A stretch of 46,339 nt of DNA, from the NCBI RefSeq assembly GCF_021729155.1, contig NZ_JAJQYA010000002.1, positions 255,348 to 301,686 on the forward strand. The letters are read 5' to 3'. Shown piece by piece: positions 1 through 46,339 of this stretch (the stretch's first letter is position 1; every line of letters begins with the position of its first letter). A model generated the notes under the pieces. It was not told where the DNA came from, ran no database searches, and saw only the letters and a list, made by a program, of their open reading frames with translations. The DNA is from Membranihabitans marinus (GTDB lineage: Bacteria > Bacteroidota > Bacteroidia > Chitinophagales > Saprospiraceae). The position numbers were made by a program, and so were the translations under genes.

Positions 1-96
1 CGAAAAATGAAATTATTGACTGAACATCCGCGAAAAAGAATTGCCTTGGATGGATACGGATTGGAAATAACGGAATTTATCCCATTGGCCCAGTAG
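1..96 (+). CDS. ribA: GTP cyclohydrolase II (RibA or RibBA), C-terminal end only
   Basis: Frame 1 is open from the window edge to TAG at 94-96 and encodes the last 31 residues. It reads [20 protein letters not shown] followed by TEFIPLAQ. This matches the C-terminal signature of GTP cyclohydrolase II (RLLTNNP-K, GLEGYGLEI, then a V/I-P segment), the enzyme that starts riboflavin synthesis from GTP. In Bacteroidota this domain is usually fused behind DHBP synthase (RibBA), but that part lies outside the window. The call rests on a short but characteristic tail. Confidence 0.75.
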
Positions 97-193
97 GGAT
101 TGTTGAATCTTTTGGGTTGAGCTTTGATGAAGATCTGATGTTTTGATCTATAGTCCGTCCAGTATTGTCTATTTTTTTTATAAATGAATAATT

Positions 194-955
194 ATGTCTA
201 TCACTACAGAAGTTGAATTATTGGGAATGAAGGCCATAAGTGAAGTCGTTGGTATGACTCTTAAGCGGATGCGGGATTATGCAGAAGTGGGGATGTCTAC
301 CAAGGAGTTGGACGAATATGGAGGTCAATTATTAAAGGAGTATGGAGCTAAATCTGCACCTTATGAGACCTATCGTTTTCCGGGCTATACCTGTATCAGT
401 ATCAAAAACGAGATAGCTCATGGTATACCGTCTTCCAACAAAATATTGCAATCTGGTGATTTGATCAATATCGATGTTTCTGCCGAGTTGGATGGTTTCT
501 GGTCAGATAACGGGAGTTCGTTTGTTTTGGGAGAAGACATACATGGTCACAATTCCCTAGTAGAGGCATCTAAAGAGATCTTATTAATGGCCATAGACGA
601 GGTCAAAGCTGGAGTGAGAATAGCACAGGTGGGGAGTATCATCGAAGGGGAAGCCAAGAAAAGAGGATTTCGAGTGATTAGGAATCTTTCCGGTCATGGC
701 GTAGGGCGGAGTTTACATGAGGCGCCGGACAGTATCTTAAATTATAAGGATAGATGGAATAAAGAGAAATTTGGTTTTTATTCTGTAGTGGCAGTAGAGA
801 CCTTTATTTCCACTCATTCTTCTCTAGCGATTGAGCAAGAGGATGGTTGGACCTTGGTAGGAAATCGCGGTGGCTATGTGGCACAACACGAACACACTAT
901 TCTGATCACCGATGACAAACCTATAGTATTGACGGCGGCCAATGGAATTTGTTAA
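194..955 (+). CDS. map: Methionine aminopeptidase, type I
   Basis: This 253-residue cytosolic metalloprotease removes the initiator methionine from new proteins. All expected residues of the pita-bread fold are visible: His76 in the substrate pocket (IAHGIP) and the five metal ligands Asp94 (NIDVS), Asp105 (WSDNG), His168 (SGHGVG), Glu202 (AVETF) and Glu233 (QHEHT). The length is normal for the type I enzyme without an N-terminal zinc finger. The stretch between Glu202 and Glu233 (STHSS, EDGWTLV) resembles the divergent subgroup found in some Bacteroidota and Proteobacteria, so it may be a second MetAP paralogue rather than the housekeeping copy beside secY. It starts 97 bp after the riboflavin gene, in the same direction. 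Confidence 0.93.
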   Translation: MSITTEVELLGMKAISEVVGMTLKRMRDYAEVGMSTKELDEYGGQLLKEYGAKSAPYETYRFPGYTCISIKNEIAHGIPSSNKILQSGDLINIDVSAELDGFWSDNGSSFVLGEDIHGHNSLVEASKEILLMAIDEVKAGVRIAQVGSIIEGEAKKRGFRVIRNLSGHGVGRSLHEAPDSILNYKDRWNKEKFGFYSVVAVETFISTHSSLAIEQEDGWTLVGNRGGYVAQHEHTILITDDKPIVLTAANGIC

Positions 956-1197
956 TTTCTGGAGTATTACTTCTTTGAATTGATTTAGAATCGCGCTATC
1001 AATGTAGGCTTAGGGTGGACTGGTTAATACCCACTACTATCTTTATGTTCTTTGTGACCACACTGTGGTGAACAGCCTTGGCCATGGATGTAAATACAAT
1101 TTAAGTATTACGGTAAAATCTAGTTAATATTTGTCAACTTTCATATAGTGTTGTCACGACACTGAGGTTGAACGAGTGAAGTGCACGACTGAATAAA

Positions 1198-1214
1198 GTT
1201 GCTCTTTGAGCAAC
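1198..1214. repeat. Solitary 7-bp triloop hairpin with the array's flanking motif
   Basis: GTTGCTC and GAGCAAC form a perfect 7-bp stem around TTT. Read on the minus strand, the hairpin is followed by TTTATTCAGTCGTG, the same trailing motif found after the triloop hairpins of the array at 1.7-1.97 kb. It therefore looks like an inverted, partial copy of that repeat unit. Confidence 0.6.
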
Positions 1215-1283
1215 TACATTCGTTCACAGCCGGAGGGCATTTGCTAAAATCCAATCGAATTACGGGGCAATCATGCCTTAACG

Positions 1284-1680
1284 TAGAGACGCAATGCCTT
1301 GCGTCTCCCAAAACCACCTAATTGAGACGCAAGGTCAACCCATTCTCAATATAATGGAATTTTCCATATGATTTATTGGGCAGTCACGCAAATTGTAGAG
1401 GCGCAAAATCTTGCGTCTCCCAAAACCACCTAATTGAGACGCAAGGTCAACCCATTCTCAATATAATGGAATTTTCCATATGATTTATTGGGCAGTCACG
1501 CAAATTGTAGAGGCGCAAAATCTTGCGTCTCCCGAAACCACCTAATTGAGACGCAAGGTCAACCCATTCTCAATATAAAGGAATTTTCCATAGGATTTAT
1601 TGGGCAGTCACGCAAATTGTAGAGGCGCAAAATCTTGCGTCTCCCGAAACAATCTAATTGAGTCGCAATGTCTACCCATC
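1284..1680. repeat. 112-bp tandem repeat, about 3.5 copies, built on a GAGACGCAA palindrome
   Basis: Copies begin at 1284, 1396, 1508 and 1620, an exact 112-bp period. The third is complete, the fourth decays after about 60 bp. Each copy opens with a 9-bp hairpin: GAGACGCAA with TTGCGTCTC around TGCC in copy 1, and GAGGCGCAA (one G-T pair) around AATC in the others. Each then carries another GAGACGCAA half-site about 20 bp later and a shared AT-rich spacer. Copies 2 and 3 are nearly identical, which indicates recent duplication. A single GAGACGTAA version recurs at 43469-43490. It is not a CRISPR, because the whole unit repeats. Confidence 0.9.
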
Positions 1681-1702
1681 CTCGGCACAGTGGCCTACCC
1701 AC

Positions 1703-1968
1703 CCGAAACACGGAGGTTTCGGTTCTTTCATCATTGACCGATTTACGGTCAATGGCTCTCCGAGCTTCATTCAGTCATCCTCGCCATTGATCCATTTAGG
1801 ATCAATGATGCTTCGCATTTCGCTCGGTCACACCCGAAACACGGTGGTTTCGGTTCCTTCACCCAATCGACATTTATTCGATTGGATACTTCGTATTTCG
1901 TTCAGTCATCTTCGCCAAATGCCGATTTACGGCATTTGGTTGTCCGAAGGACAACTTTGCTCAGTCAC
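1703..1968. repeat. Array of paired short hairpins with covarying stems
   Basis: Four successive units each hold a hairpin with 8-9 bp arms and a loop containing ATTTA, then a shorter triloop hairpin, then a motif like TTCRTTCAGTC. Long-hairpin arms: CATTGACCG with CGGTCAATG (1732-1754); CATTGATCC with GGATCAATG (1785-1807); CCAATCGA with TCGATTGG (1863-1885); CAAATGCCG with CGGCATTTG (1916-1938). Triloop hairpins: GCTC/GAGC (1755-1765), ATGC/GCAT (1808-1818), ATAC/GTAT (1886-1896), GTTGTCC/GGACAAC (1939-1955). Two copies of a 7-bp hairpin CCGAAAC/GTTTCGG (1703-1722, 1834-1853) are interspersed. Stem sequences differ but pairing is kept. Function is unknown. Confidence 0.85.
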
Positions 1969-2006
1969 ATTAACCATTAACCATTAACAATTAACCATTA
2001 ACCATT
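1969..2006. repeat. Heptanucleotide microsatellite (ATTAACC), about 5.4 copies
   Basis: Five ATTAACC units, one with a C-to-A change, plus ATT abut the end of the hairpin array and stop 13 bp before the stop codon of the convergent MFS gene. The tract is non-coding, and slippage could change its length. Confidence 0.9.
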
Positions 2007-2018
2007 GCAAAGTGATCT

Positions 2019-3185
2019 TTAAATGGCTTCCAGTTGGCTAGATCGAACACTGAAATAGAAATAGGCTATGCTGAAGACCAGAAAACCTACAATAATGAAA
2101 TTCCAGTTTTGGACAAGGTCAAACACCCATCCTACAATAAAAGGTCCTACTGCGGCCAATAAATAACCAAAAGACTGTGTCATGGCCGATAGGCGAATCG
2201 TGGTTTCTGGCTTTTTAGTCTTGGTATTGATTAAAAAATAGGCAAAACTAATACTGCCTCCCATGGCCCATCCCATAATGGTTAGACCGAAGTAAATAAT
2301 ATATTTTTCATTGAAAAACATCGATGTAAATGCTATGAGGTATCCAAAGGACATCGCCCATACGATGGTGGGTAAATACTTCTTGTTTTTGGCCCAAACC
2401 GGGACTAAAAACACGGCGGGTAAAGATATAATCTGTAAGTAGAATATGGCCCATCCACTTTCGCTAATCGAGAAGCCCTTGGTCTGTAGTATTTCCGGGC
2501 CCCATGCGGCAAATGAATAGAATAACAATGACTGCAGTCCCATGAAAATAGTAATGTGCCATGCTTTATTCGATTTCCAAATAGAATAATCTGTAGGCAT
2601 AGCCTCTGGTCTTTTTGAGATGCCCCTAGTCCAAATATATATCCAAAAAACTATGGCTATTATTGTAAAATAACTCCAAAATGCCATAGAACCCCTCCAG
2701 CCCATACCATATTCCAATGCTAATGGAGCAGAAAAACCTGATCCCAATGCCGCAAATACACTCATAAATAAGGTATAGGCACCGGTGACCTCAGCATAAT
2801 TATTCTTAAAATGTTTTTTGATAAAGGGGATTAAAGCCACATTACAAATGGCTATTCCACTACCCATGGCAAAAGTGCAAATAAGAAGAAGCGTCCAGCC
2901 AGATAATGTTCTTCCATAAGTCCCTAAGGCGATGAGAATAATACCCAAAATAATGACTTTCTCTAATCCCAGTTTTCGATACAACTGTGTAACCAAAATA
3001 GATACCGTCGCAAAGGCAATGAGTGGCAGAGTAGTCAAAAAACCCATTTGGGTATAGCTGAGATGTAAATCCTCATTGATTAAGCTTAGGATGGGCCCAA
3101 CGCAGGTTATGCCTGCCCTGAGATTGATGGCCACAATTATGATGGCTATCACATAAATTATAGAAGACTTTTTATCAATGGTCAT
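2019..3185 (-). CDS. MFS transporter, CynX/NimT-like
   Basis: This 388-residue inner-membrane protein has about twelve hydrophobic segments, as expected for the major facilitator superfamily. The first helix ends in NLRAGITCVGPIL, close to the NLRPALTSVGPLL pattern of the CynX/NimT (cyanate and 2-nitroimidazole) family, and a basic loop (YRKLGLEKV) follows helix 2. Members export or import small anions and drugs; the substrate cannot be read from sequence. The gene is the last of a run of minus-strand genes (PorP, CBS-type enzyme and LysM protein lie upstream), and its 3' end faces the repeat island. The ATG at 3185 is followed by MTIDKKSS and then the first helix, so the start is reasonable. 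Confidence 0.8.
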   Translation of the reverse strand: MTIDKKSSIIYVIAIIIVAINLRAGITCVGPILSLINEDLHLSYTQMGFLTTLPLIAFATVSILVTQLYRKLGLEKVIILGIILIALGTYGRTLSGWTLLLICTFAMGSGIAICNVALIPFIKKHFKNNYAEVTGAYTLFMSVFAALGSGFSAPLALEYGMGWRGSMAFWSYFTIIAIVFWIYIWTRGISKRPEAMPTDYSIWKSNKAWHITIFMGLQSLLFYSFAAWGPEILQTKGFSISESGWAIFYLQIISLPAVFLVPVWAKNKKYLPTIVWAMSFGYLIAFTSMFFNEKYIIYFGLTIMGWAMGGSISFAYFLINTKTKKPETTIRLSAMTQSFGYLLAAVGPFIVGWVFDLVQNWNFIIVGFLVFSIAYFYFSVRSSQLEAI

Positions 3186-3219
3186 AAATTCAACTTGAGC
3201 GTGAATTTATAATATATTT

Positions 3220-4281
3220 TTAAAAAATTGGACATCCTGCCCCAGAACCATTCTGTAAAAATCCAAAATATGTTAAGGATAATTCGAAATTCCCAACATT
3301 TTGTGACCAATTATATCTATTAACCACACCGACATCATAGCTTAATCCAAGGTTGAAATTGTTCAATTCGTAGCCTACCAACAAACTTAGGGTATGAGGT
3401 GTAAAACTGGAATTAATGGTCTTGCCACTATGTAAGAATAGTCCTAAATGCATGGCTTGTTCTTGATAGCCCTTCAATTTTAATCGAGCTGTTCCTCCTA
3501 GAGAAGTAAGTGAATTGGGGCCTTGAACCTTGGTAATGATTCGAGGTGTCAACGATAGATCACTTGATAAAGCCCAAGAATAATAAGTATAGAAAATGTA
3601 CTTTGCATAGAGGTTGTTCTCGGTTTCGTCAAAGGTAGCAATATCGTTTCCGTGAAAAGCTATATTGGGTGCGTTGACGTGAAACATTGCCAATCCTATT
3701 GCAAACAGTTGGTAGTCACTGATGCTGTTTTGATAGGAGAGGCCCAGTGAAACATCGGTAGTGTTAAATGAATTTTGAGGTAAATTCTCCGATGTAGATA
3801 GATTGAATCCAGTACCGTCAAATTGGTCAAAAAAAGTAACGTTTTCATAACCTAGAGCATGCTGTAAAAACCCGAGTTGAAAGCCTACCGACAAAAATTG
3901 ATCTCCTCTAGGATCCAACGCTTTGTGATAGGCGAGGTTTAGATGAAATGCATTTTTCTTGAAATCGAGGATACCCTGAGTCTCACTCACAAAGCCCAAT
4001 CCCATACCAAATGCATCTTTACTCGCCACCTTAAGGGGAAGTTTCGATCGAAAATCGAAGTAACCTCCCACCATATTAAAAGGCTGCTCAGTTGCTTTTA
4101 TCCACTGATTCCTATTGAGTAAACTGAGTTTATATTGTCCATTGTGCAATCCCGTCATGGCGGGATTGAGGGTAGAAGTATGGGCAAAAGACTGCGTATA
4201 GCTGAAATCTTGCCCCTTACTTGATACCGAATATAAACAGATTAAAAAAAATAAAATATAACTTAAGTTGATTCTAATCAT
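3220..4281 (-). CDS. PorP/SprF family type IX secretion membrane protein
   Basis: This 353-residue protein has an N-terminal signal peptide ending near SSKGQ. The mature start, DFSYTQSFAHTSTLNPAMTG, carries the family hallmark (F-N-P-A-x-TG). The rest alternates amphipathic strands ending in an aromatic residue, consistent with an outer-membrane beta-barrel. PorP/SprF proteins partner type IX (Por) secretion substrates or the gliding machinery. Bacteroidota encode many paralogues, often beside a large secreted protein, but here the neighbours are metabolic and no gldKLMN genes are present, so it is probably an accessory paralogue. The large beta-helix protein at the window end is a conceivable substrate, though unlinked. 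Confidence 0.88.
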   Translation of the reverse strand: MIRINLSYILFFLICLYSVSSKGQDFSYTQSFAHTSTLNPAMTGLHNGQYKLSLLNRNQWIKATEQPFNMVGGYFDFRSKLPLKVASKDAFGMGLGFVSETQGILDFKKNAFHLNLAYHKALDPRGDQFLSVGFQLGFLQHALGYENVTFFDQFDGTGFNLSTSENLPQNSFNTTDVSLGLSYQNSISDYQLFAIGLAMFHVNAPNIAFHGNDIATFDETENNLYAKYIFYTYYSWALSSDLSLTPRIITKVQGPNSLTSLGGTARLKLKGYQEQAMHLGLFLHSGKTINSSFTPHTLSLLVGYELNNFNLGLSYDVGVVNRYNWSQNVGNFELSLTYFGFLQNGSGAGCPIF

Positions 4282-4315
4282 AGATTCTATTTATCGTCTT
4301 AGAATTCAACGTAAA

Positions 4316-5683
4316 TCAATCATTTAAATTTTTCACCAAATCATAAGTTGTTACAATATGATAGCTTCCACTGCGATCTTGGGTCATAACTGCAGGATTT
4401 TTGCGGGTCAAATATTTAACCACATCGGACACATCTTTGTCGTAATCGATGGTTGGAAAAGGAGGTTGCATTACTTTCTCCACAGTCTGTTCCAGCTTGC
4501 TTTGATCTCCCATCACAAACATCAATATATCGTTTTCATGGATAGATCCTACTGGCTTACCATCTTCGAAGACTGGCATTTGCGAAATCCCAGTTTCTGT
4601 AATCTTATTGAGGACATTTTTCAATTTGTCGTTAGGAGCTACAGAGATCAGATCTTTTTGAATCTTGGTTTCTATAACGTGACGCAATTTCTTGCCGCGT
4701 TGCAAAAATCCTCTCTCCATCATCCAATCGTCATTGTATATTTTATTGATATACCGACTACCGTGATCGTGGAGGATGGCTACTACTACGTCGCCTTCTG
4801 CAAGTGATCCTTTGAGTTGTTCTATTCCCTGGATGGCCGAGCCAGCAGAATAACCTGTAAGGATTCCTTCCTCTCTCGCCATTTTTCTTGCCATTATGGC
4901 TGCATCCTTATCAGATACTTTCTCGAAAAGGTCGATAAGGTCAAAGTCCACATTTTCAGGTAATATATCTTCTCCCACACCTTCCAATAAGTAGGGATAA
5001 ATTTCATTTTTATCGAAAATTCCAGTTTCCAAATATTTTTTAAATACCGATCCATAGGAATCAATACCCCAAACTTTAATATTCGGATTTTTTTCTTTTA
5101 AATATTTAGCTGTACCAGAAATGGTACCTCCTGTACCTACAGGTACTACAAAATGGGTGATTTTTCCGTCGGTTTGTTCCCATATCTCAGGACCAGTAGA
5201 TAGATAGTGAGCCTCTCTATTACTGAGGTTGTCATATTGGTTACACCAGTATGAATTGGGGATTTCTTTGCTTAATTTTTCAGCAACAGAGTAATAAGAT
5301 CGAGGATCTTTGGGCTCTACATCTGTAGGGCATACCACTACTTCCGCACCCAATGCTCTCAAGAGATCCAATTTTTCTTTGGATTGCTTATCAGTAGTTG
5401 TGAATATACATTTATACCCTTTTACGATAGAGGCCAAGGCTATTCCCATACCGGTATTACCAGAAGTACATTCGATGATGGTACCGCCTTCTACTATTTT
5501 ACCAGCCTTCTCTGCATCCTCAATCATTTTAATCCCAATCCGATCTTTAATAGAATGACCTGGATTGAAATATTCTACTTTAACATAGATATCTGCGGGA
5601 CAGTCTTTGAATACCTTATTCAGTCGCACTAATGGAGTGTCTCCAATAGTCTCTAAAATGTTTTGAAATACTTTTTTGCCCAT
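4316..5683 (-). CDS. Cystathionine beta-synthase-type PLP enzyme with tandem CBS domains
   Basis: The N-terminal 330 residues are a fold-type II PLP enzyme of the cysteine synthase/cystathionine beta-synthase family. Lys46 (HSIKDR) is the Schiff-base lysine, SGNTG contacts the cofactor, and GTGGTISG binds its phosphate. Residues from about 340 to 455 form a pair of CBS domains (motifs near ISQMPVFEDGKPVGSI and NPAVMTQD). The length of 455 residues and this domain order match the cystathionine beta-synthases of animals and Bacteroidota without the heme-binding N-terminus. The expected reaction condenses serine (or an activated serine) with homocysteine or sulfide. It lies between PorP and the LysM protein, with 34- and 54-bp gaps. 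Assigning CBS rather than cysteine synthase rests on the C-terminal domains. Confidence 0.88.
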   Translation of the reverse strand: MGKKVFQNILETIGDTPLVRLNKVFKDCPADIYVKVEYFNPGHSIKDRIGIKMIEDAEKAGKIVEGGTIIECTSGNTGMGIALASIVKGYKCIFTTTDKQSKEKLDLLRALGAEVVVCPTDVEPKDPRSYYSVAEKLSKEIPNSYWCNQYDNLSNREAHYLSTGPEIWEQTDGKITHFVVPVGTGGTISGTAKYLKEKNPNIKVWGIDSYGSVFKKYLETGIFDKNEIYPYLLEGVGEDILPENVDFDLIDLFEKVSDKDAAIMARKMAREEGILTGYSAGSAIQGIEQLKGSLAEGDVVVAILHDHGSRYINKIYNDDWMMERGFLQRGKKLRHVIETKIQKDLISVAPNDKLKNVLNKITETGISQMPVFEDGKPVGSIHENDILMFVMGDQSKLEQTVEKVMQPPFPTIDYDKDVSDVVKYLTRKNPAVMTQDRSGSYHIVTTYDLVKNLND

Positions 5684-5737
5684 ATTACTTTGTTGTTGGA
5701 TTTTAATCTGGGCGCTAAAATAGAAAATTAATTTTTC

Positions 5738-6790
5738 TTAATTCTTACTGTATCTAATTTTGGTGTAAAACTTTTTGTCTAATGCACCCAAAGCATTGGC
5801 AATTTCGGTGGTTACCACAAGTTCAATTTCAGGTGAATAGATGTTGTCTGGAATGTTCCCCACTACCTTGGCGACTACCGATGCATGGGTTACAGGATTA
5901 TAAATTTCTACCATCGAATCGAGGGGCAAAGTTTTGTGAAGAATAAATTTTCCTTTTTTCGAACTTTTATTTTTATTCCAATACGCTGTAGCCCCTTCGA
6001 TAACCATATTCGCATGGTCATCTTCATTGGAACTTGCATCCTCGGTATGGTGATTTATATTGTTGTCCCAGACGATATCCATATTGGATGTAGATGCTGT
6101 TTCGCCGTCTTCTTCGGCAGGAAGAATGGCTTCTGTGTTATTGCTATGGGAAGAAACTGTGGTTTCTACATCGGTACTATTGGTATATACTTTCTGTGGT
6201 TTCGGACTGTAGCTAATTTCTTCGCTGGGCTCATCTTCTTCATCAGTCAATATAGCGGTTTCTTCAGGAGTTACTTGATTGACTACAGCGATGTGTTCCG
6301 GCTGTAAATATGTATTTAGGTAATCAGAATAAGGAATCCAACCAATGAGAAGGTGTTCTCCAGGAGTAATGTGATTCCTGTCCATTCGATTAATTATTTT
6401 TAGCTGATTGATACTGGTGTCAAAATATATTCTCGCTATTCTAAATAAATTATCTTGGGGTAAAATTTTGTATTTTAGGGCAACCATATTTTGACCCTGA
6501 CATTTTTCAGATAAGTAACAGATGTCTTTTTTAAAAATAGGAACAAAAATATCTTGTCCTATTTTTAGATTTTCTGGTTCTAATTCCTCATTTTGCTTCA
6601 TTAAATCATCGACAGAGATTTGGTAGGTCTTAGAGACTCCATATAGGGTTTGACCAGCTGCCAAAGTATGTATGATATAAGGTTGATGGTATTCATTTAC
6701 CTTTATTTCTAATCCATCGACTTGGCCATATGAAAGAACTGAAATAGTGAGTAATAATGCGGTTAGAATATTTTTTGTATGGCAAATCAT
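5738..6790 (-). CDS. Secreted LysM protein with C-terminal double-psi barrel-like domain
   Basis: The 350-residue product has a signal peptide (cleavage near SYGQ, residue 22). Two LysM modules follow: residues about 37-85 (AGQTLYGVSKTYQIS, LKIGQDIFVPI) and 106-150 (QDNLFRIARIYFDT, ITPGEHLLIGW). A long acidic, Ser/Thr-rich linker (about 175-265) leads to a domain with GKFILHKTLPLDSMVEIYNP, resembling the RlpA-like double-psi beta-barrel, though the catalytic residues of RlpA are not evident. It should bind peptidoglycan in the periplasm. A TATATTTG motif, a good Bacteroidota -7 box, lies on this strand at 6808-6815, about 18 bp before the ATG, implying a very short leader. Confidence 0.85.
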   Translation of the reverse strand: MICHTKNILTALLLTISVLSYGQVDGLEIKVNEYHQPYIIHTLAAGQTLYGVSKTYQISVDDLMKQNEELEPENLKIGQDIFVPIFKKDICYLSEKCQGQNMVALKYKILPQDNLFRIARIYFDTSINQLKIINRMDRNHITPGEHLLIGWIPYSDYLNTYLQPEHIAVVNQVTPEETAILTDEEDEPSEEISYSPKPQKVYTNSTDVETTVSSHSNNTEAILPAEEDGETASTSNMDIVWDNNINHHTEDASSNEDDHANMVIEGATAYWNKNKSSKKGKFILHKTLPLDSMVEIYNPVTHASVVAKVVGNIPDNIYSPEIELVVTTEIANALGALDKKFYTKIRYSKN

Positions 6791-6865
6791 AGTAAATGCT
6801 ATTTGTACAAATATAATATATTAATATTAATTATAATTTATTTTTAATTGAAAATTAACTATTGA

Positions 6866-8218
6866 TTGAAAAAAATAGACCTATTATATCGTCAATATAT
6901 CGCCAGATTGAAAGGAGCAGCAACTGCTATTCAATTTGTAAATCTTATGCGGTATAGTGGGTATTTTTTGGTTTCCATTTTATTGGTCAAATCCTCCATA
7001 GATATATCAACGATAGGATCTTATGAATATGTATGGTATTTGGCTTCTATTTTAACCAGCGTATGGTTAAATGGTATAGTTCAATCTTTTGTCGTACATA
7101 GCAGAGGGGGAGAGGTGGAAATGATCAATCATTATTTTCAGCGTTTTTCAATGCTGTTAATCCTCAGTATGATTTTGCTTTTTTTCTGCTTTTATCAATG
7201 GGGATCTACATGGTTGGCTTATCTCCAATTTGAATCTATGCCTTCAGGTTTTTTTCATTATTTGTTCTTCCATTTTGTTTTAAGTGGTAGCTATATGTTG
7301 GTTTATAAATACATGTTACTGAATAAGGTCATAGCCATGTATGTATTTGGAGTGTTTTACGTAAGTCTCTATATTTTCGCTTTTACTACATTGTTTTGGA
7401 CTGATTATAGATTGGAAGATGTTTTTGTCTTACTGGCTTATGTCGCTTTGCCCTTTCTTTTGTATTGGGTAATTGAGAGTAAAATTTGGAAGATTGATAA
7501 AAAATTTAAACTCAATTGGAAGGGATTGTCTGCGTTGGTGCTGATTCAATGGATAGGCTATTTAAGTATTTGGTCAGATGGATGGTGGGTTCAGTATTAC
7601 TACGGTATCGGAGAGTGGTTTACCTACTTTCGATATGGTGGTCGGGAATTTCCTCTGTTTATCATACTCACATCATCATTTGCTACCTTTGCTATTGGAT
7701 TGGCTTCCAATAACAAAGATTTGACCAGTGAATTATCGAGAATAAAGGAAGGAAGTAGACGGTTTATAAGAGGATTTTGGCCAGCTGTAATTTTGTTACT
7801 TTTTTCCAGTACTTATTTATTCCAATGGGTATACAGCCCTGCATTTCAATCCTCTGCTGTTATCTTTGATTTATACCTCTGGATTGTGGTAGTGCGAGTG
7901 GTCTTTGTTCGATCTATTTATATGGGGCAAGAATGGAATAGGCCATTGGTTTGGATATCGCTGATGGAATTGATTATCAACTTTATCGCCAGTTATTTTT
8001 TTCATAGGATTTGGGGAATCACAGGGTTGATATTGGCCACACTGATAGCCCATGGCATAGAGCTACTGGTATCTATTGTCTACTTGCAGTATATCAAACA
8101 GATTCACTGGCGTCAATACATCCCCGGTAGAGAATTTATTGTTTTCGCCTTGGGAATTACCGTGTTGTTAGTGGTCAAATATTCCTTTTTCCAATCTTTT
8201 CTTATGGCAGCCCATTGA
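6866..8218 (+). CDS. Polysaccharide flippase-like multi-pass membrane protein
   Basis: The product (450 residues from a TTG start) is almost entirely hydrophobic, with about 12-14 membrane segments and an N-terminal amphipathic stretch (LYRQYIARLKGAATAIQFVNL) typical of Wzx/MATE-type oligosaccharide or lipid II flippases. The C-terminal half (WGITGLILATLIAHGIELLVS) matches the conserved end of that superfamily. No glycosyltransferases lie nearby, so the cargo is unknown. No ATG upstream gives a better start, and TTG at 6866 fits the first predicted helix. The 3' end overlaps the convergent rhomboid gene by 17 bp. Confidence 0.7.
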   Translation: MKKIDLLYRQYIARLKGAATAIQFVNLMRYSGYFLVSILLVKSSIDISTIGSYEYVWYLASILTSVWLNGIVQSFVVHSRGGEVEMINHYFQRFSMLLILSMILLFFCFYQWGSTWLAYLQFESMPSGFFHYLFFHFVLSGSYMLVYKYMLLNKVIAMYVFGVFYVSLYIFAFTTLFWTDYRLEDVFVLLAYVALPFLLYWVIESKIWKIDKKFKLNWKGLSALVLIQWIGYLSIWSDGWWVQYYYGIGEWFTYFRYGGREFPLFIILTSSFATFAIGLASNNKDLTSELSRIKEGSRRFIRGFWPAVILLLFSSTYLFQWVYSPAFQSSAVIFDLYLWIVVVRVVFVRSIYMGQEWNRPLVWISLMELIINFIASYFFHRIWGITGLILATLIAHGIELLVSIVYLQYIKQIHWRQYIPGREFIVFALGITVLLVVKYSFFQSFLMAAH

Positions 8219-8825
8219 TCAATTGATTGAAAAAGGACGGCAGTACGGCTGGGTACATTAAAATGGTAATAACCAATCCTGCAATGGCTCCAAATAGGTG
8301 GGCATTGTGATCGATTCTCCCGCCTTCTTTCTTGGCCGCATAACGAGAATACCAAATGTATCCAATACCAGCTACTATTCCTGGAATGGGTATAATTCCA
8401 TAGAGGTAGAGTAGATTCCAAGGATAGAATAATACATAGGCAAACATAATCCCAGAGATTGACCCCGAAGCACCAACCGATCTAAAATGTACATCGTCTT
8501 TATACTTTTTCAAGGTGGGTATATCGGCTAAAATTCCAGAAAGTAGAAATAGGATTAAAAAGTAAATCCTGCCTTGAGTTAGGCCAAATATTTGAATAAA
8601 TTGATATTCTATCGCCTCGCCGAAAGAATATAGGACAAAAAGATTGACCAGTAAATGCAACCACGATCCATGTAGAAAAATGGACGTAAACAATCGGTAA
8701 TAGGATTGATCTCTATTTTCTTTAAAGGGGAAGTGCATAAAACCATTGAAAATTTTACGGTCATTCCAAGCCCAAACTGAAATTATAAAAATAAGGACAC
8801 ATAAGGTTTTGGTAATGGTAATCAT
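8202..8825 (-). CDS. Rhomboid family intramembrane serine protease
   Basis: This 207-residue, six-helix membrane protein carries the full rhomboid signature. His57 and Asn61 sit in HLLVN (oxyanion region), the catalytic Ser120 in GASGS, and the catalytic His176 in AHLFGAIAG at the start of the last helix. Rhomboids cleave transmembrane substrates within the bilayer. The start codon overlaps the end of rlmH by 4 bp (translational coupling), so the gene belongs to an operon with rlmH and the upstream unknown gene. It ends inside the convergent flippase gene. Substrates are unknown. Confidence 0.9.
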   Translation of the reverse strand: MITITKTLCVLIFIISVWAWNDRKIFNGFMHFPFKENRDQSYYRLFTSIFLHGSWLHLLVNLFVLYSFGEAIEYQFIQIFGLTQGRIYFLILFLLSGILADIPTLKKYKDDVHFRSVGASGSISGIMFAYVLFYPWNLLYLYGIIPIPGIVAGIGYIWYSRYAAKKEGGRIDHNAHLFGAIAGLVITILMYPAVLPSFFNQLINGLP

Positions 8826-9289
8826 TGATGGTGGTATGGAGTGTTATTTAAAATGGTGTATGCTCTATAAATTTGTTCTGCTAATATGTATTTGGCTAAG
8901 TCATGAGGAAAGGTTAGGGCAGAAAGGCTAATCTTGTCATTGGCTCTTTGGTATACAGATTCATCGAATCCGAATGGACCGCCTATTAAGAATATTAAAT
9001 GTTGAGTGCTGGCCAACATCTGATCTTGAATAAAGGATGAGAAGGCCATGGAATTCATTTTTTTCCCTCCTTCATCTAACAATACAAGATGGGCTTGGGC
9101 TGGTACCTTAGCCAATATTTTCTCGGCTTCTATTTTTTTGACCAATCCTGGTTGGTTGGATTTTTGCTTGATTATTATATCCACCATTTCCAATGCTTGA
9201 TATCTAGATGTCCGTTTTTGGTAATCTCGTATTCCCTGTTCTAAATAAGATGATTTGATTTTGCCTATAGCCCACAATCCCAATTTCAT
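8822..9289 (-). CDS. rlmH: 23S rRNA (pseudouridine1915-N3)-methyltransferase RlmH
   Basis: The 155-residue length and the C-terminal SPOUT knot are diagnostic. FLIGGPFGF forms the SAM-binding loop, followed by ISLSALTFPHDLAKYILAEQIYRAYTILNNTPYHH, which ends in the invariant YHH-like tail (shown here in description only as NTPYHH). RlmH methylates the pseudouridine in helix 69 of 23S rRNA. The ATG shares one base with the stop codon of the upstream gene (TAATG), and the 3' end overlaps the rhomboid start, so the three genes form a tight operon. Confidence 0.95.
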   Translation of the reverse strand: MKLGLWAIGKIKSSYLEQGIRDYQKRTSRYQALEMVDIIIKQKSNQPGLVKKIEAEKILAKVPAQAHLVLLDEGGKKMNSMAFSSFIQDQMLASTQHLIFLIGGPFGFDESVYQRANDKISLSALTFPHDLAKYILAEQIYRAYTILNNTPYHHQ

Positions 9290-10623
9290 TAGGCGATTTC
9301 TTTCATTAATTTTTGAAAATGTCTTCGATGGCCGAAATTATTCTTAATGTTTGTAAAAAGGAAATCTTGGAGGTAGGAAAAGTTGTTTTTTATTAAAACA
9401 TGGGTCACTTGGTCCAACCATTCAACGGCTGGTCGTCCAAAATGTTGAGAAAGATGGTTATTGGTCAAATCCCATATTTTGTTTTTAATAAAAGTCTTTT
9501 CATTTTCTTTCAAGGCAATGGCATGATCGATAAAAACAAATATGTTGTCCTCTTTGGCCAGATGCTGCTTTAAAAGATCTAATTCTTCGAGTTCTTCCAA
9601 CAGTTGATATAGGATTTGAGGGCGAATATTGGATTGTTTTTTAAAGTATTTTACGGCTTTCCCTATACAGTATTTTGGTTTTCTCTTAAATATGGCCAAT
9701 GAGGTTAATGTTTCTATTTGTCCAGTTCTATAATACTCAGCAATGGCTAGGTTTAGCAGTTGATCGGATTGATCCGCTTGAGAACTAATGAGATGAAAGA
9801 TTTGCTTTTGGATACTACTGGGTAGGCTGGGCTTATAATTGCTTTCTAGTGCCGATAATATTTCGCTGGGAAAAAATTTAGCCTTATTGTATTGATCCAT
9901 AACGGTATATACCTCCTTTTTGTCTGGATATTCTTCTAGTAATTGAACTAAGGATGTCCAATCTTTGAGTTGACATATGATATGACAAAGACTCTCCAAA
10001 AGTATTTTTCGATCTTCGAATCCTTTCTTAAGTCCTTCAGTCATGGCAGGTAGTAAGGTCTTGCCATGTTTTACTGAATTGATTTGAAATAAAAGGTAAT
10101 AAGGGTTGTGCACATAATGTGAAATATGACATTCATCTTCATGAATAATAGATAGAAGGTGTTTCTCAATTTTATCTTTTAAGGCTTGGGCTGGAGATTC
10201 ACTGTGTACCAAATACATGATTCGATATATCTCAGCTAAATATTCCTTAATCTTCGGTTGATCTGGCATGGAAGGCCACACTTTCTCTATCAGTTTATTG
10301 CTCTGGGAGAGAATGATAAATGATTGACTAAAATTTTTGGAGTACAGACAATCTCTAGCTTGTTCTATTAGATTGAATTGATAATCCAACAACTTAAGTT
10401 CGGCTTTGAGATTAATTTTCTTACTATATCTGGGCAATATTTTTTCCATTCTATGGATAATGGCAGTAAATTGATCTTCTTCAAGGTCAAAACTGCCAGC
10501 AAAATGTATGAGAAACTCGGTTTCTAATGCTTTATTCTTTTTGAAATGAGCCTTCAAAAAATAATCGATGTCTTCCTTACTGCATTTAGCCAATAAGGAC
10601 TGGATATCCAGTCGCTTTTTCAT
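9289..10623 (-). CDS. Uncharacterised helical-repeat protein
   Basis: I do not recognise this 444-residue protein. It has no signal peptide or membrane segment, is rich in Leu, Lys, Ile and Glu, and looks alpha-helical throughout, with spaced helix pairs like those of TPR or HEAT-like solenoids (for example AEYYRTGQIETLTSLAIFK). The N-terminus (DIQSLLAKCSKEDIDYFLKA) resembles helical regions seen next to SWIM zinc-finger proteins, but no zinc-binding cysteine set is present. It is the first gene of the operon with rlmH and rhomboid, sharing the TAATG junction. A scaffold or protein-interaction role is the most that can be inferred. Confidence 0.7.
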   Translation of the reverse strand: MKKRLDIQSLLAKCSKEDIDYFLKAHFKKNKALETEFLIHFAGSFDLEEDQFTAIIHRMEKILPRYSKKINLKAELKLLDYQFNLIEQARDCLYSKNFSQSFIILSQSNKLIEKVWPSMPDQPKIKEYLAEIYRIMYLVHSESPAQALKDKIEKHLLSIIHEDECHISHYVHNPYYLLFQINSVKHGKTLLPAMTEGLKKGFEDRKILLESLCHIICQLKDWTSLVQLLEEYPDKKEVYTVMDQYNKAKFFPSEILSALESNYKPSLPSSIQKQIFHLISSQADQSDQLLNLAIAEYYRTGQIETLTSLAIFKRKPKYCIGKAVKYFKKQSNIRPQILYQLLEELEELDLLKQHLAKEDNIFVFIDHAIALKENEKTFIKNKIWDLTNNHLSQHFGRPAVEWLDQVTHVLIKNNFSYLQDFLFTNIKNNFGHRRHFQKLMKEIA

Positions 10624-10861
10624 GGGTTTTTGTAATTTTTAGTAAGAATAAATGGTGCAAGATCTATCCTTATAGAATCTAGTATATGTCACTATATGGT
10701 ATATTGCTTTTTACTCGTTGTATTACTAACGCAAATTTTATGTAGACAGTGCCATATTCTACCTTATAAATCGTTAATAATCAAATAGAATCAGCTAAAT
10801 TACGGAATCGGAAACTAATTTTCAATATATTTAACCACAAACTTGCCAAATAAATTAACAG

Positions 10862-11350
10862 ATGAAGAATTTTTGCCTAATTAGACACGCCAAATCCGAT
10901 AGAGATCACCTGTCCTACGGGGATTTTGATCGTCCTTTGCACAAGCGCGGTCGATCCGATGCCTATATGATGGCCGATATATTACATAAAGACCGTGTGG
11001 TATTCGATATGCATCTCTATTCTACGGCTTTAAGAGCCAAGCAGACAGAAAATATTTTTGAAGAAATTTTGGGGCATTCCGGTTTGATCCGAAAATCTTC
11101 CGACGATCTATACTTGCCTTCAGCAGCTACGATATGGCGACATGTGCAAGGCCTTGATGAATCTATATCTCACCCTGCACTATTTGCCCACAATTTTGGT
11201 ATTGAAGATTTTGTTCACAGTATGGATTCAAGCATTCGAGTACCGACTTGCTTTGTAGGGTTTTTCGAATCCGAAGTGACTAGATGGCAGGATATTTCTG
11301 TCCAGAACACGGAAATAATCCATTATCTTTACCCCAAAATGTTTAGATAA
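10862..11350 (+). CDS. SixA-type histidine phosphatase
   Basis: The 162-residue cytosolic protein begins with MKNFCLIRHAKSD; His9 in the RHAKS motif is the phosphate-accepting histidine of the histidine phosphatase (phosphoglycerate mutase-like) superfamily. FDRPLHKRGRSDA is the typical SixA second block, and the later LFAHNFGIEDF corresponds to the usual GHNPGLE with the second active-site histidine. SixA removes phosphate from phosphohistidine proteins. The gene lies 1 bp before the DUF4296 lipoprotein gene and just upstream of a two-component system, but a functional link is inference. Confidence 0.85.
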   Translation: MKNFCLIRHAKSDRDHLSYGDFDRPLHKRGRSDAYMMADILHKDRVVFDMHLYSTALRAKQTENIFEEILGHSGLIRKSSDDLYLPSAATIWRHVQGLDESISHPALFAHNFGIEDFVHSMDSSIRVPTCFVGFFESEVTRWQDISVQNTEIIHYLYPKMFR

Positions 11351-11351
11351 T

Positions 11352-11675
11352 ATGCGATTTCTTGCTTGGTTGTTTTTGTTTTGTGGCTTGGTGAGTTGCA
11401 ATGAATATGTGGTTGATCGGTATGAATATGATGAATTGGTGTCTTTGATGTTGGATGCCCATACCTTGGGATTGGTTTACAACCGACAAGATGTAAAGAA
11501 CGATTCTTTAAAAATGGAATATTATAAAATTTTAGAAGATCGATATCATTTATCTCATGATGATTTTCAAGTATTGATGAATGAATTAATGGAAAATGCA
11601 GAGTTATATGAAAAAATTTTTGACTCTATGAATAAGAAATTAGAGGGAATGGAAAGGCGTGGATTGTTGGAATAA
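11352..11675 (+). CDS. DUF4296 lipoprotein
   Basis: The 107-residue product starts with a lipoprotein signal peptide whose lipobox (GLVSC) places the lipidated cysteine at residue 16. The body (DELVSLMLDAHTLG, SLKMEYYKILEDRYHLSHDD, then a Met/Glu-rich helix) matches DUF4296, a Bacteroidota-specific envelope family of unknown function. It follows the SixA gene by 1 bp, so the two are cotranscribed. Confidence 0.8.
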   Translation: MRFLAWLFLFCGLVSCNEYVVDRYEYDELVSLMLDAHTLGLVYNRQDVKNDSLKMEYYKILEDRYHLSHDDFQVLMNELMENAELYEKIFDSMNKKLEGMERRGLLE

Positions 11676-11740
11676 CAATAGAAATTGAAATGATTTAATT
11701 TTTCTATCCCATAATCTGGACTTAAACTACGGTTATTCTG

Positions 11741-11770
11741 CTTAAAATAGAATTAACGCTGAATTAACAT
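11741..11770 (+). promoter_or_regulatory. Three TTAA half-sites at 11-bp spacing upstream of the response regulator
   Basis: CTTAAAA (11741), AATTAACG (11751) and AATTAACA (11762) place TTAA at 11742, 11753 and 11764, exactly 11 bp apart. A fourth TTAA lies at 11722. Direct repeats with one helical turn of spacing are the hallmark of OmpR/PhoB-family operators. They end 10 bp before a TACCTTTG -7 box, so they probably mediate autoregulation by the downstream regulator. The binding is inferred. Confidence 0.5.
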
Positions 11771-11779
11771 TGTAGCCTT

Positions 11780-11787
11780 TACCTTTG
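11780..11787 (+). promoter_or_regulatory. Bacteroidota -7 box for the two-component operon
   Basis: TACCTTTG matches TAnnTTTG exactly and lies 22 bp before the ATG at 11809. No good -33 TTG is present at the usual distance. Together with the direct repeats just upstream, this suggests an activator-dependent promoter. Confidence 0.5.
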
Positions 11788-11808
11788 GTACATAAATAAC
11801 CAGATAAT

Positions 11809-12501
11809 ATGAGCAATTATAAGCCTAGCATTTTAATCGTCGATGATGAGGAGGATATTCTAGAATTTATTTCTTATAATTTAGAGAAAGAAAATTTCCA
11901 AGTATTCACAGCCAACAATGGTAGAGATGCATTGAAGACGGCCAATGTAGAAAAGCCCGATTTAATCATCCTCGATATCATGATGCCAGAAATGGATGGG
12001 GTTGAAGTATGTAAGTTATTGAGACAAGATGAGCGTTTTAATGAAACCATTATTGCCTTTTTGACTGCCCGAGGTGAAGATTATATTCACACTTCTAGTT
12101 TGGATGTAGGTGGGGATGATTTTATCAATAAACCTATTAAACCCAGTGTATTGGTCAGCAGGATTAATGCACTTCTGAGAAGAACCTCTAAATTCAAAGC
12201 CAGCACGGAAGCTCCAGCCCATATTATATTGGGAGACTTGGAATTGGATGAAGAATCCTTTTTGGTTAAAAAATTGGGCGAGGAATTAGAGTTGCCTAGA
12301 AAAGAATTTCAGATATTGGCATTATTAATGTCCAAACCGGGAAAAGTATTTTCACGCGATGTGATTTTTAGAAAAATATGGGGAGCCGATGTTATAGTGG
12401 GCAATCGTACCATAGATGTACATATTCGAAAATTGCGGGAGAAGATAGGAGAACAATACATTAAGACGGTAAAGGGTATCGGATATAAATTTGATTTTTA
12501 G
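11809..12501 (+). CDS. OmpR/PhoB-family response regulator
   Basis: The 230-residue protein has a receiver domain (residues 7-120) with the acidic pair Asp12/Asp13, the phosphoacceptor Asp56 (IILDIMMPEMDG) and the lysine in FINKPIKP. The C-terminal winged helix (about 138-230) contains ELPRKEFQILALLMSKPGKV and the recognition-helix region NRTIDVHIRKLREKIG, and ends in KTVKGIGYKFDF. It is organised like PhoB and is paired with the following kinase. Three 11-bp-spaced repeats lie upstream of its gene. Whether its signal is phosphate cannot be told from sequence; no pst or phoU genes are nearby. Confidence 0.93.
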   Translation: MSNYKPSILIVDDEEDILEFISYNLEKENFQVFTANNGRDALKTANVEKPDLIILDIMMPEMDGVEVCKLLRQDERFNETIIAFLTARGEDYIHTSSLDVGGDDFINKPIKPSVLVSRINALLRRTSKFKASTEAPAHIILGDLELDEESFLVKKLGEELELPRKEFQILALLMSKPGKVFSRDVIFRKIWGADVIVGNRTIDVHIRKLREKIGEQYIKTVKGIGYKFDF

Positions 12502-12502
12502 T

Positions 12503-13564
12503 ATGTTTAAAAATGTAACGCCCAGACAAATAGCTATTTATACTGCATTGATTGTGTCCGTTGTCGAATCTTTACTGTTGATGTTTATCATTCAGTTTTT
12601 TGATTTCGACAGCAATTGGGTCAATTATCTTTTCTTATTTATTGGGTCGTTGATTTTTACCTACATTATAATTTTATTGGTTGTTCAGAAGTTTATCTTC
12701 CGCAAAATAAAATTGATTTATAAAAACATTCGAGATTTTCGCGTGGGGAAAATAAAGAAAGGGATTGAACCTGAAATCGATGTCGATTCTAATGTTTTTG
12801 AAAATGTGGAATTTGAAGTCAAGGAATGGACGGCGCAAAAACAAAAAGAAATCGAAGAACTTCGATTGTTAGAGAATTATCGGAGAGAATATATTGGCAA
12901 TGTGGCCCATGAATTGAGAACTCCGGTATTTAATATTCAAGGCTATGTGCACACCTTACTCGATGGTGGCCTACAAGACGAAAACATTAATGAAGTCTAT
13001 CTCAACAAGGCCGCACTCAATGTGGAAAGATTGATTACCGTGATTGAAGATCTCGATGTGATTTCAAAATTGGAGTCGGGTAAGATGATCTTGGAAATGC
13101 AAAATTTCGATATACGCCAATTAGTGGAAGAGGTATTTATGGAATTGGAGATGAAGGCCATAAACAAAGATATTAATCTCAATTTTAAAGAAGGAGCGGG
13201 TAGTGGCTACATTGTAACCGCGGATAGAGAATCTATTCGAACGGTATTCAATAATTTAATTAGCAATTCTATAAAATACGGTAAAACAGGAGGAAAAACC
13301 AATGTGGGTTTTTACGATATGGAAGGCTATCTCTTGGTAGAAGTCTCTGACAATGGTATCGGGATTGAACAAAAACATTTGCGACACCTCTTCGATCGAT
13401 TTTATCGGGTAGATAAGAGTAGATCACGCAAAGAAGGTGGATCTGGGTTGGGCTTGTCTATTGTCAAACATGTCTTGGAAGCTCACAATGAACCCATCAA
13501 TGTTCGATCTACTCCAGGAGTGGGAACGACATTTGGATTTACCATGCGCAAGGCCAAGATGTAA
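12503..13564 (+). CDS. PhoR-like membrane sensor histidine kinase
   Basis: Two membrane helices (residues about 11-31 and 42-62) with a very short periplasmic loop are followed by a HAMP-like linker, a dimerisation domain with phosphoaccepting His136 (NVAHELRTP), and an ATPase domain with the N box (FNNLISNSIKYG), G1 (VSDNGIGI), F box and G2 (EGGSGLGLSIV). The 353-residue length is that of a small PhoR-type kinase without a PAS domain. I place the start at the ATG at 12503, one base after the regulator's stop codon; the TTG at 12491 lies inside the regulator gene and is less likely. It phosphorylates the regulator encoded upstream. Confidence 0.92.
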   Translation: MFKNVTPRQIAIYTALIVSVVESLLLMFIIQFFDFDSNWVNYLFLFIGSLIFTYIIILLVVQKFIFRKIKLIYKNIRDFRVGKIKKGIEPEIDVDSNVFENVEFEVKEWTAQKQKEIEELRLLENYRREYIGNVAHELRTPVFNIQGYVHTLLDGGLQDENINEVYLNKAALNVERLITVIEDLDVISKLESGKMILEMQNFDIRQLVEEVFMELEMKAINKDINLNFKEGAGSGYIVTADRESIRTVFNNLISNSIKYGKTGGKTNVGFYDMEGYLLVEVSDNGIGIEQKHLRHLFDRFYRVDKSRSRKEGGSGLGLSIVKHVLEAHNEPINVRSTPGVGTTFGFTMRKAKM

Positions 13565-13567
13565 TCT

Positions 13568-13582
13568 AAACTTACCAGGTTT
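13568..13582 (+). terminator. Weak hairpin after the kinase gene
   Basis: AAACTT and AGGTTT (one G-T pair) enclose ACC, followed by CTATTTTTATG, 4 bp after the kinase stop codon. It is a plausible but weak intrinsic terminator. Confidence 0.3.
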
Positions 13583-13662
13583 CTATTTTTATGTATATTA
13601 TTTTATATAATTATGGATATATTTTTCTGTAAATCAACAAGATTTTTAAGTTTAACTCTATA

Positions 13663-13702
13663 ATGGCGGTATTCGATGAATTTAAGGGTATATTGCCGCC
13701 AT
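13663..13702 (+). promoter_or_regulatory. Inverted repeat overlapping the start codon of the HTH gene
   Basis: ATGGCGG at 13663-13669 and CCGCCAT at 13696-13702 are perfect inverted arms separated by 26 bp. The second arm includes the first two bases of the ATG at 13701. The GC-rich arms stand out in very AT-rich surroundings. It could be an operator for the encoded HTH protein, an RNA hairpin that hides the start codon, or a leftover transposon end. Confidence 0.45.
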
Positions 13703-14198
13703 GGGAAAAATTCAAGAAATTTATATAAAAGAATCTTTAGAGGATTTAAACAGAATTAAAAGTGCTCAAACTACCCTAAAGTTTGAAAAAAGGGTGTTGG
13801 CTTTGATAAGAATTAAGAGGGGTGATTCTGGAACTCGAAACCAGCTGGCGAATTACTTGGGTGTGGGAAAAAGAACATTGGAGAAGTGGTTGTCTATTTA
13901 TTCAAGTCATGGAATAGAAGAATTAACCAATATTAAACCTCGACGAACCTCTTCTAAAATTATTACTCCAGAAATACATCAAGGCCTAGAGGAAAAACTA
14001 AAGGATACCGAAAACCCATTTTTAAGTTATTATGATGCCCAGCACTGGGTGGAGAAAGAATTTGGAGTAAGTGTGAACTACCATTGGTTGCGAAAGTATA
14101 TGTTGACAAAATTTGATACAAAAATCCTTTCATCACCAACAGATTCGGGAAACCATGCTGATGATCAACCTGATCCATCGGTAAAACCTAAAGTATAA
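13701..14198 (+). CDS. Orphan helix-turn-helix protein of transposase (IS630-like N-terminal) ancestry
   Basis: The 165-residue protein has a helix-turn-helix at about residues 45-75 (GTRNQLANYLGVGKRTLEKW) and a second winged-helix-like segment (DAQHWVEKEFGVSVNYHWLR) separated by a basic linker (IKPRRTSSK). This is the architecture of the DNA-binding N-terminus of IS630/Tc1-type transposases. No DDE catalytic domain follows in any frame up to the convergent gene at 14346, and no flanking element ends are clear. It may be a transposase remnant or a domesticated regulator. The tail (GNHADDQPDPSVKPKV) is disordered, and the reading frame is intact. The start ATG lies in an inverted repeat. Confidence 0.65.
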   Translation: MGKIQEIYIKESLEDLNRIKSAQTTLKFEKRVLALIRIKRGDSGTRNQLANYLGVGKRTLEKWLSIYSSHGIEELTNIKPRRTSSKIITPEIHQGLEEKLKDTENPFLSYYDAQHWVEKEFGVSVNYHWLRKYMLTKFDTKILSSPTDSGNHADDQPDPSVKPKV

Positions 14199-14345
14199 GT
14201 TAGATTTCCTCAGTATTATATCCTTTACTTAGATGTAGATGTGATATCGCTTGTTTGTATTGATATTGAATTGTTTATACATGTGGATTTTGCATTTATA
14301 TACAAGTATATGTTTGTATAATTCTATGTTTATTTAAGTTCTTTC

Positions 14346-16127
14346 TTAAATAATGCCCATTTTTTCCATTAAAAACGTAGCATTTTTATGTACAGCCACA
14401 CCTTTTTTGATTTTATAATCAAAGAATAGTTCATCCTTTTGAATGGTACTTTCAAAACTGTAATTTTGTATTCCAGGGCTGTGACTGGCTTCCAATTTGG
14501 ATAGTTCCAAGTCATGGGTTGCCAATAGGGTATAGGCGTTTTTCTCCAAAAGTTTTAGGATGTATTGCTTGCTTCCGTAATATTTGTCTTCGGAGTTGGT
14601 TCCCCTTAGTATTTCATCTAATAGGACCAGTGCAGGCTTTGATTGAACTTTGTCCACGGCTTCAACAATCATTTTCAATCTTTTTATTTCATCGAAAAAC
14701 AATGAAGTGTTTTCTTGGAGAGAATCCGATTTTCGAAAGGAAGAGTATATGGGCAAAATACTGGTATGGAATTCATCGGCGGCTACCACGCTTCCGCATG
14801 AGGCCAATATTTGATTGACCCCTATGGCTCTTAAGAAGGTACTTTTTCCCGACATATTCGAACCTGTAACCAACATTACTTTAAAAGGAAGACCTATTTC
14901 AAATGAATTGCCAGTGTTTTTGTCGTCTGGAATAAAGGGATGTCTGATGTTGTGGCCTTTAATTTCCTGTCCTTTCGACTGAATATTTGGAAAGGTATAA
15001 CTGGGATTGTTATAGGCAAAATTAGCGAGAGAGAATATGGTCTCAAATCGACCGATGGCATCTTTCCAATCAGGGATATTGGTTTTGTTTTTACGGTGCC
15101 AATCGTGTATTTTATACGTCATCCAAAGATCGAATCCAAAGATTCCGTTTAGGAGTAAGCCCACGATAACATTGTTTCTACTGTCCAATAAATTAAGGGA
15201 CTTGTCCAATTCTTGGGTCGCCATCATCCCTGATGAACAGGATTGTAATAATTGTTGGAGTTCAGTCGAATTGGGTTTTTGACTTAAGATGGATTGAACA
15301 GCTGGAATTAATAGTTTAAGCCCCTTTAGTTCTGCATTGCATCGGAAGATGATAGCCTGAGTGTTTTTTAAAAAAAGTCCAGCAATGACAATATTAAAAA
15401 TAAATCCATATAATAGAATATTGTTATTTCCATTTACGGTGTAAAATAGGATAGTAATCAATGTAATCACTATGGGCAACCATCTTAAATATTTAATTTT
15501 TTTGCTTTGAGATATTGACATTAAAGCCTTTTCTGGCTGAAATTCCGCTTTGATACTGTCGTCGTTCTGTATCTCCAAGCCATGGGCTAAAAAAGATTGT
15601 CTAACGTCCAACCATTGGATGGATTCTGCAATACTCTCCTGCCTTTGCATGGCGGTATTGTCGTCTAATGGTTGGTTGAGGAATTGATTGGATAGATATT
15701 CCTGACCTGTCTTGGTAAAGCAGCGATTGATGATATGGTAGAGGGATAGAGGACCAAAGATGTCTAGGTCGTTGGAATAACTACCTTCTTGGTGATAGAT
15801 GTGGCCATCGAAATAGGTTGTAGGACGTCGGTGAATGCTTTCAATTTCTTCAGCATTAATCTCTTTTTTGTTTTTTAGGATTTTAATGTCGTATTGTGCA
15901 TTGGCGTGTATTTTGACTATATATAGAAAACCAGCCACCAGTGCCAAACCAATGATAACATAGAGTAAACTGTTGTTGTCTGGTTTACTGGCGTAATAAA
16001 ACGCAAATACTGCCAATAAAAACACAATAAATCTAGCCCAAGAAAAGAGGTTTACTTTCCGCTGAGCAATAGCAATGGTTTGTGAAAGATTGTTTATTCT
16101 TTCACCGTAAATTTCAATAGGATTCAT
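14346..16127 (-). CDS. Membrane-anchored MutS-family ATPase
   Basis: The 593-residue protein begins with two membrane helices (about 30-48 and 53-70), has another hydrophobic pair around 210-250, a helical core related to the MutS lever/core region, and a C-terminal MutS-type ATPase. Walker A is VTGSNMSGKSTF (about residue 419), Walker B is PALVLLDEILRGTN, followed by the TLLATHDLEL switch. No mismatch-recognition domain is present. Such MutS-like membrane proteins are widespread in Bacteroidota, but their function is unknown. It is followed upstream on the same strand by the OsmC gene, with a 24-bp gap. Confidence 0.85.
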   Translation of the reverse strand: MNPIEIYGERINNLSQTIAIAQRKVNLFSWARFIVFLLAVFAFYYASKPDNNSLLYVIIGLALVAGFLYIVKIHANAQYDIKILKNKKEINAEEIESIHRRPTTYFDGHIYHQEGSYSNDLDIFGPLSLYHIINRCFTKTGQEYLSNQFLNQPLDDNTAMQRQESIAESIQWLDVRQSFLAHGLEIQNDDSIKAEFQPEKALMSISQSKKIKYLRWLPIVITLITILFYTVNGNNNILLYGFIFNIVIAGLFLKNTQAIIFRCNAELKGLKLLIPAVQSILSQKPNSTELQQLLQSCSSGMMATQELDKSLNLLDSRNNVIVGLLLNGIFGFDLWMTYKIHDWHRKNKTNIPDWKDAIGRFETIFSLANFAYNNPSYTFPNIQSKGQEIKGHNIRHPFIPDDKNTGNSFEIGLPFKVMLVTGSNMSGKSTFLRAIGVNQILASCGSVVAADEFHTSILPIYSSFRKSDSLQENTSLFFDEIKRLKMIVEAVDKVQSKPALVLLDEILRGTNSEDKYYGSKQYILKLLEKNAYTLLATHDLELSKLEASHSPGIQNYSFESTIQKDELFFDYKIKKGVAVHKNATFLMEKMGII

Positions 16128-16151
16128 GGACTCGATAGTGGTTTTCAGAGA

Positions 16152-16625
16152 TTATTTTTCGATGATAATTTGGGGTTTAATATGGATGTCGAATTTAAAG
16201 GAATCGGCAATAATACATTTCTGGTGTGATTCTTCGTGTAGTTTTACGGCCAAGTCCGATTGATCTTCATTGTTAATGGTCACTGTTGGTCTTAAGGTAA
16301 CTTCGATAAATCGTCCGAGTCCAAATTCTTTAACTTCAATGGTTCCTGAGGGATGGTCTTTGTAGTCCATGACGACTAAGTTATTGGCCGCAGCCAAATG
16401 GAGGTACCACAACATATGGCAAGAAGCGATAGAGGATATCAATAATTCTTCGGGATTGTATCGGTCTTTATTGCCTCGAAAGGCTGGATCGGCTGAACCA
16501 AGGATGTCTGGTTTATTGATGGCTGATAAAGTAAATTTTCGATCGTATGCTGTGTATTCATAGGTTCCTGCTCCGCGATTTCCAGTCCAAGAAAGCTGAA
16601 GATCATAAGAATGTATTTTCGCCAT
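16152..16625 (-). CDS. OsmC family peroxiredoxin-like protein
   Basis: The 157-residue protein has the OsmC/Ohr layout: an N-terminal strand segment (YDLQLSWTGNRGAGTYEYT), a first conserved cysteine in ISSIASCHMLWYLHLA and a second in HQKCIIADS. These two cysteines form the reactive pair that reduces organic hydroperoxides or related thiol substrates. The length and the NPEELL motif (RYNPEELLISS) support the OsmC rather than the Ohr subgroup. It lies 3 bp downstream of the small membrane protein gene. Confidence 0.88.
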   Translation of the reverse strand: MAKIHSYDLQLSWTGNRGAGTYEYTAYDRKFTLSAINKPDILGSADPAFRGNKDRYNPEELLISSIASCHMLWYLHLAAANNLVVMDYKDHPSGTIEVKEFGLGRFIEVTLRPTVTINNEDQSDLAVKLHEESHQKCIIADSFKFDIHIKPQIIIEK

Positions 16626-16628
16626 ATT

Positions 16629-16985
16629 CTAATTTTTTTGTGAATTGGATTCTTTTAATTTTTTAATGTGAATTCTGTCCAAAATCAAAGTTACAATAAA
16701 TACCCCGAAAAGAATGATTCCAATGCTACCCAAGAACCAAGTAAACCAATTGGAGGAGTTGTTTTTCCAAAGTTTGTAAAACATCCAACCAATAGCCAAA
16801 AATGCTGTGCAATGGGCATAATGAAAAATATATTTTTTAATTATCCACTTATTTGGATTTTTGGGAATGGCCAAGGGAGACACATTAACTATGTAGAAAA
16901 TAAGGGCTACAATAACGGCCAGGATGGTCCAATATAAATAAGATATGCCCAAAAAGGCTAATACGATATCTAAAATTATCTTCAT
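16629..16985 (-). CDS. Small membrane protein of unknown function
   Basis: From the ATG at 16985 the product is 118 residues with four hydrophobic segments (starting KIILDIVLAFLGISYLYW), a NPNKWIIKKYIFHYAHC loop and a lysine-rich C-terminus. An upstream start at 17036 would overlap the SDR gene by 50 bp, whereas the chosen start lies 1 bp after its stop, so it is preferred. Cysteine and histidine in the second loop are the only polar features of note. It is coupled to the SDR and OsmC genes. Confidence 0.65.
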   Translation of the reverse strand: MKIILDIVLAFLGISYLYWTILAVIVALIFYIVNVSPLAIPKNPNKWIIKKYIFHYAHCTAFLAIGWMFYKLWKNNSSNWFTWFLGSIGIILFGVFIVTLILDRIHIKKLKESNSQKN

Positions 16986-16986
16986 A

Positions 16987-17733
16987 TTATACAATATAAC
17001 TTCCGCCATTAATATTGAAATTATTGCCAGTGGCATATGCTGCCTGTCCAGAGATAAGGAGTTGAATCATGGGAATCATATCTTCCACTTCCATTATCGC
17101 TGGTATTTCTTGCTCATCAATCACCGATTGAAGGCCATCTATTTCAATTTTTTGTCGAGCCATCGCCGTATTTATCCATCCCGGGGAAATGGAATAACAG
17201 TATATATTGTGTTTTGCTCCAGCTCTAGCCATGGTTTTGGTCAGTCCATACATTCCACTTTTTGAAGCTGCATAAGCCATGTATTCGATGTCGTCACCGC
17301 GTTGGCCTGCTCTAGAGGAAACATTAAGTATGATACCAGATCCGCGTTTTTTAAATTCGAGAAAACACAGACTCGACAATAAAGCTGCAGCCTTCAAATT
17401 GATGTTTATGGTTTTGTTCCATACATCCATCCAACTATTAGGATGATGCCATGCAGCTTTCAAATATACTCCTGCATTGTTAATTAATACATCTATTTTC
17501 CCAAAATCTTTAATACATTTTGTTAAAAAATTTTTGATTTCTACATCAGATTCTAGATTGACCCTGTAGGACATCATAATGGAAGCAGGATTTAGTTTTA
17601 TGGTATGGGGGATGGGGTGTTTGTAGTACTGCAATGCCAGATTGTACCCACTTTCTGATAGGGCTTGAGCCAAGGCTATACCTACGCCTCCGCTAGCTCC
17701 GGTAATAATGACTACTTTATTGTCCTTTTCCAT
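16987..17733 (-). CDS. Short-chain dehydrogenase/reductase
   Basis: The 248-residue Rossmann enzyme shows the classical SDR motifs: the nucleotide loop TGASGGVG (residues 11-18), LINNAG, the catalytic serine in NVSSRAGQ and the YAASK-type active site (YMAYAASKSG). A final SPGWINTAM supports the FabG-like classical family, which reduces ketones or oxidises alcohols with NAD(P)H. No fatty-acid synthesis genes are nearby, so the substrate is unknown. It heads a small minus-strand operon with the membrane protein and OsmC genes. Confidence 0.88.
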   Translation of the reverse strand: MEKDNKVVIITGASGGVGIALAQALSESGYNLALQYYKHPIPHTIKLNPASIMMSYRVNLESDVEIKNFLTKCIKDFGKIDVLINNAGVYLKAAWHHPNSWMDVWNKTININLKAAALLSSLCFLEFKKRGSGIILNVSSRAGQRGDDIEYMAYAASKSGMYGLTKTMARAGAKHNIYCYSISPGWINTAMARQKIEIDGLQSVIDEQEIPAIMEVEDMIPMIQLLISGQAAYATGNNFNINGGSYIV

Positions 17734-17859
17734 AGTTATAAGTTAGTCTTTTTTACAGAAATAACCATGATTTTTTGTGAAAAATGGTTATTTCTCGCCA
17801 TGATTACCCTAATTCATGTGGTCAGTTGATTGTTTTTGTGTAAACCTATTTTAGGACAA

Positions 17860-17895
17860 GACATGACTTCGTCCTGCCCTGACATATTTCGTCCT
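17860..17895. repeat. Imperfect 20-bp-spaced repeat upstream of the SDR gene
   Basis: GACATGACTTCGTCCT (17860-17875) and GACATATTTCGTCCT (17881-17895) are near copies whose TTCGTCCT cores are 20 bp apart. A further AGGAC/GTCC pair flanks them. They lie about 130 bp upstream of the SDR start, which is transcribed leftwards, so they might be a tandem regulator site. Nothing else is seen in 17734-17945. Confidence 0.35.
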
Positions 17896-17945
17896 TTCAA
17901 GGCAGTCCTTTGAACATAAACAATTGTCTTTACCGAAATATATCC

Positions 17946-17973
17946 ATTACCATAAACATGGTAATTCGTATAA
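17946..17973. repeat. Hairpin with GTAATTCGTATAA motif at the 3' end of rluF
   Basis: ATTACCAT and ATGGTAAT form a perfect 8-bp stem around AAAC, overlapping the 13-mer GTAATTCGTATAA (17961-17973), which ends 1 bp before the rluF stop codon. The same 13-mer recurs at 41301 and 43651. On the rluF strand no T-run follows the stem, so it is not a canonical terminator. Confidence 0.45.
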
Positions 17974-17974
17974 T

Positions 17975-18868
17975 TTATTTTTTCTTGTGGTTTTTGTATT
18001 TTTTCGAACGGACATTTTCTTCTTTATTCACCTTTCGACCAGAATGTCGGCTTGATTTTCGACCAGACTGTTGCCCAGATTTTTTCACAAAACCCAAGGA
18101 TTTTCGCTTGGGACGAGTGACGACTTGGGTTTCACTGGCCGTTTTTGTAGAGTCGGACACTAAATTTTGAATTTCTCTTACTTCCTTGGAACTCAAATAC
18201 CTCCATTGCCCTGATTTAATACCTTGCAATGTGATGTTCATAATCCTTATCCGCTCTAATTGCGTCACCTCATATCCCAAATACTCCGTCATCCTCCTTA
18301 TTTGACGATTCAGGCCCTGGGTCAGCACAATGATGAAGTTGTGGGCATCCATTTGGGTTACCTTACAGGGCAAGGTCGTGGTTCCCAATATGGGAATGCC
18401 ACTGCTCATTTTCTTAATAAATTGGGCGTTGATGGCTTTGTCTACCGTAACTAAATATTCCTTCTCGTGATGGTTGGTGGCCCGCAATATCTTGTTGACA
18501 ATGTCGCCGTCATTGGTTAAAAAGATGAGGCCTTGAGAGGGTTTGTCCAATCTACCGATGGGAAACAACCTTTCTTTATGACCTACAGCCTTGACGATGT
18601 TTTTAGGTTCTTTGGAATCCGTGGTCGATACGATACCCACAGGCTTATTGTATGCGATATATATGGCTTTGGCCTTGGGGCTTACTTTTCGACCGTTGAC
18701 TTTGACAATATCCTTGTCAATGACCCTATTCCCCAATTCGGCCTTCTTGCCATTGATGGTTACTTTGCCCTCCTTAATCAACGCATCGGCCTCTCTTCGA
18801 GAACACATACCAGAACTACTGATGTATTTATTGATGCTGGTAGAATCTTGATTGCCTCTTTCCTCCAA
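17975..18868 (-). CDS. rluF: 23S rRNA pseudouridine synthase RluF-type
   Basis: The 297-residue protein starts with an S4 RNA-binding domain ([20 protein letters not shown]) and continues into a pseudouridine synthase domain with the catalytic Asp in [18 protein letters not shown]. The block [20 protein letters not shown] and the later [20 protein letters not shown] point to RluF (U2604) rather than RluB/E. The last 50 residues are a lysine/arginine-rich disordered tail ([11 protein letters not shown]), common in Bacteroidota homologues. The start is TTG at 18868: the only nearby upstream ATG is followed directly by a stop, and the next internal ATG would remove part of the S4 domain. Confidence 0.88.
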
Positions 18869-18918
18869 GGTTTACATTTTATATAATACTATTAGACGTA
18901 GATGTCACCGTCGTTGAA

Positions 18919-20691
18919 TTATTCCCAAATCACTTCCATGGGAATGCGAGCCTGAGGTTTGCTCCAGGCAGATAATTCCTTAACCAAGTTATCCTTAATT
19001 AGTTGATGGGCATTGCCCTTGATTAGGTTGATACTAGCATCGAAATTTTCCCCAGTCAATTCTTCTAACAACTTGTATAGTGGTTGTTTGATTTTTGGGT
19101 ATTCACTTATTCTATAATTTTCAATATTTGCCAAGGATGCAGCCTTTTCAATGGCTAGATCCAGGTCACCCAATTCATCAACAAGTCCGTTGTTTTTAGC
19201 TTGGATTCCCGTCCAAACTCTGCCCTGGGCTATTTCATTGACATCGTCGATTGTCATTTTTCTAGCCGCAGAAACTCTTTCCAAGAAAGTGTGATAAATT
19301 TCATCAACTTGATCTTGCAATACCGCTTTTTCCTTTTCAGAGGATGGGAAAAACGGCGTAAATGATGCACTAAATTCATTGGTTGTTACCGTGTCTACAT
19401 TGATCCCCAACTTGTCATTGAAAAGTTGATTGACTTTGGGAAGTAGGAAAAATACTCCAATGGATCCCGTAATTGTTGATGGTTCACTGATAATGTATTC
19501 ACTGCCAGAGGCTATATAATATCCACCAGATGCTGCATAAGTACCCATGGAAGATACAACTGGTATGCCAGCCTCCTGAATTAACTTTAATTCTCGCCAT
19601 ATTTTTTCTGAGGCCAATGCACTTCCTCCAGGGGAGTCAATCCGAAGTACAACGGCTTTTACATTGTTATCCTCTCTAATACTTCGCAATGTTTTTACAT
19701 AACTGTCTCCGGAAATGCTACCATAGCGTTCCTCTCCATCATGGATTTCTCCTTCGGCGTAGACGACGGCTATTTTATTCTTTTCGGTTAATTTATGGGT
19801 CAATGGTTTGGCTGTGAAATAATCGTCTAGAGATTTCATGTTGATTTTTTCATCGGAAGCCAAACCTAATTTTTCTCTTATCATGGCCATGACTTCATCC
19901 TCATAACCAATTTTGTCAACCAAATTGTTTTCCAAGGCCAGTTTAGCACTTCTAGAGCTGTAATCGTTGATGATTTTTTGAAGTTGTATACTGTCTATTC
20001 CTCTATTGGCTTCAATATCATCTAATAAAATATTGTTCATAGATCCCAGGTAAGATCTAGTTTGCAATTTGTTGGACTCGCTCATTTTAGACAACCTAAA
20101 TGGTTCGGTAGCACTCTTAAACTTGCCTGCAAAATAGGTCTCGAATTCTACCCCAATTTTGTCGGATAGACTTTTGAAATGCGGCACTACTGCAGCCATA
20201 CCTCTTAGATCTATACTGCCGTTAGGGAAAATGGCTATCTCATCGGCATTGCTGGCTAGGTGATAGGCTGAGTTGGTATAATAATCACTGTAGGCTATGA
20301 CGAATTTGCCAGAAGTTTTAAACTTTTTTATGGCGTCTTCAAGGATTTCCCTCTTGGTAAGGCCGAGACTGATATTTTTTAAATTGAGATAGAGACCTTT
20401 AATGTTTTTGTCTTCTCCAGCTCGCTCGATTAAGGCGGCGTAATCGTGTATGCCGAGAATATCTTCTTGTTCGAAGATTTGTTCAAAACCTTGGGCATCT
20501 GAATTGTTTCTTTTTTCAGGAACGACTTCACTAAAATTTATCTTAAGTACGGTATTTGCCGAAATATCTGGTTTTTGTTTGTCTGCAGAATAAAATACAG
20601 ATCCCATTCCTATTCCGATGAGGATGACGAGGAATATGGCCAATAAAACACCTAAACAAGAACCTAATACTGATTGAAAGAAAGTTCGCAT
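18919..20691 (-). CDS. sppA: Signal peptide peptidase SppA, 67-kDa type
   Basis: From the ATG at 20691 (MRTFFQSVLGS, then one membrane helix) the product is 590 residues, the double-length SppA. The catalytic dyad is visible: Lys192 in KFKSATEPF from the N-terminal half and Ser388 in AASGGYYIAS from the C-terminal half, a spacing close to Lys209/Ser409 of E. coli. SppA is an inner-membrane serine protease that clears signal peptides left after secretion. An upstream ATG at 20751 would add 20 residues before the membrane anchor and is unlikely. Confidence 0.93.
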   Translation of the reverse strand: MRTFFQSVLGSCLGVLLAIFLVILIGIGMGSVFYSADKQKPDISANTVLKINFSEVVPEKRNNSDAQGFEQIFEQEDILGIHDYAALIERAGEDKNIKGLYLNLKNISLGLTKREILEDAIKKFKTSGKFVIAYSDYYTNSAYHLASNADEIAIFPNGSIDLRGMAAVVPHFKSLSDKIGVEFETYFAGKFKSATEPFRLSKMSESNKLQTRSYLGSMNNILLDDIEANRGIDSIQLQKIINDYSSRSAKLALENNLVDKIGYEDEVMAMIREKLGLASDEKINMKSLDDYFTAKPLTHKLTEKNKIAVVYAEGEIHDGEERYGSISGDSYVKTLRSIREDNNVKAVVLRIDSPGGSALASEKIWRELKLIQEAGIPVVSSMGTYAASGGYYIASGSEYIISEPSTITGSIGVFFLLPKVNQLFNDKLGINVDTVTTNEFSASFTPFFPSSEKEKAVLQDQVDEIYHTFLERVSAARKMTIDDVNEIAQGRVWTGIQAKNNGLVDELGDLDLAIEKAASLANIENYRISEYPKIKQPLYKLLEELTGENFDASINLIKGNAHQLIKDNLVKELSAWSKPQARIPMEVIWE

Positions 20692-20902
20692 ATTTCTTAT
20701 GTTGATTTGTCTAGCAATATTAATTAATAAAAAACACTTATTAACATTCAATAGACCAGATCCGTGATCTATTAGATTAAAATAGAATAATTATCTGATT
20801 AAAAATAATTCGGTTTAATATTTTGTTCAAAAATCAATGAATCCCTTAGCCATTATTTATTTTTGGATAGACTTTAAAATCAATTATTCTCGCAATGGAT
20901 TT

Positions 20903-21418
20903 TTACACTTCTAAGTGTTTTGCAAATGGCTCCACAATCGATTGGTCAGGGCAGTCGGCATCGATTTGATATATTGGTTTGTGAAAATGGGGGTCTTCAT
21001 AATTGGGAAGAATATCCATTAAAGGTTTGAGTACAAAATTTCTCAAATGGTAGTGGGGGTGAGGAATGATGAGGTCGTCCTTTTCAATTACCAGTGAGTC
21101 ATAAAAAATTATATCGATATCTATTTCTCTTTGATGCCAACGATCTCGGACTTTTCTTCCTAATTTTTTTTCAATGGCTTTAATGATTTTCAATGATTCT
21201 AGCGGACTGTGTAATGTGTCCACCATAAGAACAGAATTTAAAAAATCACCTTGATCTTCATATCCCCAAGCCATACTTTGATAGACAGGGGAAGATAATA
21301 CTATCCTCCCCAGGTCCATTTCTATAGCTTTGTATGCAGAAGTTAAATATTGTAAACGATGTCCTAGATTTGAGCCCAAACCGAGGACACAGCAATGATA
21401 TTTACAAATCTTTGTCAA
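20903..21418 (-). CDS. folK: 6-hydroxymethyl-7,8-dihydropterin pyrophosphokinase
   Basis: The 171-residue enzyme transfers pyrophosphate from ATP to hydroxymethyldihydropterin in folate synthesis. Motifs in order are LGLGSNLGHRL, the DQGDFLNSVL strand, RWHQREIDIDIIFYD (the folate-binding RW and Asp-Ile-Asp metal site) and IPHPHYHLRNFVLKPL. The start overlaps the end of the upstream symporter gene by 17 bp, so both are likely cotranscribed. Folate supply fits functionally with thyA, which lies divergently 2.3 kb away, but linkage may be accidental. Confidence 0.93.
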   Translation of the reverse strand: MTKICKYHCCVLGLGSNLGHRLQYLTSAYKAIEMDLGRIVLSSPVYQSMAWGYEDQGDFLNSVLMVDTLHSPLESLKIIKAIEKKLGRKVRDRWHQREIDIDIIFYDSLVIEKDDLIIPHPHYHLRNFVLKPLMDILPNYEDPHFHKPIYQIDADCPDQSIVEPFAKHLEV

Positions 21419-23024
21419 ATTTCTGATTTATTGCTTTAATGTATTTTTTCATTTCAACTTTCACTTTAGGAGAAAGAATGATTAATCCGATCATATTGGG
21501 GAATACCATGGCTAAAATCATGGCATCTGAAAATTTGATTACGGCATCTAAAGTTGCGGCAGAACCGATGATGATGAAAAATAAAAACAAAATTTTATAA
21601 GTCAATCCACTTTTTTCTGATCGACCGAAAAGGTACATCCATGATTGCAATCCATAATAAGACCATGACAACATGGTAGAGAAAGCAAATAATACAATGG
21701 CTATGGTCAATACATAGGAAAATCCAGGAATAACTGCTTCAAAGGCTTTGGAAGTCAAATCTACACCACCTACAGAAGAACCATCGGCATTGAGTATTAC
21801 ATTTGAAGCCGAGTCGATTACACCATAAGTAAACTGACCATCCATATTAAATAGGATAATGACCAAAGCCGTCATAGTACAGATCACTACGGTGTCGATA
21901 AATGGTTCCAATAAAGAAACGACACCTTCACTGGCTGGATGCTTGGTCTTTACTGCTGAGTGCACAATGGCGGCAGATCCCACACCGGCCTCATTTGAAA
22001 AGGCTGCCCTTCGAAATCCTGTAATCAAGACCCCTACCAGACCACCCAATCCTGCACTTGGGGTAAATGCCTCGCTAAAGATCAGTCCGAAAGCAGGGAA
22101 AATATATTGATAATGTATGGCAATGATAATCACACAGGCCAATACATAAAATCCCGCCATAAAAGGAACTACTCTTTCTGTTACGACAGCAATTCGTTTA
22201 ATTCCTCCGATGATTACAATCCCTACGAGTATAGCTATAAATAAACCTAGAACGGTTTTGATAAATCCGGACTCCAATCCAAATTGGGTAACTACTTGGG
22301 CAACAGCTTGATTGGCTTGGAATGCATTTCCTCCACCAAAAGAAGCACCCACACCGAGAACAGCAAATAAAACGGCCAAGGTTTTACCGAATTTACTCAT
22401 ACCCATTTCTTTCAACCCTTTGGATAAATAGTACATGGGACCACCGTATACCACTCCATTTTCAACGTCTCTGTATTTCACCCCAAGAGTACATTCTACA
22501 AATTTTGATGACATTCCCAGCAAACCGGCTATGATCATCCAAAAGGTGGCACCTGGTCCACCCATGGCAATAGCTACGGCGACCCCGGCAATATTTCCCA
22601 ATCCCACAGTTCCTGAAACGGCAGCGGTCAGGGCTTGAAAATGACTGACTTCACCTTGTCTGCCTTCTATTTTAATAGTATCTGGAATGTCTCCATCTAC
22701 GGTTGCCAAATCATCACCAGGATGAGCTTCTGGAGCATCTTTTTCAACAAAATCGTATTTTCCTTGTACCACTCGAATGGCCAAAGGAAAACGTCGAATG
22801 TTGACAAAATTGAAATATATAGTGAAAAATACTGCACCAGCCACTAGTAATATCAGAACAATAGGAACCGTAAATCCATTCCCAATGGGAACATCTGTTA
22901 AAACAAATGTCTCCCAAGCATCGGCAACAGGTGCAAACAAATCATTGATTTTTTTGTCGATACCCTGAGCCATCATTTTAAATGGTGACCAAAGAACGAG
23001 AAGAAGTAATAAAATTTTTTTCAT
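21402..23024 (-). CDS. Sodium:alanine/glycine symporter (AGCS family)
   Basis: The 540-residue inner-membrane protein starts with a cleavable-looking signal segment, then about eleven helices. Family signatures are VSHFQALTAAVSGTVGLGNI with the following GVAVAIAMGGPGATFWM, the FGGGNAFQANQ helix and the FSNEAGVGSAAIVHSAVKT motif. Proteins of this family (AlsT/YaaJ/DagA) import alanine or glycine with sodium. A cytoplasmic insert of about 25 residues (VEKDAPEAHPGDDLATVDG) is specific to Bacteroidota-type members. The upstream region has a TATCTTTG -7 box on this strand (23191-23198), giving a leader of about 160 nt. I looked for a glycine riboswitch in it and found none. Confidence 0.92.
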   Translation of the reverse strand: MKKILLLLLVLWSPFKMMAQGIDKKINDLFAPVADAWETFVLTDVPIGNGFTVPIVLILLVAGAVFFTIYFNFVNIRRFPLAIRVVQGKYDFVEKDAPEAHPGDDLATVDGDIPDTIKIEGRQGEVSHFQALTAAVSGTVGLGNIAGVAVAIAMGGPGATFWMIIAGLLGMSSKFVECTLGVKYRDVENGVVYGGPMYYLSKGLKEMGMSKFGKTLAVLFAVLGVGASFGGGNAFQANQAVAQVVTQFGLESGFIKTVLGLFIAILVGIVIIGGIKRIAVVTERVVPFMAGFYVLACVIIIAIHYQYIFPAFGLIFSEAFTPSAGLGGLVGVLITGFRRAAFSNEAGVGSAAIVHSAVKTKHPASEGVVSLLEPFIDTVVICTMTALVIILFNMDGQFTYGVIDSASNVILNADGSSVGGVDLTSKAFEAVIPGFSYVLTIAIVLFAFSTMLSWSYYGLQSWMYLFGRSEKSGLTYKILFLFFIIIGSAATLDAVIKFSDAMILAMVFPNMIGLIILSPKVKVEMKKYIKAINQKFDKDL

Positions 23025-23755
23025 CGTTGTTTTATTTCAATTTTTAAGGTTATTTATTCGGTAACTCCATACCGATCTGTTCAATTTTAAGCTAGGGCAA
23101 CATATTAATGAATTTTATTTGATTTCCCTGCTTGTAGAGGTAAATATCAGTAAGATTTTTGAAAATCAATAAAAATTGCCTAATCGATTGCAAAGATAGA
23201 TTAGACTTATTTTGTGTTTTTGTGTTTTCCAATCAGAATATTAATGCAGATATCTCAAATGTTCAAATGCCGTAAAATTATTTATTGTAACGCAACAAAA
23301 ATCATTAAGTTAGAAGGTTATATATATACTATCGTTTTGATGTAAGCTAATCTTTTCCTCTATATCGCAATGTATTCGAATTTATTCTATGAATATTGTG
23401 GAAAGTGATACGAGTGAACTATTGTATACCAATAAGGCAGGTGCAAATCTTGAAGGAAAGATGATAGTGAATACAAAAAGATATTTAATCTATTTAAAAG
23501 ATCGGATTGATATGGAATGTCATGAAATATATGTAATGGCTTTTGTGATTTTATGTTTATATATATATGACATCTATCCAGCTTTTTATTTTGAATTTTG
23601 AAATATATAAATGTCTTTAAATAGTTATTTTAATAATTTTTTTTCTCCTAACCTCCACATAATTAGCTGGTTTAAAAATAGAATGAAAATTGTTGGATTT
23701 TATTTAACAATATGTACATATTTTGGAATTAATATATATTATCTTTGCCCCCATT
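23025..23755. other. Divergent intergenic region between symporter and thyA
   Basis: About 730 bp of AT-rich sequence contains a small hairpin in the symporter leader (CGGTA and TACCG around ACTCCA, 23059-23074), a TATCTTTG -7 box on the minus strand (23191-23198) and the same octamer on the plus strand just before thyA (23740-23747). A 70-codon open frame at 23389-23601 has no family resemblance or start signal and is judged spurious. Nothing else is evident. Confidence 0.6.
23740..23747 (+). promoter_or_regulatory. Bacteroidota -7 box of thyA
   Basis: TATCTTTG matches TAnnTTTG and ends 8 bp before the thyA ATG, so transcription would begin within a few bases of the start codon, giving a near-leaderless mRNA. 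No clear -33 element is visible. Confidence 0.5.
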
Positions 23756-24550
23756 ATGAAACAATATCTCGATTTATTGTCCCATGTTATGCAACATGGA
23801 TCCTCAAAATCAGACCGTACTGGTACTGGTACTTCGAGTGTGTTTGGACATCAGATTCGTTTTGATTTAAACGAGGGTTTCCCCTTACTTACTACAAAGA
23901 AAATCCATTTAAAGTCTGTGATACATGAACTATTGTGGTTTTTAAAAGGAGATACCAATGTAAAATATCTGCAGGACAATGGGGTGCGTATATGGAATGA
24001 ATGGGCAGATGAAAACGGTGATTTAGGACCAGTTTATGGTAAGCAATGGAGGAGATGGGTTAGTCCAACAGGTGCGGTAATTGATCAGATTGCTCAAGTG
24101 GTGGATATGATAAACCAGCAACCGGACTCGAGACGGCTGGTGGTGAATGCATGGAACGTAGGTGAATTGGAAGAAATGGCATTGAGTCCATGTCATTGTT
24201 TGTTTCAATTTTATGTTGCCGATGGCAAATTGTCTTGTCAATTGTACCAACGGTCCGCTGATGTTTTTTTAGGGGTGCCATTTAATATTGCATCGTATGC
24301 ATTGTTGACTATGATGATGGCGCAGGTAACAAATTTGAAATTGGGAGAGTTTGTACACACCTTTGGGGATGTACATTTATATAATAATCATATAGAGCAA
24401 GCAAAATTGCAATTGGGAAGAGAACCATATGGTTTACCTAAGATGAAAATCAATCCAGAGGTAAAATCAATTTTTGAATTTACCTATGACGATTTTCAAC
24501 TAGAAGACTATCGTTTTCATCCACATATTAAAGCGAAAGTGGCTATTTAA
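23756..24550 (+). CDS. thyA: Thymidylate synthase
   Basis: The 264-residue product has exactly the E. coli ThyA length and begins [15 protein letters not shown]. The catalytic nucleophile is Cys146 (SPCHCLFQF), and the folate/dUMP-binding blocks [38 protein letters not shown] and [12 protein letters not shown] are all intact. It converts dUMP to dTMP using methylene-tetrahydrofolate. The ATG at 23756 is chosen over one 33 bp upstream because it gives the canonical N-terminus and follows the -7 box. Confidence 0.97.
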
Positions 24551-24590
24551 TTAGAAATAATCTAAATAGAATATGAATTTGCTAGAGTGT

Positions 24591-24620
24591 TTGTGAAAAA
24601 TAGAGTTAATTGTACTTTTG
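24591..24620 (+). promoter_or_regulatory. Promoter of the act-cox operon
   Basis: TTG at 24591-24593 and TACTTTTG at 24613-24620 are separated by 19 bp, a perfect fit to the Bacteroidota sigma-70-type promoter. The -7 box ends 50 bp before the actA ATG. It is the best promoter in the window and precedes a run of twelve closely spaced same-strand genes. Confidence 0.65.
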
Positions 24621-24670
24621 TGAAACTTTGACCAAGCGTTAAAAACATTTAAGAAATTATTTAAAGCCAT

Positions 24671-26089
24671 ATGAGAATGTTTAAGCCATTCAGATATATT
24701 TTAGGAGTGTTCATGTTTTTGCTTTTAGGGGCTATGACTTCTACTGCGCAGGATGTTGATATTCAATTGGGGCAGAAGCTGTTTCGGGCAAATTGTAATT
24801 CATGCCATAACAAAGACATGAAAAGTGATTTGACTGGACCTGCATTGGGGCCTAGTATTGAAGCTTGGAGTGAATTTCCAAGAGAAGATTTGTATGCCTG
24901 GGTGCGCAACTCACAAGAGTTGATCGCTAATGGTCATCCAAGAGCTGTTGAGCTTTGGAATGCCTATAAGCCCACGGTAATGACACCGAATCCCAACTTG
25001 ACGGAGTCGGACATTGAATCAATTTTTGCTTATATTGACGGTGTGTATAGCGGTGCGATTGGAGGACCTCCAGCTGGAGCTGCCGCAGCCGCTGGCGCTG
25101 AAACTGCGAGTAGTGGTAGTGGAGTCAATAGAACGTATTTGGTTTTTGGTGTAGTATTCGTATTGTTGATATTGGTCTTTATCCTTTGGAATATATTGGG
25201 TAAACTGAGAGAGGTTGAAGCGTCACAAGATGGTGTGGATTACCAAAAGTCAACGTTGAAAGAATTATTTACTAGTAAGTCGGCCATAGGTTTATATGTA
25301 CTTGCTATTATTATATGCGGAAGTTATTTTACCGTGAATCGTGCTGTTGATTTAAATAGACAGCAAGATTACCAACCTGAACAACCTATTAAGTTTTCAC
25401 ATGAAACTCATGCTGGTTTGCATAAAATCGATTGTCAGTACTGTCACGATGGAGCTCGTAGAAGTAAGCATTCTGTCATCCCTGCCACAAGTACATGTAT
25501 GAATTGTCATAAAGCAATCCGTAAAGGTTCTACATACGGAACTGCAGAGATTACAAAAATTTACGCTTCTATTGGTTATGATCCATTGAAAGATGCATAT
25601 ATCGAAGATTACGAAGACTTGTCTCAAGATAGTGTGAAGGCTATATTTACAGCGTGGATCGAAGATCAATACGTAGCCGATCAAGGAAGTATGGACTCTA
25701 AAGGTGAGAAATTGGTTCAGCAACAGTGGAATGATATCGTGTCTTCATTGACTACCGATGTGAAGCCAAATGTACAAGGCGCTATTCCGTGGGTGAGAAT
25801 TCACAATTTGCCTGATCACGTGTATTTTAGTCACGAACAGCACGTGTCGGCTGGTGGAGTAGCATGTCAAACTTGTCATGGAGCCATTGAGGAAATGGAA
25901 GTTGTAAAACAGCATTCACCATTGTCAATGGGATGGTGTATCAATTGTCACAGAGAAACACAAGTTGATTTCAATAATGAGTACTATAAAGTGTACACCC
26001 ATTATCATGAAGAAATCAAAGCAGGAACAAGGGGAGGAGTTACCGTGGAAGACATAGGCGGTACTGAGTGTCAAAAATGTCATTATTAA
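24671..26089 (+). CDS. actA: Alternative complex III subunit ActA, hexaheme cytochrome c
   Basis: The 472-residue protein has a signal peptide and six CxxCH heme sites: CNSCH (residue 42) in an N-terminal monoheme domain, then CQYCH, CMNCH, CQTCH, CINCH and CQKCH at the very C-terminus in the pentaheme domain. An Ala/Gly-rich linker (GGPPAGAAAAAGAE) and two membrane segments (about 153-173 and 205-222) separate the two domains. ActA collects electrons from the iron-sulfur clusters of ActB and passes them towards the oxidase. It is the first gene of the actABCDEF operon. Confidence 0.93.
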   Translation: MRMFKPFRYILGVFMFLLLGAMTSTAQDVDIQLGQKLFRANCNSCHNKDMKSDLTGPALGPSIEAWSEFPREDLYAWVRNSQELIANGHPRAVELWNAYKPTVMTPNPNLTESDIESIFAYIDGVYSGAIGGPPAGAAAAAGAETASSGSGVNRTYLVFGVVFVLLILVFILWNILGKLREVEASQDGVDYQKSTLKELFTSKSAIGLYVLAIIICGSYFTVNRAVDLNRQQDYQPEQPIKFSHETHAGLHKIDCQYCHDGARRSKHSVIPATSTCMNCHKAIRKGSTYGTAEITKIYASIGYDPLKDAYIEDYEDLSQDSVKAIFTAWIEDQYVADQGSMDSKGEKLVQQQWNDIVSSLTTDVKPNVQGAIPWVRIHNLPDHVYFSHEQHVSAGGVACQTCHGAIEEMEVVKQHSPLSMGWCINCHRETQVDFNNEYYKVYTHYHEEIKAGTRGGVTVEDIGGTECQKCHY

Positions 26090-26148
26090 TATATTAGGCT
26101 TTATCATAATTATATAGTCCAAAGAATAAATTTAAATTCACTCAAACT

Positions 26149-29100
26149 ATGAGTCTAAAGAATAAAGGTCAAATTTGGAATGGTACTGAAGACATAAAGA
26201 ATTCAGAATCTTTTGTAGAGAAAAAAGAAAATGAGTTTTTTAATCTTCCAATTTTAAACGAATTGAGCAAAGAAGGTGGTCAACAGACTCCCGTGCAAAG
26301 TGCCAGTAGAAGAGATTTTTTAAAGTATGTAGGATTTAGTGTCGGTGCAGCAGCTGTAGCAGCAAGTTGTGAGACTCCGGTTCGTAAGGCTATTCCTTAT
26401 GTAACCAAACCCGATGCTATTGTGCCTGGTGTTGCCACTTACTATGCATCTTCGTTTTTTCAAGGTGGGTATTACTGCCCAGTCTTGGTAAAAACCAGAG
26501 AAGGTAGACCCATTAAAATAGAAGGGAATGCCCTTTCCACTTTCTGTGGAGGTGGAACCAGTGCTAGAGTTCAAGCTTCTGTGTTGGATTTATATGATAG
26601 AAGTAGATACCAACAGCCTAAGAAAAAGTCGGGAGAAGATTGGACAAATCTTACTTGGAGTGATTTGGATAAAGAGGTTGTACAAAAATTGAAAGGGAGT
26701 AAAAATATCCGTGTTGTAACCAATTCCATCATAAGTCCTTCTTATAAAAAAGCGTTGGCGGAATTTCAAGCAACTTATCCTGCAGCTAAGGTGGTTACTT
26801 ATGATCCAATCTCTTCATCTGCTATTTTGTTGGCTAGTGAAAAGGATTTCGGGGCGAAAGTAATTCCTGGATATGATTTCTCTAAAGCCGACTATATTCT
26901 AAGTTTCGGAGCAGATGTTTTGGGTACTTGGATTTCTCCAGTACAATTTGCCAATGAAATTTATAAAAATAGAAAAATATCCAAAGTAAGTGGTGCCAAG
27001 ATGAATAAACTCGTCATGGTTGAATCACATATGTCTCTGACCGGTTCTAATGCAGATGAAAAAGTATTAATTCGACCTTCAGAGCAAGGTATGGCCATAG
27101 CCACCATATACAATTTCTTGAGTGCAGGACCTAAGGTGTCAGTGGGTGGAAGTTTTAGCAATCCCAAAGCGGAAGCTAAATTGAAGAGAATAGCACAAGA
27201 ATTAAAAAGTTCAAAAACATCAATTGTTGTTTCTGATTCTAATAATACTACAGAGCAGCAATTAATCAATAGAATCAATCAGAGTTTACAGAATATAGGG
27301 AAAACGGTAAAACCAAACCAACCTATATATGTAAAACAAGGTGTAGATAAAGACATTCAAGATTTCAAAAACGAATTGGCTGGTAATAAGGTTGATGCGG
27401 TTATCTTCTTAGATGATGCCAATCCGGTATACGATACACCATTTGGTAAAGAAATTCAATCTGCATTGGCCAGTGTTTCTTTGGTAGTTTCTTGTAGTAA
27501 TAGAATAAACGAGACTGCACAAAGTTCTGGTTATGTGGCTCCAGTAGATCACTACTTAGAGGCTTGGGGTGATTTGCAACCCAATGAAGGGCTTCTAGCT
27601 ATAGTACAACCTACCATTGAGCGATTGTTTGATACTCGAAGCGCCGCCGAATCATTGTTGGTGTGGGCAAATCATTCAATAGCTTCAGCTATCCAAAATG
27701 CTAAAAAAGGAGACGAAAGAGCTTATTATAGTTTTATAAAAGATACTTGGAAAACTGATTTGTTTCCAAAACAACAAACCTATAATACTTTCAGATCATT
27801 CTGGGAGAATAGTGTACACGATGGATTTAGCTTAACTAATGGCCAAATGGAATCCGTTTCTACTTCGGTTCAGGGAAGCTTAGTCGGTAAAATTACTAGT
27901 CCGAGCAGTGAGGAAGTAGAATTGAAGTTGTTTGAATCTATGGGTGTTGGTAATGGAGTATTTGCGAATAATCCTTGGTTACAAGAAATGCCAGATCCTA
28001 TTACTAGAGTAGTATGGGACAATACTTTACAAGTGCCTTTGCACTGGGATGGTAGCAATCATTTTGAGGTATTCAATGACTTGGAAGAGGATGGTAGTAT
28101 GGTTGAAGTGTCAGTTAAAGATGCTTCGGTTCAATTGCCTACAGTTCAACAGTTTGGACAACAAGGAAATACAGTATCTACAGCTTTGGGATACGGACGT
28201 GAAGTTTGTGGTCAAGCTGGTTTAGATGTAGGAAAAAATTTCTATAGCCAATTGCCAGTTGATGGTGAAGGAAACATACAATATTATGTGCCCGGTGTAA
28301 GTGTGAGCAAGGCCAATGGTAAAGATGAAGAATTTGCCATCGTTCAATATCACCATACCATGGGTGTAAGAGGAGAAGATGCAACTGATGGGGGCAAAAC
28401 CATCAATGTCGATGAAAAGTCAATGATGCATTTCTTCAATGGTTTTCAAGGTTCATTGACCGATAGGACGATCATTCGTCAATCGACCATCAGTGAATTG
28501 GAAGAAAATGTAGAACATTTAGTAAAAGAAAGAGAACATGCTCAACACTTAAATGAGCAAACACTATATCCCGATCACGATTATCAATACAAACAAGGTC
28601 ATCACTGGGGGATGTCGGTTGATTTAACTTCTTGTATTGGTTGTTCTGCTTGTCAAGTAGCTTGTGTAGCGGAAAACAATGTGCCAATAGTTGGTAAAGA
28701 AGAGGTTCATAGACATCATGAGATGACTTGGATGCGTATAGATAGATATTACTTTGGAGATGCTGAGAATCCCAATGTAGTGTATCAACCTATGATGTGT
28801 CAGCACTGTGACAATGCACCATGTGAGAATGTATGTCCGGTTGCAGCTACCAATCACAGTTCAGAAGGATTGAATCAAATGGCTTACAACAGATGTGTAG
28901 GTACTAGATATTGTGCCAATAACTGTCCTTATAAAGTACGTAGATTTAACTGGTTGGATTATACTACTGCGGATTTATTCCCAGTGAACGAGAACAATCC
29001 ATTTGGAGAAGAAGATTCTTTCTACACCGACAACTTGGTGAGAATGGTTCTAAATCCAGATGTGACGGTTAGATCAAGAGGGGTTATAGAAAAATGTAGC

Positions 29101-29373
29101 ATGTGTGTACAGCGTATACAGGAAGGAAAATTGAAGGCTAAAGTTGAAAATAGAGCTTTGAAAGATGGTGAAATTAAGACGGCCTGTCAAACGGCTTGTC
29201 CGACTGGAGCTATTGTTTTCGGAGATATGAATGATAAATCTTCTGAATTGTCAGAGTTGTTGGAAAGTCCATTGACATATTACGCTTTAGAAGAAGTCAA
29301 CACTAGATCTTCGATAGGATATAAAATGAAGGTTTTAAATAAACCTGCTGAGCAAGAAATAATTGAATCATAA
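26149..29373 (+). CDS. actB: Alternative complex III subunit ActB, molybdopterin-like and iron-sulfur fusion
   Basis: The 1074-residue periplasmic subunit carries a Tat-type signal (SRRDFLKYVGFSVGAAA) ending in a lipobox-like ASC near residue 80. The large middle part is a molybdopterin-oxidoreductase fold of the type that has lost its cofactor in this complex. The C-terminal third is a ferredoxin domain with four cysteine groups: CIGCSACQVAC, CQHCDNAPCENVC, the group around RCVGTRYCANNCPYKVRRFNW (described, not a single motif), and CSMC plus CQTACPTGA. These should hold four clusters (3Fe-4S and 4Fe-4S) linking the quinol site in ActC to the hemes of ActA. Confidence 0.93.
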   Translation: MSLKNKGQIWNGTEDIKNSESFVEKKENEFFNLPILNELSKEGGQQTPVQSASRRDFLKYVGFSVGAAAVAASCETPVRKAIPYVTKPDAIVPGVATYYASSFFQGGYYCPVLVKTREGRPIKIEGNALSTFCGGGTSARVQASVLDLYDRSRYQQPKKKSGEDWTNLTWSDLDKEVVQKLKGSKNIRVVTNSIISPSYKKALAEFQATYPAAKVVTYDPISSSAILLASEKDFGAKVIPGYDFSKADYILSFGADVLGTWISPVQFANEIYKNRKISKVSGAKMNKLVMVESHMSLTGSNADEKVLIRPSEQGMAIATIYNFLSAGPKVSVGGSFSNPKAEAKLKRIAQELKSSKTSIVVSDSNNTTEQQLINRINQSLQNIGKTVKPNQPIYVKQGVDKDIQDFKNELAGNKVDAVIFLDDANPVYDTPFGKEIQSALASVSLVVSCSNRINETAQSSGYVAPVDHYLEAWGDLQPNEGLLAIVQPTIERLFDTRSAAESLLVWANHSIASAIQNAKKGDERAYYSFIKDTWKTDLFPKQQTYNTFRSFWENSVHDGFSLTNGQMESVSTSVQGSLVGKITSPSSEEVELKLFESMGVGNGVFANNPWLQEMPDPITRVVWDNTLQVPLHWDGSNHFEVFNDLEEDGSMVEVSVKDASVQLPTVQQFGQQGNTVSTALGYGREVCGQAGLDVGKNFYSQLPVDGEGNIQYYVPGVSVSKANGKDEEFAIVQYHHTMGVRGEDATDGGKTINVDEKSMMHFFNGFQGSLTDRTIIRQSTISELEENVEHLVKEREHAQHLNEQTLYPDHDYQYKQGHHWGMSVDLTSCIGCSACQVACVAENNVPIVGKEEVHRHHEMTWMRIDRYYFGDAENPNVVYQPMMCQHCDNAPCENVCPVAATNHSSEGLNQMAYNRCVGTRYCANNCPYKVRRFNWLDYTTADLFPVNENNPFGEEDSFYTDNLVRMVLNPDVTVRSRGVIEKCSMCVQRIQEGKLKAKVENRALKDGEIKTACQTACPTGAIVFGDMNDKSSELSELLESPLTYYALEEVNTRSSIGYKMKVLNKPAEQEIIES

Positions 29374-29392
29374 ATTTTGAGAATATAATACT

Positions 29393-30808
29393 ATGAGTGC
29401 AGTTGTATCACCCATACGCGAACCCTTAATAACGGGTCGAAAATCTTACCACGATATTACGGAAGATATTTGTGCCCCATCGGAAAGGGCGCCCAGTTTA
29501 ACTTGGGTATTCGCTTTTATCGTAGCCGTAACACTATTGGGCTTCGGTGTTTTTTCGATCTTGTGGACTATCTGGTTTGGGATAGGGTCTTGGAATTTGA
29601 ATAGAACCATTGGATGGGGATGGGATATCACCAACTTTGTATGGTGGGTAGGTATCGGTCATGCAGGTACCCTGATTTCAGCCATCTTGTTGTTGTTTAG
29701 ACAAAAATGGCGTACTGGTGTAAATAGAGCCGCTGAGGCCATGACCATATTTGCGGTAATCTGTGCCGCCTTGTTCCCAGGTATACACGTGGGTAGAATG
29801 TGGGTTATTTTCTTTTTCTTCCCAGTACCGAATACAAGGGGTCCATTGTGGGTAAACTTTAATTCACCGTTGTTGTGGGATTTATTTGCCATTAGTACAT
29901 ACTTTACAGTTTCGTTATTGTTTTGGTATACTGGTTTGGTCCCAGATTTTGCAACTTTGAGAGACAGAGCAAGTGGATTGCGTAAGAAATTTTACAATTT
30001 CCTTTCATTTGGTTGGACAGGATCGGCAAAACACTGGTCTAGATTTGAATCTCTTTCATTGATCTTGGCTGGATTGGCTACACCGCTAGTACTTTCAGTA
30101 CACACTATTGTATCCTTTGACTTTGCCACTTCAGTTATTCCTGGTTGGCATACAACGATATTCCCTCCATACTTTGTGGCTGGTGCCATCTTCTCTGGTT
30201 TCGCCATGGTGCAGACCTTGATGTTGATCACTAGAAAAGTATTGAAATTGGAAGATTATATCACCTTACAACACATAGAATCTATGAACAAGGTAATCTT
30301 GTTGACCGGTACTATGGTAGGTGTGGCATATTTAACTGAGTTATTTATCGCTTGGTATTCAGGATATGTATACGAGCAATTCGCCTTCCTGAATAGAGCA
30401 TTTGGTGTTTATTGGTGGGCATATTTTGCGATGATGACATGTAATGTTTTGTCTCCACAGATATTCTGGTTTAAGAAGATGCGTCGAAGTATTTTTGTGA
30501 CATTCGTGATGTCTATCTTCGTGAATATCGGTATGTGGTTTGAGCGTTTTGTAATTATTGCAACTACACTAGCTAGAGATTATTTGCCTTCAAGTTGGAG
30601 TTATTATACGCCTACATGGGTGGAGATAGGAATTTATTTAGGCACCTTTGGTATCTTCTTTACTTTTTATTTGTTGTTCACTCGAATTGCTCCAGTGGTT
30701 GCAATTGCAGAGGTGAAATCTATATTGAAATCTTCAGGGGATCAATATATTGAAGAACATGAGAAGCACTATCAAAAGGCAATAGACAATAAAGTAAAAC
30801 AGCATTAA
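29393..30808 (+). CDS. actC: Alternative complex III subunit ActC, NrfD-like quinol-binding membrane protein
   Basis: The 471-residue protein has about ten membrane helices and belongs to the NrfD/PsrC family, which binds menaquinol at the periplasmic face. Conserved segments include WWVGIGHAGTLISAIL, FPGIHVGRMW, the SFDFATSVIPGWHTTIFPPY loop and ERFVIIATTLARDYLPSSW. His and Asp/Glu residues in these loops are the expected quinol and proton ligands. It lies 19 bp after actB and 10 bp before actD. Confidence 0.95.
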   Translation: MSAVVSPIREPLITGRKSYHDITEDICAPSERAPSLTWVFAFIVAVTLLGFGVFSILWTIWFGIGSWNLNRTIGWGWDITNFVWWVGIGHAGTLISAILLLFRQKWRTGVNRAAEAMTIFAVICAALFPGIHVGRMWVIFFFFPVPNTRGPLWVNFNSPLLWDLFAISTYFTVSLLFWYTGLVPDFATLRDRASGLRKKFYNFLSFGWTGSAKHWSRFESLSLILAGLATPLVLSVHTIVSFDFATSVIPGWHTTIFPPYFVAGAIFSGFAMVQTLMLITRKVLKLEDYITLQHIESMNKVILLTGTMVGVAYLTELFIAWYSGYVYEQFAFLNRAFGVYWWAYFAMMTCNVLSPQIFWFKKMRRSIFVTFVMSIFVNIGMWFERFVIIATTLARDYLPSSWSYYTPTWVEIGIYLGTFGIFFTFYLLFTRIAPVVAIAEVKSILKSSGDQYIEEHEKHYQKAIDNKVKQH

Positions 30809-30818
30809 TTAATACGGG

Positions 30819-31349
30819 ATGGAAACAACGAACAAAAGTATATTATTTGGTTTGTACAATGACGAAGAAATTGTACTTCAGGCCTTAAAGGAGGCCAAAG
30901 GTCAGCATCTTGATGTTTACGATGTCGTTTCACCATTTCCTATCCATGGATTGGATCCATTGTTGGGTATTGAAGAATCGCGTCTTCATATTGCTGGATT
31001 CTGTTTCGGTTTGGTGGGTACATTGACAGCCTTTTTGGGGATGTCTTGGATCTTTACTAAGGATTGGCCGATGATATTTGGGGGGAAACCATACTGGTCA
31101 GTACCTGCATTTATCCCTATTACCTTTGAATTGACAGTATTATTTGCCTCTATTGGTATGGTAATTACTTATTATGCTATCAACGGTATGGGACCTGGTG
31201 TAACCAATCCTGTATTACACGATCGATTGACAGATGATAAATTTGCAATTGCCTTTGATGCGGGGAATGCTTCCGAAGATGAAATAAATAAATTCAAGGC
31301 TTTCTTGGAGAATACAGGAGCCGATGAAATACAAATGAAAACTATATAG
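30819..31349 (+). CDS. actD: Alternative complex III subunit ActD (DUF3341)
   Basis: The 176-residue protein has a cytoplasmic N-terminal domain (ILFGLYNDEEIVLQALKEAK, then DVVSPFPIHGLDPLLG, the family's signature) followed by two membrane helices (about 63-85 and 100-125). DUF3341 proteins are structural subunits of alternative complex III. The stop codon is followed directly by the actE ATG. Confidence 0.93.
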   Translation: METTNKSILFGLYNDEEIVLQALKEAKGQHLDVYDVVSPFPIHGLDPLLGIEESRLHIAGFCFGLVGTLTAFLGMSWIFTKDWPMIFGGKPYWSVPAFIPITFELTVLFASIGMVITYYAINGMGPGVTNPVLHDRLTDDKFAIAFDAGNASEDEINKFKAFLENTGADEIQMKTI

Positions 31350-32177
31350 ATGAAAAAGTTAGTTCAAATATATACATTAAGTCTATTCCTGTTGGGACTT
31401 GGTTTGCTTCAAAGCTGTAGTCCTGCGAAGGATAATAATCCAGGAAGCGAATATATGCCAGATATGTTTCACTCTATAGCATATGAGGCTAACCTAGACG
31501 ATTACTATTATTACAATACTTGGGGAGATCACCAAGATTACTATAAATTGGCGGTTCCTAGAGAACCTGTTAAAGGAACAATTCCTTTCGGTCAGTTTGC
31601 GATGAAAGACGGAAAGTATAGTGATGCAATGGCATCTACTGTGATGGATATAGAAGAGAATGGTTCAGTTCCATCCGAATATGAAAATTCAGAAGAGGGT
31701 AGATTGGAAGCAATAGCTTCTATCAGAACAAATCCTTTTCCAATTACCGATGAAGCTTTAGTAATAGGTAAAAATTTATACACGGTTTACTGTGCATTGT
31801 GTCACGGTGACAAAGCCGATGGATTGGGTTATTTGGTAAGAGACGACGGTGGTAAATACCCTGTTGCACCGGCCAATTTAATCGATGCCAAATTTGTGGA
31901 TACAACTGCTGGTGTATTTTATTACGCCATAGAGTATGGTAAAAATGCCATGGGTTCTTACGCTGATAAATTGTCTTATAAAGAGCGTTGGGATGTAATA
32001 CATTATATCCGTTCTTTGCAAGCAAAAGAAGCAAAATTGGAGTATTCACCTACTAAAAATACATTTATGCCCAATGAAGCGCAAACTGCTAAAATGGTAG
32101 CGAGTCATTCGGCGACTGCATCAGTGGTTATGGAAGATGAACATGAAGACAGTCACAGTGAACACGGAACACATTAA
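31350..32177 (+). CDS. actE: Alternative complex III subunit ActE, monoheme cytochrome c lipoprotein
   Basis: The 275-residue product has a lipoprotein signal (GLLQSCS) and one heme site (CALCH) with a probable distal methionine in the KNAMGSYADKL segment of a class I cytochrome domain. The N-terminal 110 residues are a Tyr/Asp-rich region (YMPDMFHSIAYEANLDDYYYYN, here only described) typical of ActE. A His/Glu-rich tail (EDEHEDSHSEHGTH) may bind metal. In supercomplexes ActE is a candidate to hand electrons to the oxidase. Confidence 0.92.
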   Translation: MKKLVQIYTLSLFLLGLGLLQSCSPAKDNNPGSEYMPDMFHSIAYEANLDDYYYYNTWGDHQDYYKLAVPREPVKGTIPFGQFAMKDGKYSDAMASTVMDIEENGSVPSEYENSEEGRLEAIASIRTNPFPITDEALVIGKNLYTVYCALCHGDKADGLGYLVRDDGGKYPVAPANLIDAKFVDTTAGVFYYAIEYGKNAMGSYADKLSYKERWDVIHYIRSLQAKEAKLEYSPTKNTFMPNEAQTAKMVASHSATASVVMEDEHEDSHSEHGTH

Positions 32178-32209
32178 TAAAATTAGAGCTTTTAAAAAGA
32201 GATAGGATA

Positions 32210-33520
32210 ATGAAGCAATTTGAAATATCGAGTAAACAGAAATCTGTACTATTTGGATTTATGGGCGTTGGTTTGCTGTGTTTAATCATCACCTTCTTTA
32301 TAGACGATGCATATCGTCCAAGGTTTTGGTCTAATTTTTTAATTAATAGTGTATTTTTTACCGGGATATCTTTTATCGCATTGTTTATACTTTGCGCTAA
32401 ATTTATAGCCTATTCTGGCTGGCAAACGGTATTTAAAAGACTTTGGGAAGCATACACTCAATTTTTAATAGTGGGATTAATTTTAATGGCCATTATTATA
32501 GTTGGTTTGTTTGGAGGATTTCATCATCTATATCATTGGAATGATGCTGCATCTTTGGCATCAGATACTTTATTGCAAGGTAAATCTGGGTTTTTAAATG
32601 CTGGAGTATATACGGTGTTGACTTTGGGTATTGTCGGTGTATGGTATTTCTTTGCACGTAAAATAAGAGCACTTTCTATCTCTGAAGATGGACAGACAAC
32701 ATTTAGCCGAATAACCCATCAGAAATTGAAAAAATGGTCAGCTGGATTTTTACCTATCGGTGGATTTACTTCTGCTGCATTGGTTTGGTTGTGGATTATG
32801 TCAGTAGATGCCCATTGGTATAGCACATTGTATGCATGGTATGTAACGGCTAGTTGGTTGGTATCTATGTTGGCTTTGACAGTATTGTTGTTGCACTACT
32901 TCAAGACCTTGGGATATTTTGAATATGTGACTGTGGATCACTTTCACGATTTGGGAAAATATATATTTGGTTTTAGCATATTTTGGACTTATTTGTGGTT
33001 CTCACAATTTATGTTGATCTGGTATGGCAATGTTGGGGAGGAAACGATATACTTTAAGACGAGACAAGATCTTTATCCTGCGCTGTTTTACGGGATATTA
33101 ATTATCAATTTTGTTTTGCCATTTTTCATCCTCTTGCGCAACGATACCAAAAGAAAAACTGGAACTATGGTAGCAGCGAGTGTTATCGTATTTATCGGTC
33201 ACTGGTTGGACTTTTTCTTAATGATTAAACCTGGTGTACTTCATACTTATCACGAAGTAGCCGGTGGTGGACATGGACATGCAAGTATGAATGCAGATCA
33301 ATCTATGACTGCTAAATTAATCTCAGATGCTGGAGCACACGGGGCAGAACACGCTTCTACTTTTCAAATGGGCTTCACCATTCCAGGATTTTTAGAATTT
33401 GGAACATTTTTAGGGTTTTTAGGACTGTTTTTATATTTCGTTTTTATCCAATTGGGTAAAGCCAATTTAGTTCCTAAAGGAGATCCTTATTTAGGAGAAA
33501 GTATGAATCATCACGTTTAA
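32210..33520 (+). CDS. actF: Alternative complex III subunit ActF, NrfD-like
   Basis: The 436-residue membrane protein is the second, shorter NrfD-like subunit, with about ten helices. WIMSVDAHWYSTLYAWYVTAS is the characteristic motif of this subunit (described here by its positions around residues 197-217). A His-rich loop (YHEVAGGGHGHASM, AGAHGAEHAS) lies before the last helix. ActF lacks the quinol site of ActC and may take part in proton transfer. It closes the act section, 24 bp before coxB. Confidence 0.92.
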   Translation: MKQFEISSKQKSVLFGFMGVGLLCLIITFFIDDAYRPRFWSNFLINSVFFTGISFIALFILCAKFIAYSGWQTVFKRLWEAYTQFLIVGLILMAIIIVGLFGGFHHLYHWNDAASLASDTLLQGKSGFLNAGVYTVLTLGIVGVWYFFARKIRALSISEDGQTTFSRITHQKLKKWSAGFLPIGGFTSAALVWLWIMSVDAHWYSTLYAWYVTASWLVSMLALTVLLLHYFKTLGYFEYVTVDHFHDLGKYIFGFSIFWTYLWFSQFMLIWYGNVGEETIYFKTRQDLYPALFYGILIINFVLPFFILLRNDTKRKTGTMVAASVIVFIGHWLDFFLMIKPGVLHTYHEVAGGGHGHASMNADQSMTAKLISDAGAHGAEHASTFQMGFTIPGFLEFGTFLGFLGLFLYFVFIQLGKANLVPKGDPYLGESMNHHV

Positions 33521-33544
33521 AAATTAATTAAAAGAATATAAGAC

Positions 33545-35041
33545 ATGACGCTATTGGTCGGAATATTAGTATTTGCACTGTTTGTCATCATCACGATACA
33601 AATAGGTAAAATCACGGAAGTGTCTCGGTCTCTTCGTGGAGAAGAGGACTGGAAGTGGGTTAGTTCTAAGCGTACCGGAATATTTTTAATGATCTTCATG
33701 GGATTGTTATTGATTCTAACTATAGGTTCAGCTTATTATTATAAAAACTATATGTTGGGTTACGGACCCCATGTTGCTGCATCAGCACATGGTAGTTCAA
33801 TTGACGAAATTTTTAATATTACCGTATTTTTTACTGGTATCGTCTATGTGATTACCCATATTTTATTATTCTATTTTGCTTATAAATACAGAGAAAGAAA
33901 AGGGCATAAGGCTTCTTTTATTTCTCATGATAACAAATTAGAAATGATATGGACAGTAATTCCAAGTTTGGTTTTGGTTATCCTAGTATTGAAAGGTTTG
34001 GTAGCATGGAATAGTGTAATGGCCGATGTACAAGCCGATGAGGAATTTATGGAAATTGAGGCAACTGGTATGCAGTTTAGTTGGATAATTAGATATCCAG
34101 GTGAAGATGGTCAGTTAGGAGCTAGAAATTTCCAAGATATTACAGGGGTGAATCCCTTGGGTCAAGATTGGACCGATGGGAAGAATATCGATGATTTACA
34201 GCCCAGTGATATTGTTTTACCTAAAGGTAAGCAAGTAAGGGTGAGAATCTTGTCGAGAGATGTACTTCACAACTTTTTCCTGCCTCATTTTAGAATGAAA
34301 ATGGATGCTGTACCTGGAATGCCTACTTATTTTGTATTTACTCCCGAGGTGACAACTGAAGAATATCGTCAAAAATTAAGCGCATTTCCGGAATATCAAG
34401 TTCCTGCTGATCCAGAGGATCCGAATGGTCCGCAAAAATGGGAAACCTTCGAATTTGAATTGGCTTGTGCTGAGTTGTGTGGTTCTGGACACTTTTCAAT
34501 GCGTAAGGTTGTGCGAATCGTTGAACAAGCTGAGTATGATGCTTGGTTGAGCGAACAAACACCGTACTATTTCTCTTCAATAAGAGGAAAAGATGCCGAT
34601 CCGTTTAAAGGTCAATTATTTGACTTCGAAATAGAACAGCGCAAAAAAGACTTTGAAAACAGTATGTACGAAACAATGTACAAAGAGTTGGAAGGAGATG
34701 AGGCGAGAATGTTTAAATTGGAGAATGTTTTGTTTAATACTGGTTCTGCAAGTTTACAAGATATCTCTAAATATGAGTTGGCCAATCTTGCCGACTTTAT
34801 GAAAGCAAATAAAGATTTAAAAATTGAAATACAAGGTCACACAGACAATACAGGTGAAGTTGAAAAAAATCAAGTGTTGTCACAAGCTAGGGCAGACGTT
34901 GTATTAAATTATTTATTGAGTCATGGCATTGGAGAAGATAGAGTTTCTGCTGTAGGATTTGGATCGAGCCAACCTATTGATACCAATGATACAGATTCGG
35001 GTAGAAGCAATAATAGAAGAGTAGAATTAAGAATTCTGTAA
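33545..35041 (+). CDS. coxB: Cytochrome c oxidase subunit II fused to an OmpA-type peptidoglycan-binding domain
   Basis: The 498-residue protein has four hydrophobic segments in its first 150 residues, then a cupredoxin domain with a complete CuA site: His in DVLHNFF, and Cys308, Cys312, His316 and Met319 in CAELCGSGHFSM. There is no heme motif. After a charged linker (about 340-385) comes a full OmpA_C-like domain (385-498) with GHTDNTG, NQVLSQARADVV, RVSAVGFGSSQPI and NRRVELRIL. Asp434 and Arg449 match in spacing the diaminopimelate-binding pair of OmpA. Ordinary subunit II ends near residue 345-400. The frame is continuous, so the fusion is real in this sequence. The C-terminus should face the periplasm, where it could grip peptidoglycan. 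Confidence 0.92.
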   Translation: MTLLVGILVFALFVIITIQIGKITEVSRSLRGEEDWKWVSSKRTGIFLMIFMGLLLILTIGSAYYYKNYMLGYGPHVAASAHGSSIDEIFNITVFFTGIVYVITHILLFYFAYKYRERKGHKASFISHDNKLEMIWTVIPSLVLVILVLKGLVAWNSVMADVQADEEFMEIEATGMQFSWIIRYPGEDGQLGARNFQDITGVNPLGQDWTDGKNIDDLQPSDIVLPKGKQVRVRILSRDVLHNFFLPHFRMKMDAVPGMPTYFVFTPEVTTEEYRQKLSAFPEYQVPADPEDPNGPQKWETFEFELACAELCGSGHFSMRKVVRIVEQAEYDAWLSEQTPYYFSSIRGKDADPFKGQLFDFEIEQRKKDFENSMYETMYKELEGDEARMFKLENVLFNTGSASLQDISKYELANLADFMKANKDLKIEIQGHTDNTGEVEKNQVLSQARADVVLNYLLSHGIGEDRVSAVGFGSSQPIDTNDTDSGRSNNRRVELRIL

Positions 35042-35064
35042 ATTAAGTTTGAAGTTTAAGAATC

Positions 35065-36909
35065 ATGAATACAGAAGTAAAAAATTACGATACACAGGCA
35101 GAACAAATTATTGAGACCCAAGGGTATGACGATCATTTTCATGATCATCATCACGGGGACAAATATCAGTCTGGGTTTTTTGGCAAGTACATCTTTTCCT
35201 TGGATCACAAGATTATTGGCCGTCAATTTTTAATTACAGGTATGATATGGGCCATCATCGGTGCCGCAATGTCTGTAATATTTAGATTGCAACTGGGTTT
35301 TCCTGAAGCAGATCTCGAATGGTTAAAGCCTATTTTAGGAAAATGGATCATTGTAGATAACGGTATAGGATCATTGTCACAAGAGTTTTATTATGCTTTG
35401 GTAACCATGCATGGTACTATTATCGTATTTTTTGTATTGACTGCTGGTTTAAGTGGTACATTTAGTAATTTACTTATTCCATTGCAAATCGGTGCTCGAG
35501 ATATGGCATCACCTCTAATGAATATGTTGTCTTATTGGTTCTTTTTCTTAGCCAGTATGGTAATGTTGTTTTCGTTGTTTCTAAGTACTGGACCCTTTGC
35601 AGGGGGCTGGGTTGCCTATCCTCCGCTGTCGGCTCTACCGCAGGCATCTACAGGTTCTGGAGCTGGTATGACGCTATGGCTTATCAGTTTGGTGCTTTTC
35701 GTGGTATCTACGCTTTTGGGAGGTGTCAATTATATTACTACCGTACTTAATTTGCGTACCAAAGGAATGTCATTGTGGAGAATGCCTTTGACTATCTGGG
35801 CTTTCTTTGTAACTGCTGTTATTGGTTTGTTATCTTTTCCTGTATTAGTGGCTGGATTCTTATTGTTGATGTTTGATAGAAGTTTGGGAACAAGTTTCTA
35901 TTTGAGTGAGATATTTATTGGGGGCCAAGCACTGGATCACGTAGGTGGTAGTCCAATCTTATATCAGCATTTATTCTGGTTCTTAGGTCACCCTGAGGTA
36001 TATATTATTATACTTCCTGCCATGGGTATTGTATCAGAAGTATTGTCTGTCAATAGTAGAAAGCCAATCTTTGGTTATAGAGCCATGGTTTATTCTATTT
36101 TAGCGATTGCATTTTTGTCCTTTATCGTATGGGCTCACCATATGTTTATGGCTGGTGTGAATCCTTTCTTGTCTAGCATTTTTACCATATTTACACTGAT
36201 CATTGCAGTACCTTCTGCGGTTAAGGTGTTTAACTGGATTACAACGATATATAAAGGTAACTTTAGGTTTAATCCGGCATCATTATTTGCCATTGGATTT
36301 GTATCTATGTTTATCTCTGGGGGTTTAACTGGTATCTTTTTAGGAAACTCAGTTTTGGACATTCAATTGCACGATACATATTTTGTAGTAGCTCACTTTC
36401 ACATTGTAATGGGAGTAGCTGCTTTCTTCGGTATGTTTTCTGGAATCTATCACTGGTTCCCAAAAATGTACGGAAGGTTTATGAATGAAACACTTGGTCG
36501 TATCCATTTCTGGGGTACCATTATAGGGGCTTACGTGGTATTCTGGCCTATGCACTATCTAGGTTTATTTGGTGTTCCGCGTAGATATTATAGTTTTGAT
36601 CAGTTTGATACTTTTAGAGATTTTGGTGATATCAATCAATTTATTACCATCGGTGCGATATTAACTTTCTTTGTACAGATTTTATTTGTAATTAATTTCT
36701 TCTACAGTATCTGGAACGGACGAAAAATGAAGTCTAAAAATCCGTATAAAGCCAATACTTTGGAATGGACTACTCCAATAGAAACAGGACATGGTAACTG
36801 GCCAGGAAAAATTCCTACTGTTACAAGATGGCCTTATGATTATGGAAAAGATGGGGAAGATTACATTCCTCAGGTGATCCCTTTGAAAGAAGGTGAAGAA
36901 GAACATTGA
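35065..36909 (+). CDS. coxA: Cytochrome c oxidase subunit I (A1-type heme-copper oxidase)
   Basis: The 614-residue, twelve-helix catalytic subunit has its heme a and a3/CuB ligands in MHGTIIVFF, GHPEVYIIILP (CuB histidine, the cross-linked tyrosine and the D-channel glutamate of type A1), AHHMFM and HDTYFVVAHFHIVM. It reduces oxygen to water and pumps protons. The N-terminus carries a His-rich stretch (DDHFHDHHHGDK), and the C-terminus is extended and acidic. It lies 23 bp after coxB. Confidence 0.97.
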   Translation: MNTEVKNYDTQAEQIIETQGYDDHFHDHHHGDKYQSGFFGKYIFSLDHKIIGRQFLITGMIWAIIGAAMSVIFRLQLGFPEADLEWLKPILGKWIIVDNGIGSLSQEFYYALVTMHGTIIVFFVLTAGLSGTFSNLLIPLQIGARDMASPLMNMLSYWFFFLASMVMLFSLFLSTGPFAGGWVAYPPLSALPQASTGSGAGMTLWLISLVLFVVSTLLGGVNYITTVLNLRTKGMSLWRMPLTIWAFFVTAVIGLLSFPVLVAGFLLLMFDRSLGTSFYLSEIFIGGQALDHVGGSPILYQHLFWFLGHPEVYIIILPAMGIVSEVLSVNSRKPIFGYRAMVYSILAIAFLSFIVWAHHMFMAGVNPFLSSIFTIFTLIIAVPSAVKVFNWITTIYKGNFRFNPASLFAIGFVSMFISGGLTGIFLGNSVLDIQLHDTYFVVAHFHIVMGVAAFFGMFSGIYHWFPKMYGRFMNETLGRIHFWGTIIGAYVVFWPMHYLGLFGVPRRYYSFDQFDTFRDFGDINQFITIGAILTFFVQILFVINFFYSIWNGRKMKSKNPYKANTLEWTTPIETGHGNWPGKIPTVTRWPYDYGKDGEDYIPQVIPLKEGEEEH

Positions 36910-36955
36910 TAGAGCGGAACAGGATCATTTAAATAAGATATTTTAACTAAAGCAT

Positions 36956-37846
36956 TTGAAAGTCTTACAACATAGTTTACATCTAATAGGGGAAACCTTT
37001 CGTGACATTTCATTACTGATGAAATTCAAGTTGAGTTTACTCGTAGTATTTACTTCTTCTTTGGCATTTATTATGGCTGGAGGAAGTGGAATGGGGTTAC
37101 ATTCTTTTGTAATATTTATTATGGGTGGATTTCTAGTTACGGGTTCTGCGAACGCCTTAAATCAGATTATCGAAAAAGATTACGATAGTTTGATGAGTCG
37201 GACAAAGGATAGACCTGTAGCTTCTGGTAGAATGGCTATTTCTTTTGCGATTTTGCTGGCGGGAGCCATGTGTATTAGCGGACTTTTATTATTGGCCTAT
37301 TTCAATACATTGACAGCCTTACTAGGTGCTCTTTCTGTGATATCATATGCCTTTATTTATACTCCATTGAAAAGATATTCACCAATAGCAGTATTTGTAG
37401 GTGCTTTTCCAGGAGCATTACCAGTATTAATTGGTTGTGTGGCAGTTACAGGAGAAATTACTACCTTTGCGCTATTGTTATTTGCCATTCAGTTTTTTTG
37501 GCAATTTCCCCATTTTTGGGCAATTGGTTGGTTATCATTTGATGACTATAAAAAAGCTGGGTTTAAATTAGTACCTGTAGTTGATGGTAAAATTGATGCT
37601 GGTATAGGTAAACAGTCTTTGTTTTATACAATAATGATACTTCCTGCATCAATATTGTTTTATCTAAATGGATTTATACCATTGATAGGATTGATATTGT
37701 TGTTGGTTGGCGCTGTCTACTTTATCTATAAGGCGTATTTGTTTTTCAAAGAACCTTCAGATTTTTCAGCAAGAAAGTTGTTATACGCATCTTTGTACTT
37801 TTTACCCATCATATTTAGTGTACTTTTATTTAACATGAATGGATAA
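36956..37846 (+). CDS. ctaB: Protoheme IX farnesyltransferase (heme O synthase)
   Basis: This multi-pass membrane prenyltransferase (296 residues) attaches farnesyl to heme B, making heme O for the oxidase. The allylic diphosphate site is seen in NALNQIIEKDYDSLMSRTKDRP, described as the paired N-x3-D and D-x3-M-x-R-T motifs, and a second acidic loop follows at SFDDYKKAG. A TTG at 36956 gives the longest product. An ATG at 37019 would remove 21 residues before the first helix and is a possible alternative. It sits inside the oxidase gene cluster. Confidence 0.93.
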   Translation: MKVLQHSLHLIGETFRDISLLMKFKLSLLVVFTSSLAFIMAGGSGMGLHSFVIFIMGGFLVTGSANALNQIIEKDYDSLMSRTKDRPVASGRMAISFAILLAGAMCISGLLLLAYFNTLTALLGALSVISYAFIYTPLKRYSPIAVFVGAFPGALPVLIGCVAVTGEITTFALLLFAIQFFWQFPHFWAIGWLSFDDYKKAGFKLVPVVDGKIDAGIGKQSLFYTIMILPASILFYLNGFIPLIGLILLLVGAVYFIYKAYLFFKEPSDFSARKLLYASLYFLPIIFSVLLFNMNG

Positions 37847-37849
37847 CCA

Positions 37850-38431
37850 ATGGAAGTAAGTATGCAAGCAAATAAAGCAAAGAATAATTCAGTTCACCAA
37901 TACAAATTCGCCCTGTATTTGGGAATTGCTGGATTGGTAATGATGTTTGCTGCTTTGTCGAGCGCATACATGGTTAGACAAGGGGCAGGAAATTGGTTAG
38001 AATTCCGTTTGCCCAATATGTTTTATGTAAGTACAGTGGTTATTTTGTTGAGTAGTGTAAGTTTAAGATATTGTTTAACCAGTTTCAAGAACGGCAAAAA
38101 GACAGCCTATATTTCATCCTTACTAATTACCTGTGTATTGGGAGTAGCGTTTTTATTTACTCAATATGCTGGTTGGATGGAGATGTATAACAGTGGTATC
38201 GATTTAAAGGGAAATCCTGCTGGATCCTTTGTATATGTGTTGACTTTTTTACACGCCTTTCACGTATTGGGAGGGATAGCGGTTCTCGGTGTCGCATTAT
38301 ATCATTGTTTAACCTTGAGTTTTAAGGTAAGCAAGCAGCGAATATTAAGATTAGAATTGACCAGTATATACTGGCATTTTGTAGATATACTTTGGATTTA
38401 TTTATTATTATTTTTCATTTTGCAAAGATAA
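37850..38431 (+). CDS. Cytochrome c oxidase subunit III, first copy
   Basis: The 193-residue protein has five membrane helices and the subunit III signatures LHAFHVLGG and YWHFVDILWIYL. It lacks the first two helices, like many bacterial subunit III proteins. Tandem subunit III-like genes are usual in Bacteroidota oxidase clusters. It starts 3 bp after ctaB; an in-frame ATG 12 bp downstream is an equally possible start. Confidence 0.92.
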   Translation: MEVSMQANKAKNNSVHQYKFALYLGIAGLVMMFAALSSAYMVRQGAGNWLEFRLPNMFYVSTVVILLSSVSLRYCLTSFKNGKKTAYISSLLITCVLGVAFLFTQYAGWMEMYNSGIDLKGNPAGSFVYVLTFLHAFHVLGGIAVLGVALYHCLTLSFKVSKQRILRLELTSIYWHFVDILWIYLLLFFILQR

Positions 38432-38441
38432 ATTTTTAACA

Positions 38442-39290
38442 ATGGCAACAGATACTTTGTCAGAAATCAAGAAGACGACCCAAGAAGGTCAAGGAGATTG
38501 GATGGGTGGAAAACCACCTATGAAGGCTAGTTATGGCAAATTGATGATGTGGTATTTCTTATTATCAGATGCTTTTACTTTTTCAGGTTTCCTAATAGCT
38601 TATGGAGCATTGAGAATGAGTGTACCTACCTGGCCGGTACCGGATTTTGTATTCCAAAGTTTCCCTGGTGGATTTACAGGAATGCCATTGATATTTGTAA
38701 CGGTCATGAGTTTTGTTTTGATCATCAGTTCTGTAACCATGGTTAGAGCGGTTCAGGAAGGTAAGAGAGAGAACAAAAACGGAGTGGTTTTTTGGATGTT
38801 AATGACGGTGATTGGAGGTATTGGTTTTTTGAGCTGTCAAGCTTATGAGTGGTACAATCTTATTGCAGTGGAACACATGACTCTATATGAAAATCCATTT
38901 GGTTCACATACTGTGGATGGGGTTTATATCAACGATGATGGAAGCAAAGGAGAAGCTTTTAAAGCTGGGCAATCCTATTTAGTTCACAAGACAGATGGAG
39001 AATTTCATTTTAGAAAATTTGAGATAACTAGTGGAGAGAATGCTGGAGAGATAGCTTATGAGACTCTGGGGCCAAAAGCTTTTGGTGCATTGTTTTACTG
39101 TATTACCGGATTTCACGGATTTCACGTACTTTCTGGGGTATTATTTTTATTGATAATTGCTATCAATGCAGCAAGTGGTCTTTATGTCAAACGCAAGAAT
39201 GGCTATGAGATGGTAGAAAAAATAGGGCTTTATTGGCACTTTGTGGATTTGGTCTGGGTATTTGTTTTCTTGGTATTTTACTTACTATAA
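38442..39290 (+). CDS. Cytochrome c oxidase subunit III, second copy with a large loop insert
   Basis: The 282-residue protein has the same subunit III core (FHGFHVLSGVLFLL, YWHFVDLVWVFVFL) but carries an insert of about 70 residues (roughly 147-216, from MTLYENPFG to YETLGPKA) between the third and fourth helices. The insert is hydrophilic and rich in Gly, Asp and Glu and should lie on one membrane face. It probably contacts other subunits of the complex. The gene lies 10 bp after the first copy. Confidence 0.92.
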   Translation: MATDTLSEIKKTTQEGQGDWMGGKPPMKASYGKLMMWYFLLSDAFTFSGFLIAYGALRMSVPTWPVPDFVFQSFPGGFTGMPLIFVTVMSFVLIISSVTMVRAVQEGKRENKNGVVFWMLMTVIGGIGFLSCQAYEWYNLIAVEHMTLYENPFGSHTVDGVYINDDGSKGEAFKAGQSYLVHKTDGEFHFRKFEITSGENAGEIAYETLGPKAFGALFYCITGFHGFHVLSGVLFLLIIAINAASGLYVKRKNGYEMVEKIGLYWHFVDLVWVFVFLVFYLL

Positions 39291-39304
39291 AAATTTAATT
39301 TAAG

Positions 39305-39730
39305 ATGGCACATCAAAGTTACGAAGCGCAAAAAAAAGCGGTATATAAAGGATTAGTTTTCTTGGCTATTATTACCTTGATTGAAGTAGTGTTTTCACTC
39401 TTTGGCAAAGGACATATAATCTGGGAAGGAGCGGCTCATTCCGTGGTAGTAAAATATGTTGTTGGATTGATCATTATCGGTCTATCACTGTATAAAGCTT
39501 TTTTCATTATTTTTGAATTTATGCACATGTCTCATGAGAAAAAGACCTTGGCTCGTTCTGTATTATTGCCAATGTGTTTGTTAATCTGGGCAGTGATTGC
39601 ATTTTTATACGAAGGGAATTACTGGAACAACAGTCGTTCGTATATATTGGCGAAGGATCATGAGAAAACAGAGAGGGTTATGCCTGAACTACCAGTAAAA
39701 GAAGATGTTAAACAAGTGGGACATCACTAA
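39305..39730 (+). CDS. Cytochrome c oxidase subunit IV-like protein
   Basis: The 141-residue protein has three membrane helices (about 16-33, 48-68 and 81-100), with the family pattern FEFMHMSHEKK at the end of the second. It matches the CtaF/COX4_pro-type small subunit of bacterial oxidases. The C-terminal tail (ERVMPELPVKEDVKQVGHH) is soluble. A strong hairpin terminator follows 35 bp after its stop codon. Confidence 0.85.
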   Translation: MAHQSYEAQKKAVYKGLVFLAIITLIEVVFSLFGKGHIIWEGAAHSVVVKYVVGLIIIGLSLYKAFFIIFEFMHMSHEKKTLARSVLLPMCLLIWAVIAFLYEGNYWNNSRSYILAKDHEKTERVMPELPVKEDVKQVGHH

Positions 39731-39765
39731 AAGAGAAAGTATTCATTAATACAGATATTACTTTT

Positions 39766-39795
39766 AAATAGCGGATGTTATCATCCGCTATTTTT
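39766..39795 (+). terminator. Intrinsic terminator after the oxidase subunit IV gene
   Basis: AAATAGCGGATG and CATCCGCTATTT form a perfect 12-bp stem around TTAT, and the T-run continues to 39795. It probably ends or attenuates the act-cox transcript. The octamer TATTTTTG at 39789-39796, a fit to the -7 consensus, overlaps the T-run and could restart transcription for the next three genes. Confidence 0.75.
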
Positions 39796-39821
39796 GTATA
39801 TATAGCTAAATAATTTCAATT

Positions 39822-40361
39822 GTGAAAAATGTAAAAGGAGTATTTATTATAGTTTTGGTGCTCTTTGCTATTCCAATCGCCGGATATTTTGTTTTAAAAC
39901 AAGGAGCCAAGGACAGAATGGAAATCTCGGGGAAATTACAGCCCAAAGGTCAGATAGATAAAAATCTATCATTGATCGTCTTAGAAAATGATGAGTTGGA
40001 TACTGTCTCAATGATGGATATGCCCTATATATTAAAGGTCATAGCTAATGGTAAGGATGATGTAAATATTGAGAATTTGGAAAAGATAATTCATATAATC
40101 AATGATCGTACAGATTTAGCTTTTTTCGTAATAGAAGAGGAGGTGAGTCCTTATAAAGGGGAACGCATTTATACCACCCAATTTTTGAAATCTGCAGAAG
40201 ATATTTTAAAGCCAAACGAAGTGATATTATTGGATTGGAAAAATCAGATATTACAGCGCTATGATTTAATCGAAAATAAAAATGTTTATGGAGCTCTGTT
40301 AGAGGATATCTCTTATGCATTGCCGATGATTGATTATAAGATAGAACAGGAAAATAAATAA
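39822..40361 (+). CDS. Sco-position protein without cysteines
   Basis: The 179-residue protein (GTG start; no in-frame ATG before residue 33) has one N-terminal membrane anchor and a soluble domain. Bacteroidota oxidase clusters usually carry a SCO1/SenC copper chaperone here, between subunit IV and DUF420. The C-terminal part (VILLDWKNQILQRYDL, then LLEDISYAL) resembles the end of Sco proteins, where a D-x-x-G-x-I-x-x-Y-D strand precedes the last helix. The copper-binding CxxxC is absent, and the whole protein contains no cysteine. It is probably a degenerate or repurposed thioredoxin-fold protein; homology to Sco is inferred from position and faint pattern. Confidence 0.6.
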   Translation: MKNVKGVFIIVLVLFAIPIAGYFVLKQGAKDRMEISGKLQPKGQIDKNLSLIVLENDELDTVSMMDMPYILKVIANGKDDVNIENLEKIIHIINDRTDLAFFVIEEEVSPYKGERIYTTQFLKSAEDILKPNEVILLDWKNQILQRYDLIENKNVYGALLEDISYALPMIDYKIEQENK

Positions 40362-40363
40362 GT

Positions 40364-40903
40364 ATGGAACGAACACTAGTTGAAAATAAAAAGCTTGAAA
40401 AAAAATTGAATATAGCATCTATATTGATTAGTGCTGTAGTTTTATTGTTAGTGGTGTTGATGCGAAGAGTTAAAATCGATGTTGGGGTAGATTTTTCATT
40501 TTTACCACCACTGCATGCTATTTTAAATTCAGCGGCAGCTATCGCGCTAATTTTGGCGTTGTCTGCGATAAAGAAGAAGAATGCGGCGTTGCATCAAAGA
40601 TATATTTATTGGGCCATTGGATTTTCTGTTGTTTTTTTATTGTCCTATGTATTGTATCATTTTACAACTCCTGAAACCCTTTATTGCAAAGAGGGAAGCA
40701 TTCGATATGTGTATTTTTTCTTATTGATTACTCATGTTGTATTGGCAGCCTTTATTTTGCCCTTTATATTATTGACATTTACTAGGGCATATACCGAACA
40801 ATTCGAACGTCATAAAAAAATGGCAAGATGGGTATTCCCCTTGTGGTTATATGTGGCCATTACCGGTCCAGTTGTTTATTTAATGCTTGCACCTTGTTAC
40901 TAA
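40364..40903 (+). CDS. DUF420 membrane protein, probable oxidase assembly factor
   Basis: The 179-residue protein has five membrane helices and the DUF420 pattern: FLPPLHAILNSAAA, HQRYIYWA, YHFTTPE, LITHVVLAAFILPFILLTFTRA and HKKMARWVFPLWLYVAITGP with conserved histidines. DUF420 (CtaM-like) proteins accompany heme-copper oxidases and are needed for their maturation in Firmicutes. It starts 2 bp after the Sco-position gene. Confidence 0.85.
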   Translation: MERTLVENKKLEKKLNIASILISAVVLLLVVLMRRVKIDVGVDFSFLPPLHAILNSAAAIALILALSAIKKKNAALHQRYIYWAIGFSVVFLLSYVLYHFTTPETLYCKEGSIRYVYFFLLITHVVLAAFILPFILLTFTRAYTEQFERHKKMARWVFPLWLYVAITGPVVYLMLAPCY

Positions 40904-40921
40904 ATATTATATCTTTGTATT

Positions 40922-41185
40922 ATGTCTAAAAAATATAGTTATATACTCGTAGTTATAGTTTTGATAGGTCTATGTTTATTGCCTTCTACTGAAGTTTTGG
41001 CGCAATGTCCGATGTGCAAGATGTCGGCTGAATCTAATCTTTCAAATGGGGGTTCTGCTGGTCAGGGTTTAAATAAGGGAATCTTGTTCTTATTGAGTTT
41101 ACCCTATTTATTAATTGGTACACTGGGCTATGTATGGTGGAAGAATAAAAATAAGACTGTAGCCGATTTTTCCGAAGAAGGATAA
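40922..41185 (+). CDS. Small exported CxxC membrane protein at the end of the oxidase cluster
   Basis: The 87-residue product has a signal peptide ending at VLAQ, and the mature N-terminus begins CPMCKMSAESN (Cys29 and Cys32, with Met31 and Met34 beside them). One membrane helix follows (about 50-69), then a lysine-rich cytoplasmic tail. Similar small proteins sit at this place in Bacteroidota oxidase loci, but I know no assigned function. The Cys/Met cluster facing the periplasm suggests metal or redox handling during CuA or CuB assembly. Confidence 0.65.
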   Translation: MSKKYSYILVVIVLIGLCLLPSTEVLAQCPMCKMSAESNLSNGGSAGQGLNKGILFLLSLPYLLIGTLGYVWWKNKNKTVADFSEEG

Positions 41186-41278
41186 TTTTTAAATAGCTTA
41201 TCGATCAAATTAATGACTAATTATTTTCCGGTATAGGAGAATAAACATGGTTTACTTGGTTTATTGGTGTAGGTTATT

Positions 41279-41313
41279 CGAATTACTTCTATCATTGACG
41301 GTAATTCGTATAA
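41279..41313. repeat. Inverted repeat with GTAATTCGTATAA motif
   Basis: CGAATTAC (41279-41286) and GTAATTCG (41301-41308) are perfect 8-bp inverted arms 14 bp apart. The second arm begins the 13-mer GTAATTCGTATAA, which also occurs at 17961 and 43651. It lies 25 bp beyond the 3' end of the beta-barrel gene on the minus strand. Confidence 0.4.
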
Positions 41314-41338
41314 GGTCTCTGTGAAATGTGGATCGTGT

Positions 41339-41788
41339 TTATCGATCTAAGATATACCGCAAACTTACTCCACCACCTCCAGCTTCTAATCCATTGCTAC
41401 CAGTGATAAATACATTGGGCATCCAATCTAGTGAGACATTGAGTGGTATATCTCTAAAGCTATAATCCAATCCAATGGCTCCTGCAATGCCAATACCCAA
41501 TTCACCACTTTTAAGCAGGATACTTCCACCAGCTCCCCAATACCAAGTTAATCCAGCCACATCGTTGGCAAAATTATTGTGTTTTTCATATACTAAGGCG
41601 GCGTAAAGATTGCCAAAATAAAAACCAGCCATTCCCTCAAATGCGGAAGCATTTGAAATAAATTGCTTGTATGTAACATTGGCTCCTAAACCTGCTCGAA
41701 TACCGAAGGATCGAGAATAATCTTGTGCTTGCCCTTCCATCATAAATAGACAACAGATGGCAAAGATAGAAAGTAAAATTTTTTTCAT
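41339..41788 (-). CDS. Small outer-membrane beta-barrel protein
   Basis: The 149-residue product has a clear signal peptide (cleavage near GQAQ, residue 22) and then alternating short strands with glycine turns and aromatic residues (SFGIRAGLGANVTYKQF, LEAGGGGVSLRYIL). It ends in a strand close to the C-terminus. This fits a small eight-stranded outer-membrane barrel, such as those common in Bacteroidota. No specific family is recognised. It stands alone between the oxidase cluster and DUF423. Confidence 0.65.
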   Translation of the reverse strand: MKKILLSIFAICCLFMMEGQAQDYSRSFGIRAGLGANVTYKQFISNASAFEGMAGFYFGNLYAALVYEKHNNFANDVAGLTWYWGAGGSILLKSGELGIGIAGAIGLDYSFRDIPLNVSLDWMPNVFITGSNGLEAGGGGVSLRYILDR

Positions 41789-41823
41789 AATTTACTATTG
41801 AAGAAGGTCAGTTTAAACCTTTA

Positions 41824-42225
41824 TTAATTGCCTAACTTGACTTTTACAAGATAAACAACTACAAATATCCACCCTAATATAAGAAATAATCCACCGATCG
41901 GTGTGATTGGACCCAATATTTTTGATGGTATGCCATGTAAAGATTGTGTTGCCAATAGATATAGGGAACCAGAAAAAAGCAAAATCCCGATAAAGGCAGC
42001 GTTCCAAGCGTAATCAATGAATTTGGAATGATCACTGGGAACGATGTAACCAATATTTAAGATAACAATCATTAAAAATACATGGTAAAAATGATAGCGA
42101 CTTCCCGTTTCAAAAATAGCTTTACCGTAATCGTCAAAATGTTTATCTAAAGCATGGGCTCCAAATGCTCCAATAATAACTGCCAAACCACCCATTATGA
42201 ATGTAATAATCGCTTTAATATACAT
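41824..42225 (-). CDS. DUF423 membrane protein (YgdD-like)
   Basis: The 133-residue protein has four membrane helices. The pattern GGLAVIIGAFGAHALDKHF and YHFYHVFLMI is typical of DUF423. Its function is unknown; it is a small inner-membrane protein present in many bacteria. The start lies 8 bp after the uracil-DNA glycosylase stop codon, so the two are cotranscribed. Confidence 0.88.
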   Translation of the reverse strand: MYIKAIITFIMGGLAVIIGAFGAHALDKHFDDYGKAIFETGSRYHFYHVFLMIVILNIGYIVPSDHSKFIDYAWNAAFIGILLFSGSLYLLATQSLHGIPSKILGPITPIGGLFLILGWIFVVVYLVKVKLGN

Positions 42226-42233
42226 GGTACTGT

Positions 42234-42917
42234 CTATTTTATTGCCCAGTCAATGGGCTGTTTGTTATGGGTACAAAGGTACGAATTGGCATCTATAAAA
42301 TGGTTGTTTCCGGCAAATCTATTGCGGGCAAGGGGAGAAGGATGGGCACTTGTTAGAATTAAATGTTGATTTTCATCAATTAAGTCCTTTTTCTTGATGG
42401 CAAAATTCCCCCATAACATAAAGACGAGGTGTTGATGTTGATCTGATAAGGTTTGGATAACCGCATCGGTAAATTTTTCCCAACCTATTTTTCGATGTGA
42501 GCCCGGTTTACCTGCTTCTACAGTTAGAAAGGCATTGAGTAAAAATACTCCTTGTTGAGCCCAATAACTCAGATCTCCATGTTCGGGAATGGGAATATCC
42601 AGACTTCTGTTGATCTCTTTGTAAATATTTTTTAGTGAAGGTGGTGTTTTGATATGTTTGGGAACAGAGAAGCTCAATCCCATAGCTTGTTCAGGTCGAT
42701 GGTAGGGATCTTGTCCTATGATGACGACCTTTATTTTGTTAAAAGGAGTAGAGTTAAAGGCGTTAAATAATTTGTTATCAGGAGGATATATTGTTTTTCC
42801 CAGTTGTTTTTCTCCTTGTAAGTATTGAATGATTTCTCTGTAATAGTCTTGTTGCATTTGGTCAAACAATACTTCTCGCCAGGTGTTTTCCATTGGTATA
42901 TTGGGGGCAATTTTCAT
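42234..42917 (-). CDS. ung: Uracil-DNA glycosylase, family 1
   Basis: The 227-residue enzyme removes uracil from DNA. Asp70 in VVIIGQDPYH is the water-activating residue, and GLSFSVP, LLNAFLTVE and LTSAHPSPLA follow as expected. The segment after HPSPL (ARNRFAGNNHF) differs from the usual S-A-x-R-G-F-F-G, but the leucine that enters the DNA minor groove is present. The length is normal. Confidence 0.95.
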   Translation of the reverse strand: MKIAPNIPMENTWREVLFDQMQQDYYREIIQYLQGEKQLGKTIYPPDNKLFNAFNSTPFNKIKVVIIGQDPYHRPEQAMGLSFSVPKHIKTPPSLKNIYKEINRSLDIPIPEHGDLSYWAQQGVFLLNAFLTVEAGKPGSHRKIGWEKFTDAVIQTLSDQHQHLVFMLWGNFAIKKKDLIDENQHLILTSAHPSPLARNRFAGNNHFIDANSYLCTHNKQPIDWAIK

Positions 42918-42977
42918 AAATTTTAAATTTTTTTATTAATTTGATGCGAAAATATGCTTTAATTTAAAATGAATTTC

Positions 42978-42985
42978 TAATTTTG
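42978..42985 (+). promoter_or_regulatory. -7 box of the tRNA-Arg gene
   Basis: TAATTTTG fits TAnnTTTG and lies 22 bp before the mature tRNA. A -33 TTG at the usual 19-bp spacing is not clear. Confidence 0.45.
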
Positions 42986-43007
42986 TGGCGCAATAAAATA
43001 AAAAAAT

Positions 43008-43081
43008 GGCTCCGTAGCTCAGCTGGATAGAGCAACTGACTTCTAATCAGTAGGTCAAAGGTTCGAATCCTTTCGGGGTCA
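43008..43081 (+). tRNA. tRNA-Arg (anticodon TCT)
   Basis: The 74-base cloverleaf has an acceptor stem GGCTCCG with CGGGGTC (two G-T pairs), a D-arm with AGCTCAGCTGGATAGAGC, an anticodon stem ACTGA/TCAGT holding the loop CTTCTAA (anticodon TCT) and a T-arm with GGTTCGAATCC. The discriminator is A, and the CCA end is not encoded. It reads AGA/AGG codons, which are common in the AT-rich genes here. Confidence 0.95.
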
Positions 43082-43091
43082 CTTGATTATC

Positions 43092-43121
43092 AAAGAGTTA
43101 AGTCGATCGACTTAACTCTTT
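43092..43121 (+). terminator. Strong intrinsic terminator of the tRNA-Arg gene
   Basis: A perfect 30-bp palindrome with 15-base arms (AAAGAGTTAAGTCGA and its complement) is followed by more T residues, 10 bp after the tRNA. Sequence symmetry means it could also terminate transcription from the other side. Confidence 0.88.
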
Positions 43122-43468
43122 TTTTATTTCTAACACATAGTTTTTCTTCATACTGGTTCTTTATTTTCATTCGTAAAATGCCGATTATCAATAGGATAAA
43201 CTATATTTTTCTATACATTGTGATATCAGCGTCTTCGCAACCACTTTTGTGAAAGTGTGTTGTTGTACTATAGCCATCGTTTTAAGATTCAATTATCCGT
43301 ATTCCCATCTTTAGAAATTATGTAAGGACTTTGGTCAAGATTCTTTAATCCAAGGTTTTTATTTCTTATTGAATATAGAGGTTTTTTCAATTTGTCCTTT
43401 ACGGGACTAGATATGGTTTAGAACCACTGGGTTTTGATTGTGATCTTTTAATTTATTTTGAGGATGTA

Positions 43469-43610
43469 GAGACGTAAGGCATTGCGTCTCAATTGGCGGT
43501 ATTGAAAGTCTCAATGCCAACCCATCCGAAACACGGAGGTTTCGACTCCTTCATCAAATGCCCTCAATGGGCATTTGGTAGTCTTTCAGACTACTTCATT
43601 TAGTCGTGAC
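43469..43610. repeat. Second locus of the hairpin repeat unit
   Basis: In order: GAGACGTAA and TTGCGTCTC around GGCA (43469-43490); CGAAAC and GTTTCG around ACGGAG (43527-43544); CAAATGCCC and GGGCATTTG around TCAAT (43555-43577); GTAGTCT and AGACTAC around TTC (43578-43594); then TTCATTTAGTCGTGAC. This is the same order of parts as in the 1.3-1.97 kb island, with stem bases changed in a compensated way. Only one complete unit is present. Confidence 0.8.
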
Positions 43611-43985
43611 TCTACAACAATAAATCGAAAGAATGTCGCCAATTATAAATGTAATTCGTATAAAATGCTAAATTATGTTTTGAGTTATGGGAGATTTTCC
43701 TACACATTAATATCAGTTTGGTATAAGTTCTTTTTTGATTAATAGAGAATTATATAAAAGCATTAATTTTTATTTTATTAAAAAAATAAATTTGTTTATT
43801 TCTGCAACATAAAGGTGTGTGGGTAAATTGTTATGTATTTGTATTATATTGTGTGTTTAAAATTTTTTATATTTGTTTATTGTAATAAAAGTCTTTATTA
43901 TTCAAAAATTTATCTCAAATATTACAATTATTAAATAATAAATTTTATAATTTGCATGTTAGATTGTAGAATATAAAAATTTGCT

Positions 43986-46339
43986 ATGGTTAAACCTTTA
44001 TTTCAAAAAAATACCTTTTTAGTTTGTTTGTTGATATTAATTTTCGGTGTCTTGACATTTCCGTCAAATGGACAGATTTATGTTGATGTCAGTGTTTCTC
44101 CCGGAGGCGATGGCAGTTCTTGGGCTACAGCCTATGACGATTTACAACAAGCCTTGACTACGGCCAGTAGTGGGGATTCTATTTTTGTAGCGGAGGGTAC
44201 TTATTATCCAGTAAGTCCCTCAGATCCCGGAAATGTAACGATTATGGAAAAAGAAATATCTTTTGTGATACCGGATAGTGTACGAGTTTACGGAGGATTC
44301 CCAGCAGGTGGAGATGTTTTTGCCAACCGAGATTGGGAAGTCAACGAGACCATCCTCAGTGGAGATATCGGTGTGCAAAATGACAGTATAGATAATAGTT
44401 ATCACGTGGTTTACACTAAGAATGTTAGTGATGCTACCCTGGTAGATGGATTTACCATCACCGATGGAAATGCGGATGGTTCACTTCCTTATTTTGGTGG
44501 TGGCTGGTATAACGAGGGCTCAGGATCTGGGAATTTGTCCAATCCTAGGATTGAAAATTGTGTCTTTTCGTCTAATTCAGCTGTTCATGGAGGCGCAATT
44601 TATAATTATGGAGTTAATGGAGGAGAAAGTTCACCTGAGTTGGTTAATTGTGTATTTACGTCTAATACCGCTGAAAGGGATGGAGGCGCTATTTATAATA
44701 GTGTATTTTTTGATGAAGTATGTTCGCCTAAGTTGGTTAATTGTGTATTTACATCTAATATTGCTGGAAGAGATGGAGGCGCTATTTATAATTTCTCAAA
44801 TATAGGAGAAAGTTCACCTGTGTTGGTTAATTGTGTGTTTGAGTCTAACTCAGCCCGAGATGGAGGTGCTATATATAATAGTGGATTATTTGGGGAAAGT
44901 TCCCCTACACTGAAGAATAGTATATTCTATAATAATAGTGCTGAAAGAGAAGGATCTATATTCTATAATGATGAAGCTTCAGTTTCTATTTCGTACTCAC
45001 TGTTTGATGAATCTTATAATGTTGTCAATCACAATTCGGATGTCACCGACGATGGGTATAATCTTTTTTCTACCGATCCTTTATTTATAGATGCGGTCAA
45101 TGGAGATTTTCATTTGCAACCCATATCTCCCGCTATAGACAGTGGTGATCCAACTACACCGATCATTGATTTTTATAAGGTCAATGGAATGGCAGTTGAT
45201 TTAGACTTAAATTCGAGAGTAGAGGATGATATCGATATAGGGGTCTATGAGTTTAGTTGCAGTAATTATTCTTTTACAGAGGGTATCATTTATGTGGATT
45301 TATCTGCAACGGGAGGAAACGATGGAACATCTTGGACCGATGCCTTTACAGATTTGCAGTCAGCTCTTCAATTGTTTAAGGTATGCCCCAATGCAGCCGA
45401 TTCCATTTTTGTAGCGGAGGGTACATATTATCCAACTTCTACAGGGAATAGGACGGTATCCTTTATGATACCCGATAGTGTAAGAGTTTACGGAGGATTC
45501 CCAGCAGGCGGGGGTGGTTTTGTAAACAGAGATTGGGATGCGAATAAGACCATCCTTAGTGGAGATATCGGTGTACAAAATGACAGTACAGACAATAGTT
45601 GTCACGTGGTTTACACTAAGAATGTTAGTGATGTTACCCTGGTAGATGGATTTACCATCACCGATGGAAATGCGGATGGTTCATTTGCTAATTATAGAGG
45701 TGGTGGCTGGTATAACGATGGCTCAGGATTGGGGAATGTGTCCAGTCCAAGGATTGAAAATTGTGTATTTGAGTCTAACTCAGCTAAGTTTGGAGGCGCA
45801 ATTTATAATTCTGGAAATGAAGGAGTAAGTTCACCTAAGTTAGTTAATTGTGTATTTACGTCTAATACTGTTGAAAGTATTGGAGGCGCTATTTTAAATG
45901 ATGGAACAGAAGGAGTAAGTACACCTAAGTTGGTTAATTGTGTATTTACGTCTAATACTGCTGGAAGTGATGGAGGCGCAATTTATAATTCTGGAAGAGA
46001 AGGAGTAAGTTCACCTAAGTTGGTTAATTGTGTATTTACGTCTAATACTGCTGGAAGTGATGGAGGCGCAATTTATAATTCTGGAAATGAAGGAGTAAGT
46101 TCCCCTGAGTTGGTTAATTGTGTATTTACGTCTAATACCGCTGAAAGTGATGGAGGCGCTATTAATAATGATGGAGAATTTGGTGAGAGTTCCCCTGAGT
46201 TGGTTAATTGTGTATTTGAGTCTAACTCAGCTGACCAAGGAGGGGCTATTTATAGTGTGGGAATTGGTGGGGAAAGTTCCCCTATACTGAAGAATAGTAT
46301 ATTTTATGAAAATACTGCACAAAATGAGGGACCTGTTTT
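43986..46339 (+). CDS. Large repetitive beta-helix surface protein, 5' part
   Basis: The frame is open from the ATG at 43986 to the window end (784 codons, no stop), so the gene is truncated here. A signal peptide (FLVCLLILIFGVLTFPSNGQ) precedes two homologous modules that begin at residues 31 (IYVDVSVSPGGDGSSW) and 435 (IYVDLSATGGNDGTSW). Each has a start domain, a ladder of GGAIYN-type repeats of 30 residues forming a right-handed parallel beta-helix, and, in module 1, a closing choice-of-anchor Q segment (SPAIDSGD, DIDIGVYEF). Module 2 holds five units at an exact 90-bp period. Such proteins are usually exported by type IX secretion; the C-terminal sorting domain lies beyond the window. 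The function may be adhesion or polysaccharide binding. Confidence 0.88.
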   Translation, partial: MVKPLFQKNTFLVCLLILIFGVLTFPSNGQIYVDVSVSPGGDGSSWATAYDDLQQALTTASSGDSIFVAEGTYYPVSPSDPGNVTIMEKEISFVIPDSVRVYGGFPAGGDVFANRDWEVNETILSGDIGVQNDSIDNSYHVVYTKNVSDATLVDGFTITDGNADGSLPYFGGGWYNEGSGSGNLSNPRIENCVFSSNSAVHGGAIYNYGVNGGESSPELVNCVFTSNTAERDGGAIYNSVFFDEVCSPKLVNCVFTSNIAGRDGGAIYNFSNIGESSPVLVNCVFESNSARDGGAIYNSGLFGESSPTLKNSIFYNNSAEREGSIFYNDEASVSISYSLFDESYNVVNHNSDVTDDGYNLFSTDPLFIDAVNGDFHLQPISPAIDSGDPTTPIIDFYKVNGMAVDLDLNSRVEDDIDIGVYEFSCSNYSFTEGIIYVDLSATGGNDGTSWTDAFTDLQSALQLFKVCPNAADSIFVAEGTYYPTSTGNRTVSFMIPDSVRVYGGFPAGGGGFVNRDWDANKTILSGDIGVQNDSTDNSCHVVYTKNVSDVTLVDGFTITDGNADGSFANYRGGGWYNDGSGLGNVSSPRIENCVFESNSAKFGGAIYNSGNEGVSSPKLVNCVFTSNTVESIGGAILNDGTEGVSTPKLVNCVFTSNTAGSDGGAIYNSGREGVSSPKLVNCVFTSNTAGSDGGAIYNSGNEGVSSPELVNCVFTSNTAESDGGAINNDGEFGESSPELVNCVFESNSADQGGAIYSVGIGGESSPILKNSIFYENTAQNEGPV
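45841..46290 (+). repeat. Coding 90-bp tandem repeats in the beta-helix gene
   Basis: The string TTAATTGTGTATTT recurs with its unit at 45841, 45931, 46021, 46111 and 46201, an exact 90-bp period. Units from 45931 to 46110 are nearly identical at DNA level, including synonymous sites, which indicates recent copying or gene conversion. Looser copies with 90-93 bp spacing lie at 44641-44910. Confidence 0.9.

Follow-up and report, generated by a model that had tools for sequence, protein, structure and literature searches.

The stretch of Membranihabitans marinus DNA analysed here (the window, 46,339 nucleotides) contains an operon for a putative alternative complex III (ACIII) and a cytochrome c oxidase (Table 1). 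Its gene for oxidase subunit II (COX2) is a single open frame, running from ATG to stop with zero interruptions, in which a domain of the OmpA type follows the oxidase subunit at the C-terminus. Pfam places COX2_TM at residues 76–149 (1.8e-10) and the COX2 periplasmic domain at residues 219–259 (1.5e-09), both above the gathering score, and the NCBIfam CoxB model gives 135.8 bits, slightly below its equivalog cut-off of 147.7. An AlphaFold2 model built from a 28-row alignment (mean pLDDT 86.4, pTM 0.69) shows the COX2 domain, then a linker with one helix, then the OmpA-like domain, and Foldseek matched it to the COX2 chains 7atn_B (E 2.5e-13) and 2yev_B. Both the hairpin and the periplasmic domain of a cytochrome c oxidase subunit II are thus present by Pfam and Foldseek. 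Four long N-terminal helices are predicted in the model (2–31, 33–69, 83–114 and 130–158), in agreement with the preliminary description, made from the DNA letters, of an uninterrupted frame with four membrane segments. The intact CuA site given there (Cys308, Cys312, His316 and Met319) likewise stands: H242, C308, E310, C312, H316 and M319, which we take to be the CuA ligands, are invariant in all 28 aligned fusions, and the motif is complete.

The C-terminus of COX2 faces the periplasm. No CXXCH motif occurs anywhere in the 498 residues, and no cytochrome c family appears in the Pfam hits or among the best 25 of the 49 NCBIfam hits. The protein is therefore not a subunit II of the caa3 type. 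Instead, residues 396–491 match the Pfam OmpA family (PF00691) over the whole profile, positions 1–98 of 98, with 83.3 bits against a gathering score of 27.2 (1.7e-23). The closest solved relatives are 5wtp (5.5e-20) and 5wtl (3e-19); 5wtp, the best of them, represents the C-terminal domain of Capnocytophaga OmpA, and its chain 5wtp_C matches the model in Foldseek with a TMt of 0.83. Across the 28 fusions, the distance from W334 of the COX2 part to G400 of the OmpA part is 50–86 residues (median 64).

The full OmpA_C-like domain proposed earlier, with Asp434 and Arg449 at a spacing of 15 residues, is borne out by the complete profile match and by the pair itself, which is invariant in 28/28 aligned COX2 fusions. 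In a wider comparison, D434, R449 and N442 are retained in all 31 COX2-fused domains and in all 19 domains fused to another protein of the operon, ActE (see below). The pair is also present in 29 of the 31 other OmpA domains compared, so it is ordinary for the family and no special sign of the fusions. In A. baumannii OmpA, the residues described as binding diaminopimelate, Asp271 and Arg286, are likewise 15 residues apart (PMC5974059). The M. marinus genome encodes the diaminopimelate epimerase DapF.

ActABCDEF-like genes lie upstream of the fusion gene in that order, all on its strand, with further oxidase genes downstream, and the order is the same in relatives; the linked ACIII of the preliminary description is thus confirmed as an operon order. 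We take the genes at 24671–33520 to be actA to actF, an assignment in which most NCBIfam matches fall to related families and stay below cut-off, while two genes lack any match. In R. marinus and F. johnsoniae, ACIII and an oxidase are described as physically associated (PMC5928083), and the two complexes may be associated in M. marinus as well.

Table 1. Features of the ACIII–oxidase operon and of the COX2-OmpA fusion (positions in the window).
Feature	Position	Strand	Basis or remark
ActA-like multiheme cytochrome c, N-terminal monoheme-type cytochrome c domain 31-122	24671..26089	+	Pfam Cytochrome_C7, Cytochrome_CBB3
ActB-like molybdopterin oxidoreductase/iron-sulfur fusion	26149..29373	+	NCBIfam MoCo_extend_TAT over cut-off; QrcB, QrcC below
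ActC-like NrfD-type membrane subunit	29393..30808	+	NCBIfam DsrP below cut-off; operon order
ActD-like small membrane subunit	30819..31349	+	NCBIfam: none; operon order, same position in relatives
ActE-like monoheme cytochrome c lipoprotein	31350..32177	+	Pfam Cytochrome_CBB3 and Cytochrom_C only; lipobox-like LLQSC
ActF-like membrane subunit	32210..33520	+	NCBIfam: none; operon order, conservation
COX2-OmpA fusion, 498 aa	33545..35041	+	Subunit II of cytochrome c oxidase, OmpA domain C-terminal
COX2 part, residues 76-340, two-helix hairpin and CuA domain	33770..34564	+	Pfam COX2_TM, COX2; Foldseek
CuA motif C308-A-E-L-C312-G-S-G-H316-F-S-M319, H242 upstream	34466..34501	+	Alignment of 28 fusions
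Linker, residues 341-390, predicted helix 360-378	34565..34714	+	AlphaFold2 model
OmpA-type peptidoglycan-binding domain (predicted), residues 396-491	34730..35017	+	Pfam; PDB relatives; fold match
Asp434 to Arg449, predicted diaminopimelate-binding pair	34844..34891	+	Alignments of fused domains
Cytochrome c oxidase subunit I	35065..36909	+	NCBIfam CtaD_CoxA 2.9e-177, below equivalog cut-off
Heme o synthase CtaB	36956..37846	+	NCBIfam cyoE_ctaB over cut-off
Subunit III-like protein	37850..38431	+	NCBIfam subunit III models, below cut-off
Second subunit III-like protein	38442..39290	+	NCBIfam subunit III models, below cut-off

The fusion is common among relatives of M. marinus. A search of 60 genomes of the order, its own included (37 of the same family and 23 others), found a match running through the OmpA domain in at least 26 of the 37 family genomes (own included) and at least 2 of the 23 others, among the matches listed. 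Both other genomes of the genus that were searched carry it, contrary to the absence in close relatives that the preliminary description had named as grounds for refutation. Among the remaining 11 family genomes, three have the OmpA domain on ActE, six have a COX2 without OmpA (ActE was not seen in one of these), and two (G012, G024) have no listed COX2 match. The oxidase can therefore manage without the domain, and the fusion is no rule of the family. In a phylum sample of 395 genomes, COX2 matched in 85 at E 1e-45 and the match reached the OmpA end in 5, which are the five same-family genomes listed in the sample. Among named records, Membranihabitans maritimus is closest (75%) and has the fusion. 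It is likewise present in Lewinella sp. W8, Neolewinella antarctica, Lewinella sp. IMCC34183 and an Aureispira record, and it is absent from the records found for Phaeodactylibacter xiamenensis, Pedobacter, Mucilaginibacter and Chitinophaga; P. xiamenensis has no OmpA domain on ActE either. A search of plasmids returned 797 matching records, none covering 80% of the query.

Two loci are unusual in their setting. One record labelled Thermoanaerobaculia contains a Saprospiraceae-like COX2-OmpA operon (54% identity), probably through a binning error. In another genome (G028), the COX2-OmpA gene has no ACIII genes in the flank retrieved and an ActE match lies on another contig, so the fusion also exists with the two clusters separated.

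Evolution is faster in the OmpA part than in the COX2 core, yet the OmpA part is under purifying selection in both fused pairs that could be measured. Its dN/dS is 0.20 (vs. 0.04 for the COX2 core) between the window and locus L062, and 0.18 between L245 and L251, with dS near saturation in each; dS was saturated in most pairs, and the second comparison took pairs with a COX2-core dS under 2. Three loci (L130, L131 and L282, of which L282 and L130 appear to be the same contig) have a COX2 whose OmpA-shaped tail no longer contains the Asp/Arg motif. Between the decayed tails of L130 and L131, the one such pair measured, dN/dS is 0.16, and in four pairs that set an intact tail against a decayed one it is 0.51–1.38. 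The constraint on the motif-less tail suggests that it may serve another role in that lineage.

What is new beyond the fusion in the window is a second site for the same kind of domain. M. marinus ActE has no OmpA domain, and in some relatives without the COX2 fusion the domain stands at the C-terminus of ActE, the cytochrome c subunit of ACIII. Within the operons of 56 relatives, OmpA is on COX2 in 27, on ActE in 6 and on neither in 23. We extended the count to 167 loci, the window excluded, made up of these 56 relatives, 79 named records and 32 further loci; 11 lacking one gene were dropped, which left 156 operons with both genes readable (COX2 61, ActE 21, neither 74, both 0). Decayed tails were scored as neither, and the partly masked ActE frame of L058 as ActE-fused from its operon position and its two ends. 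Because the named records partly repeat genomes of the other two sets, near-copies were also removed, defined by an identical COX1 stretch of 240 residues in COX1 sequences of at least 350 aa; the 138 operons then remaining, window included, divide into 51 with the domain on COX2, 18 on ActE, 69 on neither and 0 on both.

That no operon carries both fusions is suggestive of mutual exclusion, which after correction for kinship is weakly supported and not proven. A raw Fisher test gives p 1.5e-05 and ignores kinship. Mapped on an 80-row COX1 tree, the COX2-fusion label changes at least 15 times, with 6 changes forced by the starred branches, and the ActE-fusion label 6 times, with 4 forced. A likelihood-ratio test of dependence between the two labels, run on one tree with one optimiser start for the dependent model, gives a ratio of 9.6 (4 df, p 0.047). 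Traits simulated independently showed zero overlap in 15 of 77 and 2 of 69 runs, these being the runs out of 500 each that were kept for tip counts near those observed, and an independent-pairs test was not significant. Taken together, these kinship-aware tests stop short of firm proof.

A phylum-wide search for ActE-OmpA returned one match, unfused, among 296 genomes at E 1e-38, a limit that missed the window's own genome and listed family genomes, so the search excludes little. A structure model of ActE-OmpA rested on 5 rows (mean pLDDT 50.0) and was set aside. Separately, a clade of six loci (L047, L260, L261, L262, L276 and L277) has a long C-terminal tail on COX2 that is not OmpA and appears helical by eye; three of the six have OmpA on ActE.

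The domain trees argue against a single ancient origin of the COX2-fused domains. A tree of the 31 COX2-fused, 19 ActE-fused and 31 other OmpA domains was built, and a second tree of 74 rows left out seven long-branched paralog rows from six loci. With 114 columns kept in the alignment, many forks are unsettled, and the bootstrap had not converged. The AU test on the 74 rows rejected one clade of COX2-fused domains (p 0.012) and one clade of all fused domains (p 3.4e-05), but not one clade of ActE-fused domains (p 0.057). Sister copies were found within single genomes. The COX2 tail of G054 shares 61% identity over 146 aa with the end of a further protein of that genome (L303), and the ActE tail of G504 shares 76% identity over 127 aa with the OmpA insert of that genome's SecDF (L310). 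Tree tests and sister copies together indicate that the OmpA module was captured more than once, apparently by two partners that share an operon and, within a single genus, also by a translocase. OmpA domains are plentiful, with 4 to 20 matches per genome at E 1e-12 in 10 genomes (operon copies included), so such fusions may arise easily.

The translocase is SecDF, which carries an OmpA domain in its periplasmic region in two genomes of one genus (L310:550-3321 in G504, where Pfam was run, and L320 in G486). A full-length SecDF-OmpA match was found in 2 of the 18 genomes searched, both in that genus.

We propose that the ACIII–oxidase assembly is probably tethered to peptidoglycan from its periplasmic face through the OmpA domain of COX2. 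The domain, on a linker of about 60 residues at the periplasmic C-terminus, would bind diaminopimelate-containing peptidoglycan, and would thereby hold the oxidase, and through it the ACIII that feeds it, to the cell wall. The 50–86-residue span and the intact Asp/Arg pair suggest that the domain can reach the diaminopimelate of the wall and hold it. The benefit might lie in keeping the assembly in place, or in using an abundant complex as a link between inner membrane and wall. In some relatives, an OmpA domain on ActE would do the same job from the other partner, and its occurrence there is a point in favour of the tether. The 20 Å map of R. marinus shows oxidase subunit II next to the cytochrome subunits of ACIII, among them ActE (PMC5928083), so a domain carried by either of the two partners could occupy a similar place. 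However, the F. johnsoniae supercomplex is said to differ in architecture from that of R. marinus (PMC5928083), so the neighbourhood may not carry over and the similar place is a guess. The same source reports, without assignment, a periplasmic density above ActE in the R. marinus ACIII map.

A broader version of this proposal is possible, though we hold it only tentatively: Saprospiraceae and their kin would immobilise the ACIII–oxidase assembly on the wall by an OmpA domain repeatedly grafted onto whichever partner, COX2 or ActE, has a free periplasmic C-terminus, as one case of a wider habit that includes SecDF and fixes both respiration and secretion in space.

A rival reading accepts the binding step and denies any respiratory gain. 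The OmpA domain would bind the wall for the sake of envelope structure, with abundant respiratory complexes anchoring or spacing inner membrane and wall as Pal and OmpA do at the outer membrane, which amounts to the second benefit option above. The same kind of module in the periplasmic region of SecDF (2/18 genomes, one genus) argues for it, since a host need not then be respiratory; however, the recurrent hosts are COX2 and ActE, partners in one operon, and we regard this reading as somewhat unlikely.

The domain might instead be a protein–protein module that dimerises, joining two oxidases or an oxidase and ACIII, without binding the wall. OmpA-like domains are able to dimerise, and the OmpA C-like protein PA0833 forms a dimer in solution, but it binds peptidoglycan too (PMC5974059); and while one lineage keeps an OmpA-shaped tail without the Asp/Arg pair, constrained in the single pair measured, the pair is invariant in 50/50 fused domains compared. 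We consider dimerisation in place of wall binding improbable.

Slightly less probable still is that domain shuffling produced the fusion as a nearly neutral by-product, tolerated because the C-terminus of an aa3-type COX2 is free. Its patchy presence (at least 15 label changes on the COX1 tree, 6 forced), the decayed tails and the many OmpA domains per genome would fit such a by-product, but the binding residues are invariant in the compared fused domains, both measurable fused pairs are under purifying selection, and the same two partners captured the domain more than once. Finally, a sequencing or assembly artefact, whether a frameshift or an assembly join as the preliminary description had considered, is ruled out by the relatives, in which the identical architecture recurs in many separate assemblies, some titled as cultured strains.

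To our knowledge, it is an open question whether the respiratory complexes of bacteria drift freely or are anchored, and by what. With the fusion present in some close relatives and absent in others, and sometimes placed on the partner complex, these bacteria offer a natural series of enzymes, some possibly tethered and others not. For ActE, a possible wall-binding role can now be considered beside the effect of its loss in F. johnsoniae, where growth was slower and cytochrome aa3 activity unimpaired (PMC8552683). The preliminary description knew of no account of such an oxidase, and we too found neither a COX2-OmpA nor an ActE-OmpA protein described among the papers listed in searches of the open-licence PMC literature or in passages of PMC8552683, PMC5928083, PMC8076601, PMC5974059, PMC9000952 and PMC12487129. 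The parts of the fusion are already known, and their combination appears new relative to the literature found.

OmpA domains usually reside in outer-membrane proteins, lipoproteins and flagellar motor proteins, and the names of the hits agree. The M. marinus domain has its sequence family, its fold and the Asp/Arg pair in common with the OmpA C-terminal, Pal and MotB domains (PF00691; 5wtp, 3td3, 4g4v, 6ysl), whereas its host is an oxidase. The caa3 subunit II (e.g. 2yev) likewise bears an extra soluble domain at its C-terminus, but that domain is a cytochrome c, where M. marinus adds OmpA. With the aa3 subunit II described beside ACIII in F. johnsoniae, the M. marinus protein shares the two-helix hairpin, the CuA motif and the ACIII operon, and differs by the C-terminal OmpA domain. 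ActA of F. johnsoniae is described with an additional cytochrome c domain (PMC5928083, PMC8552683), as is seen in M. marinus ActA, and the COX2 C-terminus would be left free for another module. A close parallel in kind is photosystem I of Gloeobacter violaceus, an energy-converting membrane complex whose PsaB (7F4V chain aB) has, like M. marinus COX2, a C-terminal OmpA domain (residues 754–864; E 2.3e-09, or 9.3e-23 with the A1 profile), though the host is a photosystem in the one and an oxidase in the other. The structure 7F4V is assigned to Gloeobacter in PMC9000952, and term searches of that paper gave no mention of peptidoglycan, OmpA, C-terminal or extension. Wall anchoring of energy-converting membrane complexes thus has a parallel, and by analogy MotB and Gloeobacter PsaB may serve as precedents for the anchoring proposed here.
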